DNA of 64,000 nucleotides. Origin: Cryptosporangium aurantiacum. Lineage in GTDB: Bacteria > Actinomycetota > Actinomycetes > Mycobacteriales > Cryptosporangiaceae. The position numbers were made by a program, and so were the translations under genes. The stretch is taken from assembly GCF_900143005.1 (NCBI RefSeq), contig NZ_FRCS01000005.1, positions 496,001 through 560,000 on the forward strand, in the 5' to 3' direction. The number at the start of each line of letters is the position of its first letter. Within the stretch, counting starts at the first letter, position 1. The notes below the pieces were generated by a model that did no database searches, was not told the origin of the DNA, and was given only the letters and a program-made list of their open reading frames with translations. This document shows positions 1 through 64,000 of the stretch, one piece after another.

Positions 1-51
1 GGGGGCCCGATGCAACTCACGGTTGCAGCGCAGGCTAGCTAGGCTCGGCCC

Positions 52-2424
52 ATGACCACGCCGCCTCCTGGCCAACCGGGTTGGGACAGCCCACCCCACG
101 GTCGGCCCGGTGCCGACGACTCCGACCCTGCCGGTCCCGCGCAGTCCGCGCCCCACCCGCCGGCAGGTGATCAGTCGTACCCGCCGCAGGGTCAGTACGA
201 CCCGCGGTACGCGCAGAGTTATACGCCGGAGGGGCAGTACGGCGGGCCCCAGTACCCCGAGCAGGGGTACCCAGAGCAGGGGTACCCAGAGCAGGGGTAT
301 CCGGCGCAGGGATCTCCGGAGCAGGGGTACGGGCAGGGAGCCGGGCAGCAGCCCGGGTACCAGGGGTATCCGGATCAGCAGCAGGGCTACCCGGGGTACT
401 CCGAGCAGCAGGGTTACCAGGGGTACCAAGGTCGGCAGGGGTACGAGGCTCAGCAGGGGTACGAGGCGCAGCAGGGCTACGGGGCTCAGCAGGGGTATCC
501 GGGGCAGCAGGAGGCGTACCAGGGCGTGCAGGGGCACCAGGCCGGGTATCCGCCGGCGCCGCCCGCCGACGACCAGGCCGGGCGTAGCTGGTTCGAGCCC
601 TCGGCGCCGCAGGATGCGCCGCAGGGTGCACCGCAAGGCGCCCCGCAGGGTGCGCCGCCTCCGCAGAACAACCAGCCGCCGGCGGGCGCGGACTACCCGT
701 ACCAGGGGTACCAGGCGCAGACGCCCGGCTACGGCTACCAGGAGTCACCGTCCGGGCAGCACACTGCCCCGTCCGGGTACCAGGAGCGTCCGTCGGGGTA
801 CCAGGAGGGTCCGTCGGGGTATCAGGAGGGTCCGTCGGGGTACCAGCGGCAGCCGGAGAGCGGCGGGCCGTACGACGGTGGGCAGCGTGGGCAGTACGAG
901 GGTGGGCAGGCCGGCGGCGGGCAGTACGGGACTAACCAGTACGGGGACAGCCAGCCGGGCGGTGGGCAGTACGGGGCTGGGCAGTACGACGGCGGGCAAC
1001 AGGGTCAGTTCGCCGGCAGCCAGCCCGGCGGTGGGCAGTACGGGGCTGGGCAATACGGGGCTGGGCCGTACGGGGCTGGGCCGTACGGAGACGGGCAGCA
1101 CGGGGACAGCCAGCCGGCGGGGGGCCAGTACGGAGACGGGCAGCACGGGGGCGGGCAGCACGGGGGCGGGCAGCCCGGCGGGCAGCCTGGAGGCGGGCAG
1201 CCCGGCGGGGGGCAGCCCGGCGGGGGGCAGCCCGGCGGGGGGCATGCGGGCAGCCAGTACGGCGGCGGCGGCCAGTACGACGCGGGGTACGACGCCGGCC
1301 AGTACGGGGGCGGGCAGTACGCGCCGCAGTACGCCGAGCCGCAGTACCAGGATCCGCAGCAGGCCGACCCGCGCCAGACCGGCGATCCCTACGGCCAGTA
1401 CGGCAGCGCCTCGTACGGCGACCCCCAATACGGTGGCGCCCAGCAGACCGACCCTCGATACGGCCCGGGAACGCCGTCGAGCGGCGCGCCGTGGAGCGGT
1501 GGTGCGCCGGCGAGCGGACCGCCTGCCGGAGGAGCCCCCTCCAGCGGCGGCCCGACGGCCTACCCACCGCTGGAAGGACCGAGCGGCGACCCGTACGGCG
1601 CCGCGTACTCGCACGGTGGCGGTTTACCGGCCCGCGCGGGCGGCGACCGCACGACGTCGCTGACCCCGACCCGGCGGCGGCTCGACGACACCCCGCCCGC
1701 GGAGAACGGCGGGCGCGGCAAGCTCATCGGGATCATCGCCGGCGTCGTCGTCGTGGTGCTCGCGCTAGGCGTCGGCGCGTTCGTGCTGTTCGGGGGCGAC
1801 GACGACAGCTCGACCGACAAGGCCGCAGCGCCGAAGCCGTCCGCGACGACCGGAGCCGCGACGCCGAGCGAGAGCGGTAACCCGTCGCCGTCGGCGACCG
1901 GCACCACCGACAAGCTCGCGTCCCGCGCCACCGACCCGACGCCACTCGAGCTGACCGCGATCAGCCTGCCGAAGTACACACTCTCGACCAGCGGCAGCTA
2001 CACCCGCACCGGTCAGGACAAGGGCGCCGACTGCGGCAAGGCCGTCGACGGCGGTGCCGTGGCGCTGGTCAAGAAGCTGAAGTGCTCCGAGGTGACGAGT
2101 GTCACTGCGGTGAACACCACCACCAGCTGCGCGGTGACGTTCGGCGCGCTCAACTTCCCGGACGCCGCCACCGCCGCTCAGGCCGAGACCGCGATCAAGG
2201 GCAGCACCGCGGGCAGCTTCGTCCCGCGCCGCCACAACGTCGCGGCGGAGGGCCAGTCTGGCAAGAAGGACTGGTGGTTCTACCGCAAGGCGTACGGGCA
2301 CTGGCTGGTGTTCTCCAGCGGCGCCTACACGTCGGGCAAGAAGGCGGAGAAGGACCCGGTCATCGACACGTGCTCGCAGGACTTCCTCTACTACGTGATC
2401 GACGCCCTGGACAAACGCCGCTGA
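52..2424 (+). CDS. Gly/Gln/Tyr/Pro-rich single-pass membrane protein
   Basis: A 790-residue protein of unknown function. Roughly the first 500 residues are low complexity: YPEQG-type units near residues 65-90, QQGYxxQQGY units to about residue 160, then many GQYGAG/GGQPGG units. One hydrophobic segment follows an Arg-rich stretch at about residues 556-580, so the repeat region should be cytoplasmic and the last ~170 residues outside. After a Ser/Thr/Pro/Lys linker, the C-terminal domain has four cysteines and could form disulfides. Such disordered N-terminus plus membrane anchor architectures are common in actinomycetes. The ATG at 52 has no clear ribosome binding site. Repeats at the DNA level make length variation likely. 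Confidence 0.85.
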   Translation: MTTPPPGQPGWDSPPHGRPGADDSDPAGPAQSAPHPPAGDQSYPPQGQYDPRYAQSYTPEGQYGGPQYPEQGYPEQGYPEQGYPAQGSPEQGYGQGAGQQPGYQGYPDQQQGYPGYSEQQGYQGYQGRQGYEAQQGYEAQQGYGAQQGYPGQQEAYQGVQGHQAGYPPAPPADDQAGRSWFEPSAPQDAPQGAPQGAPQGAPPPQNNQPPAGADYPYQGYQAQTPGYGYQESPSGQHTAPSGYQERPSGYQEGPSGYQEGPSGYQRQPESGGPYDGGQRGQYEGGQAGGGQYGTNQYGDSQPGGGQYGAGQYDGGQQGQFAGSQPGGGQYGAGQYGAGPYGAGPYGDGQHGDSQPAGGQYGDGQHGGGQHGGGQPGGQPGGGQPGGGQPGGGQPGGGHAGSQYGGGGQYDAGYDAGQYGGGQYAPQYAEPQYQDPQQADPRQTGDPYGQYGSASYGDPQYGGAQQTDPRYGPGTPSSGAPWSGGAPASGPPAGGAPSSGGPTAYPPLEGPSGDPYGAAYSHGGGLPARAGGDRTTSLTPTRRRLDDTPPAENGGRGKLIGIIAGVVVVVLALGVGAFVLFGGDDDSSTDKAAAPKPSATTGAATPSESGNPSPSATGTTDKLASRATDPTPLELTAISLPKYTLSTSGSYTRTGQDKGADCGKAVDGGAVALVKKLKCSEVTSVTAVNTTTSCAVTFGALNFPDAATAAQAETAIKGSTAGSFVPRRHNVAAEGQSGKKDWWFYRKAYGHWLVFSSGAYTSGKKAEKDPVIDTCSQDFLYYVIDALDKRR

Positions 2425-2484
2425 CGCCCGAGCGGATTGCATTTGGAAGGGCTATACGTCTTCCAAATGCAATCCGCTCGGGCG
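2425..2484. terminator. Perfect 25-bp stem, bidirectional terminator
   Basis: A perfect inverted repeat with 25-nt arms (2425-2449 and 2460-2484) and a 10-nt loop starts right after the stop of the upstream gene and ends 8 nt before the stop of the convergent response regulator. There is no T tract. The position between convergent genes makes a shared terminator the likely role. Confidence 0.75.
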
Positions 2485-2492
2485 CGCGTGCT

Positions 2493-3134
2493 CTAGCCGG
2501 CGTCTCTGACGAGCAGGGCGACCTGCACGCGGTTCTCGCAGCCCAGCTTGGTCAGCACCCGGCTGACGTAGGTCTTCACGGTCGTCTCGCTGGTGCGCGA
2601 CCGACGGGCGATCTCCGCGTTCGACAGGCCCTCGGCAACAAGGCCGGCGACCTCACGTTCGCGGCCGGTCAGTGCGGCGAGCCGCCGGATCGCGTCCTGC
2701 CTGCGGCCGATGTCGTCGGGCGCCACCAGGCCCAGCACGATCCGGGCGGCGGCCGGCGAGAGGTACGCCTCGCCCGCGTGCGCCGCCGACACGGCGCCGA
2801 TCAGCTCCGCCGGGGTGCAATTCTTGAGCAGGAACCCGGCTGCCCGGTGCTCTACCGCGCGTAGGACGTTCGGCTCAGCTCCGAACGAGGTCAGGACGAC
2901 GACCGGCAGCTCGGGCCTGCGGCGATGGAGTTCCTCGACCACGCCCAGCCCGTCGAGCACCGGCATCCGGATGTCGACGAGCACCACGTCGACGTCCGGG
3001 CGTGACGCCCGCTCGACCGCTGCCCGCCCGTCCTCCACCTGGGCCACCACGCTGATCCCGGGATCGGACTCCAGTACCGCGACGATCCCCGCCCGGATCA
3101 GCGGCTCGTCGTCCGCGATCAGCACCCGGATCAC
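2493..3134 (-). CDS. NarL/LuxR-family response regulator
   Basis: A 213-residue response regulator. The receiver domain starts with IRVLIADDEPLIRAG, has the phospho-acceptor Asp at about residue 54 (LVDIRMP) and the conserved Lys near 104 (GFLLKN). A LuxR-type helix-turn-helix covers about residues 145-210 (LTGREREV, SNAEIA, TVKTYV). A GTG at 3134 is taken as start because it places the receiver motif at the N-terminus; the reading frame is open further upstream, but that would only add sequence shared with the kinase gene. It begins 1 nt after the kinase stop, so the two are cotranscribed and form a cognate pair. Confidence 0.93.
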   Translation of the reverse strand: MIRVLIADDEPLIRAGIVAVLESDPGISVVAQVEDGRAAVERASRPDVDVVLVDIRMPVLDGLGVVEELHRRRPELPVVVLTSFGAEPNVLRAVEHRAAGFLLKNCTPAELIGAVSAAHAGEAYLSPAAARIVLGLVAPDDIGRRQDAIRRLAALTGREREVAGLVAEGLSNAEIARRSRTSETTVKTYVSRVLTKLGCENRVQVALLVRDAG

Positions 3135-3135
3135 G

Positions 3136-4809
3136 TCAGCCGGCTCCCACCAGCATCGCGGCGGGCAACGCGCCGAACAGCAGCACGGCGGTCGCCACCC
3201 CGACCGCGGTCGACCGCCCCCGCCCGACGCCTGCGACCGGCTCAGGCTCCCGGACCAGCGTCGGGACGAGCACGGTGAGCCGGGCCTCGCCACGGTCGCG
3301 GCGCAGCGTGGCATATCCACCCACGGATTCGATCCGTTCCCGCACCCCGACGAGCCCATGCCCGCCCCGAGCAACCGCCACCGCGCCCCCAACGCCCACC
3401 GAGCCCACCCCCGCCCGACCCGCGTCAGCCAAACCCGCCGCCCGCCCTGCATCGGCCGAGCCAGCCTCCACCCGACCCACGCCGGCCAAGCCTTCGTAGC
3501 CCGGGCCCAAGCCCGCCCCGCCCGCCTGGGCCGAGCGCGTCCCCACCAGACCCGCGTCAGCCATGTCCGCGTGCCCCGGCCTCAGGCCCGCCCAGCCCGG
3601 GCACGCACCCCTCCGACCCATGGCAGCCGCGCCCGCATCCGCCCAGCCCGCGTCAGCCGAGCCCACCCGGCCCAGGCCCAGGCCCACCTCGCCCGCCTGG
3701 GCCGAGCGCACCCCCACCCGACCCATGTCGGCCGCGCCCGCATCCGCCCAGCCCGCGTCAGCCGAGCCCACCCGGCCCAGGCCCGCCCCACCCACATCCG
3801 CCGCACCCACCTGGCCCGGACCCAAGCCCGGCCCGCCCGCAGCGGGCCGAGCCGGGGACGGGGCGGGCGTTGGGCGGATCGGGTTGACGACCGTGAGCAG
3901 CAACGCGTCGTCCTCCCAGCCCAGCGACACGGTCACCGCGCACGTCGGCGCGTGCTTCGTCGCGTTCGTGAGGCCCTCCTCGACCGCCCGGTACACGGCG
4001 CGGTCGGCCTCGTCGGTCAGCAGGCCCGGTTCGCCGCGGCGTTCGACCGTGACCGGCACACCGGCGCGCACGTACCCGTCGACCAGGGCGTCGAGGCCGT
4101 CCAGCCCCGGCGCGTCGATCTCGTCGCCGTGCCGCAGCGCGCCGACGACCTCGTGCAGACCGTCGACCGCCTCGCGCGCGGAGCCGGCAAGCCTGCCGAT
4201 CGCCTCCCGCTGCCGCGGCGGCAACTCGTCGACTTCCAGCGCCGCGGCCTGGATCGACACCAACCCGAGGCGGTGGCCGAGCGCGTCGTGCATCTCCCTG
4301 GCGATCCGCAGCCGTTCGCGCAACCGCTCCCGTTCCGCCGCCAGGTCACGCGCGCGCCGCAACTCCTGGTTGCGGTCGGTCAGCGCGTCCACCAGCCGGG
4401 CGTGCTGATGCAAGTAGCGGCCCGCGGCCAGCGGCAACGCGACGAAGACCAGGTACGCGGCGGCGTACTGCGACCAGGCCGCCGGATCGGCGACCGCCGC
4501 AGCGATCGGAACTCCGAGCGCGCCGATCGCCGCTCCGGCCACGACCACCGACGACGACGCCCGACCGGCCCGGAACGCGACCCACAGCAGCAGGACGTAC
4601 CCGAAGCCGCCCACCGCAGCGAGCACCAGCGCGGCGAAGAACGCGGCGGCAGGCCACCGCAGCGAGGCCAGCACCACGGCGCCGACGGCCACCGCATACC
4701 CCGCCAGGACGATCGGCGCCGGATGCGCCGCCGCGACCGTCACCAGCTCCCCCGCCGTCACCAGCACGACGAGCAGGATGACGCCACCGACACGCCTTCG
4801 AGTGCCCAT
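3136..4809 (-). CDS. DesK/NarL-type sensor histidine kinase with long ATP-lid insertion
   Basis: A 557-residue sensor kinase. The first ~130 residues contain several membrane helices. The HisKA_3 phospho-acceptor is His174 (REMHDALGH) and the N-box is EEGLTNATKHA (Asn near 282). Between the end of the N-box half (VVNP, residue ~310) and the GGHGLVGVRERI glycine box (~480) lie about 170 residues of Gly/Ala/Asp repeats, far longer than the usual short lid. The protein ends in a hydrophobic tail. ATG at 4809 is chosen because it starts directly before the first membrane helix. The gene diverges from an ABC exporter, a layout typical of stress- or drug-responsive modules. The input signal is unknown. 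Confidence 0.9.
   Translation of the reverse strand: MGTRRRVGGVILLVVLVTAGELVTVAAAHPAPIVLAGYAVAVGAVVLASLRWPAAAFFAALVLAAVGGFGYVLLLWVAFRAGRASSSVVVAGAAIGALGVPIAAAVADPAAWSQYAAAYLVFVALPLAAGRYLHQHARLVDALTDRNQELRRARDLAAERERLRERLRIAREMHDALGHRLGLVSIQAAALEVDELPPRQREAIGRLAGSAREAVDGLHEVVGALRHGDEIDAPGLDGLDALVDGYVRAGVPVTVERRGEPGLLTDEADRAVYRAVEEGLTNATKHAPTCAVTVSLGWEDDALLLTVVNPIRPTPAPSPARPAAGGPGLGPGQVGAADVGGAGLGRVGSADAGWADAGAADMGRVGVRSAQAGEVGLGLGRVGSADAGWADAGAAAMGRRGACPGWAGLRPGHADMADAGLVGTRSAQAGGAGLGPGYEGLAGVGRVEAGSADAGRAAGLADAGRAGVGSVGVGGAVAVARGGHGLVGVRERIESVGGYATLRRDRGEARLTVLVPTLVREPEPVAGVGRGRSTAVGVATAVLLFGALPAAMLVGAG
3370..3885 (-). repeat. Low-complexity coding repeats inside the kinase ATPase domain
   Basis: This stretch encodes Gly/Ala-rich sequence with repeated GRVGSADAGWADAGAA units. 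A copy of about 50 bp beginning gccgcgcccgcatccgccc recurs 105 bp (35 codons) later, at 3626 and 3731. The frame is kept throughout, so the insertion is translated rather than a broken gene. Confidence 0.8.
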
Positions 4810-4816
4810 GGCCAGC

Positions 4817-4822
4817 AGGCTA
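4817..4822 (-). promoter_or_regulatory. -10 element of histidine kinase gene, predicted leaderless
   Basis: On the minus strand TAGCCT ends exactly 7 nt before the kinase ATG at 4809, and there is no ribosome binding site. That spacing places transcription start at or next to the start codon. A TTGACG lies upstream, but with only 14 nt between the boxes, so the -35 is doubtful. Confidence 0.45.
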
Positions 4823-4874
4823 CGTCCCCGCGGCACCGTCAACTTTGGTTCGCACAGGCGCCAACTTTCGCGAG

Positions 4875-4904
4875 CTGACTTGTGGACAGCTTGCCGCCTA
4901 GCGT
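4875..4904 (+). promoter_or_regulatory. Promoter of ABC exporter operon, predicted leaderless
   Basis: CTGACT, an 18-nt spacer and TAGCGT. The -10 ends 7 nt before the GTG at 4912, mirroring the divergent kinase gene. No ribosome binding site is visible, so a leaderless mRNA is inferred. Confidence 0.45.
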
Positions 4905-4911
4905 CCAACCC

Positions 4912-5634
4912 GTGCTCGAAGTGCAGAACCTCTCCAAACGCTACGGACCCATGCTGGCCGTCGACGACCTCACGTTCACCGTGCGGCCGGGGCGCGTCAC
5001 CGGCTTCCTCGGTCCCAACGGAGCCGGCAAGTCGACGACGATGCGGATGATCCTCGGCCTCGACCGGCCGTCCGGCGGGCGTGTGCTGATCGACGGCGTG
5101 CGGTACCGCGAGCTGGAGTACCCGCTGCGGCGAATCGGCGCTCTGCTGGAGGGCTCCACGGCCCACCCGGGGCGGAGCGCGCGTCACCACCTGCGGTGGC
5201 TCGCACAGACCAACCGCATCCCGGCCCGCCGCGTCGATGACGTCCTGGGCCAGGTGGGCCTCGACGGCGTTGCCGGACGCCGGGTCCGCGAGTTCTCGCT
5301 CGGCATGACACAGCGGCTGGGCATCGCTGCGGCGCTTCTCGGCGACCCGCCCGTGCTGCTCTTCGACGAGCCCACGAACGGGCTGGACCCGGAGGGGATC
5401 CGGTGGTTACGCACGCTGCTGAAGGGCTTCGCCGCGGAGGGTCGCACGGTGCTGGTCTCCAGCCATCTGATGAGCGAGATGGCGCTCACCGCCGATCACC
5501 TGCTGGTGGTGAGCCGGGGTCGCCTGCTGGCCGACAGCACGCTCGCCGACTTCGTCGCGGCGCACCCGGCGGGGTCGCTGGAGGATGCGTTCCTCGACCT
5601 CACCGGCCGAGCCTCTGCGGGTGGTGACCGATGA
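4912..5634 (+). CDS. ABC transporter ATP-binding protein
   Basis: A 240-residue ATPase of the antibiotic/multidrug export type. Walker A is GPNGAGKSTT, the signature is a FSLGMTQRLGIA variant of LSGGQ, Walker B is LLFDEPTNGLD and the H-loop is VSSHL. It energises export by the next gene, a membrane permease that overlaps its stop codon as ATGA. A GTG at 4882 would add 10 unremarkable residues; the GTG at 4912 fits both the domain start (VLEVQNLSKRYG) and the promoter position. Probably controlled by the divergent two-component system. The substrate is not known. Confidence 0.9.
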   Translation: MLEVQNLSKRYGPMLAVDDLTFTVRPGRVTGFLGPNGAGKSTTMRMILGLDRPSGGRVLIDGVRYRELEYPLRRIGALLEGSTAHPGRSARHHLRWLAQTNRIPARRVDDVLGQVGLDGVAGRRVREFSLGMTQRLGIAAALLGDPPVLLFDEPTNGLDPEGIRWLRTLLKGFAAEGRTVLVSSHLMSEMALTADHLLVVSRGRLLADSTLADFVAAHPAGSLEDAFLDLTGRASAGGDR

Positions 5635-6386
5635 ACCTCGTCCGGGCCGAACTGACCAAACTGTGGACGCTGCGGTCGACAGCAGTCACGCTGGCGGCAG
5701 CGCTGGCGGTGGGCGCCGCGCTGAGCCTGCTGGTCAGCAGCTCTCTGCGCAGCGCAGACGACGACCAGTTCGACGCGTTGTTCGCCGCGTTCTACGGGCT
5801 CACCGTCGCGCAGATCGCGCTGGTGGTGTTCGCCGTGCTGGCGATCGGGTCGGAGTATCGGTCGGGCACGATCCGCGCCGCTCTGGCCGCGGTGCCGCGT
5901 CGCGGGACGTTCTTCGCTGCGAAGATCGTCGCGGTGCTGGGGCACCTCGGTGTGAGCGCGCTGGTCACGGTGGGGGCCGCGCTCCTCACCGCGCAGGTCG
6001 CGTTGGGGCAGCGCCGAGCCGACGTCGGCGAAGCGGTGCCCGCAGCCATCGGCGCCTGGCTATACCTCGTCCTGATCGGGTTGTTCGCGCTCGGCGTCGC
6101 GACGGCCCTGCGTAGCTCGACGATCACGCTCGGGATCCTGCTGCCGTTGCTGCTGCTCGGCTCGCAGGGGCTGGGCAACCTGCCGGGGGTCCGCGTCGTC
6201 ACGCAGTTCCTCCCCGACCAGCTGGGGTGGGTGGTCATGCACCTGGCCGGGCCGCAGGACGACCCGCGCTGGGCACGGGACTACGGCCCGTGGACCGGGC
6301 TCGCCCTGCTCGCCGTGTGGACGGCAGCGGCCCTCCTCGTCGGCTACGCCCGCCTGCGCCGCCGCGACCTCGGCCAGACCCCTTGA
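5631..6386 (+). CDS. ABC transporter permease
   Basis: A 251-residue integral membrane protein with about six hydrophobic segments, beginning MNLVRAELTKLWTLRSTA, the usual start of ABC-2-type permeases of this export class. It starts at the ATG inside the ATGA overlap with the ATPase gene, so translation is coupled. The two together should form one homodimer-type exporter. A conserved cytoplasmic stretch (IGSEYRSGTIRAALA) after the second helix is typical of the family. Substrate unknown. Confidence 0.88.
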   Translation: MNLVRAELTKLWTLRSTAVTLAAALAVGAALSLLVSSSLRSADDDQFDALFAAFYGLTVAQIALVVFAVLAIGSEYRSGTIRAALAAVPRRGTFFAAKIVAVLGHLGVSALVTVGAALLTAQVALGQRRADVGEAVPAAIGAWLYLVLIGLFALGVATALRSSTITLGILLPLLLLGSQGLGNLPGVRVVTQFLPDQLGWVVMHLAGPQDDPRWARDYGPWTGLALLAVWTAAALLVGYARLRRRDLGQTP

Positions 6387-6405
6387 CAGTCACACGACGC
6401 CAACC

Positions 6406-6505
6406 CGCGCCAGCCCCATGCACACCCCGCGCCAGCCCCATGCACACCCCGCGCCAGCCCCATGCACACCCCGCGCCAGCCCCATGCACACCCCGCGCCA
6501 GCCAC
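6406..6505. repeat. 22-bp tandem repeat between convergent genes
   Basis: A 22-bp unit (cgcgccagccccatgcacac followed by cc) begins at 6406, 6428, 6450 and 6472, with a partial fifth copy at 6494. The copies are identical. It fills most of the space between the permease stop and the ABC-F stop and encodes nothing recognisable. Confidence 0.9.
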
Positions 6506-6534
6506 GCCGACCCGGGCGGCGCCAGCACCCGGCG

Positions 6535-6594
6535 GACGTCAGCGCGAGCGACGTCAGCGCGAGCGACGTCAGCGCGGGCGACGTCAGCGCGGGC
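6535..6594. repeat. 15-bp tandem repeat crossing the ABC-F stop codon
   Basis: Four copies of gacgtcagcgcgagc (last two with g for a) start at 6535, 6550, 6565 and 6580. The stop codon of the minus-strand ABC-F gene lies within the fourth copy. Confidence 0.85.
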
Positions 6595-8206
6595 GGTCGA
6601 CGCGGCCGGCGTCCCAGACCGGGCCGTCGGTCTCGCGGACCTCGCCGTCCGCGGCGAACGAGAGGAACCGGTCGAAGCTGCGAGCGAACCACCGATCGTG
6701 CGTCACTGCCAGAACCGTGCCGTCGAACGCCGCGAGTCCCTCCTCCAGCGCCTCCGCCGACTGCACGTCGAGGTTGTCGGTGGGCTCGTCGAGCAGCAGC
6801 AGCGTGCAGCCTGACAGCTCCAGCAGCAGCACCTGGAACCGAGCCTGCTGGCCACCGGACAGCGTCGCGAAGTCCTGGTCGGCCTGCGCCTGCAGCCCGT
6901 ACCGCCGCAGCGCGGAGATCGCACGGCCCCGATCGAGTCCGCGCCGGGTTCCCGACCCGCCCCACAGGATCTCCACCAGCGGCTTGCCGACCCACTCCGG
7001 ATGCTCGTGTGTCTGCGCGAACAACCCCGGCACCACCCGGGCTCCGAGCCGCCACGAACCGGCCGACGCCACCGACTCGTCGCCACCGAGCAGCCGGAGG
7101 AAGTGGCTCTTGCCGCTGCCGTTCGCTCCCAGCACCGCGACCCGCTCGCCGTAGTAGACCTCCAGGTCGAACGGCTTCATCAGGCCGGTGAGCTCCAGGC
7201 CGGAACAGATCACCGCACGGACGCCGGTGCGCCCGCCGCCCAAACGCATGCGAACCGTCTCCTCGGTCGGACGCTCCGGCGGCGGACCGGCCTCCTCGAA
7301 CTTGCGCAGGCGGGTCTGCATGGCGTGGTACTTCGCCGCCATCGCCTCGCTGTTCTTCGCCTGCTGCTGCAGCGTCCGCACCAGGTCCTTGAGCCGCTGG
7401 TGCTCCTCGTTCCAGCGGCGGTGCAGCTCGTCCAGGCGGTCCAGCCGCGCGGTGCGCGCCTCGTGGTAACTCTCGAAGCCACCGCCGTGCACCCAGGCCG
7501 AGTGCGCCTCCAGCGTGACGACGTGCGTCGCGGTGCGAGCCAGCAGCTCCCGGTCGTGGCTGACGAACAGCACGGTCTTCGGCGTCTCGACCAGCCGCTG
7601 TTCCAGCCAGCGCTTACCGGGGACGTCGAGGTAGTTGTCCGGCTCGTCGAGCAGCAGCACTTCCTCGTGCCCGCGGAGCAGCGCCTCCAGCGCGAGCCGC
7701 TTCTGCTCGCCGCCGGAGAGCGTCCGCACCATCCGGTGCTGAGCCCGGTCGAACGGGACGCCGAGCGCCGCGACGGTCACCGTGTCCCACAGCACCTCGG
7801 CGTCGTAACCACCGGCGTCACCCCACCCGGCGAGCGCCTCGGCGTACCGCAGCTGGGTCGGTTCGTCCTCGCGCTCCATCATCGCGAGCTCGGCGGCCTC
7901 CAACGCCTCGCCGGCCACCCGCAGCCGGGCCGGCGCCAGCCCGACGAGCAGTTCGCGCACCGTCGTCTGGTCTCGGACCGAGCCGATGAACTGGCGCATC
8001 ACGCCGAGACCGCCCACCCGGGTGATCGAGCCGGTCTGCGGCGTCGCGTCACCCGCGATCATGCGCAGCAGCGTGGTCTTCCCGGCGCCGTTCGCGCCGA
8101 CCAGCGCGACGATCGCGCCCTCACCGACGCGGAACGACACGTCCCGGAAGAGCTCCCGCCCGTCCGGCAGCGTCTGACCGACCCCTGATACCTCGACATA
8201 CCCCAC
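6584..8206 (-). CDS. ABC-F family ATPase (tandem ATP-binding domains, soluble)
   Basis: A 540-residue protein with two ATP-binding domains and no membrane segment. Domain 1 has GANGAGKTTLL, LSGGEQKRLALEALL and LLLDEPDNYLD; domain 2 has GANGSGKSHFL, LSGGQQARFQVLL and LLLDEPTDNLD. A charged helical linker (KDLVRTLQQQAKNSEAMA) separates them. ABC-F proteins act on the ribosome, either in translation or in antibiotic protection; which applies here cannot be told. The GTG at 8206 is preceded by AGGAGG at 11 nt and gives the usual family length. The frame is open upstream to 8908 but overlaps the divergent phosphoglucomutase gene. Confidence 0.9.
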   Translation of the reverse strand: MGYVEVSGVGQTLPDGRELFRDVSFRVGEGAIVALVGANGAGKTTLLRMIAGDATPQTGSITRVGGLGVMRQFIGSVRDQTTVRELLVGLAPARLRVAGEALEAAELAMMEREDEPTQLRYAEALAGWGDAGGYDAEVLWDTVTVAALGVPFDRAQHRMVRTLSGGEQKRLALEALLRGHEEVLLLDEPDNYLDVPGKRWLEQRLVETPKTVLFVSHDRELLARTATHVVTLEAHSAWVHGGGFESYHEARTARLDRLDELHRRWNEEHQRLKDLVRTLQQQAKNSEAMAAKYHAMQTRLRKFEEAGPPPERPTEETVRMRLGGGRTGVRAVICSGLELTGLMKPFDLEVYYGERVAVLGANGSGKSHFLRLLGGDESVASAGSWRLGARVVPGLFAQTHEHPEWVGKPLVEILWGGSGTRRGLDRGRAISALRRYGLQAQADQDFATLSGGQQARFQVLLLELSGCTLLLLDEPTDNLDVQSAEALEEGLAAFDGTVLAVTHDRWFARSFDRFLSFAADGEVRETDGPVWDAGRVDRPR

Positions 8207-8338
8207 GAGGAGACGATCCTCCTGGATTTCGACGACCGCGGCACCCCAGTTTCCGCGCGCACCCGGCGGGTTCACCGGTGCTGACAGCGGCCATACTCCT
8301 CCCGAAAGGCCCGAAGCAACCGAGCAGGGAGCGCGCTG

Positions 8339-9982
<1,644 letters not shown>

Positions 9983-9990
9983 GCCCACAC

Positions 9991-10022
9991 CGCGGCCCGG
10001 CGCGCATCCCCGCCGGGCCGCG
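9991..10022. terminator. Hairpin between convergent pgm and truA
   Basis: Perfect 12-nt arms (9991-10002, 10011-10022) with an 8-nt loop, starting 8 nt after the pgm stop. The rest of the gap to 10094 is more GC-rich repeat-like sequence. Probable terminator, mainly for pgm. Confidence 0.6.
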
Positions 10023-10094
10023 CCCGGCCCGCGTCGGCCGCCGGGCCTGCGCGCCTGGCGCCCGGCCGCGCGCAGTACCGCGGCCCGGCGCTCG

Positions 10095-10964
10095 TCAGGG
10101 TCCGGGCGCGATTCGGACGCGGCGGGTCAGCTCGGTACGAGCGGCCAGCTCGTCGTCGGGCGGGTACTCGACCGAGACCAGCGTCAACCCGTGGGGCGGC
10201 GCCACCGTGATGTTCCCAGCCCGGTCCGCGCGGCGCAGCAGCGACGCCGGCCAGGACGCCGGGTGCCGCCCCTCCCCGACGGCGAGCAGCGCCCCGATCA
10301 GGCTGCGCACCATCGAGTGGCAGAACGCGTCCGCGGCCAGGTGCGCCTCCAGCACCCGTCCCGGGCCTTCCGGAGCCACCTCCCAGCGGAACTCCTCCAG
10401 CGCCCGGATCGTCGTCGCACCCTCGCGGCGGCGGCAGAACGCTGCGAAGTCGTGCTCGCCGAGCAGCTGCTCACCCGCCGATCGCATCGCGTCGAGGTCG
10501 AGGACGCGCGGCCACGCGAGCGTGTCCCGCCGACGCAGCGGTTCGGCGCCCCACGGCGCGTCGGTCACCCGGTACACGTACCGCCGACGCAGCGCGCCGA
10601 ACCGGGCGTCGAAGGACGGATGTGCGCGGGAAATCGCCCTCAGCCGGACGTCCCCAGGAAGTAGACCGGAAAGCCGGCGGACCAGAGAAGCCCCGAGGGT
10701 GTCCCACACCTCGACCGGAAGGTCGAGGTGTGCCACCTGCCCGAAGGCGTGCACGCCGGCGTCGGTTCGCCCGGCCACCGTGAGCGCGACGTCCACCCTG
10801 GTGACCCGGGCCAGCGCCTCGGTCAGAACCCCCTGCACCGTGCGCTGACCGCGCTGGATCGCCCACCCGGCGAAGTCGGTGCCGTCGTAGCTGACGTCCA
10901 GCCGGACACGAACGAGCCCGCCGGCCCCGGCGATGCCGGGAGCGGCGGGCTCGTTTGCGATCAG
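10095..10964 (-). CDS. truA: tRNA pseudouridine(38-40) synthase TruA
   Basis: Makes pseudouridine at positions 38-40 of tRNA anticodon stems. [17 protein letters not shown] contains the catalytic Asp; [11 protein letters not shown] and [14 protein letters not shown] are also family motifs. The conserved N-terminal block [16 protein letters not shown] is present and in frame, but no ATG, GTG or TTG precedes it. The first such codon (GTG at 10838) lies after the block. I place the start at CTG 10964, just behind the rplQ stop and about 17 codons ahead of the block, like homologues; ATC at 10961 is an alternative. Cotranscribed with rplQ. Function is sure, start is not. Confidence 0.85.
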
Positions 10965-10966
10965 TG

Positions 10967-11602
10967 TCAGGCCTTGTCGTCCTCGGCCTTGGCCTCGGCG
11001 TCGTCGGCCTTGGCCTCCGCGACGTCGGCCTTGGCCTCGGCAGCGTCCGCCTTCGCCTCCGCAGCGTCGGCCTTGGCCTCAGCGGCCTCCGCCTTCGCCT
11101 CGGCGGCCTCGGCGCGAGCCTCGGCAACGTCGGTGTCGGCGGTGTCGGTGTCCGTGTCACCGGACAGCGCAGCGGCCTTGTCGTCCTTCGCGAACTTGGT
11201 GCCGCGAGCACGCTCGGCCTCGCCGACCGCCTGCTGCGCCACGGTCAGCGCCTCGACCAGCTCGATGACGGCCATCGGAGCGTTGTCGCCCTTGCGGGGA
11301 CCGACCTTGACGATCCGGGTGTAACCGCCGGGGCGGTTGACGTACCGCGGACCGATCTCGGCGAACAGGTGACCGACCACGTCCTTGTCCCGGACCAGGC
11401 TGAGCACCTGGCGACGGGCGTGCAGGTCTCCGCGCTTGGCGAAGGTGATCAGCCGCTCGGCGTACGGGCGGAGCCGCTTCGCCTTGGCTTCGGTGGTGGT
11501 GATCCGGCCGTGCTCGAACAGCGCCCGTGCCAGGTTCGACAGCAGGTGCTTCTCGTGCGCCGGGCTACCGCCGAGGCGGGGACCCTTGGTGGGCGTGGGC
11601 AT
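10967..11602 (-). CDS. rplQ: 50S ribosomal protein L17 with long acidic-basic C-terminal extension
   Basis: A 211-residue L17. The first ~125 residues are the conserved domain ([39 protein letters not shown]). The tail, about 85 residues, is built from seven-residue AEAKADA units that should form a long charged helix. L17 sits by the exit tunnel on the large subunit. Actinobacterial L17 often has an Ala/Glu/Lys tail, but this one is a clean heptad-like repeat. Last ribosomal gene of the alpha block, followed by truA. Confidence 0.96.
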
Positions 11603-11627
11603 CTTCCTTGCTCCTCGGTTGGCCGCT

Positions 11628-11660
11628 CCGTGGCCGAGCCCGCAGGGGGCCCGGCCACGG
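11628..11660 (-). terminator. Hairpin in the rpoA-rplQ gap
   Basis: CCGTGGCCG (11628-11636) pairs perfectly with 11652-11660. It lies between rpoA stop and rplQ start and has no T tract, so it may be an attenuator or processing site rather than a full terminator. Confidence 0.4.
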
Positions 11661-11668
11661 ACAGCGGG

Positions 11669-12691
11669 TTACAGCTGCTCGGTCTCGGCGTAGTCGGCGC
11701 CGTCGTAGTCGGCGTCCGAGAAGGTGTCCACGACGTTCGCCGGGTCGAACCCGGGCGGGGAGTCCTTGAGGGCGAGCCCCATCGTGGCCAGCTTCATCTT
11801 GACCTCGTCGATCGACTTCGCGCCGAAGTTACGGATGTCGAGGAGGTCAGCCTCGCTGCGCGAGATGAGCTCACCCACGGAGTGGATGCCCTCGCGCTTG
11901 AGGCAGTTGTAGGAACGGACCGTCAGGTCGAGCTCCTCGATCGGCAGCGCCAGGTCGGCCGCGAGCGCGGCGTCCTGCGGCGACGGGCCGATGTCGATGC
12001 CCTCGGCGGTCTCGTCCAGCTCGCGGCAGAGCCCGAACAGCTCGACCAGGGTCGAACCGGCCGACGCGATCGCCGTCCGCGGCGTGAGCGAGTTCTTCGT
12101 CTCGACGTCGATGATCAGCTTGTCGAAGTCGGTCCGCTGCTCGACACGAGTCGCCTCGACCGCGTACTTGACCTTGAGGACCGGGGAGTAGATCGAGTCG
12201 ACCGGAATCCGGCCGATCTCCTGCCCGGGCTGCTTGTTCTGGACGGCCGAGACGTAACCACGGCCACGCTCGACGGTCAGCTCCATCTCGAGCCGACCCT
12301 TCGCGTTGATCGTGGCGATGTGCAGGTCGGTGTTGTGCACGGTGACACCGGCCGGCGGCGCGATGTCGGCCGCGGTTACCGTGCCTGGGCCCTGCTTGCG
12401 CAGGTACATGGTGACCGGCTCGTCGTTCTCGGAGCTGATCACGAGCTGCTTGATGTTCAAGATCAGCTCGGTGACGTCCTCTTTCACCCCCGGAACGGTG
12501 GTGAACTCGTGCAGGACACCGTCGATCTTGATGCTCGTGACAGCGGCGCCGGGAATCGAGGACAGCAGCGTACGCCGGAGCGAGTTGCCCAGCGTGTAGC
12601 CGAATCCGGGCTCCAGCGGCTCGATAACGAACCGGGAACGGTGCTCGTTGACGGACTCTTCAGTCAGCGCGGGGCGCTGGGTGATGAGCAC
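11669..12691 (-). CDS. rpoA: RNA polymerase alpha subunit
   Basis: A 340-residue alpha subunit, scaffold for beta and beta-prime. The N-terminal dimerisation domain has [20 protein letters not shown], and the C-terminal domain has [20 protein letters not shown] and [14 protein letters not shown], the helix-hairpin-helix that contacts UP elements and activators. The GTG start at 12691 has AGGAG 6 nt upstream. It is flanked by hairpins on both sides, so its expression may be set separately from rpsD and rplQ. Confidence 0.98.
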
Positions 12692-12778
12692 TTCTTACTC
12701 CTGTCGGTCCGGGCATCCGCTATATGACGCCCGACGAACCGCGCAGCGAACCTGCGCGGGCTTGCGTAACCAATCGTA

Positions 12779-12805
12779 CGGGCCGGTGCGCGAGGCACCG
12801 GCCCG
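12779..12805 (-). terminator. Hairpin between rpsD and rpoA
   Basis: Perfect 11-nt arms (12779-12789, 12795-12805) with a 5-nt loop, beginning 7 nt beyond the rpsD stop on the minus strand. No T tract. Probably partial termination inside the alpha operon. Confidence 0.5.
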
Positions 12806-12812
12806 CAGGCGA

Positions 12813-13439
12813 TTACTTCGAGTAGAGCTCGACGATCAGCTGCTCCTGGACCGGCGTGTCGATGACCTGCCGGGCCGGGAGAGCGTGAACCAGGATCCGC
12901 ATCTGGCTGGAGAGAACCTCGAGCCAGGCCGGGATCCCACGGGAGCCGGCTTCGGCGCGCGCCACGACGAACGGCGTGAGCTCGCGGGACTTCTCCCGGA
13001 CCTCGACGATGTCGTTCTCGCTGACGCGGTACGACGGGATGTCGACCTTGACGCCGTTGACCAGCACGTGACCGTGCCGGACCACCTGGCGCGCCATGTC
13101 GCGGGACTTGGCGAAGCCGGCCCGGTAGATGACGTTGTCCAGGCGGGACTCCAGGATCTGGAGCAGGATGTCGCCGGTCTTGCCCTGCTTGCGGTTCGCC
13201 TCGACGTAGTAGCCGCCGAACTGCTTCTCCAGAACGCCGTAGATGCGCTTGGCCTTCTGCTTCTCACGCAGCTGGAGCAGGTACTCGCTGTCCTTGGTCC
13301 GACCGCGGCCGTGCTGGCCCGGCGGGTAGGGACGAACCTCGATCGGGCACTTCGGCGACTCGCACTTGCTGCCCTTGAGGAACAGCTTCATCTTCTCGCG
13401 CCGGCAGCGGCGGCAGTCAGCACCGGTGTAACGGGCCAT
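12813..13439 (-). CDS. rpsD: 30S ribosomal protein S4, zinc-binding form
   Basis: A 208-residue S4. The N-terminus keeps four cysteines (CRRCRREKMKLFL, KCESPKC), the zinc-containing version. The S4 RNA-binding fold is marked by SRLDNVIYRAGFAKSRDMAR and GHVLVNGVKVDIPSY. S4 starts 30S assembly and in many bacteria represses its own operon. A GAGGAG precedes the ATG very closely. Confidence 0.97.
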   Translation of the reverse strand: MARYTGADCRRCRREKMKLFLKGSKCESPKCPIEVRPYPPGQHGRGRTKDSEYLLQLREKQKAKRIYGVLEKQFGGYYVEANRKQGKTGDILLQILESRLDNVIYRAGFAKSRDMARQVVRHGHVLVNGVKVDIPSYRVSENDIVEVREKSRELTPFVVARAEAGSRGIPAWLEVLSSQMRILVHALPARQVIDTPVQEQLIVELYSK

Positions 13440-13471
13440 TTCTCCTCAGTCTCCTCGTAACGTGGTGCTGA

Positions 13472-13876
13472 TCAGACGCGGCGGCGCTTGGGCGGGCGGC
13501 AGCCGTTGTGCGGCATCGGGGTGACGTCGGAGATCGACCCCACCTCCAGGCCGGTGGCCTGCAGCGACCGGATGGCGGTCTCGCGACCGGAGCCCGGGCC
13601 CTTCACGAAGACGTCGACCTTGCGCATGCCGTGCTCCTGCGCCTTGCGGGCAGCGTTCTCGGCAGCCATCTGGGCGGCGAACGGCGTCGACTTACGCGAG
13701 CCCTTGAAGCCCACGTGGCCGGCGGAGGCCCAGCTGATCACGTTGCCCTGCGGGTCCGTGATCGACACGATCGTGTTGTTGAACGTGCTCTTGATGTGCG
13801 CGTGGCCGTGCGCGACATTCTTCTTTTCCTTGCGCCGGACCTTCTTGACCCCGGCGCCACGGCTCTTCGGTGGCAT
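13472..13876 (-). CDS. rpsK: 30S ribosomal protein S11
   Basis: A 134-residue S11 of normal length. Motifs include [32 protein letters not shown] and the C-terminal [15 protein letters not shown]. It lines the 30S platform near the mRNA exit site. GAGGAG lies upstream of the ATG. Part of rpsM-rpsK-rpsD-rpoA-rplQ. Confidence 0.98.
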
Positions 13877-13958
13877 TGCGGAAATTCTCCTCGAGAAAGC
13901 GGTTGGCTAGTCGGCTCCTGAAGCGGGCGGCGGACTACTCACGCCGCCGCGCGGGCGA

Positions 13959-14339
13959 TTACTTCTTGCCCGGCTTCTTCTTGCCGGCCACGGTCTTGCG
14001 CGGGCCCTTACGGGTACGCGCGTTGGTGTGCGTGCGCTGACCGCGCACAGGAAGGCCGCGCCGGTGCCGGATGCCCTGGTAGCAACCGATCTCGATCTTG
14101 CGCCGGATGTCAGCGGCGACCTCGCGGCGCAGGTCACCTTCGACCCGGAACGAGGCCTCGATGTAGTCACGGAGTCGAACCAGGTCCTCGTCCGACAGGT
14201 CGCGAACGCGGGTGTCCGGGTTGAGCCCGGTCGCCTTGATCGTCTCCAGGGAACGGGTCCGGCCGATACCGAAGATGTACGTGAGCGCGATCTCTAGCCG
14301 CTTCTCGCGGGGGAGGTCTACGCCGACGAGACGTGCCAT
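13959..14339 (-). CDS. rpsM: 30S ribosomal protein S13
   Basis: A 126-residue S13. It begins [20 protein letters not shown], has the helix-turn-helix YGIGRT-type region as [12 protein letters not shown], and ends in the basic tail [19 protein letters not shown] that reaches the P-site tRNA. S13 forms a bridge to the large subunit at the 30S head. It follows rpmJ with a 185-nt gap that holds a hairpin. Confidence 0.98.
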
Positions 14340-14496
14340 GGGTGGGCGTACTCCTTCGTCTGCGGAGGTCTGCGCGTCTCCGGATCCCGCCTGCCCGGGC
14401 GGGCCCCGGCCTCCGACCGGGGGTGGGACGTGAGCACGTGCTCACGCCTGGAGACGCTTTACTGAGTTGCGATGACTGCGCGAGGCAGAATCTTCT

Positions 14497-14520
14497 CGCC
14501 GCCCTGAGGAGAGGGCGGCG
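14497..14520 (-). terminator. Hairpin after rpmJ
   Basis: Perfect 9-nt arms (14497-14505, 14512-14520) and a 6-nt loop, 4 nt beyond the rpmJ stop. Without a T tract it may only attenuate transcription into rpsM. Confidence 0.5.
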
Positions 14521-14524
14521 GCGA

Positions 14525-14638
14525 TCAGCCCTGCCGCTGCTTGTGGCGCAGGTTCTCGCAGATCACCATGACCCGCCCGTGACGGCGGATCACCTTGCAC
14601 TTGTCACAGATCGGCTTGACGCTCGGGTTGACCTTCAC
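14525..14638 (-). CDS. rpmJ: 50S ribosomal protein L36
   Basis: A 37-residue protein starting [19 protein letters not shown] and ending HKQRQG. The zinc ligands C-x2-C ... C-x4-H are all present, so this is the zinc-bound (C+) form. The GTG at 14638 gives the normal family length. An in-frame ATG at 14650 would add four residues, but AAGGAG touches that ATG directly and so fits the GTG better. Confidence 0.93.
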
Positions 14639-14695
14639 GGCTGTCGCCATCTCCTTGAAAACGCTCGCCAGCCGTGAGGCCTAGCGCGCTGCTCG

Positions 14696-14917
14696 TTACT
14701 TGTAGCGGTAGACGATGCGCCCACGGGACAGGTCGTAGGGCGAGAGCTCCACGACAACCCGGTCCTCGGGCAGGATGCGGATGTAGTGCTGCCGCATCTT
14801 CCCGGAGATGTGGGCAAGGACGAGGTGGCCGTTCTGCAGCTCCACGCGAAACATCGCGTTCGGCAGCGCTTCGACGACTCGGCCTTCGATTTCGATGGCC
14901 CCGTCTTTCTTGGGCAT
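14696..14917 (-). CDS. infA: Translation initiation factor IF-1
   Basis: A 73-residue S1-fold protein, [20 protein letters not shown] to [13 protein letters not shown], the standard length. It binds the 30S A site during initiation. GGAGG lies 3-4 nt before the ATG. First gene of the infA-rpmJ-rpsM block; the 168-nt gap upstream should hold its promoter, but I could not settle on one. Confidence 0.98.
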
Positions 14918-15085
14918 GTCCTCCGCAATCGTGACGTCGTTCCGGGCCCGGAGGCACCGGCGGTAAAACTCTGGATCAACACGTCGGTCTTCAGCCGCGT
15001 CCCCCCGCTAGACATGCGAGGAGAACAGACGCAACGCGCCAGCAACGAAGTCTACGTTGTCGTGGCCTGACCCGCCAAACCGGCC

Positions 15086-15502
15086 CTAGTCACGCCGCCC
15101 CGTGAGGCGGTTGGCCAGCAGGACGAGACCCCAGATTCCGAGCGGGAAGATCGGCCAGTAGAACGTGACCTCCCCGCGGGCGATGCTGGTGATCAGCCAG
15201 ATGCCGGTCAGCAGCACCGCCAGCCGGATCCAGCTGGATTCCCCACTGGTGAGACGTTTCCGCGCGGTGACGCTCGACGCCGGCTGCGGGTGCTGCTCCG
15301 GCAGGTCGGCGGTGAGCGGTGTGAGGTCCGACTCGGTCTTCGCGGCGTAGGCCGCCGCAGCCCGCTCGTCGAACTCGTGGAGGTCGAGCCTGCCCTCGTC
15401 GAGGGCTGCCTTCAGACGAGTGACGACGGCCTGGCGCTCGGCGTCCCCTACCCGAACATCGGGACGCCTCGGTTCCGGCACGTCGGGTAACGGGGACGAC
15501 AT
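15086..15502 (-). CDS. DUF1707 (SHOCT-like) domain membrane protein
   Basis: A 138-residue protein. The N-terminal DUF1707 domain is clear: VRVGDAERQAVVTRLKAALD, then EGRLDLHEFDERAAAAY. Two hydrophobic segments follow near the C-terminus (LAVLLTGIWLITSI and FPLGIWGLVLLANRL). DUF1707 domains are common actinobacterial modules of unknown role fused to membrane segments. The ATG at 15502 lies 14 nt after the map stop, so it is likely cotranscribed with map. Confidence 0.85.
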   Translation of the reverse strand: MSSPLPDVPEPRRPDVRVGDAERQAVVTRLKAALDEGRLDLHEFDERAAAAYAAKTESDLTPLTADLPEQHPQPASSVTARKRLTSGESSWIRLAVLLTGIWLITSIARGEVTFYWPIFPLGIWGLVLLANRLTGRRD

Positions 15503-15516
15503 GGCTCCAGTGTCGC

Positions 15517-16338
15517 TCAGTCGCGGGGTTGCTGCCGGGTGACCGCGTCGCCGAGGCGGGAAACGCCGCCGTCCAGCGCGGTCAGCACCCACGGGCCGTC
15601 GTCGGTCAGGACAAACGTGTGTTCGGTGTGCGCCGCGCGCGAGCCGTCGACGGTCACCACCGTCCAGCCGTCCTCCAGCTCATCGGTCTCCGGGTCGGCC
15701 ATCGTGATCATCGGCTCGATCGCCAGCGCCATCCCGACCCGCAGCTTCGGCCCGCGTCCCGGCTTGCCGTAGTTGAGGACGTGCGGATCCTGGTGCATCT
15801 CGGTGCCGATGCCGTGGCCACCGTAGTGCTTGACGATCCCGTACTTACCGCCGGCGCGGACCGCGGTCTCGACGGCGTGGCTGATGTCGGTGAGCCGGCC
15901 TCCGACGCGCGCGGCCGCGAACCCGGCCCACATCGCGTCCTCGCAGACCTGCGCCATCTTCAGGTAGGCAGCGTCGACCGTGCCCACGCCGACGGTGATC
16001 GCCGAGTCGCCGTGCCAGCCGTCGACGATCGCGCCGCAGTCGATCGAGATCAGGTCGCCGTCCTCGAGCACCTGGGACTTGCGCGGGATGCCGTGCACGA
16101 CCTGGTCGTTGACCGACGCGCAGATCGATGCGGGGAAGCCGTGGTAGCCCTTGAAGGACGGGATCCCGCCCAGCGAGCGGATCGAGTCTTCGGCGATCGC
16201 GTCGAGGTCGGCGGTCGAGACGCCGGGGGCCACCGCGGCGCGCAGACGCTCCAGCGTCTTCCCGACGACGAGCCCGGCGGCACGCATCAACGTGATGTCG
16301 GCGGGCGACTTGAGCTGGATCTCCTGCGTCCTGAACAC
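15517..16338 (-). CDS. map: Methionine aminopeptidase, type I
   Basis: A 273-residue enzyme that removes the initiator Met from nascent proteins. Metal ligands are seen in ISIDCGAIVDGWHGDSA (two Asp), HYGGHGIGTEMHQDP (His) and LAIEPMI (Glu), with a last Glu in HTEHTFV. It begins MFRTQEIQLKSPADITLMRAA, without an N-terminal zinc domain. A strong hairpin separates it from adk, so unlike the classic order it may have its own promoter in 16339-16424. Confidence 0.96.
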   Translation of the reverse strand: MFRTQEIQLKSPADITLMRAAGLVVGKTLERLRAAVAPGVSTADLDAIAEDSIRSLGGIPSFKGYHGFPASICASVNDQVVHGIPRKSQVLEDGDLISIDCGAIVDGWHGDSAITVGVGTVDAAYLKMAQVCEDAMWAGFAAARVGGRLTDISHAVETAVRAGGKYGIVKHYGGHGIGTEMHQDPHVLNYGKPGRGPKLRVGMALAIEPMITMADPETDELEDGWTVVTVDGSRAAHTEHTFVLTDDGPWVLTALDGGVSRLGDAVTRQQPRD

Positions 16339-16424
16339 GGATTCGACACTAGCTCGGCGTCCGCGACGGTGCGCTGCCGGGCGTCCGCGAAGCAGGCTTG
16401 GAGCGAAAGTCGCCCCAGAACGCA

Positions 16425-16454
16425 GAGCGGGCCAGGCGAAAGCCTGGCCCGCTC
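16425..16454 (-). terminator. GNRA-capped terminator after adk
   Basis: Perfect 13-bp stem closed by a GAAA tetraloop, starting 14 nt beyond the adk stop. A very stable hairpin; probable end of the secY-adk transcript. Confidence 0.7.
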
Positions 16455-16468
16455 GGATGCGAATTCTT

Positions 16469-17119
16469 CTACTCGAACGGCGCTAGCGCGTCGATGGCGC
16501 GGTCGGTGACGTCCTCGACCGGGCCGGTGGCGTCGATCCCCACCAGCTTGCCCTGGGCGCTGTAGAAGTCGACGAGCGGCTCGGTCTGCTCGTGGTAGAC
16601 CTCGAGCCGCTTAGCGATCGTCTCCGGCTTGTCGTCGTCCCGCTGGAACAGCTGACCGTCGCACCGGTCGCACACGCCCTCGACCGTCGTCGGGTCGAAC
16701 TCGACGTGCCAGATCTTTCCGCAGCCCCGGCAGGTACGCCGCCCGGAGAGCCGCCGGATCACCTCGTCGTCCTCGACCACGAGCTCGAGCACGACGTCGA
16801 TCTTGACGCCGAGCTCCTTGAGCATGTCGTCGAGCACCTCGGCCTGCGGGACGTTCCGCGGGAACCCGTCGAGCAGGAACCCGTCCACCGCATCCGGCTC
16901 GGCGAGACGCTGCCGCACCATGTTGATCGTGATCTCGTCCGGCACGAGCTGACCGGCGTCCATGTATTTCTTCGCCTCGACACCCAACGGCGTCCCCTGG
17001 CCCACGTTGTAGCGGAAGAGGTCACCGGTAGAGATCTTGGGCGCGCAGAGGTGAGCTGCGATGAACTCGGCCTGAGTCCCCTTGCCCGCACCCGGGGGGC
17101 CGACCAGTACCAGCCGCAC
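16469..17119 (-). CDS. adk: Adenylate kinase, zinc-type lid
   Basis: A 216-residue kinase converting ATP and AMP to two ADP. P-loop [10 protein letters not shown] is at residues 7-16, STGDLFRYN binds AMP, and the lid carries four cysteines ([14 protein letters not shown]), the zinc form. GTG start: the secY stop and this start overlap as TAGTG, so translation is coupled. Confidence 0.97.
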
Positions 17120-18450
17120 TAGCGGAGGAAACCTTCGTAGTTGCGCTGCATGAGCTGGCTCTCGATCTGTTTAACGGTCTCGAGACCGACACCGACGATG
17201 ATCAGTACCGCCGTACCCCCGAAGGGGAAGTTCTGCGTGTTGTTGCCGCCGTCATCGAGCAGGGAGATGAACAAGTTCGGAAGAACCGCGATGATACCCA
17301 GGTAGATCGACCCCGGCAGGGTGATCCTGCTCAGAATGTAGCCGAGGTACTCCGCGGTGGGCCGACCGGGCCGGATGCCCGGCACGAAGCCACCGAACTT
17401 CCGCATGTTGTCCGCGACCTCGGTCGGATTGAACGTGATCGCCACGTAGAAGTACGTAAAGAAGACGATCAAGCCGAAATAGAGCAGGATGTGGAGCCAC
17501 GAGTCCGCGGGCGTAATCCACTTGTCCACGAATCGCTGCACCGAACCCGGGTTTTCCGGGTCACCGAGCTGACTGAACAGCTGCGGCAGATAGAGCAGCG
17601 ATGAGGCGAAGATCACCGGAATGACGCCGGCCTGGTTCACCTTCAGCGGGATGTAGGTGGACGTGCCGCCGTACATTCGCCGGCCGATCATCCGCTTCGC
17701 GTACTGGACCGGAATCCGCCGCTGCGCCTGCTCGATGAAGACGACGAGCGCGATGACGACCAGAACGATCACCAGCACGATGCTGAAGACCAGACCGCCC
17801 TTGGTCTCCAGGATGTTGTTGCCCTCGTACGGCATGCGCGCCGCGATCGAGGTGAAGATCAGGACCGACATGCCGTTGCCGACGCCGCGGTCCGTGATCA
17901 GCTCGCCGAGCCACATGACCACTGCCGTACCCGCGGTCATCGTCAGGACCAGCGTGGTCAGCGTCAGCCACTGCGGCTGGGCGGTGTTGCTCGGGATGAT
18001 CGAGAGGTTGCAGCCCTGGAACAGGTTGCCGCTCCGGGCGAGCGCGATGTAACCGGTCGACTGGAGAACGGCCAGGCCGATAGTCAGATAACGCGTGTAC
18101 TGCGTGATCTTGGCCTGACCCGCCTGGCCTTCCTTGCGCAGCTGCTCGAGCCGCGGAATGACCACGACGAGCAGCTGCAGGATGATGCTGGCCGTGATGT
18201 ACGGCATGATCCCCAGCGCGAACACCGACAGCTGGAGGAGTGCGCCTCCGCTGAACAGGTTCAGCAGCGTCAGGACCTCGCTGCCACCACCAGTCTTGAG
18301 CTGGTCGATGCACTGATTGATGTTGGTGACGGACACGCCTGGTGACGGCAGCGTGGCGCCGACTCGGTAGATCGCAATGATGAACAGCGTGAAGAAAATC
18401 TTCTTGCGCAGGTCGGGCGTACGAAACGCCCTACCGAAGGCGGCGAGCAC
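17119..18450 (-). CDS. secY: Preprotein translocase subunit SecY
   Basis: A 443-residue protein with ten membrane helices, the channel of the Sec machinery. It starts [20 protein letters not shown] and has the plug-helix region after the first helix and [10 protein letters not shown] in a cytoplasmic loop. The GTG at 18450 has AGGAGG 5 nt upstream; an ATG eight codons earlier lacks one. A terminator-like hairpin upstream suggests it is transcribed apart from rplO. Its partner SecE is encoded at 60 kb. Confidence 0.97.
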
Positions 18451-18579
18451 AAGTCCTCCTGCGCACGGACCCATCGTCGTGGCCCGCTGATCGGTCAGGC
18501 CGGTGACCCAGAGAGGTCAGCCGCGGCCCAGTGTGGTCGGGGCAGCCCGCTCCGCCGTCAGGCGCGGGCCTGTGGTGCG

Positions 18580-18588
18580 ACTCTAACA
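18580..18588 (-). promoter_or_regulatory. Extended -10 promoter for secY-adk
   Basis: TGTTAGAGT on the minus strand: an extended -10 (TGn plus TAGAGT) about 130 nt before secY and downstream of the rplO hairpin. No good -35 is seen. Confidence 0.4.
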
Positions 18589-18671
18589 GTCGGTCGGTCT
18601 CCGATGGCCCACGTCGAATCTCGGCGTGAGCACAGCTCCCTGAGAGGGGCCTGAGGAGCCATAGAGACCAA

Positions 18672-18712
18672 CGGCGTCCGGCCCGGGCGAGTTCCGCCCG
18701 GGCCGGACGCCG
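18672..18712 (-). terminator. 18-bp hairpin after rplO
   Basis: Perfect 18-nt arms (18672-18689, 18695-18712) with a 5-nt loop, 7 nt beyond the rplO stop. Strong candidate for the end of the spc transcript. Confidence 0.7.
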
Positions 18713-18719
18713 CAGTGGT

Positions 18720-19172
18720 TCAGCTTTCGGTGATCTCGTTGACCGTGCCGCCGGCCGCCAGGATCTTCTCCTTGGCGGTGGCCGAGAACTTGTGCGCCGA
18801 CGCGGTGAGCTTGACGCCACCGAGGTCGCCGTCGCCCAGGATCTTGACCAGGCGGTTCGGGCGAACGGCACCGGCGAGCGCGAGCTCCTCCGGGCCGATC
18901 TCGCCGCCGTCCGGGAACAGCTCGGCGAGCCGGTCCAGGTTGACGACCTGGTACTCCACGCGGAACCGGTTCTTGAAGCCCTTCAGCTTCGGCAGTCGCA
19001 TGTGGATGGGCATCTGCCCACCCTCGAAGCGCGCCGGAACCTGGTAGCGGGCCTTGGTTCCCTTGGTACCGCGACCAGCCGTCTTACCCTTGGAGCCCTC
19101 TCCGCGACCCACACGGGTCTTCGGGGTGTGGGCGCCGGGGGCCGGCTTCAGGTGATGGACCTTGAGGGCCAT
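18720..19172 (-). CDS. rplO: 50S ribosomal protein L15
   Basis: A 150-residue L15. The N-terminus is Gly/Lys/Arg-rich ([20 protein letters not shown]) and threads into 23S rRNA; the C-terminal globular part holds [18 protein letters not shown]. It starts 4 nt after the rpmD stop. Last gene before a strong hairpin. Confidence 0.97.
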
Positions 19173-19176
19173 GGCG

Positions 19177-19359
19177 TTACTCGACCTCCTCGACCGTCAC
19201 GAGGTGCCGCACGGTGTGCACCATGCCGCGCATCTCGGGGCGGTCTTCCTTCACGACGACGTCGTTGATCCGCTTGAGCCCCAGCGAGCGCAGCGTGTGA
19301 CGCTGGTTCTGCTTGGTGCCGATCACCGACCGGATCTGGGTGACCTTGAGGCGTGCCAT
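19177..19359 (-). CDS. rpmD: 50S ribosomal protein L30
   Basis: A 60-residue protein, [20 protein letters not shown], with [14 protein letters not shown], the normal length and pattern for L30. It starts 1 nt after the rpsE stop. Confidence 0.97.
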
Positions 19360-19360
19360 G

Positions 19361-19957
19361 TCACTCCCCTCCGGCCCGAGCCCGCAGCAGCGCCGCGGGA
19401 GCGACGTCCTCGAGCGGCAGACCGCGGCGGGCCGCGATCGCCTCGGGACGCTCGATCATCTTCAGCGCCGCGATCGTGGCGTGCACGATGTTGATCGCGT
19501 TGGACGAACCGAGGCTCTTGCTCAGGATGTCGTGAATGCCGGCGCACTCCAGCACCGCGCGCACCGGACCACCGGCGATGACACCGGTACCGGGGCTGGC
19601 GGGCTTCAGCAGGACGACGCCGGCGGCGTCCTCACCCTGAACCGGGTGAGCGATGGTCGAGCCGATCCGCGGCACCTTGAAGAAGTGCTTCTTGGCCTCC
19701 TCCACGCCCTTGGCGATGGCGGCCGGCACCTCCTTCGCCTTGCCGTAACCGACACCCACGGTGCCGTCACCGTCGCCCACCACGACCAGCGCGGTGAAGC
19801 TGAAGCGACGACCACCCTTGACGACCTTCGCCACACGGTTGATGGCGACGACGCGCTCGATGTGAGGCGACTTCTCCGGGGCCGCTCCGCCCCGCCCGCC
19901 GTCGCGGCGGTCCCGGCGGTCCCCGCCTCCACCGCCTCGGCGCTGCTGACCAGGCAT
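19361..19957 (-). CDS. rpsE: 30S ribosomal protein S5
   Basis: A 198-residue S5. About 25 N-terminal residues are a Gly/Arg-rich extension ([17 protein letters not shown]). The double-stranded RNA-binding part starts at [20 protein letters not shown], and the conserved [17 protein letters not shown] follows. S5 helps decoding accuracy and mRNA entry. The ATG at 19957 is picked because the frame upstream is noise that overlaps rplR. Confidence 0.96.
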
Positions 19958-19997
19958 CAGACGTTCCCCTCGTAAGTGTTTTCGGTGCTGGCGATCA

Positions 19998-20393
19998 TCA
20001 GAACTCCAGCCCACCTTCGCGGGCAGCGTCGGCCAGAGCCGCGATCCGCCCGTGGTACTTGTTGCCGCCGCGGTCGAACACGACCGCGTCGACACCGGCC
20101 GCCTTCGCCCGCTCGGCGACCAGCGCGCCGACCTTCTTGGCGAGGGCCGACTTGTCGCCCTCGCCACCGCGGATCGACACGTCCAGGGTCGACGCCGAGG
20201 CGACCGTGCGGCCGGCCGTGTCGTCGATGACCTGGGCGTAGATGTGTCGCGTCGACCGGGTGACGACCAGACGCGGACGGGCCTCGGTGCCGACGACCTT
20301 CTTCCGCAGGCGGAAGTGGCGACGCGCCTTGCCCACCCGGCGGACGGCGGAGACGCCGGCGCCGGACTTGCGCTGAAGCAGAGACGCAGCCAT
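19998..20393 (-). CDS. rplR: 50S ribosomal protein L18
   Basis: A 131-residue L18, binding 5S rRNA. It has [33 protein letters not shown] and the C-terminal [20 protein letters not shown]. The ATG at 20393 overlaps the rplF stop as TGATG. A GTG one codon earlier is possible. Confidence 0.97.
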
Positions 20394-20932
20394 CACTTAC
20401 CTGCCTTTCCGGCCTTACGCCGGACGTTCTCGCCCTGGTATCGAACGCCCTTGCCCTTGTAAGGCTCCGGCGGACGAATCTTGCGGATGTTGGCGGCGAC
20501 CTCGCCCACCAGCTGCTTGTCGATGCCCTCGACCACGAACTGGGTCGGCTTCTCGACGCGGAAGGAGATTCCCTCCGGCGGCCGGACGGTGACCGGGTGG
20601 CTGAACCCGAGCGCGAACTCGAGGTCGGAACCCTTGGCCTGGACGCGGTAACCGGTGCCCTGGATCTCCAGGGTCTTGCTGTACCCGTTGGTGACGCCGG
20701 CGATCATGTTCGCCACCAGCGTGCGGGTCAGCCCGTGACGCTCCTTCGCCCGACGCTCGTCGTTCGGGCGCGAGACCTCGATCGAACCGTCCTCGCCGCG
20801 ACCGATCGTGATCGGCTCGACGACCTGGTGGGTGAGCGTCCCCTTCGGGCCCTTCACGGTGACCGTCGCGCCGTCAATGGCGACGTCGACGCCGGAAGGC
20901 ACCGGGATCGGCAGCTTACCGATGCGTGACAT
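20393..20932 (-). CDS. rplF: 50S ribosomal protein L6
   Basis: A 179-residue L6, [17 protein letters not shown] to the signature [19 protein letters not shown]. It lies near the sarcin-ricin loop. Eight nt separate it from rpsH; its stop overlaps the rplR start. Confidence 0.98.
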
Positions 20933-20940
20933 GCTCTCCC

Positions 20941-21345
20941 CTACCAGACGTAGGCGAGGACTTCCCCGCCCACTCCACGCTTGGTCGCCTGCCGGTCGGT
21001 GAGCAGGCCCGACGACGTGGAGATGATCGCCACGCCGAGGCCGCCCAGCACGCGGGGCAGACTGTTGGACTTCGCGTACACCCGCAGACCCGGCTTCGAC
21101 ACGCGCCGCAGACCGGCGATGCTCCGCTCCCGGTTCGGGCCGTACTTCAGGTCAACGGTGAGGACCTTGCCCACGCCGGTCTCGGAGTCGGCCACGGTCC
21201 AGCCGGCGATGTAGCCCTCCTGCTGAAGGATCTCGGCGACGTGCGCCTTGAGCTTCGAGTGGGGCATCGTCACCCGGTCGTGGTACGCCGAGTTGGCGTT
21301 GCGCAGACGAGTCAACATGTCTGCGATCGGGTCGGTCATCGTCAT
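20941..21345 (-). CDS. rpsH: 30S ribosomal protein S8
   Basis: A 134-residue S8, [20 protein letters not shown], ending [20 protein letters not shown], the conserved C-terminal rRNA contact. S8 often represses the spc operon by binding its mRNA; no such site was identified here. A second Met at residue 3 could be the start. Confidence 0.97.
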
Positions 21346-21445
21346 GGGTTCATGCCTTTCTCGCCGCGGTTCCCGAAGGCCTTCGGCGAAGCAGCGGACC
21401 TGTGCCCAGGTCCTTCATACGAGGTGGCGATCTGCGCGCTGCGCG

Positions 21446-21631
21446 TCACCACGAGGACTTGGTGACTCCGGGAAGCTCGCCGCGGTGCGCCATCTCCCGC
21501 ACGCAGATGCGGCACAGACCGAACGACCGGTACACGGCGCGCGGACGGCCACAACGCTGGCAGCGAGTGTACGCACGCACCTTGAACTTCTGCTTGCCGG
21601 AAGCCTTCTGGATCAGGGCCTTCTTCGCCAT
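21446..21631 (-). CDS. rpsN: 30S ribosomal protein S14, short zinc type
   Basis: A 61-residue protein, [20 protein letters not shown]. Zinc ligands are CQRCG and CRIC. Typical of Gram-positive S14 (type Z). It starts 2 nt after the rplE stop. The ATG at 21631 is chosen from family length; the frame is open far upstream inside rplE. Confidence 0.97.
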
Positions 21632-21633
21632 GC

Positions 21634-22203
21634 TCAGTTCTCCTTGAACGGAAAGCCGAGGAGCTTGAGCAGCGCCCGACCCTCCTCGTCCGTCGTCGCG
21701 GTGGTCACGACCGTGATGTCCATGCCCCGCTGGCGGTCGATCTTGTCCACGTCGATCTCGTGGAACATCGACTGCTCGTTGAGGCCGAACGTGTAGTTGC
21801 CGTGGCCGTCGAACTGCTTGCCGGACAGACCGCGGAAGTCGCGGATCCGGGGCAGTGCGATCGACAGCAGGCGGTCCAGGAACTCCCACATACGGTCGTT
21901 CCGGAGCGTGACCTTCGCGCCGATCGGCATGCCCTCGCGCAGCTTGAACTGCGCGATCGACTTCCGGGCGCGCTGCACCTGGGGGCGCTGGCCGGTGATC
22001 GCGGTGAGGTCGCGGACCGCGCCGTCGATCAGCTTCGAGTCACGAGCGGCGTCGCCGACGCCCATGTTCACGACGACCTTGACGACGCCGGGAACCTGCA
22101 TGACGTTCGAGTAGCTGAACTGCTCGCGCAGCGCGGGGACGATCTCCTCGCGGTACCGCAGCTTCTGCCGCGGCTGGATCTTCTCGGTGGCCGGGGCAGT
22201 CAT
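21634..22203 (-). CDS. rplE: 50S ribosomal protein L5
   Basis: A 189-residue L5, part of the 5S complex and contacting P-site tRNA. Conserved stretches are [37 protein letters not shown] and [20 protein letters not shown]. Its start overlaps the rplX stop by 1 nt. Confidence 0.98.
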
Positions 22204-22550
22204 CAGATGTCCTCACCGGTCCGCCGGGAGACGCGGATCCGCTTGCGCGAAACCCGGCCGTCGTCGCCGGTGACCTCTTCGGTCCGGTACCCCACCCGGG
22301 TCGGCTTACCGTCGCCGCCGACCACCATCACGTTGCTGACGTGGATGGGGGCCTCCTGCGTCACGATCCCGCCCGACTTGGCGCCGCGCTGCGTGGTGGA
22401 GACCTTGGTGTGCTTCTTGATCCGGTTGACGCCCTCGACGAGCACCCGCTGGGTGTCGGGGTACGACTGGATCACCTTGCCCTTGGCGCCCTTGTCCTTG
22501 CCGGCGATGACCAGGACCGTGTCGCCCTTTTTCACCTTGAGCTTCGCCAT
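22203..22550 (-). CDS. rplX: 50S ribosomal protein L24
   Basis: A 115-residue L24 with the KOW motif [20 protein letters not shown] at its start, then [14 protein letters not shown]. It starts assembly of the large subunit. It begins 2 nt after the rplN stop; slightly longer than usual at the C-terminus. Confidence 0.97.
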
Positions 22551-22552
22551 GG

Positions 22553-22921
22553 TCAGAGCACCTCCGGGGCCAGCGAGATGATCTTCATGAACCGCTTGTC
22601 CCGCAGCTCACGCCCGACCGGGCCGAAGATACGGGTCCCGCGCGGGTCACCACCGTCCTTGATCAGGACCGCGGCGTTCTCGTCGAAACGAATGTAGGAG
22701 CCGTCTGGCCGCCGCTTCTCCTTCACGGTGCGGACGACGACGGCCTTCACGACGTCACCGCGCTTCACGCCCGCGCCGGGGATGGCGTCCTTGACGGTGC
22801 CCACGATGATGTCGCCGATACCCGCGTACCGCCGGCCGGAGCCACCCAGGACCCTGATGCACAGGATCTCCTTGGCCCCAGTGTTGTCGGCGACGCGCAG
22901 TCGCGACTCCTGCTGGATCAC
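22553..22921 (-). CDS. rplN: 50S ribosomal protein L14
   Basis: A 122-residue L14, [20 protein letters not shown], of standard length, forming a bridge to 16S rRNA. GTG start with a weak ATGGAG 5 nt upstream. A strong hairpin separates it from rpsQ, so it probably opens the spc transcript. Confidence 0.98.
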
Positions 22922-22987
22922 GTCAACTCCATTGATGTCGCGCCGGTTCTCTCCGAGAGAGCCTGGCGGAACGGAACTTTCATATTG

Positions 22988-23017
22988 TGCCCGAGGGTTC
23001 TCGCGAACCCTCGGGCA
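22988..23017 (-). terminator. 13-bp hairpin between rpsQ and rplN
   Basis: Perfect 13-nt arms (22988-23000, 23005-23017) with a 4-nt loop, 6 nt beyond the rpsQ stop. Probable terminator or strong attenuator at the S10/spc boundary. Confidence 0.65.
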
Positions 23018-23023
23018 GCGGCA

Positions 23024-23311
23024 CTACTTCGCGCGCTCGAGGATCTCGACGACGCGCCACCGCTTGGTGGCCGACAGCGGCCGCGTCTCCATCAACCGGA
23101 CCCGGTCGCCGACGCCGCAGTCGTTCTGCTCGTCGTGCGCCTTCAGCCGGTGGGTGCGACGGATGACCTTGCCGTACAGGCGGTGCTTGACGCGGTCCTC
23201 GACCTCGACGACCACCGTCTTGTCCATCTTGTCGCTGACCACGTAGCCCTCACGGACCTTGCGGTCGTTCCGCGACTCAGTCTCCGTGCTCACGGTGTCC
23301 TCACTGCTCAT
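23024..23311 (-). CDS. rpsQ: 30S ribosomal protein S17
   Basis: A 95-residue S17. [19 protein letters not shown] and the C-terminal half [20 protein letters not shown] are typical. About 15 extra N-terminal residues are acidic. It overlaps the rpmC stop by 4 nt. Confidence 0.97.
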
Positions 23312-23547
23312 GCCGTCACCTCACTCGGCGCCTGCTCGATGCCGAGCTCACGCGACCGCATGATCGTGTAGATCCGGGCGATGTCCCGGCGGACGACCTG
23401 GAGTCGGCGGTTGTTGTCCAGCTGACCGGTCGCGCTCTGGAAGCGGAGGTTGAACAGCTCCTCCTTGGCCTCCCGCAACCGGGTGACGAGCTGCTCGTCG
23501 TCGAGCTCGCGCAGCTCAGCAGCCTTGTCGTTCGGGCCGCTGCTCAT
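23308..23547 (-). CDS. rpmC: 50S ribosomal protein L29
   Basis: A 79-residue helical protein: [20 protein letters not shown] and [19 protein letters not shown]. It sits at the exit tunnel near the SRP binding site. Its ATG overlaps the rplP stop as ATGA-type coupling. Confidence 0.97.
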
Positions 23548-23966
23548 GCCGCCTCACTCCCCTCGCGCTTCACGATCCGGCACTTCATCGGCAGCTTGTG
23601 GATCGCACGGCGCATGGCCTCGCGAGCAATCTGCTCGTTCGGGTACTGCAGCTCGAAGAGCACACGACCCGGCTTGACGTTGGCGACCCACCACTCCGGC
23701 GAACCCTTACCGGAACCCATCCGGGTCTCGGCAGGCTTCTTGGTCAGCGGGCGGTCCGGGTAGATGTTGATCCAGACCTTGCCGCCACGCTTGATGTGCC
23801 GGGTGATCGCGATACGCGCCGACTCGATCTGCCGGTTGGTCACGTAGGCCGGCTCCAGCGCCTGGATGCCGTACTCGCCGAAGGTGACCGCCGTACCGCC
23901 CTTGGACGCGCCGCGACGCGTCGGGTGGTGCTGCTTACGGTGCTTGACCCTGCGGGGAATCAGCAT
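23544..23966 (-). CDS. rplP: 50S ribosomal protein L16
   Basis: A 140-residue L16, [19 protein letters not shown], with [20 protein letters not shown] and [20 protein letters not shown]. It shapes the A-site tRNA pocket. Standard length, 3 nt after the rpsC stop. Confidence 0.98.
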
Positions 23967-23969
23967 GGG

Positions 23970-24881
23970 TCAGCCCTCCTGACTGGTGTTCTCAGCTGGT
24001 GCCGCGGCGGGCGCCTCGACAACAGGAGCGGCTGCGGCCTCGGTGGCCACCGGCGTCTCGACCTGAGCCTCGGTCGCCGGGGTCTCCGTGGCCACCGGGG
24101 CCTCGGTCTCGGTGCGCTCGGCACCCCGACCGCCGCCCTGACGCTCGCCGCGGCCACGACCGCCGCCGCCGCCACCGGCGCCACGACGACGCTCCGGACG
24201 GTTGCCACGGTGCTGGCGCAGCGCGGCCTCGGCCGCCTCGCGCTCGGCGCGGCTCTGCACGACGTCGCCCTTGTAGATCCAGACCTTGACGCCGATCCGG
24301 CCGAACGTCGTGCGGGCCTCGTAGAAGCCGTAGTCGATGTTCGCGCGGAGCGTGTGCAGCGGCACCCGGCCCTCGCGGTAGAACTCCGACCGCGACATCT
24401 CGGCACCGCCGAGGCGACCGGCGCACTGCACCCGGATGCCCTTGACGCCCGGCGACTTCATCGCCGACTGCATGGCCTTACGCATGGCGCGACGGAAGCT
24501 GACCCGGCTCGAGAGCTGCTCGGCAACGCCCTGGGCGACCAGCTGCGCGTCCGCCTCGGGGTTCTTGACCTCGAGGATGTTCAGCTGCACCTGCTTGCCA
24601 GTGAGCTTCTCGAGCTGCCCACGGATCCGGTCGGCCTCCGCGCCGCGGCGGCCGATGACGATGCCCGGCCGGGCGGTGTGGATGTCGACGCGAACCCGGT
24701 CACGGGTGCGCTCGATGTCGACCCGGGCGATGCCGGCGCGCTCCATGCCGCGCGACATCATCTTCCGGATCGCCACGTCTTCTCCGACGTAGTCCTTGTA
24801 CAACTTGTCCGCGTACCAGCGGGACTTCCACTCGGTCGTGATGCCGAGCCGGAAGCCGTGCGGGTTAACCTTCTGACCCAT
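23970..24881 (-). CDS. rpsC: 30S ribosomal protein S3 with long C-terminal tail
   Basis: A 303-residue S3. It starts [20 protein letters not shown], holds the KH domain ([20 protein letters not shown]) and the C-terminal [19 protein letters not shown]. About 80 more residues follow: first Arg/Gly-rich, then acidic with repeated ETPVATE-like units. Long tails on S3 are known in actinobacteria. S3 lines the mRNA entry channel. The start shares 1 nt with the rplV stop. Confidence 0.97.
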
Positions 24882-25351
24882 TACTCGGCGCTTCCCTTCG
24901 TGGCTGCCGCTCGGCCGCCGCTCGCCTTCTTCGGCGCCCGCTTCGGCTTCGCCGCCGGGGCCACACTCTCCACCACGACAGTGATGTGGCAGGTGCGCTT
25001 CCGGATCCGGTACGCACGCCCCTGGGCGCGCGGCCGGAACCGCTTCATCGTGGGGCCCTCGTCCACGAAGGCCTTCGTCACGAGCAGCGAGTCGGGGTCG
25101 AGCCGCTCGTTGTGCTCGGCGTTCGCGATCGCGCTCTCGACCACCCGGTAGACCTGCTCGCTGGCGGCCTGCGGGGCGAACTTGAGCGCGGTCAGCGCCT
25201 CCTTCGCGGGCAGACCCCGGATGAGGTCGACCACACGCCGGGTCTTCATCGCCGTCGTCCGGACATACCGCGCCTCGGCGAATGCGCCCGGGGCGTCCCC
25301 GAGCAGCTGCACGCGCCGCGGATTCACGCGCTTGCCGTCGATCACTGCCAT
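24881..25351 (-). CDS. rplV: 50S ribosomal protein L22
   Basis: A 156-residue L22. The conserved core includes RKVVDLIRG-like [20 protein letters not shown] and [19 protein letters not shown], the tunnel hairpin where some macrolide mutations fall. The C-terminus has an Ala/Lys-rich extension of about 25 residues. Confidence 0.97.
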
Positions 25352-25406
25352 CTGTCTGCTCTCTCGTCTATCCGCGCCCGGCTCACCAGACGCACCTGGA
25401 TCCGCG

Positions 25407-25688
25407 TCAGCGGCGGCGGCTCTTGCGGTCGTCCTTCTCGTGGCCCTTGAACGTGCGGGTCGGCGAGAACTCGCCCAGCTTGTGGCCGACCATCGCCTCG
25501 GTGACGAACACCGGCACGTGCTTGCGTCCGTCGTGGACGCCCAGCGTGTGGCCGATCATCTCCGGCGTGATGGTCGAACGACGCGACCAGGTCTTGATGA
25601 CGTTCTTGGTTCCCCGGGCGTTCTGCGCGTCCACCTTCTTGATCAGGTGGTCGTCGACGAAGTAGCCCTTCTTCAAGCTGCGGGGCAT
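25407..25688 (-). CDS. rpsS: 30S ribosomal protein S19
   Basis: A 93-residue S19, [20 protein letters not shown], with [20 protein letters not shown] and [14 protein letters not shown]. It forms a 30S head complex with S13. Standard length. Confidence 0.98.
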
Positions 25689-25699
25689 GGCCTACAACC

Positions 25700-26536
25700 T
25701 CAGCGCTTCTTGTTGGTCTTGCGGCGGCGGACGATGAATTTGTCGCTGGCCTTGTTGGCCCGGCGAGTGCGCCCCTCGGGCTTGCCCTTGGGGTTGACCG
25801 GGTGACGACCACCAGAGGTCTTGCCCTCACCACCACCGTGCGGGTGGTCGATCGGGTTCATCGCCACACCACGGACGGTCGGGCGCTTGCCCTTCCACCG
25901 CATGCGACCGGCCTTGCCCCAGTTGATGTTCGACTGCTCGGCGTTGCCGACCTCACCGACCGTCGCGCGGCAGCGCGCGTCGACGTTCCGGATCTCACCG
26001 GACGGCATACGAAGCTGGGCGTACGGCCCGTCCTTCGCCACCAGCTGGACGCTCGCACCGGCGGAGCGGGCGATCTTCGCGCCACCACCCGGCTTCAGCT
26101 CGATCGCGTGAACGACCGTACCGACCGGGATGTTGCGCAGCGGGAGGTTGTTGCCCGGCTTGATGTCGGCACCGGGGCCGGTCTCGACCCGGTCGCCCTG
26201 ACGCAGCTTGTTCGGCGCGACGATGTACCGCTTCTCGCCGTCGACGAAGTGCAGCAGCGCGATGCGCGCGGTGCGGTTCGGGTCGTACTCGATGTGCGCG
26301 ACCTTGGCCGGCACACCGTCCTTGTCGGCCCGGCGGAAGTCGATCAGCCGGTAGGCACGCTTGTGCCCACCGCCCTGGTGGCGGGTGGTGACCCGACCGT
26401 GCGCGTTCCGGCCGCCCTTGCTGTGCAGGGGCCGGACCAGCGACTTCTCCGGGTGGTCACGGGTGATCTCGACGAAGTCGGCGACGCTCGAACCACGCCG
26501 GCCTGGCGTTGTCGGCTTGTATTTGCGGATGCCCAT
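25700..26536 (-). CDS. rplB: 50S ribosomal protein L2
   Basis: A 278-residue L2, [20 protein letters not shown], with [20 protein letters not shown] and the peptidyl-transferase-proximal [20 protein letters not shown] containing the key His. Basic C-terminus. Normal length. Between rplW and rpsS. Confidence 0.98.
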
Positions 26537-26580
26537 CTGTATCCCTCAGCTCTCGATCCTCAGATTCGGTCCGGCCCCCG

Positions 26581-26877
26581 TCAGGAGACCGGTCCCCCGA
26601 AGATCTCGATGCGGTCACCCGGCGCGAGGCTCACGATCGCGCGCTTGGTGTCCTTCCGCTTACCCGTGCCGAACTTGGTCCGCTTCCGCTTCCCCTGCCG
26701 GTTCAGCGTGTTGACCGCCGTGACCTTCACGTTGAAAACCTGCTCGACCGCGATCTTGATCTGCGTCTTGTTCGCGTCCGTGCGCACGTAGAACGTGTAC
26801 TTGTTGTCGTCCAGCAGTCCGTAGCTCTTCTCCGAGACGACCGGAGCGAGCAGGATGTCGCGCGGGTCGTAAATCAC
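26581..26877 (-). CDS. rplW: 50S ribosomal protein L23
   Basis: A 98-residue L23, [20 protein letters not shown] and [20 protein letters not shown]. It is the docking site for trigger factor and SRP at the tunnel exit. It overlaps the rplD stop by 4 nt. Confidence 0.98.
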
Positions 26878-27569
26878 TTCGTCTCCTCGGTGTCGAGCTC
26901 GGCGGAGCTGGCCTTGGCGGTAGCGCCACCGGAAGAGATCTGGCCGGCGCTGGCAGCACAGAACTCGTCGTACGCGTCCTTGGTGAACACCACGTCGTCG
27001 CTGATCAGCACGTCGTACGTGTTGAGCTGGTCGGGCGCCAGGACGTGGACTTCCTTGATGTTCCGAACCGACAGCCAGCCGGTGCGGTCGCCGCGGGCGA
27101 CCACGACCAGGACGTGCCGCGAGCTGGACAGGTTCGCCAGCGCCTTGACCGCGTCCTTGGTGGACGGCGCGTCGCCGGAGACCAGCGACTCGAGCACGTG
27201 CACGCGACCGCCGCGGGCCCGGTCGGAGAGCGCGCCCCGGAGGGCAGCAGCCTTCATCTTCTTGGGCGTCCGCTGCGAGTAGTCGCGCGGCTGCGGGCCG
27301 TGGACGACGCCACCGCCGGTGAACTGCGGCGCGCGGGTCGAACCCTGACGCGCGCGGCCGGTGCCCTTCTGCTTGTAGGGCTTGGCCCCACCGCCGGACA
27401 CCTCCCCGCGGGTCTTCGTCTTGTGCGTGCCCTGCCGGGCCGCTGCCTGCTGGGCCACCACGACCTGGTGGATCAGCGGAACGTTCGTCGTCACGTCGAA
27501 GATCTCGGCGGGCAGGTCGGCAGTGCCGGTCTTCGTGCCGCCGGCGTCGACGATGTCAATCGTGGTCAC
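26874..27569 (-). CDS. rplD: 50S ribosomal protein L4
   Basis: A 231-residue L4. The tunnel loop is [20 protein letters not shown] followed by [20 protein letters not shown], intact and without macrolide-type changes that I can recognise. In some bacteria L4 represses the S10 operon. It overlaps rplC by 4 nt. Confidence 0.98.
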
Positions 27570-28234
27570 TTCGCCACACCGCCCTTACCAAGCTGGGTCT
27601 TGGCGGCGGTGCGGATGAGCACCAGGCCGCCCTTGGGCCCGGGCACAGCGCCCTTGACCAGGATCAGGCCCTTCTCAGCGTCGACGCGGTGGACGCTGAG
27701 GTTCATCGTGGTGGTACGGACGCCGCCCATGCGGCCGGCCATGCGCAGGCCCTTGAAGACACGACCCGGGGTCGCGCAGCCGCCGATCGAACCCGGCGCG
27801 CGGTGCTTGCGCTGGGTACCGTGGCCGGCGCCGAGGCCCTTGAAGCCGTGCCGCTTCATGACACCCGCGTAGCCCTTGCCCTTGCTGGTGCCGACGACGT
27901 CGACCTTGATGCCCGCCTCGAAGATCTCCGCGGAGACCTCCTGGCCGACCTCGTACTCGGCCGCGTCAGTGGTGCGCACCTCGACGAGGTGCCGCCGCGG
28001 GGTGACGCCGGCGCCCTTGAAGTGGCCGCTCTCCGGCTTGTTCACCTTCCGCGGGTCGATGCCGCCGAAGGCCAGCTGGACCGCGGAGTAGCCGTCACGT
28101 TCGGGGGTACGAACCTGGGTCACGACATTCGGCCCGGCCTGCACGACGGTCACCGGAACGATCCGGTTGTTCTCGTCGAAGACCTGGGTCATGCCGAGCT
28201 TCTCGCCCAGGATCCCCTTGATCTGCCTGTCCAT
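27566..28234 (-). CDS. rplC: 50S ribosomal protein L3
   Basis: A 222-residue L3, [20 protein letters not shown], with [20 protein letters not shown] and [20 protein letters not shown]. It nucleates 23S folding near the peptidyl transferase centre. Preceded by a 125-nt gap after rpsJ that contains a small hairpin. Confidence 0.98.
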
Positions 28235-28269
28235 CTCTTCTTTCCGACTCTCTTTGGTCCGGATCCTCT

Positions 28270-28292
28270 CCCGGCCTGGATAACCGGCCGGG
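28270..28292 (-). promoter_or_regulatory. Small hairpin in the rpsJ-rplC gap
   Basis: CCCGGCC (28270-28276) pairs with GGCCGGG (28286-28292) across a 9-nt loop, in the mRNA between rpsJ and rplC. Possibly regulatory; short, so uncertain. Confidence 0.3.
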
Positions 28293-28359
28293 CGTGTCCT
28301 TCAGCGGTATACGTAATGCGTTGTCGAGTCCTGAGTCCGAACTCGAGCGCGACTACGTC

Positions 28360-28668
28360 CTAGAGCTTGATCTCGATGTCGACGCCGGCCGGAAGGTCGA
28401 GCCGCATGAGCGAGTCGACGGTCTTGGGCGTCGGGTCGAGGATGTCGATCAGCCGCTTGTGGGTCCGCATCTCGAAGTGCTCGCGGGAGTCCTTGTACTT
28501 GTGCGGCGAGCGGATCACGCAGTAGATGTTCTTCTCGGTCGGCAGCGGCACGGGGCCCGCAACCGACGCACCGGTGCGGATCACGGTGTCGACGATCTTC
28601 CGCGCCGAGCTGTCGATGACCTCGTGGTCATAGGCCTTGAGCCGGATGCGGATCTTCTGTCCCGCCAT
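28360..28668 (-). CDS. rpsJ: 30S ribosomal protein S10
   Basis: A 102-residue S10 (NusE), [20 protein letters not shown] and [20 protein letters not shown]. Besides its ribosomal role it binds NusB and NusG in antitermination. First gene of the S10 block, 131 nt after tuf. Confidence 0.98.
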
Positions 28669-28731
28669 GGAACCTTCAGTCCTGTCTGTTACGCCGGGGG
28701 TCGGGTGGCTGCCGGATAGTCGCCGCGCGGC

Positions 28732-28764
28732 GCGGCGGTCGGATCAATGCGACCCGACCGCCGC
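28732..28764 (-). terminator. Hairpin after tuf
   Basis: Perfect 11-nt arms (28732-28742, 28754-28764) with an 11-nt loop, about 35 nt beyond the tuf stop. A shorter GGGGCC/GGCCCC hairpin lies between it and tuf. Likely end of the str transcript. Confidence 0.6.
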
Positions 28765-28799
28765 GTCGCGTCGGGGCCGCACGCGGCCCCAGCGGACAA

Positions 28800-29993
28800 C
28801 TAGTTGTTGATCTTGGTGATGCGGCCGGCGCCGACGGTCCGACCACCCTCGCGGATCGAGAACCGCAGGTTGTTCTCCATCGCCACCGGCTGGATGAGCT
28901 TCACCGACATCTCGGTGTTGTCACCCGGCATGACCATCTCGGTGCCCTCGGGGAGGGTGACGACACCGGTCACGTCGGTGGTGCGGAAGTAGAACTGCGG
29001 ACGGTAGTTGTTGAAGAACGGCGTGTGGCGGCCACCCTCGTCCTTGCTGAGGATGTAGACCTGCGCCTCGAACTCGGTGTGCGGGGTCGTGGTGCCCGGC
29101 TTGATGACAACCTGGCCGCGCTCCACGTCCTCGCGCTTGATGCCGCGGAGGAGCAGACCGACGTTCTCGCCGGCACGCGCCTCGTCGAGCAGCTTGCGGA
29201 ACATCTCGACGCCGGTGACCGTGGTGGTCTGCTTGGTCTCCTTGATGCCGACGATGTCGACGGTCTCGTTGACCTTCAGCACACCCCGCTCGACACGGCC
29301 GGTGACGACCGTACCGCGACCGGTGATCGTGAAGACGTCCTCGATCGGCATGAGGAACGGCTTGTCGAGGTCCCGCTCGGGCTCCGGGATGGTCTCGTCG
29401 ACCGCGTTCATCAGCTCGATGATCTTCTCGCCCCACTCGGCGTCGCCCTCGAGCGCCTTCAGCGCCGAGACACGCACGATCGGAGCGTCGTCACCCGGGA
29501 ACTCGTACTGGTTGAGCAGCTCCCGAACCTCGAGCTCGACGAGCTCCAGGATCTCCTCGTCGTCCACGACGTCGGCCTTGTTCAGGGCGACGACGATGTA
29601 CGGAACGCCGACCTGGCGGGCCAGGAGCACGTGCTCCTTGGTCTGCGGCATCGGGCCGTCCGTCGCGGACACGACCAGGATCGCGCCGTCCATCTGGGCG
29701 GCACCCGTGATCATGTTCTTGATGTAGTCAGCGTGACCCGGGCAGTCGACGTGCGCGTAGTGCCGCGCCTCGGTCTGGTACTCGACGTGCGCGATCGAAA
29801 TCGTGATACCGCGCTGCCGCTCCTCCGGCGCCTTGTCGATCTGGTCGAACGGCGTGAAGGGGTTGATGTCCGGGTACTTGTCGTGCAGGACCTTGGTGAT
29901 CGCCGCGGTCAGCGTCGTCTTACCGTGGTCGATGTGACCGATGGTCCCGATGTTGACGTGCGGCTTGGTCCGCTCGAACTTCGCCTTCGCCAC
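28800..29993 (-). CDS. tuf: Elongation factor Tu
   Basis: A 397-residue EF-Tu, the GTPase that delivers aminoacyl-tRNA. G1 is [11 protein letters not shown]3 is [13 protein letters not shown]4 is NKADVV; the Thr of [12 protein letters not shown] is in place. Domains 2 and 3 follow as normal. I see no recognised kirromycin-type change, but that needs an alignment. Last gene of rpsL-rpsG-fusA-tuf, 83 nt after fusA. Confidence 0.99.
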
Positions 29994-30076
29994 TGGTCTT
30001 TCCTCCTGTGGACTAAAACCTGGAACGCCGTGCGTCCGGATCTATTGCGGGTCGGGTATCGCCTTCGGCTCGGGGC

Positions 30077-32176
<2,100 letters not shown>

Positions 32177-32212
32177 CTGCCTTGCCTTTCAGCTTCGAGT
32201 GCGGGACGCGGA

Positions 32213-32683
32213 TTACCAGCGGTAGTGCGCGAAGGCCTTGTTGGACTCGGCCATCTTGTGCGTGTCTTCGCGACGCTTGACGCTCGCGCCGAGACCGTTG
32301 CTCGCGTCCAGAAGTTCGTTCATCAGGCGCTCGGTCATGGTCTTCTCACGACGAGCGCGGCTGTACTGGATCAGCCAGCGCAGCGCGAGGGTGGTGCTGC
32401 GGCCGGGCCGAACCTCGACCGGGACCTGGTAGGTGGCGCCACCGACACGGCGGCTGCGCACCTCGAGGGCCGGCTTCACGTTGTCGAGCGCGCGCTTCAG
32501 CGTGACGACCGGGTCGTTGCCGGTCTTCTCGCGGGCACCCTCGAGAGCCCCGTAGACGATGCGCTCCGCCACGGACCGCTTGCCGCTCAGCAGGACCTTG
32601 TTGATCAGCTGGGTGACGAGCGGCGAGTTGTACACGGGGTCGATGACCACCGCGTGCTTCGGAGCGGGACCCTTGCGGGGCAT
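32213..32683 (-). CDS. rpsG: 30S ribosomal protein S7
   Basis: A 156-residue S7, [20 protein letters not shown], with [20 protein letters not shown] and the C-terminal [16 protein letters not shown]. It organises the 30S head. The ATG at 32683 is 1 nt beyond the rpsL stop. Confidence 0.98.
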
Positions 32684-32684
32684 A

Positions 32685-33059
32685 TCAGCTCTTCTCCTTC
32701 TTCGCGCCGTACCGGCTGCGGGCCTGCTTGCGGTTGCGGACACCCTGCGTGTCCAGCGAGCCGCGGATGATCTTGTAGCGAACGCCGGGCAGGTCCTTCA
32801 CACGACCGCCGCGGACCAGGACGATCGAGTGCTCCTGGAGGTTGTGACCAACGCCCGGGATGTATGCGGTGACCTCGACGCCACTGCTCAACTTGACACG
32901 CGCCACCTTCCGCAGAGCCGAGTTCGGCTTCTTGGGCGTGGTGGTGTAGACGCGCGTGCACACGCCACGGCGCTGCGGGCTGCCCTTGAGCGCAGGAGTC
33001 TTGGTCTTCTCGACCTTGTCCTGCCGGCCCTTGCGGACCAACTGCTGGATCGTGGGCAC
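32685..33059 (-). CDS. rpsL: 30S ribosomal protein S12
   Basis: A 124-residue S12. [20 protein letters not shown] and [16 protein letters not shown] hold both loops where streptomycin-resistance changes occur; both Lys positions are wild type, so a streptomycin-sensitive S12 is expected. First gene of the str operon, with a good promoter 190 nt upstream. Confidence 0.98.
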
Positions 33060-33245
33060 CGGGTCTCCGCTTTCTTCTCGACTAATTGTCCTCGTGTTGA
33101 GCCAGATGTCCGGCTCCTCCGACCCCCGCGGTCGGGCGTGTCGCGCCCGCCGCAGGCCGAGAGTCTGTAAACAGACCCCAGGGGAGGCCGTACGCCCGGC
33201 AGAGGGCGCACGTGCATGCCCAGGCGCACCTAGGCACGAAAACCA

Positions 33246-33274
33246 AGACTACCTACGGCCCGACCACAGGTCAA
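33246..33274 (-). promoter_or_regulatory. Promoter of the str operon (rpsL-rpsG-fusA-tuf)
   Basis: TTGACC (33269-33274), 17 nt, TAGTCT (33246-33251) on the minus strand. Near-consensus housekeeping promoter; predicted start near 33239 gives a leader of about 180 nt. Confidence 0.65.
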
Positions 33275-33279
33275 AACGA

Positions 33280-33309
33280 CTACCGCGACCCTCTTGCCGG
33301 GCGCGGTAG
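33280..33309. promoter_or_regulatory. Inverted repeat abutting the str promoter -35
   Basis: CTACCGCG (33280-33287) and CGCGGTAG (33302-33309), 14 nt apart, 5 nt upstream of the -35. Could be an operator or a residual terminator. Confidence 0.35.
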
Positions 33310-33335
33310 TGCGTGTTACCGCCGGTTGCTTCCCT

Positions 33336-33351
33336 GTTCACCTAGGTGAAC
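33336..33351. promoter_or_regulatory. 16-bp perfect palindrome upstream of str operon
   Basis: GTTCACCTAGGTGAAC, symmetric over all 16 bases, about 60-80 bp upstream of the -35. It looks like a dimeric regulator site. The rest of 33060-33455 shows no gene. Confidence 0.5.
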
Positions 33352-33455
33352 CGACCACCCGGCGTTCCTGACCAGGTTCAGACCCACGACTTGCGCCGCG
33401 GGTAGGCACCGCTCGCAACCGTACCTCGCTTATCACCAACCTGCCAGCATGGCGA

Positions 33456-33482
33456 GGCCCGGCCCCCATCGGGGACCGGGCC
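33456..33482 (-). terminator. Hairpin after DUF4190-like gene
   Basis: GGCCCGGCCCCC and GGGGACCGGGCC pair with one mismatch and a 3-nt loop, 16 nt beyond the stop at 33499. Probable terminator. Confidence 0.6.
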
Positions 33483-33498
33483 GTCGTCAGGAAATGTT

Positions 33499-34581
33499 TC
33501 AGGCGTTCAGTGCAGCGAGCCCCACGATCCCGAGGATCATCAGGAGCAGGCCCAGACCAGCGCCGATGCCGCCGGCGATCAGACCCGCCGTCGCCTGCTG
33601 CTTGCCGCCGAGCGCCCCGCCGGAGGCGTCGATCTTCTTCTTGCTCATCACGCCGAGCGCGACACCCGCACCACCGGCGATGATCGCGATGAAGCCGAGC
33701 GGCCAGAGGCAGCAGGTCAGCAGCGCGGTGACCGCGGACACGATGCCCGCGATCATCGAGAACAGCGCGAACTGCTCGTTCGGCGGCTTCGGGGTGCCGT
33801 AACCGCCACCCGGGTACCCGGCCTGCGGGTAACCCGGCGCACCGTAGCCGGAGGTCGGCGCGGCACCGGCGCCGTAACCCGAGGTCGGCGGGGCACCGTA
33901 CCCGGACGTGGGCGCCGCCGGGTTGTTCGGGTCATAGCCACCGTAGGGCGGCTGACCGCCGTACCCGGACGTCGGCGCGGCACCGTACCCGGAGGTCGGG
34001 GCCGCACCGTAACCCGAGGTCGGCGACGCCGGACCCGCGCCGTACCCGGACGTCGGCGACGCCGGGCCGGGCCCGTAGCCGGACGTCGGGGCCGCCGGGT
34101 TGTTCGGGTCGTAACCCGGCGTCTGGTCGGCACCCCCGCCCCACGGCGAGCCGTAGCCGGACGTCGGCGACGCCGGCGGCTGCTGCCCGTAGGGCTGCTG
34201 CTGCGAGTCGTAGGGCTGCTGCTGGTCGTAACCACCGCTGCCGTACTGCGAGCCGCCCGAGCCGTACTGCGACCCACCGGACCCGTACTGGGTGCCGCCA
34301 GAGCCGTACTGCGAGCCGCCGTACTGGCCGCCGCCGTACTGCTGCTGGTTCGGGTCGCCGTACTGGGACGGCGGCGGCGACGAGGCCGGCTGATCGTAGG
34401 GGCTGTCGGGCGCCTGACCGTAGTCGGGCACGCTGAAGTTGGGGGTCTGGGGCGCCGGCGGCGCGGAGGGGTTGTTGTAGTCGGGGAAGCTGAATCCGCT
34501 CGGCGGCTCCTCACCAGGGCGACCCTGACGTTCGCGCGGGTCGTAGGGCTGGGCCGGCTCAGAGCCAGGTCGGTCGGTCAT
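33499..34581 (-). CDS. Gly/Tyr/Pro-rich DUF4190-like membrane protein
   Basis: A 360-residue protein. Residues 1-265 are low complexity: GSQYGSGG units, then many PTSGYGA units. The C-terminus has a DUF4190-like membrane part: a first helix in LFSMIAGIVSAVTALLTCCL, a second in GFIAIIAGGAGVALGVM and a third at the very end. GAGGAGAGAG precedes the ATG. Function unknown; the repeat region resembles that of the protein at 52-2424 in composition but not in order. Confidence 0.85.
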   Translation of the reverse strand: MTDRPGSEPAQPYDPRERQGRPGEEPPSGFSFPDYNNPSAPPAPQTPNFSVPDYGQAPDSPYDQPASSPPPSQYGDPNQQQYGGGQYGGSQYGSGGTQYGSGGSQYGSGGSQYGSGGYDQQQPYDSQQQPYGQQPPASPTSGYGSPWGGGADQTPGYDPNNPAAPTSGYGPGPASPTSGYGAGPASPTSGYGAAPTSGYGAAPTSGYGGQPPYGGYDPNNPAAPTSGYGAPPTSGYGAGAAPTSGYGAPGYPQAGYPGGGYGTPKPPNEQFALFSMIAGIVSAVTALLTCCLWPLGFIAIIAGGAGVALGVMSKKKIDASGGALGGKQQATAGLIAGGIGAGLGLLLMILGIVGLAALNA

Positions 34582-34654
34582 CTCTCTCCTCGTCAGACGC
34601 GGCGCTGTAGTGCAGCCGCGCTCCCTGCCACGGTTCCGCCAGCTGCGGCGGCCG

Positions 34655-35188
34655 TCAGTTGACGTTCTCGTCGTACTGCGGCCCGTTCCCCACGGACCCG
34701 ATCAGCAGCCCGATCACGACCGCCACGATCACGATCGCGCTCACCGCCACCGCGATCCAACTCATGATCTCCCCCGCCCGCAGTGCCCGGCCGCCGGTGA
34801 GGAAACCCGCCGACGCGGTGAGCTCGGCTCGTGCCGGACGCACCAGGGCGAGCCCGGCCAGGCCGGGCGCGAGCCCTCCCCCGCAGAACATGAGCAGAAG
34901 GCCGACGACGCCCAGCGCGAGTACCGCCCACGCCTTGGTCGACGGCGTCTCGTCCGGATCGGCCGGGTGCCGTTCGATTCCCTCCTGCGGCCCGGGCAGC
35001 GGCCCGGCAGCGGGCCACCCGCCGACAGCCGCGCCAGGCGCAGCCACGGCCGGACCCGGCGCCGGTCTCGGCGTCTCGAGGACCTCTGGCGTGGGCGACG
35101 CCAAGCCGACCTCGGGCGGCGTCTGCCCTGGTACCGGCCGTGCCCACGGCGAGGGTGACCCCTTCACCGGAGGTGGGGCCTCGGTCAT
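34655..35188 (-). CDS. DUF4190-like small membrane protein
   Basis: A 177-residue protein with a Pro/Ala-rich first half and two hydrophobic segments (AVLALGVVGLLLMFCGGG; IMSWIAVAVSAIVIVAVVIG) like DUF4190 proteins. ATG at 35188 has GGGAGG 5 nt upstream; a GTG two codons earlier lies inside that site. 73 nt from the next gene, so possibly cotranscribed with it. Function unknown. Confidence 0.8.
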   Translation of the reverse strand: MTEAPPPVKGSPSPWARPVPGQTPPEVGLASPTPEVLETPRPAPGPAVAAPGAAVGGWPAAGPLPGPQEGIERHPADPDETPSTKAWAVLALGVVGLLLMFCGGGLAPGLAGLALVRPARAELTASAGFLTGGRALRAGEIMSWIAVAVSAIVIVAVVIGLLIGSVGNGPQYDENVN

Positions 35189-35303
35189 CGTCACCTCCCG
35201 CCGACCACGAACACCGGAAACTGCATCGTGCCATCATCCCCCGACACGATCCGGCGCCGAACACAGGCCCGAGAAATGCAGCCATGGGACGACCCGGGAA
35301 CGG

Positions 35304-35340
35304 CGATGGCCGCCCGGGGGCGAACCCCGAGCGGCCATCG
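35304..35340 (-). terminator. Terminator of rpoBC
   Basis: Stem of about 16 bp with one mismatch and a 5-nt loop, 12 nt beyond the rpoC stop on the minus strand. Confidence 0.65.
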
Positions 35341-35352
35341 TCACTTACGTAC

Positions 35353-39249
<3,897 letters not shown>

Positions 39250-39340
39250 GTGTTTCAGTCCCTCTGCTAGAGGTTTTTGGTAAAGCTCTGACCCTCGTTA
39301 CGGGCAGGCGGCGGCTGCTGTCGCCACCTGCCCGCGACCA

Positions 39341-42775
<3,435 letters not shown>

Positions 42776-42881
42776 GATGCGTCCTTCCGAGGACCTGCGG
42801 ATCCGAACGGTCGTCGTGCGCGCACTCCAATCGGCCTCCGTCAAATGGAGGCGCGAAAGGCAGAAGGCAGCGCAAACTAGC

Positions 42882-42910
42882 AGTGTAGCCGCAAGGCACA
42901 CTACTGTCGA
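42882..42910 (-). promoter_or_regulatory. rpoB promoter
   Basis: TCGACA (42905-42910), 17 nt, TACACT (42882-42887) on the minus strand, one mismatch from the -35 consensus. Predicted start near 42875 gives a leader of about 100 nt. Confidence 0.65.
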
Positions 42911-43595
42911 ATCCCCTGGCCCGCGCGGCGTGACACCCCGTCCGCCAGCCACGCACTCGAACCGAACTCCCGGAAAATCCGTGTTCCCCAGACTGGATCC
43001 CCAAAACTGATGGGGGCCCGCGGAACCTCGGAGGGGACGACGGGAGCCGACCCGAACCGCGCCCCGCCGCGCACCTCGCCGGGGCGAAATTACCGGGCTC
43101 GAATTACAAGCCCGTACTTCACGTACTCGTCACGCTCAGCCACCGAGCATGTGCACTGGCTGCGCGCTACGAGAAGAGCGTGCCTGTGCCGGTCCGCCAC
43201 GTCAAGAGGCGCGCCCCAGGTGGGGGGATACCTCACCGGCTTAAGTCGCCCCTGGCCGGTCGGAGGATGCCCTGAAGAGGCGGAGGAAGTCCGCCGGGCG
43301 TGACGGGCCGGAAGTGGACGATGCACCAGTTCGGCATGGTTGTGCCGGCCGCGGGGTAGTGGGGCTGGTGACGCGGTCGGCCTCGCCACGCGCAGTCCGG
43401 GCGTAGCCCCGACTCAGGTCGGGCGAACCGGACGCGCCCGGGGAGCGTTTTACCTCACAGTGGGAGGCGGATTGGGTCTTTCCGGGGATGGGTACGTTAG
43501 CCGGTCGGACGCGAGTCCCCGCCGGCCGGACGAGGTCCAGCATCCTCGGTTTCGGCGCCGAGCGGCGATCGACGAAGACCGCGGAGGCAACAACC
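42911..43595. other. Non-coding region between rpoB and the PRC-barrel gene
   Basis: No convincing gene. It holds the divergent upstream regions of rpoB and the PRC-barrel gene. A short inverted repeat CGGGCT/AGCCCG surrounds an AT-rich loop near 43097-43117. A TACGTT at 43493-43498 could be a -10 for the PRC gene but lacks a well-spaced -35. Confidence 0.5.
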
Positions 43596-45656
43596 GTGTT
43601 GACACAGGAGCATGCACAAGCGCTCGTGCATGCGACCGCGTATGACGCAGAAGGCAGCAAGCTCGGCAAGATCGGTCAGGTCTACCTCGACAACCGGACG
43701 CAGGCCCCGGAGTGGGTCACCGTGCACACCGGTTTGTTCGGGACGAAGGAGAGCTTCGTCCCGGTCGGCGACGCGGAACTGGACGGCGACCGGTTGCGGC
43801 TGCCGTACGACAAGCAGCTGATCAAGACCGCTCCGGAGATCGAGCCGGCCGGGGTGTTCGGCGGGCTGACGCCCGAGCAGGAACACGACCTGTATCGGCA
43901 CTACCGCGTGGAGCCACCGGCGCCGCCGGTCGTCTCCGACGCGATCGACGCCGACACCGGGCGGATCAGCTCGTTCGGTCCGGCGACCGCGCTGGACGGC
44001 CTGGCCGACGAGACGCCGCACGGGGAGGAGGCGAGCACTGCTCCCCGTCCGCCCCGGCCCGAGCCGCCGCTCGACGATCCGTTCGTTGCGCCGACGTCGC
44101 CGGCTGGGGAGTTGGTGGGTGACGGTTTTCCGGCAGCGGAGCCCCCGGTATCCGGACCGCCCTTCCCTGGGCCGCCGATCTCGGGACCGCCCGCCTCGGG
44201 GCCCCCGGTCCCCGGACCGCCCGTCTCGGGCCCGCCCACCTCCGGACCGCCCGTCTCGGGACCGCCCACCTCCGGACCGTCCGTCTCGGGCCCGCCCATC
44301 TCGCGGCCCCCGGTATCCGGACCGCCCACCTCCGGACCGCCCATCTCGCGGCCCCCGGTATCCGGACCGCCCACCTCCGGACCGCCCATCTCGCGACCGC
44401 CCATCTCCGGACCGCCCACCTCCGGACCGCCCATCTCGGGACTGCCCACCTCCGGACCGCCCGTCTCGGGGCCGCCCGTCTCGGGGCCGCCCGTCTCCGG
44501 GCCGCCCGTCTCCGGGCCGCCTGTCTCGGGGCCGTCCGTCCCGGGGCCGCCCGTCTCGGGGCCGCCCGTCTCGGGGCCGCGCGAGGCTGAGCTGCATGGC
44601 CCAGGGCCGGGGATGGCGGGACCGCGGGATGGCGAGTGGCGTGGACCGGGGATCGCCGGGCCCCGTGACAGCGGGCCCCGTGACAGCGGGCCCCGTGACA
44701 GCGGGCCGCGGGAAGGCGGGCTGCAGGACGCGGGGGCATGGGGTGGCGGGCGGCCGTGGGGCGGTCAGCCCAAGGACCCGTCGGCGTCGTCCCGCGCATC
44801 CTGGGCCGACGACGCCCGACGCTTCGCCGGCGCGCCCGGTGGCCCCGCGGCCCCGGACACCACCGGCCAGGACGGCCGCACCATCGCGGCCGGCGGGCGC
44901 GCCCAGAGCAGTCAGACCGGGCACGACAGTCAGACCGGGCACGACAGTCAGACCGGGCACGACAGTCAGACCGGGCACGACAGTCAGACCGGGCACGACA
45001 GTCAGACCGGGCACAACAGTCAGGCCGGGCACAACAGCCAGACCGGGCGCGACCACCGGGCCGGGCGCGACCACCGGGCCGGGCGCGACAGCCAGGCCGG
45101 GCGCGACAGCCAGGCCGGGCGCGACAGCCGGAGCGGGCAGGACGGCCGGAGCGGGCAGGACGGCCGGAGCGGGCAGGACGGCCGGAGCGGGCAGGACGGC
45201 CGGAGCGGGCAGGACGGCCGGAGTGGGCGGGGCATCCCGAGCAGCAGCGATGGCCACACAGGGTCTGACCGCGCGGCTCCGCAGGAGACCTCGGCCGCGC
45301 AGGACACCCCGGCGCTGCGTGCCGGCCAGGACGGGCAGATCCGCCAGGACGGACGTGGCGGCCAGGACGGCGGAAGCAGCCAGGGTGCGCAGGGTCGCCA
45401 GGACGCGCCGGGGTCAGCCCAGACCACCGACACGCCCGGCGCGCCCGATGCGCCACGCCCGTTCGGCCCCGGACCGGTCTCGCTGGACTTCCGTCCGGTG
45501 ACGCTCCGGCCCACGCCCTCCGGCGGCGACACCGCGGACGGCCCCGCAGCCGCGGACGACGCCGCCGAGAAGCCGGCGCCGACGGGCCCGATCGCGCCGC
45601 TGTACCCGGCCGGACCATCTGATCACATCGGCCGCCACCGCTCCCGGCGCCGCTGA
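43596..45656 (+). CDS. PRC-barrel domain protein with very long repeat tail
   Basis: A 686-residue protein. Residues 1 to about 110 are a PRC-barrel domain (HATAYDAEGSKLGKIGQVYL, TGLFGTKESFVPVGDAEL, RLPYDKQLIKTAPEI, LTPEQEHDLYRHY). The rest is repeats: SGPP-type units at about residues 183-330, then 18 hexapeptides of the DSQTGH/DGRSGQ kind at about 438-545, then a Gly/Gln/Asp-rich end. PRC barrels bind RNA or protein surfaces; short actinobacterial versions are stress-linked. GTG at 43596 with GGAGG 9 nt upstream. No membrane segment. Confidence 0.85.
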   Translation: MLTQEHAQALVHATAYDAEGSKLGKIGQVYLDNRTQAPEWVTVHTGLFGTKESFVPVGDAELDGDRLRLPYDKQLIKTAPEIEPAGVFGGLTPEQEHDLYRHYRVEPPAPPVVSDAIDADTGRISSFGPATALDGLADETPHGEEASTAPRPPRPEPPLDDPFVAPTSPAGELVGDGFPAAEPPVSGPPFPGPPISGPPASGPPVPGPPVSGPPTSGPPVSGPPTSGPSVSGPPISRPPVSGPPTSGPPISRPPVSGPPTSGPPISRPPISGPPTSGPPISGLPTSGPPVSGPPVSGPPVSGPPVSGPPVSGPSVPGPPVSGPPVSGPREAELHGPGPGMAGPRDGEWRGPGIAGPRDSGPRDSGPRDSGPREGGLQDAGAWGGGRPWGGQPKDPSASSRASWADDARRFAGAPGGPAAPDTTGQDGRTIAAGGRAQSSQTGHDSQTGHDSQTGHDSQTGHDSQTGHDSQTGHNSQAGHNSQTGRDHRAGRDHRAGRDSQAGRDSQAGRDSRSGQDGRSGQDGRSGQDGRSGQDGRSGQDGRSGRGIPSSSDGHTGSDRAAPQETSAAQDTPALRAGQDGQIRQDGRGGQDGGSSQGAQGRQDAPGSAQTTDTPGAPDAPRPFGPGPVSLDFRPVTLRPTPSGGDTADGPAAADDAAEKPAPTGPIAPLYPAGPSDHIGRHRSRRR
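44143..44585 (+). repeat. Coding repeat PPVSG/PPTSG
   Basis: Tandem 15-bp/30-bp units encoding SGPPVSGPPTSG-like sequence; the unit changes gradually along the array. Encodes a proline-rich rod. Confidence 0.85.
44908..45231 (+). repeat. Eighteen 18-bp coding units
   Basis: Strict 18-bp period, 18 units, encoding xSQTGH (first eight), then DHRAGR, DSQAGR and DGRSGQ types. Groups of adjacent units are identical, a sign of recent local duplication. Confidence 0.9.
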
Positions 45657-45671
45657 CCCGGCCCCGGCTTT

Positions 45672-45728
45672 CGGGAAGTCCACGTTGCGGGACCGCGACC
45701 CTGACCGGCTGGCGACGTGGACTTCCCG
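45672..45728. terminator. 14-bp inverted repeat after the PRC-barrel gene
   Basis: CGGGAAGTCCACGT (45672-45685) and its complement (45715-45728), with a 29-nt loop, 15 nt after the stop. Terminator-like but with a large loop. Confidence 0.5.
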
Positions 45729-45811
45729 TCCCACGGCGGGTCGGCAGGGCGTGGTTGTCCCGTAGTGGGTGCTGGGACGCCCAGAATCTGACATCCACGG
45801 CGGCGGGCCGA

Positions 45812-45976
45812 GCAAGAAATGGGAGCCGGAGGGCGAATCGGGCGCCGATCTAGCGGGAATCAGCCAGGCCCCGCGGGAATCGGTCGTGGCTGGCGCAAAT
45901 CAGACATCAGCTAGCGGGAATCGGACCCCGATAGGCGGGAATCAGACGCAGGTCAGCAGGAATCGGACAACGCGCC
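45812..45976. repeat. Array of ~21-bp degenerate direct repeats
   Basis: The motif GCGGGAATCnGAC or a close variant begins at 45812, 45833, 45853, 45873, 45893, 45914, 45935 and 45956, so every 20 or 21 bp. Units two onward keep AATC; spacing is kept better than the sequence between cores. Non-coding as far as I can see. Confidence 0.75.
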
Positions 45977-46462
45977 CTGGATAGTGGCGCCGCCCGCCAG
46001 GCGAGATCCCGCCGCCGCGGGCACCCGCCGCTCGCGGGCATCCCGGCCAACCCGCAGAAGCCGCTGTTCCCCGCCAGCCGCCGAGAACCGCAACCTCGCA
46101 CACCCCGTAACCGTGCGGTAACGCGCCACGACGGACAGCTCGCCACCGGCCGCAGCCCCGTGGCGGCCCCGCAGGTGCCCGAAGCGCACCGAGAGCCGCC
46201 CAGTTCGCTCCGCAGCGCCCCCGTGCCCCCTGCCCCGTGGACGCCCCGGCGACACGCCGAGGCCCCCCACCCGCCGATGGGCAGGTCGCCAACCGCGGTC
46301 CGCCCGCAGCCCGCGAACACCTCCGGACGACAAACGGAGGCCCCGCCCACCTGATGCGCAGGTCGCACCCCCGGTCCCGCCCGCAGCCCTACGGACGCGT
46401 GGCGAAGGCGCCGCGGCCCCGCCGGGCCAAAGGCTCCGCCGCCCCGCCAGCCCGGCCAACTC
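45977..46462. other. Non-coding GC-rich gap
   Basis: No gene supported on either strand. Open frames here are shadows of extreme GC content with Arg/Pro/Gly/Ala composition. Between the 21-bp array and the 38-bp array. Confidence 0.5.
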
Positions 46463-46694
46463 GCCGCTGCGCGGCAACCCCCACCGCCCCGAACAACCCC
46501 GCCGCTGCGCGGCAACCCCCACCGCCCCGAACAACCCCGCCGCCGCGCGGCAACCCCCACCGCCCCGAACAACCCCCGCCGCCGCGCGGCAACCCCCACC
46601 GCCGCCGCGGACAGCTCCGCCGCCGCGCGGCAAACCCCACCGCCCCGAACAACTCCGCCGCGGCGCGGCGACCGCCGCCGACCCGCTGCTACCG
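46463..46694. repeat. 38-bp tandem repeat with internal palindrome
   Basis: Six copies start at 46463, 46501, 46539, 46578, 46619 and 46657. Each begins with GCCGCTGCGCGGC or the palindromic GCCGCGCGGC core and continues aacccccaccgccccgaac. The whole period is conserved, so there are no spacers. Confidence 0.85.
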
Positions 46695-46873
46695 GCGCCC
46701 CAACCACCACCCAACCACTACACAACCACCCCAAAACCACCAGGACGAATCCCCAAAGCGCCAGACCCCCGATGTCCCCCGCAAGAAATCGAGATGATCG
46801 GTAACTGTCAGCGGGGTGACCGCTCGGTATCCACAGCCGGTTCCCGTCCGGAGGCGGACCGATCAAGAGGCGC

Positions 46874-46879
46874 TATCCT
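46874..46879 (+). promoter_or_regulatory. -10 element of the polysaccharide locus
   Basis: TATCCT, with a predicted start near 46886 and a 36-nt leader that includes GAGGAG before the ATG at 46922. No clear -35. Confidence 0.4.
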
Positions 46880-46921
46880 CCCCGCGGGGTGGCCGGGAGA
46901 CGAAGAGGAGTTGATGCGCAG

Positions 46922-47629
46922 ATGGCGCCGCAGGTGGTGATCCTCGCGGCCGGGCTGGGTACGCGGCTCGGACGTCCGCACCCCAAAACCTTGACTCCGC
47001 TCCGCGACGGAAAGAGCATTCTCCGTCACCAGCTGGACCGGATCGACGCGGCGTTCGGCGGCGAGGCCCGGGTGACGATCGTCGTCGGCTTCAAGATGGA
47101 CCTAGTCATGGAGGCCGCGCCGGACGCGCTCTTCGTCTACAACGAGGTCTACGACCAGACCAACACGTCGAAGAGCCTGCTCAAGGCGCTGAAGCTGTCC
47201 GCGCCGGGCGGCGTCCTCTGGCTCAACGGCGACGTGGTCTTCGTCGACGGCCTGCTCGAGGCGGTGGCCGAACAGGTCGACGCCGGGCAGAGCTTCATCT
47301 GCGTGAACACCGACTCGGTCGCCGACGAGGAGGTCAAGTACACGCTCGACGGCGACGGCTACGTCAAGGACCTGTCGAAGCAGGTTCGCGACGGCGCGCT
47401 CGGCGAGGCGGTCGGCATCAATTACGTGGCCGACGCCGACAAGGCGACGCTGATCACGCACCTCGATGCCTGCGACGACCAGGATTATTTCGAGCGTGGC
47501 GTGGAGACCGCGATCGCCGATACCGGCAGTAGGTTCCGGGCTGTGGACATTTCCCGCTTCGGTGTAGTTGAGGTCGACTTCGACGCAGACCTTGCACGAG
47601 CGAACGAACTGGACGTCGAGGCTCGATGA
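46922..47629 (+). CDS. CTP:phospho-alcohol cytidylyltransferase-like nucleotidyltransferase
   Basis: A 235-residue NTP transferase. The N-terminal VILAAGLGTRLGRPHPKTLT is the nucleotide-binding signature with its Arg and Lys; WLNGDVVF holds the metal-binding Asp. The segment FVYNEVYDQTNTSKSLLKAL matches the acceptor loop of phosphocholine or inositol-phosphate cytidylyltransferases better than sugar-nucleotide synthases. The next gene, overlapping as ATGA, is a CDP-alcohol phosphotransferase, so the product is likely a CDP-alcohol. Which alcohol (inositol, choline, glycerol or another polyol) cannot be told. A GTG at 46889 is an alternative start. Confidence 0.82.
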   Translation: MAPQVVILAAGLGTRLGRPHPKTLTPLRDGKSILRHQLDRIDAAFGGEARVTIVVGFKMDLVMEAAPDALFVYNEVYDQTNTSKSLLKALKLSAPGGVLWLNGDVVFVDGLLEAVAEQVDAGQSFICVNTDSVADEEVKYTLDGDGYVKDLSKQVRDGALGEAVGINYVADADKATLITHLDACDDQDYFERGVETAIADTGSRFRAVDISRFGVVEVDFDADLARANELDVEAR

Positions 47630-48393
47630 CCCTGCCGACCGTGACCCCGACCACCCCCCAGTCGTCCGGCAAGCCCACCGCCGCCGATTTCCTCGCCCGT
47701 CACCGCGGTGGTGGGCTGTTCACCGAGACCGTGAACCAGCGGATCGGCTCGTACCTGGCCGTCGTCGCGCACCGCCTCCGCCTGGCGCCGTCCGCGTTGA
47801 CGCTGATCAACCTCGTCCTGGGGCTCGGAGCCTCCGCAGCTGTCGCGGCCCTCGCCCCGGCAGCTGCCCGCGGCGACGTCTCCGAGTGGGCACTGGGCCT
47901 CGGCGCACTGCTCGTCTGGCACCTCGCCTACAGCCTCGACTGCTCCGACGGACAGTTGGCCCGCGTCACCGGCATGGCCGGACCGGCCGGCGCTCGGGTC
48001 GACATTCTCTGCGACGTCGCCGTGCAGATCTCGCTGGTGGCCGCGATCTCGGCGACCGCTGTCGCGCACTCGTCCGGCACGCCGGCCTGGCTCGTCGCGG
48101 TGTTCGCCGGTACCTGGATGGTCAACCTGGTCACGTCGGTGATGGCGTCGACGAACACGGCCGCCGCGAGCCTGTTGAAGTCGACGTCGCTGCCGATCCG
48201 CATCGTCAAGCTGATCCGGGACTACGGTGCGGTGGTGACCGCATGCGGTCTGGTGATCGCGTTCCTACCCGGTTGGACGCCGCTGCTGATGGCCGTCGTC
48301 GCCACGGTGAACGGGTTGTTCCTGCTCGCGAGCATCGGCCAGTCCGCACGCAAGGCGGGCTTGGTGGCACCACCGCACCACGCCGAGCCGTGA
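47626..48393 (+). CDS. CDP-alcohol phosphatidyltransferase family protein
   Basis: A 255-residue membrane protein. The family motif is complete: DCSDGQLAR, eight residues, G-ARV-D-ILC-D, giving all four metal-binding Asp. Several membrane helices. It transfers the phospho-alcohol of a CDP-alcohol to a lipid, polyol or glycan hydroxyl. Translation is coupled to the cytidylyltransferase. Together they resemble the two halves of inositol-phosphate cytidylyltransferase/di-inositol-phosphate synthase, but the setting suggests glycan or glycolipid modification. Confidence 0.9.
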   Translation: MTLPTVTPTTPQSSGKPTAADFLARHRGGGLFTETVNQRIGSYLAVVAHRLRLAPSALTLINLVLGLGASAAVAALAPAAARGDVSEWALGLGALLVWHLAYSLDCSDGQLARVTGMAGPAGARVDILCDVAVQISLVAAISATAVAHSSGTPAWLVAVFAGTWMVNLVTSVMASTNTAAASLLKSTSLPIRIVKLIRDYGAVVTACGLVIAFLPGWTPLLMAVVATVNGLFLLASIGQSARKAGLVAPPHHAEP

Positions 48394-48416
48394 GCACGCA
48401 CGAATAACCTGACGCC

Positions 48417-49754
48417 GTGAAGAAGCTGCGGGGGAATACCGCCAACGCCGCCGGCCTCGCCGACCAACTGGTCAGCGCCGGGGCGAACGCCGCGACGGGT
48501 CTGCTCGTCCTGCCGTTCCTCGCCCCCGCCGAGGCCGGTGCGGTGCTGTTCGCGATCGGCGTCGGCTACTTCGCGATCGGGATCGCCCGTGCGCTGGTCG
48601 GCGACGTGTTACTCACGTACTCCGCCCGCTACGGCGACGCCGAGCGAGCCCGGCAGGCCACCAGTGCCACGAAGACCGCGGGCGCTCTGGGGCTGATCAC
48701 CGCCCTGATAGTGGTCGCCGCCTGGGCCACCGGCCCCGACTTCCTCAGCGAGCTGATCTGGCTGGCGCCGTTCCTGCCGTTCGTCCTGGTGCACGACGCC
48801 GGGCGGTACGTGTTCCTCGCCGCGCGCCGGCCGCAGCGTGCGCTGATCTCCGATCTGACCTACATCGCCGTCCAGGGCGTCCTGCTGACCGCGCTGCTCG
48901 TCGCCGGGTTCCGCGACGGGGCGGTGTTTCTCTGCGCCTGGGGCGTCGGTGGCGTCGCCGGGGCGTTGTCGTTCCTGATCCGCGCGCGGATCAACGTCGT
49001 TGATCTACGGCGGGGCGACCTGCGCGACTGGGTCAGGGAGACCAGGCACCTCTCGGGCTGGCTGACGCTCACCGCGCTGCTCGGCCAGGCTCAGGTGCAG
49101 TTCGTCTACACGCTCGTGACCGGCCTGTTGACGCCCGCTGCGCTGTCGATACTGCGTGCCGCGCAGTACGGGCTGCTGATGCCCGCGCAGAACCTCCAGA
49201 TGGCGGTCTCCAGCCTGCTGGTGCCCCGGATGTCGCGGCTTGCCGGTGCGGGCGACCGAGCCGGGATCGCCCGGCTGCTGCGCCGGGCGCTGACCGCAAC
49301 CGCGCTGTGCGGCCTCGTGCCGGTCGCGCTGTCGCCGCTGGCCGGGCCTCTCCTGGACGCGATCCTGCCGAAGTACGCCCAGGCGGCGACGATCGCGTTG
49401 CCGGTGGCGATCCAGGCCGCGATCTACCTCGTCCAGGTGCCGTTCACCGCGGCGCTGCGCGGGATGCAGCGCGTCCGCAGCCTGTTCGTGCAGTACGTCG
49501 TGTTCTTCGTGACCCAGGTGGCGTGCCTGATCGGCGGCACGCTCGCGTTCGACCTGCGCGGCGCTGCCTGGGGCATGATGGCGGGCTCCGCGGTCGGCCT
49601 GGTCACGATGGTGATCCTGTACCGGAGAGCGCTGGCGAAGCTAGAACCCGCCGAGCCGGACCCCGGCCCGAAAGAAACCGACCCGCCTCCCGGAGCAGCC
49701 ACGACGACCGAAACCGTGGCCGACGAGAACGCTGGGCCGACGCCCGTACGATGA
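48417..49754 (+). CDS. Polysaccharide flippase (MOP superfamily, Wzx-like)
   Basis: A 445-residue protein with about 12-14 membrane helices, of the oligosaccharide-flippase class; the N-terminal [20 protein letters not shown] is typical. Its role would be to move lipid-linked glycan units across the membrane. The last ~30 residues are a Pro/Glu tail. A TAACCT ends 6 nt before the GTG, so an internal leaderless transcript is possible. It follows the CDP-alcohol gene by 23 nt. Confidence 0.85.
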
Positions 49755-49794
49755 GCCGCAGACTGCCCGAGCCCTCGATCAGAATGGATTCGCA

Positions 49795-50859
49795 GTGACC
49801 GATCCGACCCTTCCCACCGCCACCGGCACGCCCTCCGAGTCGGAGCGGCGGGTGGCCTTCGTGACCGGTATCACCGGGCAGGACGGGTCGTACCTGGCCG
49901 AATTGCTGCTCGCCAAGGGCTACGAGGTGCACGGCATCATCCGCCGGGCGTCGATGTTCAACACCGAGCGGCTGGACGCCATCTACCAGGACCCGCACGA
50001 GGCCCACCGGCGCCTGTTCCTGCACTACGGCGACGTCACCGACGCCAGTGGCCTGGTCAACGCGATCCGCGACATCCGGCCGACGGAGGTCTACCACCTG
50101 GCCGCGCAGAGCCACGTGCGGGTGAGCTTCGACATCCCGGAGTACACCGGCGACACCACGGGCCTGGGCACGGTCCGGTTGCTCGAGGCGATCCGGGCGG
50201 CCAAGGTCGAGACGCGGTTCTACCAGGCGTCCACGTCCGAGCTGTACGGGGCGACGCCGCCGCCGCAGGACGAGCAGACGCCGTTCCACCCGCGGAGCCC
50301 GTACGGCGTCGCGAAGATGTACTCGTACTGGATGACCGTGAACTACCGGGAGTCCTACGGTCTGCACGCATCGAACGGCATCCTGTTCAACCACGAGTCC
50401 CCGCGGCGCGGCGAGACGTTCGTGACCCGCAAGATCACGCGTGCGGTGGCGCGGATCGCGGCCGGGCTGCAGGAGGACCTGTTCCTCGGCAATCTCGACG
50501 CGGTGCGCGACTGGGGTTACGCGCCGGAGTACGTCGAGGGCATGTGGCGGATCCTGCAGCAGGACGAGCCGGACGACTACGTGCTGGCGACCGGCGTCCC
50601 CGCGACCGTGCGGGACTTCGTCACCGCGGCGTTCAGCCACGTCGGGCTCGACTGGGAGAAGTACGTCAAGCACGACTCCCGCTACGAGCGGCCGGCCGAG
50701 GTCGACGCGCTGATCGGCGACCCGGGGAAGGCCGAGCGGCAGCTGGGGTGGAAGGCGACCACGGACTGGCGTCGGCTGGCGCAGATCATGGTCGACGCGG
50801 ACATCCAGCAGCTCGACGATCAGCTGTCCGGCCGGTCCATCCGTCTCGACGACCGGTAA
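49795..50859 (+). CDS. gmd: GDP-mannose 4,6-dehydratase
   Basis: A 354-residue short-chain dehydrogenase-type enzyme making GDP-4-keto-6-deoxymannose. The NAD(P) loop is [39 protein letters not shown] and the YxxxK pair in [12 protein letters not shown] complete the active site; [20 protein letters not shown] is a family signature. GTG start, 40 nt after the flippase. The fucose synthase at 54 kb takes its product onward. Confidence 0.95.
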
Positions 50860-50880
50860 CCCGGCCACATACACGGCGAA

Positions 50881-50906
50881 GGCCGCGCCCCGCCGGGGGC
50901 GCGGCC
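50881..50906. terminator. Hairpin between convergent gmd and ligase genes
   Basis: Perfect 11-nt arms and a GCCG tetraloop, 21 nt after gmd and 10 nt before the stop of the convergent gene. Likely bidirectional terminator. Confidence 0.65.
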
Positions 50907-50916
50907 CGTGTGCCGT

Positions 50917-52584
50917 TCAGCGCGTGAACGAATCCGCGGCAGGCTCCCGCGGCGCGACCGCGGGAGCTGGTGCCCCCGCTGCTGGCGCCCCCGGCGGCCC
51001 GGCCGGCGACGGCACCGGCGGTGTAGCGCCATCGGACGGCACCGTGGGCCCTCGTTTGGCCGCCTGCGCGGCGGGCCCCAGCACGATCCAGGCCTCGGCC
51101 GCGAGCAGGAAGATCCAGAACGTCCCGCCGACGCCGCCGAGCAACCAGTCCGCCCACGGGATCGTCGCCAGCGACGCCACCACCGCGATCGTGAACCACG
51201 CGGGGACGCCACGGCGCAATGCACGCCACAGCAGCAGCCCGAGCCCGAACAGGAACGCGATACATCCGAGGATGCCCGCCCGGCGCAGCGCGCCGATCGC
51301 CGAGTTGTCGGTGGTCAGCTCCGGCCGCTCGCCGACCACGCCGGTGTCCTCCCGGACCACCGCACCCCGTGGATCGGAGTTGTTGCCGAACAGCTTCGCG
51401 ACGATCGCGTCGGCCTCGAACTCGTCGATCACCTGCTTCCAGGTGTCGACGCGGCCGCTCGTGATGTCGGCCGTCTCGTTCTCGGTGGCGGGCGTCGTCC
51501 CCGGGTCCTGGTAGCGGCTCTGGAACAGCGAGGACACCCCGCCCATCCCGATGAACACCATGCCGACCAGGACGAACGGCAGGACGGCCGCCAGCACCGC
51601 CCGGCGCACCGAGGGGTAGTGGGGCAGCCCGTCGTCCGGAACCACGGCGCCACGACGCGCCCACCACTGCTTCCGGGCCACGACCAGCAGATGGACACCC
51701 GCCGCGCAGGCCAGGAACAGCCACGCGGTGCGGGAGTTCGTCAGCAGGATGACCAGCCCGGTCAGCCCCAGCGCAGCACCGCGCTGCCAGCGGGCGAACG
51801 ACCGGTCGGGCGCGATCCGCAACGAGATCAGCACGCCGATCAGCGCCAGCGAGTTCGGGTGGTACAGCAGGCCGGGGCCACCCCAGAAGCGGCCGGTCAT
51901 GCGTGCGCCCCAGGCTCCCTCCGGCACCGCGTGAACGTCGTCCAGGATGTTGCCGGAACCGACCAGGAACAGCGCAGCGATCGCGAACAGGAACGCGGTG
52001 ACGACGCCGATCGACGGGTCGCGGCCGGTGCGGCGCAGCGCGACGATGATGCCGAGCGCGGCCACCGCCGAGACGCCGAAGTACGCGACCCGCTGGCCGC
52101 CCACCGTCCAGCTCGCGGTCAGGATCGCCGAGATGATGCCGAGCGGCCAGTACGCCAGCCCGAGCCACGCGGCGCCGAGCCGCGGCAGCCGGATCGCGTC
52201 CCGGAACCAGGGGAACGTCCAGAGCAGCAGGAGCAGGGCGCCGAGCGCGTAGACCGACCACGTCACCGCGCGGGTCGTGGTCCACGTCCACGACATGATC
52301 CCGCAGAACACCACGAACCCGCCGACGGCGAGGCCCGACCAGGTGACGCCCCGCAGCGAGAGCGCGAAGCCGGCCACGGCCACCGCCAGTGCGGCACCGA
52401 TCGCGGCCCGCGTCCCGTTGGCGGCATTCTCGGCGACGGCCTCCACCAACCAGGCGATCACCACGACGACCGCGCCGATCAGGACGAAGCGGCGGTGCCG
52501 CGCCGTCCACCGATCAGGGTCGAGGAAAGGCCCACCGGACCCAAGACGCTGGGCAAGGGGGCTGACGCGCTCTTCGATCGCCAC
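50917..52584 (-). CDS. O-antigen ligase/polymerase-like membrane protein
   Basis: A 555-residue protein with about 12 membrane helices and a large outside loop between about residues 310 and 440, as in O-antigen ligases and Wzy polymerases. WGGPGLLYHPNSLALIGVLI, just ahead of the central helices, and NSRTAWLFLACAAGVHLL are typical PF04932-type stretches. The C-terminus is Pro/Ala-rich. GTG at 52584 (VAIEERVSPLAQRLG) is chosen because upstream sequence lacks homologous character. It should polymerise or attach the glycan outside the membrane. Confidence 0.8.
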   Translation of the reverse strand: MAIEERVSPLAQRLGSGGPFLDPDRWTARHRRFVLIGAVVVVIAWLVEAVAENAANGTRAAIGAALAVAVAGFALSLRGVTWSGLAVGGFVVFCGIMSWTWTTTRAVTWSVYALGALLLLLWTFPWFRDAIRLPRLGAAWLGLAYWPLGIISAILTASWTVGGQRVAYFGVSAVAALGIIVALRRTGRDPSIGVVTAFLFAIAALFLVGSGNILDDVHAVPEGAWGARMTGRFWGGPGLLYHPNSLALIGVLISLRIAPDRSFARWQRGAALGLTGLVILLTNSRTAWLFLACAAGVHLLVVARKQWWARRGAVVPDDGLPHYPSVRRAVLAAVLPFVLVGMVFIGMGGVSSLFQSRYQDPGTTPATENETADITSGRVDTWKQVIDEFEADAIVAKLFGNNSDPRGAVVREDTGVVGERPELTTDNSAIGALRRAGILGCIAFLFGLGLLLWRALRRGVPAWFTIAVVASLATIPWADWLLGGVGGTFWIFLLAAEAWIVLGPAAQAAKRGPTVPSDGATPPVPSPAGPPGAPAAGAPAPAVAPREPAADSFTR

Positions 52585-52850
52585 GGCTGTGCTGAGTCCT
52601 CCGGTCGCTGTACGCAGCGTCGCTGCCTTCTGCTCCCCTGGGCGGCTGCGCTGTTGCCCCGCAGCGCTCCCGCACAGTGGACTCGACACCCGTACTGCCC
52701 CGGCGTGCAGCCGCGCCGCAGCGCGCCGGTCGGCAGCTGGGCACCGATTCCGCTGATTCTCGCATTGGTTCATGTGAGCCACGGACGGTACTCGCCAGCT
52801 ACACGCCGTCTATCTCGTGGACTCCCAAAGTAACAACGGAGTTTGCTTCC

Positions 52851-54032
52851 TCAGCGTTTCACCGTACGGGCCGCGATCAGCTCCTCGTACACGCCGAGCA
52901 GCGCCGCGGTCGTCACGGTCGTGGAGAACTTCTGCTCGTACCGATGGCGAGCCACCGTAGCGAGGCCCGGCGCCTCGGCCACCACCCGCGGCAGCACCGC
53001 GGCGAGCGCATCCACCTCCGGCGGCACGGTCCAGCCCGCCGCCGCGGAGCCCGAACCCACGAGGAACGGCAACCCACCCATCGCCGTGGCCAGCACCGGC
53101 CGCCCGTTCGCCAGCGCCTCCACCACGACCATCGGACAGACCTCGTCCCACGTCGACGGCGTCACCAACGCGGCTGACGAACGCATCGCGTCCTGCACCT
53201 CGTCGTGCGTGCGTCGTCCGAGCAGCTCGATGTCGGCCCGCCCGGCCGCTGCGGCGGTGACCGACGACAACAACGGCCCGTCGCCGATCAGCCGCAGCGT
53301 GCCCAGCGACCCCTCGGGGTGCCGCTGCCAGGCGTCCAACAGGAGGTTGAGGCCTTTTTCGGCGGAGAACCGGCCCACGAACAGCAACCCGTTCCCGGGT
53401 TGCGAGTGCGTGCCCGGGTCGGGCACGCCGTTGGGTTTCACGGTGATCTGTGCCTCGGACACCCCGAACGATCGCAGATGATCGGCGATGGCCGGAGTCA
53501 GCGCCAGATATCGATCCACCGAGTGCCAGGTGCCGCGGTGCACGGTGAGCGTCGTCGCCATCAGCGCGCTCTGCGCCTTCGAGCCCCGGTAGCACGAGTG
53601 CTGCACGGCCGGGTACGGATAGGCCTTGCCCAGACAGTCGTGACACGAGTGGCCGTCGCGGAAGTACAGCCCGTTCGCACACACCTGGCGGAAGTTGTGC
53701 ACGGTATGGACGACCGGAACACCGTGGGCGTGCGCGGTACGGATCACCCACGGGGACAGCAGCGGGTAGGGATTGTGCAGGTGGAGCACGTCCGGCCGCG
53801 ACGACTCCAGCAGCGCGGCCAGCTCCCGCTGAGCGGTACGCGCGTAGATCGGCGAGATCGGCAGCAGCGCTTTCTGCCCCTTGGACAACGACGCGATCTC
53901 GTCCGAGCTGCGCTGGAACGGCAGCACGGTGACACCGGCGTCCGCGAGCAGCCGTGACTCGAGGTCGACGACCGTGTTCTCCCCCGACGGGTTGGCCGAT
54001 ACGTAGCGGTTGTGCGCTATCACGATCTTCAC
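52851..54032 (-). CDS. Glycosyltransferase family 4
   Basis: A 393-residue GT-B glycosyltransferase. It starts with KIVIAHNRYVSANPSGENTV; FVGRFSAEKGLNLLLDAW and the E-x7-E motif region EVCPMVVVEALANGRPVLAT are GT4 features. A Cys-rich segment (FRDGHSCHDCLGKAYPYP) matches a subgroup of polysaccharide glycosyltransferases. GTG at 54032 with GGAGAG upstream. Divergent from the fucose synthase gene by 66 nt. Donor and acceptor unknown; GDP-fucose is one possibility. Confidence 0.9.
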   Translation of the reverse strand: MKIVIAHNRYVSANPSGENTVVDLESRLLADAGVTVLPFQRSSDEIASLSKGQKALLPISPIYARTAQRELAALLESSRPDVLHLHNPYPLLSPWVIRTAHAHGVPVVHTVHNFRQVCANGLYFRDGHSCHDCLGKAYPYPAVQHSCYRGSKAQSALMATTLTVHRGTWHSVDRYLALTPAIADHLRSFGVSEAQITVKPNGVPDPGTHSQPGNGLLFVGRFSAEKGLNLLLDAWQRHPEGSLGTLRLIGDGPLLSSVTAAAAGRADIELLGRRTHDEVQDAMRSSAALVTPSTWDEVCPMVVVEALANGRPVLATAMGGLPFLVGSGSAAAGWTVPPEVDALAAVLPRVVAEAPGLATVARHRYEQKFSTTVTTAALLGVYEELIAARTVKR

Positions 54033-54098
54033 GGCGCGGGGCTCTCCACAGGCTTGGATACGCTGGCGGCAGACGTTACTACCCGGAGAGGACCCCTC

Positions 54099-55067
54099 GT
54101 GGCCACCGCCCCCTTCCACCACCCGGTCCCCCGCGACGCCCGGGTTTACATCGCCGGCCACGGCGGGCTCGTCGGCTCGGCGCTCTGGCGCCACTTCGAG
54201 TCGGTCGGCTTCACGAACCTGGTCGGCCGCCGCTCGAAGGAGCTCGACCTGCGCGACCGGGAGTCGGTGCGGGCGTTCTTCGACGAGGTCCGCCCGGACT
54301 ACGTCATCGACGCCGCCGCGAAGGTCGGCGGCATCTTCGCGAACTCGACGTACCCGGCCGAGTTCCTCTCCGACAACCTGCGGATCCAGACGAACCTGCT
54401 GGACGCGGCCCACGAGTTCGGCGTCGAACGGTTCCTGTTCCTCGGCTCCTCCTGCATCTATCCGAAGTTCGCGCCGCAGCCGATCCGGGAGGATTCGCTG
54501 CTCACCGGCCCGCTCGAGGAGACCAACGACGCGTACGCGATCGCGAAGATCTCCGGGGTCATGCAGGTGCAGGCGATCCGGCGGCAGTACGGCCGCAACT
54601 ACATCTCGGCGATGCCGACGAACCTGTACGGGCCCGGCGACAACTTCGAGATTCCCGGCGCGCACGTCATGCCGATGGTCATGCGGCGCATGCACGAGGC
54701 CGTCGCGGCCGGCGACACGACGTTCACGATCTACGGCACCGGCACCCCCCGTCGTGAGTTCCTGCACACCGACGACCTCGCCCGTGCGTGCCTGACGCTA
54801 TTGGAGCGGTACGACAATCCCGCCCCGATCAACATCGGCGTCGGCGAGGACGTCACGATCGACGAACTGGTCCAGATGATCGCCGACGTCGTCGGCTACA
54901 CCGGCGAGTTCACGCACGACACCTCGAAGCCCGACGGAACGCCCCGCAAGGTCCTCGACGTCTCCCGGATCAAGGCCCTGGGCTGGGAGCCCACTGTGGA
55001 GCTCTGTGACGGTATCCGCAGCGTCTACGAGTGGTTCCTCACCCACCAGACCACTTTCCGCCACTGA
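54099..55067 (+). CDS. fcl: GDP-L-fucose synthase
   Basis: A 322-residue epimerase/reductase that turns GDP-4-keto-6-deoxymannose into GDP-L-fucose. NADP loop VYIAGHGGLVGSALWRHFE, active-site SSCIYPKFAPQPIREDSLL, and YxxxK in AYAIAKISG. The GTG at 54099 has GGAGAGGA upstream and gives the usual length; the open frame upstream overlaps the divergent gene. Works with gmd. Confidence 0.94.
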   Translation: MATAPFHHPVPRDARVYIAGHGGLVGSALWRHFESVGFTNLVGRRSKELDLRDRESVRAFFDEVRPDYVIDAAAKVGGIFANSTYPAEFLSDNLRIQTNLLDAAHEFGVERFLFLGSSCIYPKFAPQPIREDSLLTGPLEETNDAYAIAKISGVMQVQAIRRQYGRNYISAMPTNLYGPGDNFEIPGAHVMPMVMRRMHEAVAAGDTTFTIYGTGTPRREFLHTDDLARACLTLLERYDNPAPINIGVGEDVTIDELVQMIADVVGYTGEFTHDTSKPDGTPRKVLDVSRIKALGWEPTVELCDGIRSVYEWFLTHQTTFRH

Positions 55068-55239
55068 TTCATATCGACGCCTGCAGGGCGCGCGCCGGTC
55101 GCTTCCGCGTCCGGCGCGCGGTTCGTCCACCGAGTCGTCCCGCTCGTTCGTGCGTGGCGCTCGCCCAGCCTCCGGTCGCTGGGGGTGTGCAGGGTTGCTG
55201 ATTTCGGGTGGCGCGGCGGTGAACACTAAGCTCGCGGGC

Positions 55240-56016
55240 ATGAGCACGTCTACGCGACCGGGCACGTTCGTGTGCTGCGGCGTCCGCATCGAAGCACTCA
55301 CCCGCGAGCCCGCGGCGGCGCTGGTCGTCGACTCGCACTACGGGCAGGCGCGCCGCACCCACCTGTGCAACGCGTACACGCTCTCGCTCGCGGTGCGCGA
55401 CCCGGAGTACCGCGCGCTGCTCAACGCCGCCGACGTCAACTTCGCCGACGGGCACTACGTGGCGATGGTCGGGCGGCGTCGTGGGTTTCCGGACATGGCC
55501 GCACGGGTCTACGGCCCCGACCTGATGGCCGACACCATCGACCAGGGGCGGGCCCGAGGGCTGAAGCACTACCTCTACGGGGCGTCGCCCTCGACGGTGA
55601 CCGCGCTCGCCGAGAAGCTCGCCGAGCGGTTCCCCGGCGCGGAGTTCGTCGGCGTGGAGTCACCACCGTTCCGGCCGCTCTCCCCGGAGGAGGCGGACGA
55701 CCTTGTCGCGCGGGTGGCCGAGGCCAAGCCGGACGTGTTCTGGGTGGGTCTCGGGACTCCGCGCCAGGACAAGTTCGTCGCCGACTACACGGCGCGGCTG
55801 AACTGCACGGTCGTCCCGGTCGGTGCGGCGTTCGACTTCCACGCCGGAAACAAGCCGTCGGCGCCGGAGTTCCTACAGCGCCACGGCATGGAGTGGGCAT
55901 ACCGCTTCGCCACGGAGCCCCGCCGTCTCTGGAAGCGCTACCTGGTCGGCAACCCGGTCTTCATCTACGGCGCCCTCACCGACCGCTTCCGGACGGCCCG
56001 GTCAGAACGGCGCTGA
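55240..56016 (+). CDS. WecG/TagA/CpsF family glycosyltransferase
   Basis: A 258-residue GT26-type enzyme. Family motifs are NFADGHYVAMVGRRRGFPDM, VFWVGLGTPRQDKFV, VPVGAAFDFHAGNKPSAPEF and MEWAYRFATEPRRLWKRY. These enzymes add N-acetylmannosaminuronic acid, N-acetylmannosamine or related sugars to lipid-linked intermediates, early in teichoic acid or exopolysaccharide assembly. TAAGCT ends 7 nt before the ATG, so a leaderless transcript is possible. Its last codons and stop lie in a hairpin repeat element. Confidence 0.92.
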   Translation: MSTSTRPGTFVCCGVRIEALTREPAAALVVDSHYGQARRTHLCNAYTLSLAVRDPEYRALLNAADVNFADGHYVAMVGRRRGFPDMAARVYGPDLMADTIDQGRARGLKHYLYGASPSTVTALAEKLAERFPGAEFVGVESPPFRPLSPEEADDLVARVAEAKPDVFWVGLGTPRQDKFVADYTARLNCTVVPVGAAFDFHAGNKPSAPEFLQRHGMEWAYRFATEPRRLWKRYLVGNPVFIYGALTDRFRTARSERR

Positions 56017-56094
56017 CAGGCGAGCGCGAGGCCTTGAGTCACAGCCAGGACGCGACGGCCTCGCGCTCGACTGCCAGCGCCGCCCTGACCGGGC
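55996..56094 (+). repeat. 99-bp hairpin element, copy A
   Basis: 38-nt arms (55996-56033 and 56057-56094), 34 of 38 positions Watson-Crick paired, and a 23-nt loop starting TTGAGT and ending ACGCGAC. TCCAGGTCAG follows. The left arm holds the wecG stop codon. Copy B at 59096-59194 shares the outer arms, loop ends, lengths and following decamer. Confidence 0.85.
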
Positions 56095-56114
56095 TCCAGG
56101 TCAGTACCAAAGCA

Positions 56115-56145
56115 AAGCGCCCGCCCCCATTGGGGGCGGGCGCTT
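56115..56145. terminator. 14-bp terminator between wecG and rplL
   Basis: Perfect 14-nt arms and an ATT loop, between convergent genes. Confidence 0.75.
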
Positions 56146-56183
56146 CGTGTGTCAGTGGCGGCCGACGCTCGCGCCGGCACGGA

Positions 56184-56573
56184 TCACTTGACGGAGACGG
56201 TGGCGCCAGCGGCCTCGAGCTGGGCCTTCGCCTTGTCCGCGGTCTCCTTGTTGGCCTTCTCCAGGACCGGCTTCGGCGCGCCGTCGACCAGGTCCTTGGC
56301 CTCCTTCAGGCCGAGGTTGGTGAGGGCACGCACCTCCTTGATGACCTGGATCTTCTTGTCGCCGGCGCCCTCGAGAATGACGTCGAACTCGTCCTTGTCC
56401 GGCTCGGCCTCGGCGGCAGCGCCGGGGCCGGCCGGGCCGGCAACGGCGACGGCGGCCGGAGCGGCAGCCTTGACGTCGAAGGTGTCCTCGAAGAGCTTCA
56501 CGAACTCGGAGAGCTCGATCAGCGTCATCTCCTTGAACGCGTCGAGCAGCTCGTCGGTGCTGAGCTTCGCCAT
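56184..56573 (-). CDS. rplL: 50S ribosomal protein L7/L12
   Basis: A 129-residue stalk protein. N-terminal dimer domain ([20 protein letters not shown]), an Ala-rich hinge, and the C-terminal factor-binding domain ([32 protein letters not shown]). It recruits EF-Tu and EF-G. 90 nt after rplJ. Confidence 0.98.
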
Positions 56574-56663
56574 GTCAGGCGTTTCCTTTCATCGGGGTGC
56601 CAGGGGGTCACCCCAGCGCGTATGTGAGTGCGGCGAGGCTGATCAGCCCCAACGCGGGGACGA

Positions 56664-57236
56664 TCAGGCTTCGGCCGAAGCCTCGGCAGCGGGAGCGTCG
56701 GCGCCGCCCTCGGCAGCCTTCTTCTCCTGCAGGGCCTGGGCGAGCCGGGCCAACTGGGTCGGCAGCGCGTTGAACGTCGCGGCAGCCTGCGCCATCTTGG
56801 CCTGCATGGCACCCGCGAGCTTCGCGAGCAGAACCTCGCGCGACTCCAGGTCGGCCAGCTTGGTGATGTCCTCGGCGCTCAGCTTGCGACCGTCGAGCAC
56901 GCCACCCTTGACCACCAGCAGCGGGTTGGCCTTGGCGAAGTCCCGCAGGCCCTTGGCGGCCTCGACCGGGTCACCCTTGACGAACGCGATCGCGGTCGGA
57001 CCGGTCAGCAGCTCGTCGATGTCGGTGATACCGGCATCACGTGCGGCGATCTTCGCGAGCGTGTTCTTCGTGACCGCGTAGGTCGTCTCGCGACCGAGCG
57101 AACGACGCAGCGTGGTCATCTGCGCCATCGTCAGTCCGCGGTACTCGGTGAGCACCGCCGCCGCCGAGTCGCGGAAACCGCCGGTCAGCTCAGCCACCGC
57201 GGCCGCCTTGTCGGGGCGGGCCTGAGTGTCAGCCAT
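56664..57236 (-). CDS. rplJ: 50S ribosomal protein L10
   Basis: A 190-residue L10, the base of the L7/L12 stalk. [38 protein letters not shown] and [17 protein letters not shown] are conserved. The C-terminal Ala-rich helix holds L12 dimers. A GAGGAGG lies before the ATG. Autoregulated in most bacteria through its leader, which is recognisable here. Confidence 0.97.
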
Positions 57237-57249
57237 GGGCCTCCTCTCT

Positions 57250-57452
57250 CGTAACTCGGGCTGGTCGTACCTGCCTGAAACGAGAGACGCCCCGGCGCAG
57301 GGCGCACGGGGCAGCACACAAGCCATTCGCGCAGAGATCTGCACGGGACCTACGGCGACCGTCCGGCCTGCGCGGGTCGCCCGCGCGAGGCGGGACCTTC
57401 GGCCGTACCGAGCGAACTCAGCACAGCGACCAGCGGTCTTCGGTGGATGTCA
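57250..57452 (-). ncRNA. L10 leader
   Basis: The minus-strand leader of rplJ contains the blocks seen in actinobacterial L10 leaders from memory: ACCGCTGGTCG, AAGGTCCCGC, GCGCAGGCCGGACGGTCGCC and GTAGGTC, followed by a GCCCCG/CGGGGC hairpin and TTTCAGGCAGG before the start. It binds L10(L12)n to repress rplJ-rplL. Confidence 0.8.
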
Positions 57453-57458
57453 TCGACC

Positions 57459-57487
57459 AGAATACGTGCGCCATCCGGTATCAGCAA
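57459..57487 (-). promoter_or_regulatory. rplJ promoter
   Basis: TTGCTG, 17 nt, TATTCT on the minus strand. Its predicted start, near 57452, falls at the beginning of the L10 leader. Confidence 0.65.
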
Positions 57488-57677
57488 AACGCGTTCCCCG
57501 CGTCACAGGGAACAGCGGACAAGAGGGGGCGTCGTCCGTGTTGCGCGCCGAGGAGCGCACTCGGCGACGCCCCCTCCGGCTCGGCCCACCCTTCGATCGC
57601 CAAGTTACCAGCCCACTCCGCGATGGCAGTGTGCGCGAGACGCAATGCCCCCATTCATCCCTCAGCCGGACGACGAA
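57488..57677. other. Gap upstream of the rplJ promoter
   Basis: No gene supported. Short open frames on both strands lack any family signature. Confidence 0.45.
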
Positions 57678-57706
57678 CGAGGCGGCCCCCATCGGGAGCC
57701 GCCTCG
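57678..57706 (-). terminator. Terminator after rplA
   Basis: CGAGGCGGC and GCCGCCTCG arms with a partly paired loop, 24 nt beyond the rplA stop. Confidence 0.6.
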
Positions 57707-57729
57707 TCGTGATGCGGGATGACCGAGCG

Positions 57730-58452
57730 TCAGGCAGACGTCGCAGCGTCCTCTTCGGTGAGGTTGCGCGACCGGTTCGGGTCGACCGGGATGCCCGGGC
57801 CCATGGTGGTCGTGAACGTCACCTTCTTGAGGTACTTGCCCTTCGCGGCGCTCGGCTTGGCGCGGTTGATCTCGTCGAGCGCGGCCGCGTAGTTCTCGAC
57901 CAGCTTCGTGTCGTCGAAGCTCGCCTTGCCGATGACGAGGTGCAGGTTCGACTGCTTGTCGACGCGGAAGTTGATCTTGCCGCCCTTGATGTCGGCAACC
58001 GCCTTGGTCACGTCCGGCGTGACCGTGCCGGTCTTCGGGTTCGGCATGAGACCGCGCGGGCCCAGGATCCGCGCGATCTTGCCGACCTTGGACATCTGGT
58101 CCGGGGTCGCGATGGCGGCGTCGAAGTCCAGCCACCCGCCCTGGATCCGCTCGATCAGGTCCTCGGAGCCCACTGCGTCGGCGCCGGCGGCCTCGGCCTG
58201 CGCGGCCTTGTCGCCGACCGCGAACACGATGACGCGAGCGGTCTTGCCGGTGCCGTGCGGCAGGTTGACCGTGCCACGCACCATCTGGTCGGCCTTGCGA
58301 GGGTCGACGCCGAGCCGGATCGCAACCTCGACGGTCGCGTCGTACTTGGTGGTGCTGGTGGTCTTGGCCAGCCGCGCCGCTTCGAGCGGGCTGTAGAGCT
58401 TCGTCTTGTCGACGGATTCCGCCGCCGTGCGGTACGCCTTGCTGCGCTTCAT
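57730..58452 (-). CDS. rplA: 50S ribosomal protein L1
   Basis: A 240-residue L1, [20 protein letters not shown], with [20 protein letters not shown] and [16 protein letters not shown]. It forms the mobile L1 stalk that helps release E-site tRNA. 89 nt after rplK. Confidence 0.98.
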
Positions 58453-58541
58453 CTCATCTCCTACTAGCTAACGGAGTTCGTGGTTAGTGAGCCGCGCTCG
58501 GCTCTCCCACGACTTCTCGGTGGTGCTGCGGTGCCGGACGC

Positions 58542-58976
58542 TCAGTCCTGGACAGTGATGCCCATCGAGCGCGCCGTACCGGCGATGATCTTCTCGGCCT
58601 GGTCGAGGTCGATCGCGTTCAGGTCGACCATCTTGGTCTCAGCGATCTGCCGGACCTGGTCCCGCGTCACGGTGGCGACCTTGGTCTTGTGCGGCTCGCC
58701 CGAACCCTTCGGCACACCGGCGGCCTTGAGCAGCAGCCGCGCGGCCGGCGGGGTCTTGGTGACGAACGTGAACGAGCGGTCCTCGTAGACCGAGATCTCG
58801 ACCGGGACGATGTCGCCCCGCTGCGACTCGGTGGCCGCGTTGTAGGCCTTGCAGAACTCCATGATGTTCACGCCGTGCTGACCCAGCGCGGGGCCGACCG
58901 GCGGCGCAGGCGTCGCAGCGCCGGCCTTGATCTGGAGCTTGATGATTGCTGAGAGCTTCTTCTTCTTCGGAGGCAT
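58542..58976 (-). CDS. rplK: 50S ribosomal protein L11
   Basis: A 144-residue L11, [20 protein letters not shown] with [20 protein letters not shown]; prolines of the thiopeptide-binding N-terminal domain are present. It forms the GTPase-associated centre and activates RelA-type enzymes. Confidence 0.98.
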
Positions 58977-59095
58977 CTTCCTGGGCTTTCCTGGGCTACT
59001 GCAGTCCCCCGGACTCTCCGGGGAACATTTGCCGGTTACAACCGGACACCACTAATGATGCCGGAAGCACAGCGGGCGCCATGTTCTGACCTGGA

Positions 59096-59194
59096 GCCCG
59101 CTCAGGGCGGCGCTGGCATCCGCGCCGGGCGACGTCGCGTATACCGTCATACTCAAGTCGCCCGGCGCGGCTGTCAGCGTCGTCCTGAGCGGGC
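59096..59194 (-). repeat. 99-bp hairpin element, copy B
   Basis: 38-nt arms (59157-59194 and 59096-59133) and a 23-nt loop, read on the minus strand 6 nt after the nusG stop. Loop starts TTGAGT and ends ACGCGAC, and TCCAGGTCAG follows the second arm, as in copy A. The 14 innermost pairs are a different sequence from copy A but pair perfectly. Confidence 0.85.
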
Positions 59195-59200
59195 CGCCCA

Positions 59201-59923
59201 CTAGATCTTCGAGACCTGGTTGAAGTTGAGTTCTACCGGGGTCTCTCGGCCGAAGATCGAGACGAGCACCTTGAGCTTCTGCGCGTCCGGGTTGATCTCG
59301 CTGATCGAGGCGGGCAGCGTGGCGAACGCGCCCTCGGTGACCGTGACCGAATCGCCGACCTCGAAGTCGACGACCTTCACCGGCGCCTTGACCTCCTTCT
59401 GGACGGTCGGCGCGAGGATCTTCACGACCTCTTCGAGGCTCAGCGGGCTCGGACGGTCGGCGCGCGAGGTGGCCCCGACGAAGCCCGTGACGCCCGGCGT
59501 GTTCCGCACCGCGGACCAGGACTCCGGCGTCAGCTCCATCCGGACCAGCAGGTAGCCCGGGAAGACCTTCGACTGGACCTGCTGCCGCTTGCCGTTCTTG
59601 ACCTCGGTGACCTCCTGAGTGGGCACCTCGATCTGGAAGATGTAGTCCTCGACGTTCAGCGACGTGATGCGGCTCTCGAGGTTGGTCTTGACCTTGTTCT
59701 CGTAGCCGGCGTAGGAGTGCACGACGTACCACTCGCCGGGGGCCATCCGCAGTGCGCGGCGCAGCTCCTCGACCGGGTCTTCTTCGTCGTCGGGCGTGAC
59801 GGCCGCGGGGGCCGGAGTCGGAGCTGCGAGCGCCTCGACGTCGGCCGACGCCTCGGCGTCATCGGTCAGGGCGGCGGTCTCGCCTCCCTCGGGAAGGCGG
59901 AAATCCTCGTCGTAGTCGGGCAC
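59201..59923 (-). CDS. nusG: Transcription termination/antitermination factor NusG
   Basis: A 240-residue NusG. About 60 N-terminal residues are acidic and Ala-rich, as in other actinobacteria; the NGN domain has [20 protein letters not shown], and the KOW domain starts [20 protein letters not shown]. It binds RNA polymerase and, through S10, the ribosome. GTG at 59923 is chosen for fit to the acidic start VPDYDEDF. Confidence 0.96.
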
Positions 59924-60019
59924 GCGATGGCTCTTCTCTGTCTGTGGGTTTAATCCATTGTCCCGCACGCGGACGCGACACGAGGCCAACCCGGGATGCG
60001 GGCCGGCCTCGGGGGCGAA

Positions 60020-60373
60020 CTAGGAGTCGCTGTTCGCCCCGAACGCCCACATCACGATCTTGGCGACGCCGGCATCGAGGCCCCACACGATCGCGGTCAT
60101 GATCGTCACGAACACGACGACCACGGACGTGTAGGTGATCAGCTCCTTGCGGGTGGGCCAGATCACCTTGCGCAGCTCGGCGACGACCTCGCGGATGAAC
60201 CTGATCAACCGGGAGATCGGATTGGGTCGACGCTCCTTGGTGCCCTTGCGCGGCCCCTTGTCGACGGGGCCCTTGCCACCGGCCTTGGGGAGCTTGGGCG
60301 AACCGTCGGTCTTCGCGGCGACGCTAGCTGCAGACCGCTCCGCCGCTTGGGCGCTGCCCTTGCTGTCGGCCAC
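60020..60373 (-). CDS. secE: Preprotein translocase subunit SecE
   Basis: A 117-residue SecE with a long charged N-terminus and one membrane helix near the end (TYTSVVVVFVTIMTAIVWGL), preceded by the conserved RFIREVVAELRKVIWPTRKE. GTG start; 96 nt before nusG. A 73-bp tandem repeat begins 4 nt upstream of its start codon, so the usual ribosome binding site is not evident. Confidence 0.96.
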   Translation of the reverse strand: MADSKGSAQAAERSAASVAAKTDGSPKLPKAGGKGPVDKGPRKGTKERRPNPISRLIRFIREVVAELRKVIWPTRKELITYTSVVVVFVTIMTAIVWGLDAGVAKIVMWAFGANSDS

Positions 60374-60377
60374 CGGA

Positions 60378-60626
60378 CTGCCTTCCCGTCGTCAGTCGTT
60401 GCTTCGTTCGGGCCGGGCGGCTGGAGTCCTTGCTGTCGGACTCTGTCGCTCTGCCTTCCCGTCGTCAGTCGTTGCTTCGTTCGGGCCGGGCGGCTGGAGT
60501 CCTTGCTGTCGGACTCTGTCGCTCTGCCTTCCCGTCGTCAGTCGTTGCTTCGTTCGGGCGGGGCGGCTGGAGTCCTTGCTGTCGGACTCTGTCGCTCTGC
60601 CTTCCCGTCGTCAGTCGTTGCTTCGT
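60378..60626. repeat. 73-bp tandem repeat upstream of secE
   Basis: Units start at 60378, 60451, 60524 and 60597 (the last is 30 nt long). Full copies differ at one position. Each holds CCTTGCTGTCGG, which also occurs at the first codons of secE, as if the array grew from that boundary. It fills most of the gap between secE and tRNA-Trp. Confidence 0.92.
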
Positions 60627-60680
60627 GCTCTTAACTCGCCTGTCGGAGCCTTAGTTCCCCTCGTCGGGCGAGGTCGGTGC

Positions 60681-60752
<72 letters not shown>

Positions 60753-60971
60753 TCGCACTGCCGCGGGTGCGGCAACGCGCTTTGCAACATACTTCCCTGA
60801 GGCGAGCGCGACGACAACCCGCCGTCCGACCAGGGGCTGGCGGGTCGGGCGTCAGCACGCCCCAGAGCGATGAGTGTACGGGGTCGCCGACGAATCTCCC
60901 AAACCGGCATCGCGCGGGCCCGCGAACTATAGGCGCGCACCCGCACAGCCCGGTCTGCCAGAGTGGAAGCC

Positions 60972-62195
60972 ATGACCGCAGCTGACACCTCGCCCGCCCG
61001 CCGCATCTCGACCAAGGTGGGTGCCATCGCCGAATCCGCCACGCTCGCCGTCGATGCCAAGGCCAAGGCGCTGAAGGCGGCCGGGCGCCCGGTGATCGGC
61101 TTCGGCGCCGGCGAGCCCGACTTCCCCACCCCCGACTACGTCGTCCAGGCCGCGATCGCCGCCTGCAGCGACCCGAAGAACCACCGCTACACCCCCGCCG
61201 CCGGCCTGCCCGAGCTCAAGGCCGCGATCGCGGCGAAGACGCTGCGCGACACCGGCGTCGAGGTCGCCGCGAACCAGGTCCTGGTCACCAACGGCGGCAA
61301 GCAGGCCGTGTACGAGGCGTTCGCGACGCTGATCGACGACGGCGACGAGGTCATCCTCCCGGCGCCGTACTGGACCACCTACCCCGAGGCGATCCGCCTG
61401 GCCGGCGGCGTCCCGGTCGACGTCATCGCCGACGAGACCCAGGACTACCTGGTCACGGTCGAGCAGCTCGAGGCCGCCCGCACCGAGAAGACGAAGGCGC
61501 TGCTGTTCTGCTCGCCGAGCAACCCGACCGGCGCGGTCTACACCGCCGAGCAGGTCGAGGCGATCGGCCGCTGGGCGCTCGAGCACGGCATCTGGGTGAT
61601 CACCGACGAGATCTACGAGCACCTGATCTACGGCGACGCCGAGTTCGTCTCGATCGTCAAGGCGGTCCCGGAGCTGGCGAACCAGGCCGTGATCCTGAAC
61701 GGCGTCGCGAAGACCTACGCGATGACCGGTTGGCGCGTCGGGTGGCTGATCGGCCCGACCGACGTCGTCAAGGCGGCGGCCAACCTCCAGTCCCACCTGA
61801 GCTCGAACGTGGCCAACGTGTCGCAGCGGGCCGCGCTGGCCGCCGTCGAAGGTGACCTGTCCGCGGTCGAGGAGATGAAGACCGCGTTCGACCGTCGCCG
61901 CCAGACGATCGTCCGGATGCTCAACGAGATCGACGGCGTCTACTGCCCGGAACCGAAGGGTGCGTTCTACGCCTACCCGTCGGTCAAGGGGCTGATCGGC
62001 AAGGAGCTGCGCGGCGTTCAGATCTCCTCGTCCTCGCAGCTCGCGTCGGTGATCCTCGACGAGGTCGAGGTCGCGGTCGTTCCGGGCGAGGCGTTCGGCA
62101 CGCCGGGTTACCTCCGGCTCTCGTACGCGCTCGGCGACGACGACATCGTCGAGGGCGTCTCCCGTCTCCAGAAGCTGCTCGCCGAAGCCCACTGA
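60972..62195 (+). CDS. aspC: Pyridoxal-phosphate aspartate aminotransferase (class I)
   Basis: A 407-residue fold-type I aminotransferase, exchanging amino groups between aspartate and 2-oxoglutarate. [48 protein letters not shown] and the PLP-lysine in [17 protein letters not shown] are present, and [10 protein letters not shown] has the substrate Arg. Type Ib. ATG at 60972; a GTG three codons earlier is possible. It is next to secE in other actinomycetes too. Confidence 0.92.
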
Positions 62196-62226
62196 CGCCT
62201 TCACACGCCTTCACACGCCTTCACAG

Positions 62227-62278
62227 CGAAGCGGGCCCGTTCGGGCGAGCCATGGCTCGCCCGAACGGGCCCGCTTCG
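62227..62278. terminator. 52-bp perfect palindrome between convergent genes
   Basis: Symmetric over all 52 bases, centred on CCATGG, between aspC and the MFS gene (6 nt before its stop). Bidirectional terminator; 11-bp direct repeats (cttcacacgc) lie just before it. Confidence 0.75.
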
Positions 62279-62284
62279 AGTTGG

Positions 62285-63712
62285 TCAGGCGGGCACCGGC
62301 TCGGGTTCGCGGGCCAGCGGCGGCACAACCGGCTCGGGCGTCGAGCGCCGGAGACCGGGGACGAAGACCGCGGCGGCCGCGCCAGCCAGGACCACACCGA
62401 CGCCGACCCAGGTCGCGACGCTGGTGCCGTCCGAGTACGACTGCGCCGAGGCGTAGCCGCCCTGGTGCGAGAAGACCGCCGCGAGCACGGCCACCCCGAA
62501 CACGCCCCCGATCTCCCGGATCGCGTTGTTCGCACCGGACGCCACGCCGGTGTCAGCGACCGACACCGACCCGAGCACCACGTTCGCGATCGGGACGAAG
62601 AACAGCGCCATGCCGATCCCGGAGATCACGAACGCCGGCCACTGCGTGGAGTAGGGAGTGTCCGGCGCCATCGTCCCGGCCAGCCAGGCGAGCCCGGCCG
62701 CCTGCAGCAGCAGACCGACGACCAGGAGCGGGCGCCCGCCGATCCGGTCGGAGAGCGGACCGGCCAGCGGCGCGACCAGCATCGGCATCGCGGTCCAGGG
62801 CAGCATCTTCAGGCCCGCCTCGAACGGACCGGCCCCCTGCACGGTCTGCAGGAACTGGGCGAGCAGGAAGATCGATCCGAACATCCCGAAGCTGAACAGC
62901 ATCGCGGTGGCGTTGCTCGCGGCGAAGCCCCGGTTGCGGAACAGCCGTAGCGGCAGCATCGGGTGGGCGGTGCGGGCCTCCCAGGCCACGAACAGCGCGG
63001 TCAGGGCGCCGCCGACGACCAGCGAACCCACGACCTCGGCGCTGCCCCAGCCGGCCGCGTTGCCGCGCACCAGGCCCCACACGATGCCGAGCAGACCGGC
63101 GGTGATCAGGCCGAGGCCGGGCAGGTCGAGACGCTGCGCCGTGCCCCGTGCCGGCGAGAGACGGGTCAGCGCGATCGGCGCCAGCAGGATGCCCACCGGG
63201 ACGTTGATCCAGAAGATCCACTGCCAGGCCCATCCGTCGACGACCGCCCCGCCGATCAGCGGGCCGAACGCGACGCCGAGCCCGGAGACCGCTCCCCAGA
63301 CCCCCAGCGCGGCACCGCGTCGCTCTGGCGCTACCGCTGCGGACAGCATCGTCAGCGTGAGCGGCAGGATCATCGCGCCGCCGACGCCCTGAACGGCCCG
63401 TGCGGCGATCAGCGTGCCGACGTTCGGGGCCAGCGCCGCGAGCGCCGACGCGACCGTGAACAGCGCGATACCGAGGCCGAGAATGCGGCGGCGTCCAAAG
63501 CGTTCACCCAGCGTCGCACCGGTGAGGAGGAGGACGCCGAACGTCAGCGTGTAGGCGTTGACGGTCCACTCGAGGTCGGCGAGGTCGGCGCCGAGCGAGG
63601 TGCGGATCTCCGGGAGTGCGGTGGTGACGACCAGGTTGTCCAGCGACACCATGAAGGCCGCCAGCGTGGTCACGGGGAACGTCCATCGGGTCGTGGAGGG
63701 TGGCGCGGACAT
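62285..63712 (-). CDS. MFS drug exporter, DHA2 (EmrB/QacA) type
   Basis: A 475-residue transporter with 14 membrane helices. LEWTVNAYTLTFGVLLLTGA and motif A (GERFGRRRILG) are in the first half; the antiporter motif C appears as VSGLGVAFGPLIGG. It likely expels drugs by proton antiport. ATG at 63712 has GGGGAG 7 nt upstream; a TTG at 63742 would add ten residues. It follows a TetR-type gene on the same strand, probably its regulator. Confidence 0.9.
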   Translation of the reverse strand: MSAPPSTTRWTFPVTTLAAFMVSLDNLVVTTALPEIRTSLGADLADLEWTVNAYTLTFGVLLLTGATLGERFGRRRILGLGIALFTVASALAALAPNVGTLIAARAVQGVGGAMILPLTLTMLSAAVAPERRGAALGVWGAVSGLGVAFGPLIGGAVVDGWAWQWIFWINVPVGILLAPIALTRLSPARGTAQRLDLPGLGLITAGLLGIVWGLVRGNAAGWGSAEVVGSLVVGGALTALFVAWEARTAHPMLPLRLFRNRGFAASNATAMLFSFGMFGSIFLLAQFLQTVQGAGPFEAGLKMLPWTAMPMLVAPLAGPLSDRIGGRPLLVVGLLLQAAGLAWLAGTMAPDTPYSTQWPAFVISGIGMALFFVPIANVVLGSVSVADTGVASGANNAIREIGGVFGVAVLAAVFSHQGGYASAQSYSDGTSVATWVGVGVVLAGAAAAVFVPGLRRSTPEPVVPPLAREPEPVPA

Positions 63713-63758
63713 GGCGAGGCTCCCCAGGTAGTGATTGGTCAATAACTTCGTTGGGTCG

Positions 63759-63786
63759 AAAAAAGTCCCGGCCGCGGCGCCGGGAC
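63759..63786 (-). terminator. Intrinsic terminator after tetR-type gene
   Basis: GTCCCGGC/GCCGGGAC stem, 6-nt loop, followed on the minus strand by six T. The only classic stem-plus-T-tract terminator in the window. Confidence 0.85.
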
Positions 63787-63794
63787 TCGGGTCG

Positions 63795-64000
63795 TTACTG
63801 CTGCGGGGCGTCGAGGAACTCCAGCCCCTCGCGCATGGCCTCGGGAACGCACAGGCGCGCCCACGGGGCGTCGTACGAGTCGAGGCTCATCGCCGTGACG
63901 ACGTTCCAGAGCATGCCGTAGGCGAAGAACTGCCGAACCGAATCGTCGGTCGCGCCACCGATGCGCTGCACGGTCGCCCAGAGCCGGCCGTAGCCGTTGC
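63795..64000 (-). CDS. TetR/AcrR-family regulator, C-terminal part
   Basis: The last 67 residues of a gene cut by the window edge. YGRLWATVQRIGGATDDSVR and QFFAYGMLWNVVTAMSLD look like the C-terminal ligand domain of TetR-type repressors; the DNA-binding part is outside. Its place before a DHA2 exporter supports the call. Confidence 0.65.
   Translation of the reverse strand, partial: NGYGRLWATVQRIGGATDDSVRQFFAYGMLWNVVTAMSLDSYDAPWARLCVPEAMREGLEFLDAPQQ

Follow-up and report, generated by a model that had tools for sequence, protein, structure and literature searches.

A histidine kinase of Cryptosporangium aurantiacum has an ATP-lid of 173 residues, built on a repeat-rich stretch of DNA between two conserved boxes of its catalytic domain, and we consider it probable that this lid grew by in-frame minisatellite expansion at a permissive loop, with the kinase tolerating a disordered insert and with parallels in other kinases of the family.

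A DesK-type kinase with an enlarged ATP-lid

The gene lies in a window of 64,000 nucleotides, by which we mean the whole stretch of DNA that was analysed. The translation, a profile search and the helices and strands of an AlphaFold2 model gave a layout of N-terminal helices, DHp domain, CA domain and C-terminal helix, in a reading frame uninterrupted from residue 1 to 557. The kinase and its neighbours comprise the following features:

4882..6386, plus strand: divergent ABC transporter, with the ATPase at 4882-5634 and the ABC-2 type permease at 5631-6386
3136..4809, minus strand: sensor histidine kinase gene, 557 residues, ATG at 4809, stop codon at 3136-3138
4273..4296, minus strand: H-box EMHDALGH with the phospho-acceptor His, a motif in the translation
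3949..3981, minus strand: N-box EEGLTNATKHA, residues 277-287
3367..3885, minus strand: expanded ATP-lid, 173 residues (309-481), between the D-box position N309 and Gly482 of the G2 box
3346..3366, minus strand: G2 box GGHGLVG, starting at residue 482 and followed by VRERI, with a modelled helix at residues 484-495
3148..3216, minus strand: C-terminal helix, probably transmembrane, residues 532-554
2493..3134, minus strand: cognate LuxR/NarL-type response regulator, with Response_reg and GerE hits

A HisKA_3 domain scoring 48.9 bits against a Pfam cut-off of 24, the phospho-acceptor His, N-box and G2 box, and the adjacent LuxR/GerE regulator identify the protein as a HisKA_3/DesK-type histidine kinase. 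It departs from the type in two features: HATPase_c scored 19.8 bits, below its own cut-off of 26.4, with a match (residues 270-310) that ended at the loop, and the D-box/G1 aspartate of DxGxG was absent. DesK was the best solved relative by sequence, and all five PDB sequences matched were DesK (two of them entered as YocF). Across 30 aligned kinases, the window kinase included, E172, M173, H174, D175 and H179 of the H-box, E278, T281 and N282 of the N-box and G485 of the G2 box were invariant. The C-terminal helix after the CA domain is, in our reading of the AlphaFold2 model and the ortholog alignment, probably transmembrane, and its sequence was kept in all three congener orthologs. Some relatives (L017, L075, L089, L090, L102 and L103) carry a C-terminal domain with Cys-x-x-Tyr and Cys-Phe motifs past a similar helix; the window kinase lacks this domain.

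The likely GTG start of the regulator, a start choice that is itself inferred, lies just after the kinase stop (TGACGTG). The divergent transporter (ABC_tran 101.4 bits, ABC2_membrane_4 31.2 bits) is a possible target of the kinase/regulator pair. A 26-pair hairpin at 2425-2484 (-52.3 kcal/mol, z -10.8), located between a convergent gene for a Q/G-rich protein (ending at 2424) and the response regulator gene (ending at 2493), is possibly a two-way terminator. Tandem Repeats Finder (TRF) also reported a 22-bp unit in 4.5 copies with 100% matches at 6404-6503, just after the permease gene, a 15-bp array after it at 6535-6595, and a 73-bp unit in 3.4 copies with 99% matches at 60378-60626.

The loop DNA is a degenerate 15-bp minisatellite

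The loop DNA had a G+C content of 0.81, with a G-rich coding strand (skew 0.31), and 61% of the encoded residues were Gly, Ala, Pro or Ser. Against codon shuffles, its autocorrelation stood out at lags of 15 (z 5.2), 30 (z 8.5), 75 (z 5.5) and 105 nt (z 6.6), and none of 500 shuffles reached the observed self-match at these lags; lag-15 periodicity was absent from the flanking parts of the kinase gene by the same codon-shuffle comparison (z -1.1 and -1.0). The loop protein correspondingly showed surplus self-match at lags of 5, 10, 15, 25 and 35 residues. Two larger tandem structures were evident:

3574..3783, minus strand: two successive 105-nt (35-codon) units, the copies starting at residues 343 and 378
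3441..3599, minus strand: 75-nt tandem array (5 x 15 nt) in 2.1 copies, found by TRF

The 105-nt copies were identical over their first 53 nt and divergent thereafter, and TRF reported the corresponding array at 3613-3802 with a period of 105 nt and 1.8 copies. Both TRF periods, 75 and 105 nt, are multiples of 15, and the loop DNA is a degenerate 15-bp minisatellite overlaid by larger duplications, with the above-shuffle periodicity and frame-preserving period of a coding minisatellite.

The initial annotation had described an insertion of about 170 residues in the ATP-lid, read through by an open frame and flanked by an intact N-box and glycine box. Its limits lay within 3 bases of those found here, the conserved kinase sequence resumed in frame, and both boxes were in place. 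The Gly/Ala/Asp repeats that it reported were likewise borne out by composition (46 Gly, 42 Ala and 10 Asp among 173 residues) and by the periodicity above codon shuffles, while its 35-residue unit present twice held as to the period, which is exactly 35 residues, but only partly as to identity, the copies matching at 22 of 24 initial residues and at 24 of 35 overall.

As the DNA is very G+C-rich and the strand opposite the loop also had two of its three frames free of stops, the open frame alone is weak evidence of coding; that the loop is coding follows instead from the conserved kinase sequence continuing in the same frame beyond it. A mobile or dispersed repeat was rejected as the source, since a search of the organism's own genome with the loop DNA returned the loop itself and 41 weak matches without a second copy, the best other match having an E value of 6.5e-4 over 61 bp.

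We regard it as very improbable that the loop is an assembly artefact, that is, a repeat misjoined or over-extended, although it does sit in a draft assembly of 44 contigs. The 105-nt copies are identical over just 53 nt, within reach of ordinary reads, the 173 codons stay in frame and the rest of the gene follows as normal, and long lids occur in other genomes too, including a single-contig assembly (G001).

The insertion arose in or near C. aurantiacum

Each of the three congeners had one clear ortholog of the kinase, with 80, 64 and 57% identity in the region preceding the loop, and all three kept the regulator, kinase, ABC ATPase, permease and phosphoglucomutase genes side by side. The ortholog lids before the G2 box read NPTDDGAETAPG, NPVDGVTASG and NPAPADAGPGAAAGPG, with lengths of 12, 10 and 16 residues, in line with the short linker that the initial annotation had expected of related kinases; alignment with the closest kinases brought up no loop of such length in them. 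The net gain is therefore 157 to 163 residues, from 10-16 to 173. Among 150 genomes drawn from the order, matches at E 1e-38 or better came only from C. aurantiacum and the three congeners. A relative in Nonomuraea gerenzanensis (58.7% identity over 45% of the query), encoded beside a response regulator, had a short lid too. Since the orthologs and the Nonomuraea relative are all short-lidded, the insertion is new in C. aurantiacum or near it, and in-frame expansion of a tandem repeat within the C. aurantiacum lineage is the most likely origin of the loop.

Selection and predicted fold suggest a working kinase

Compared with the closest congener (G002), dN/dS was 0.24 over the 308 codons that precede the loop, 0.21 over the 73 codons that follow it and 0.16 over the 37 codons of the G2-box part; each value is an average that includes time from both before and after the insertion. 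These low ratios on either side of the loop suggest, as far as coding sequence can tell, a working kinase. The AlphaFold2 model, built from the 30-kinase alignment with a mean pLDDT of 66.9 and a pTM of 0.45, gave the ATPase core block pLDDT values of 93-97 at residues 241-310 and 94-96 at residues 491-510, and gave the loop values of 29-41 at residues 331-480, almost without secondary structure; an intact ATPase core with a disordered loop is thus predicted. A fold search with this model returned histidine kinases, GacS first (E 1.6e-5) and DesK next (E 3.1e-5), with a TM-score of about 0.5 by DesK length, a modest value owing to the model being large and partly disordered.

A disabled kinase, in which the expansion crippled the enzyme and left a decaying gene or a pseudokinase, seems to us quite unlikely. 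Some observations do point that way: HATPase_c fell below its cut-off and stopped at the loop, the D-box aspartate is an asparagine, and after the loop the C. aurantiacum lineage had accumulated 10 private amino acid changes, compared with 2 in its sister (p = 0.039, uncorrected). Relative to the distant G003, the C-terminal part also had a dN/dS of 0.77 in C. aurantiacum and 0.39 in G002. The surplus of private changes could reflect relaxed or altered constraint, but the difference between the parts before the loop (20 changes versus 14) and after it was not significant (p = 0.17), and by our own classification six of the ten changes after the loop swap similar hydrophobic residues. Further against a disabled enzyme, the dN/dS values against G002 stay low after the loop and over the G2-box part, the H-box, N-box and G2 motifs are intact, the asparagine is common to three orthologs without the loop, and the regulator still starts just past the kinase stop in a syntenic neighbourhood.

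With Asn309 in the window kinase and Asn in all three congener orthologs, canonical catalysis would not be guaranteed in these four proteins even without the loop. Among the kinases surveyed below, 115 of 326 were without D-G or D-x-G at the D-box. By this simple pattern count on related sequences, the median lid was 15 residues without the motif (n = 115) versus 12 with it (n = 211, p = 5e-17); lids of at least 30 residues occurred in 11 of 115 versus 7 of 211 (p = 0.023), and lids of at least 40, without a significant difference, in 7 of 115 versus 7 of 211 (p = 0.26), L090 being wrongly counted as canonical. Loss of the aspartate was rejected as a required driver of lid growth, as canonical DDG kinases (L299, L228 and L240) also have long lids, and was kept in part: the loss may relax the lid and leave it freer to grow, without being required.

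The lid is a recurrent expansion site

The kinases surveyed were HisKA_3 proteins of C. aurantiacum and its three congeners, of three further genomes from the order, and of named loci, actinobacterial and other; their lids were measured with two purpose-made profile HMMs. Of 379 hits, 42 duplicates, 3 truncated and 4 unmeasurable sequences were set aside, the last including a Streptomyces lid that reaches the contig end (L079), which left 330 measured; four more were removed by eye, namely L397 (two kinases in one frame) and L401, L418 and L118 (D-box mis-registered), leaving 326 lids. The measured kinases number 67 in C. aurantiacum and 52, 52 and 53 in the congeners, out of 80, 78, 71 and 60 family matches, and are mainly the top-scoring ones; the named loci were picked by similarity to the window kinase and form a biased sample, and as many of them extend only about 1.5-2 kb past the match, very long lids could be cut off. 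L397 (G001, C1:3959127-3961327) appears to encode a double kinase in tandem: its single open frame holds two successive HisKA_3 units, and the family search matched it twice, 1 kb apart.

Over the 326 kinases the median lid was 13 residues and the 95th percentile 35, with 18 lids of at least 30 residues, 14 of at least 40 and 3 of at least 100. By contrast, none of 327 kinases had 20 or more extra residues in the region from H-box to D-box, which at about 150 residues is roughly tenfold longer (18 of 326 versus 0 of 327, p = 2.9e-6). This says that the lid is where insertions survive, at least among these sequences, and does not imply that it is more mutable. Significant tandem periodicity was present in 10 of the 14 lids of at least 40 residues and in 1 of 14 control stretches just upstream (p = 0.0013); the best lags of the ten varied among 9, 21, 24, 30, 33 and 36 nt, and four of the 14 were without significant periodicity.

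The longest lid, Gly/Ala-rich and of 178 residues, belongs to a non-orthologous kinase of G003 (L299/L342, C1:393844-394869 and downstream), the closest relatives of which have lids of 11, 28 and 11. Comparable differences separate L228 (75) from its best relatives (14 and 15), L240 (51) from 13, 13 and 26, L297 (54) from its closest relative in G002 (16), L303 (47) from 15 and 14, and L226 (47) from 25 and 25; relatives here are the best BLAST matches among the measured kinases, with orthology proven by synteny only for the window kinase. Another C. aurantiacum kinase, L111, has a lid of 64 and is without a close relative among the measured kinases. Outside the genus, lids reached 105 (L353) and 56 (L352) residues, 62 (L075) and about 80 (L090, measured as 88 with some 8 residues before the lid) in Streptomyces, 50 (L069) in Kribbella, and 44 in L387, which consists of about four copies of a 10-residue unit resembling the G2-box sequence after it. 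The initial annotation had treated the loop as a single oddity, a view at odds with these other long-lidded HisKA_3 kinases. A genus-specific phenomenon was not supported either: lids of at least 40 residues were present in 8 of 224 kinases from the genus and in 3 of 68 from the three other genomes of the order (p = 0.72).

A common origin of the two longest loops was rejected, as their local DNA alignment score of 47 fell within the shuffle range (codon-shuffle mean 38.3, maximum 60; block-shuffle mean 45.1, maximum 75). Since best lags differ and the two longest loops are unrelated, the long lids seem to reflect local events. Tandem expansion within one species does not account for every long lid, given the four lids without significant periodicity and the L017/L015/L014 group, in which lids of 36, 36 and 31 residues in three congeners and 12 in the fourth show no visible sequence conservation; a moderately long lid may have been inherited in this group. 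On sequence grounds the lid appears to be a recurrent, permissive expansion site that has undergone several independent expansions.

The survey also bears on whether the loop does something. It had been proposed at the outset that such a loop would be expected to change the activity of the kinase or to serve for docking, and we weighed a functional regulatory or docking segment together with a length-variable element that sets lid dynamics and the kinase/phosphatase balance. The lid adjoins the nucleotide, large length gain within the catalytic part is limited to it, and in the L017 group three of the four species have retained a long lid. In addition, two non-orthologous kinases of sister species have nearly equal lids, 174 and 178 residues by the same measure, both with 15/30-nt lags, and another kinase, CroS, is controlled through a Thr of its ATP-lid that becomes phosphorylated (PMC12189002). 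However, similarity between the two longest loops does not exceed chance, and in seven genus cases the nearest relatives measured from other species have much shorter lids. The loop is also predicted to be disordered (pLDDT about 30) between flanks of low dN/dS, and expansion of the lid alone would be just as likely if an insertion anywhere else in the catalytic part were lethal. We therefore find a functional segment unlikely, and the earlier proposal is supported by no more than the position of the loop. We would give slightly more credit, while still doubting it, to a broader idea in which the DesK-type lid of high-G+C actinobacteria is a tuning knob: frame-preserving minisatellites would repeatedly lengthen a disordered loop and bring fast, reversible changes of output between strains, with 174 and 178 as extreme settings.

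A model for lid growth

Returning to tolerated expansion, the reading we prefer, we propose that an in-frame minisatellite of about 15 bp, G-rich on the coding strand, would have arisen within the ATP-lid codons of the C. aurantiacum kinase and grown, in DNA that is rich in G+C and codes for glycine, by replication slippage or unequal recombination. Repeated tandem duplication, of 15- and 30-bp and then 75- and 105-bp units, would have added about 160 residues to a lid of 10-16, while selection for the G2 box downstream, and for a regulator with its likely start just past the kinase stop, would have held the frame. The product would be a disordered Gly/Ala-rich loop off the nucleotide pocket, between D-box and G2 box, around which the ATPase core would fold as before, so that the kinase might still autophosphorylate and phosphorylate the neighbouring LuxR-type regulator, though possibly with different kinetics. 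Such expansion would be tolerated, and perhaps nearly neutral, because the lid was already flexible. In one crystal structure of DesK-DesR, lid residues 328-335 were absent from a chain and had to be reconstructed from a different DesK structure that does show them (PMC5231405); a mobile lid is thus normal in the DesK family.

A repeat-rich genome as the sole cause was rejected. A 400-kb sample of the C. aurantiacum genome held 101 arrays, 90 with a period divisible by three, and the resulting density of 25.2 per 100 kb is similar to those of the congeners (25.0, 16.7 and 28.8, the second resting on 16 of 20 requested stretches) and of 27 actinobacterial loci (27.1). Strong arrays (score of at least 150) numbered 3.5 per 100 kb versus 2.8, 1.9, 2.8 and 1.4. 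The window itself (1-64000) was richer than the sample, with 46.9 versus 25.2 arrays and 14.1 versus 3.5 strong arrays per 100 kb.

These results suggest that a loop touching the nucleotide can lengthen more than tenfold without clear loss of purifying selection, and that such lengthening has recurred at a single position in a very large family of enzymes. The ATP-lid offers a natural insertion site for kinase engineering, and domain searches can under-score such kinases, as the sub-threshold HATPase_c match illustrates. Were strains to differ in lid length as well, the tuning of signalling by repeats could be tested directly in this loop. Our searches of the open-access literature brought up no description, among the papers listed, of a histidine-kinase ATP-lid enlarged by low-complexity or tandem-repeat sequence, a result that is weak as evidence of novelty.

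Comparison with known systems

The window kinase is like DesK-type (HisKA_3, HPK7) kinases paired with NarL/LuxR-type regulators in its HisKA_3 domain, H-box, N-box and G2 box, its several N-terminal helices and its adjacent LuxR-type regulator; it differs from them in a lid of 173 residues where their median is 13, in the D-box Asn for Asp and in the extra, probably transmembrane helix after the CA domain. Mycobacterial PPE-MPTR proteins and Pentapeptide_2 (XNXGX) repeats have a 15-nt period and a Gly-centred pentapeptide in a long C-terminal array. The lid shares the period and a Gly-centred pentapeptide, here often ADAGx, but its residue pattern differs and it forms an internal loop, and a Pfam search of the kinase gave no Pentapeptide_2 (PF01469) match at E up to 0.1. 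Short-period arrays (15, 18 and 21 nt) are common among the in-frame coding minisatellites of high-G+C actinobacteria, as in the lid; unlike other coding minisatellites, the lid array sits inside a catalytic domain and has changed the length of the lid more than tenfold. The expansion is most likely an ordinary mutational process at an unusual, repeatedly used place.
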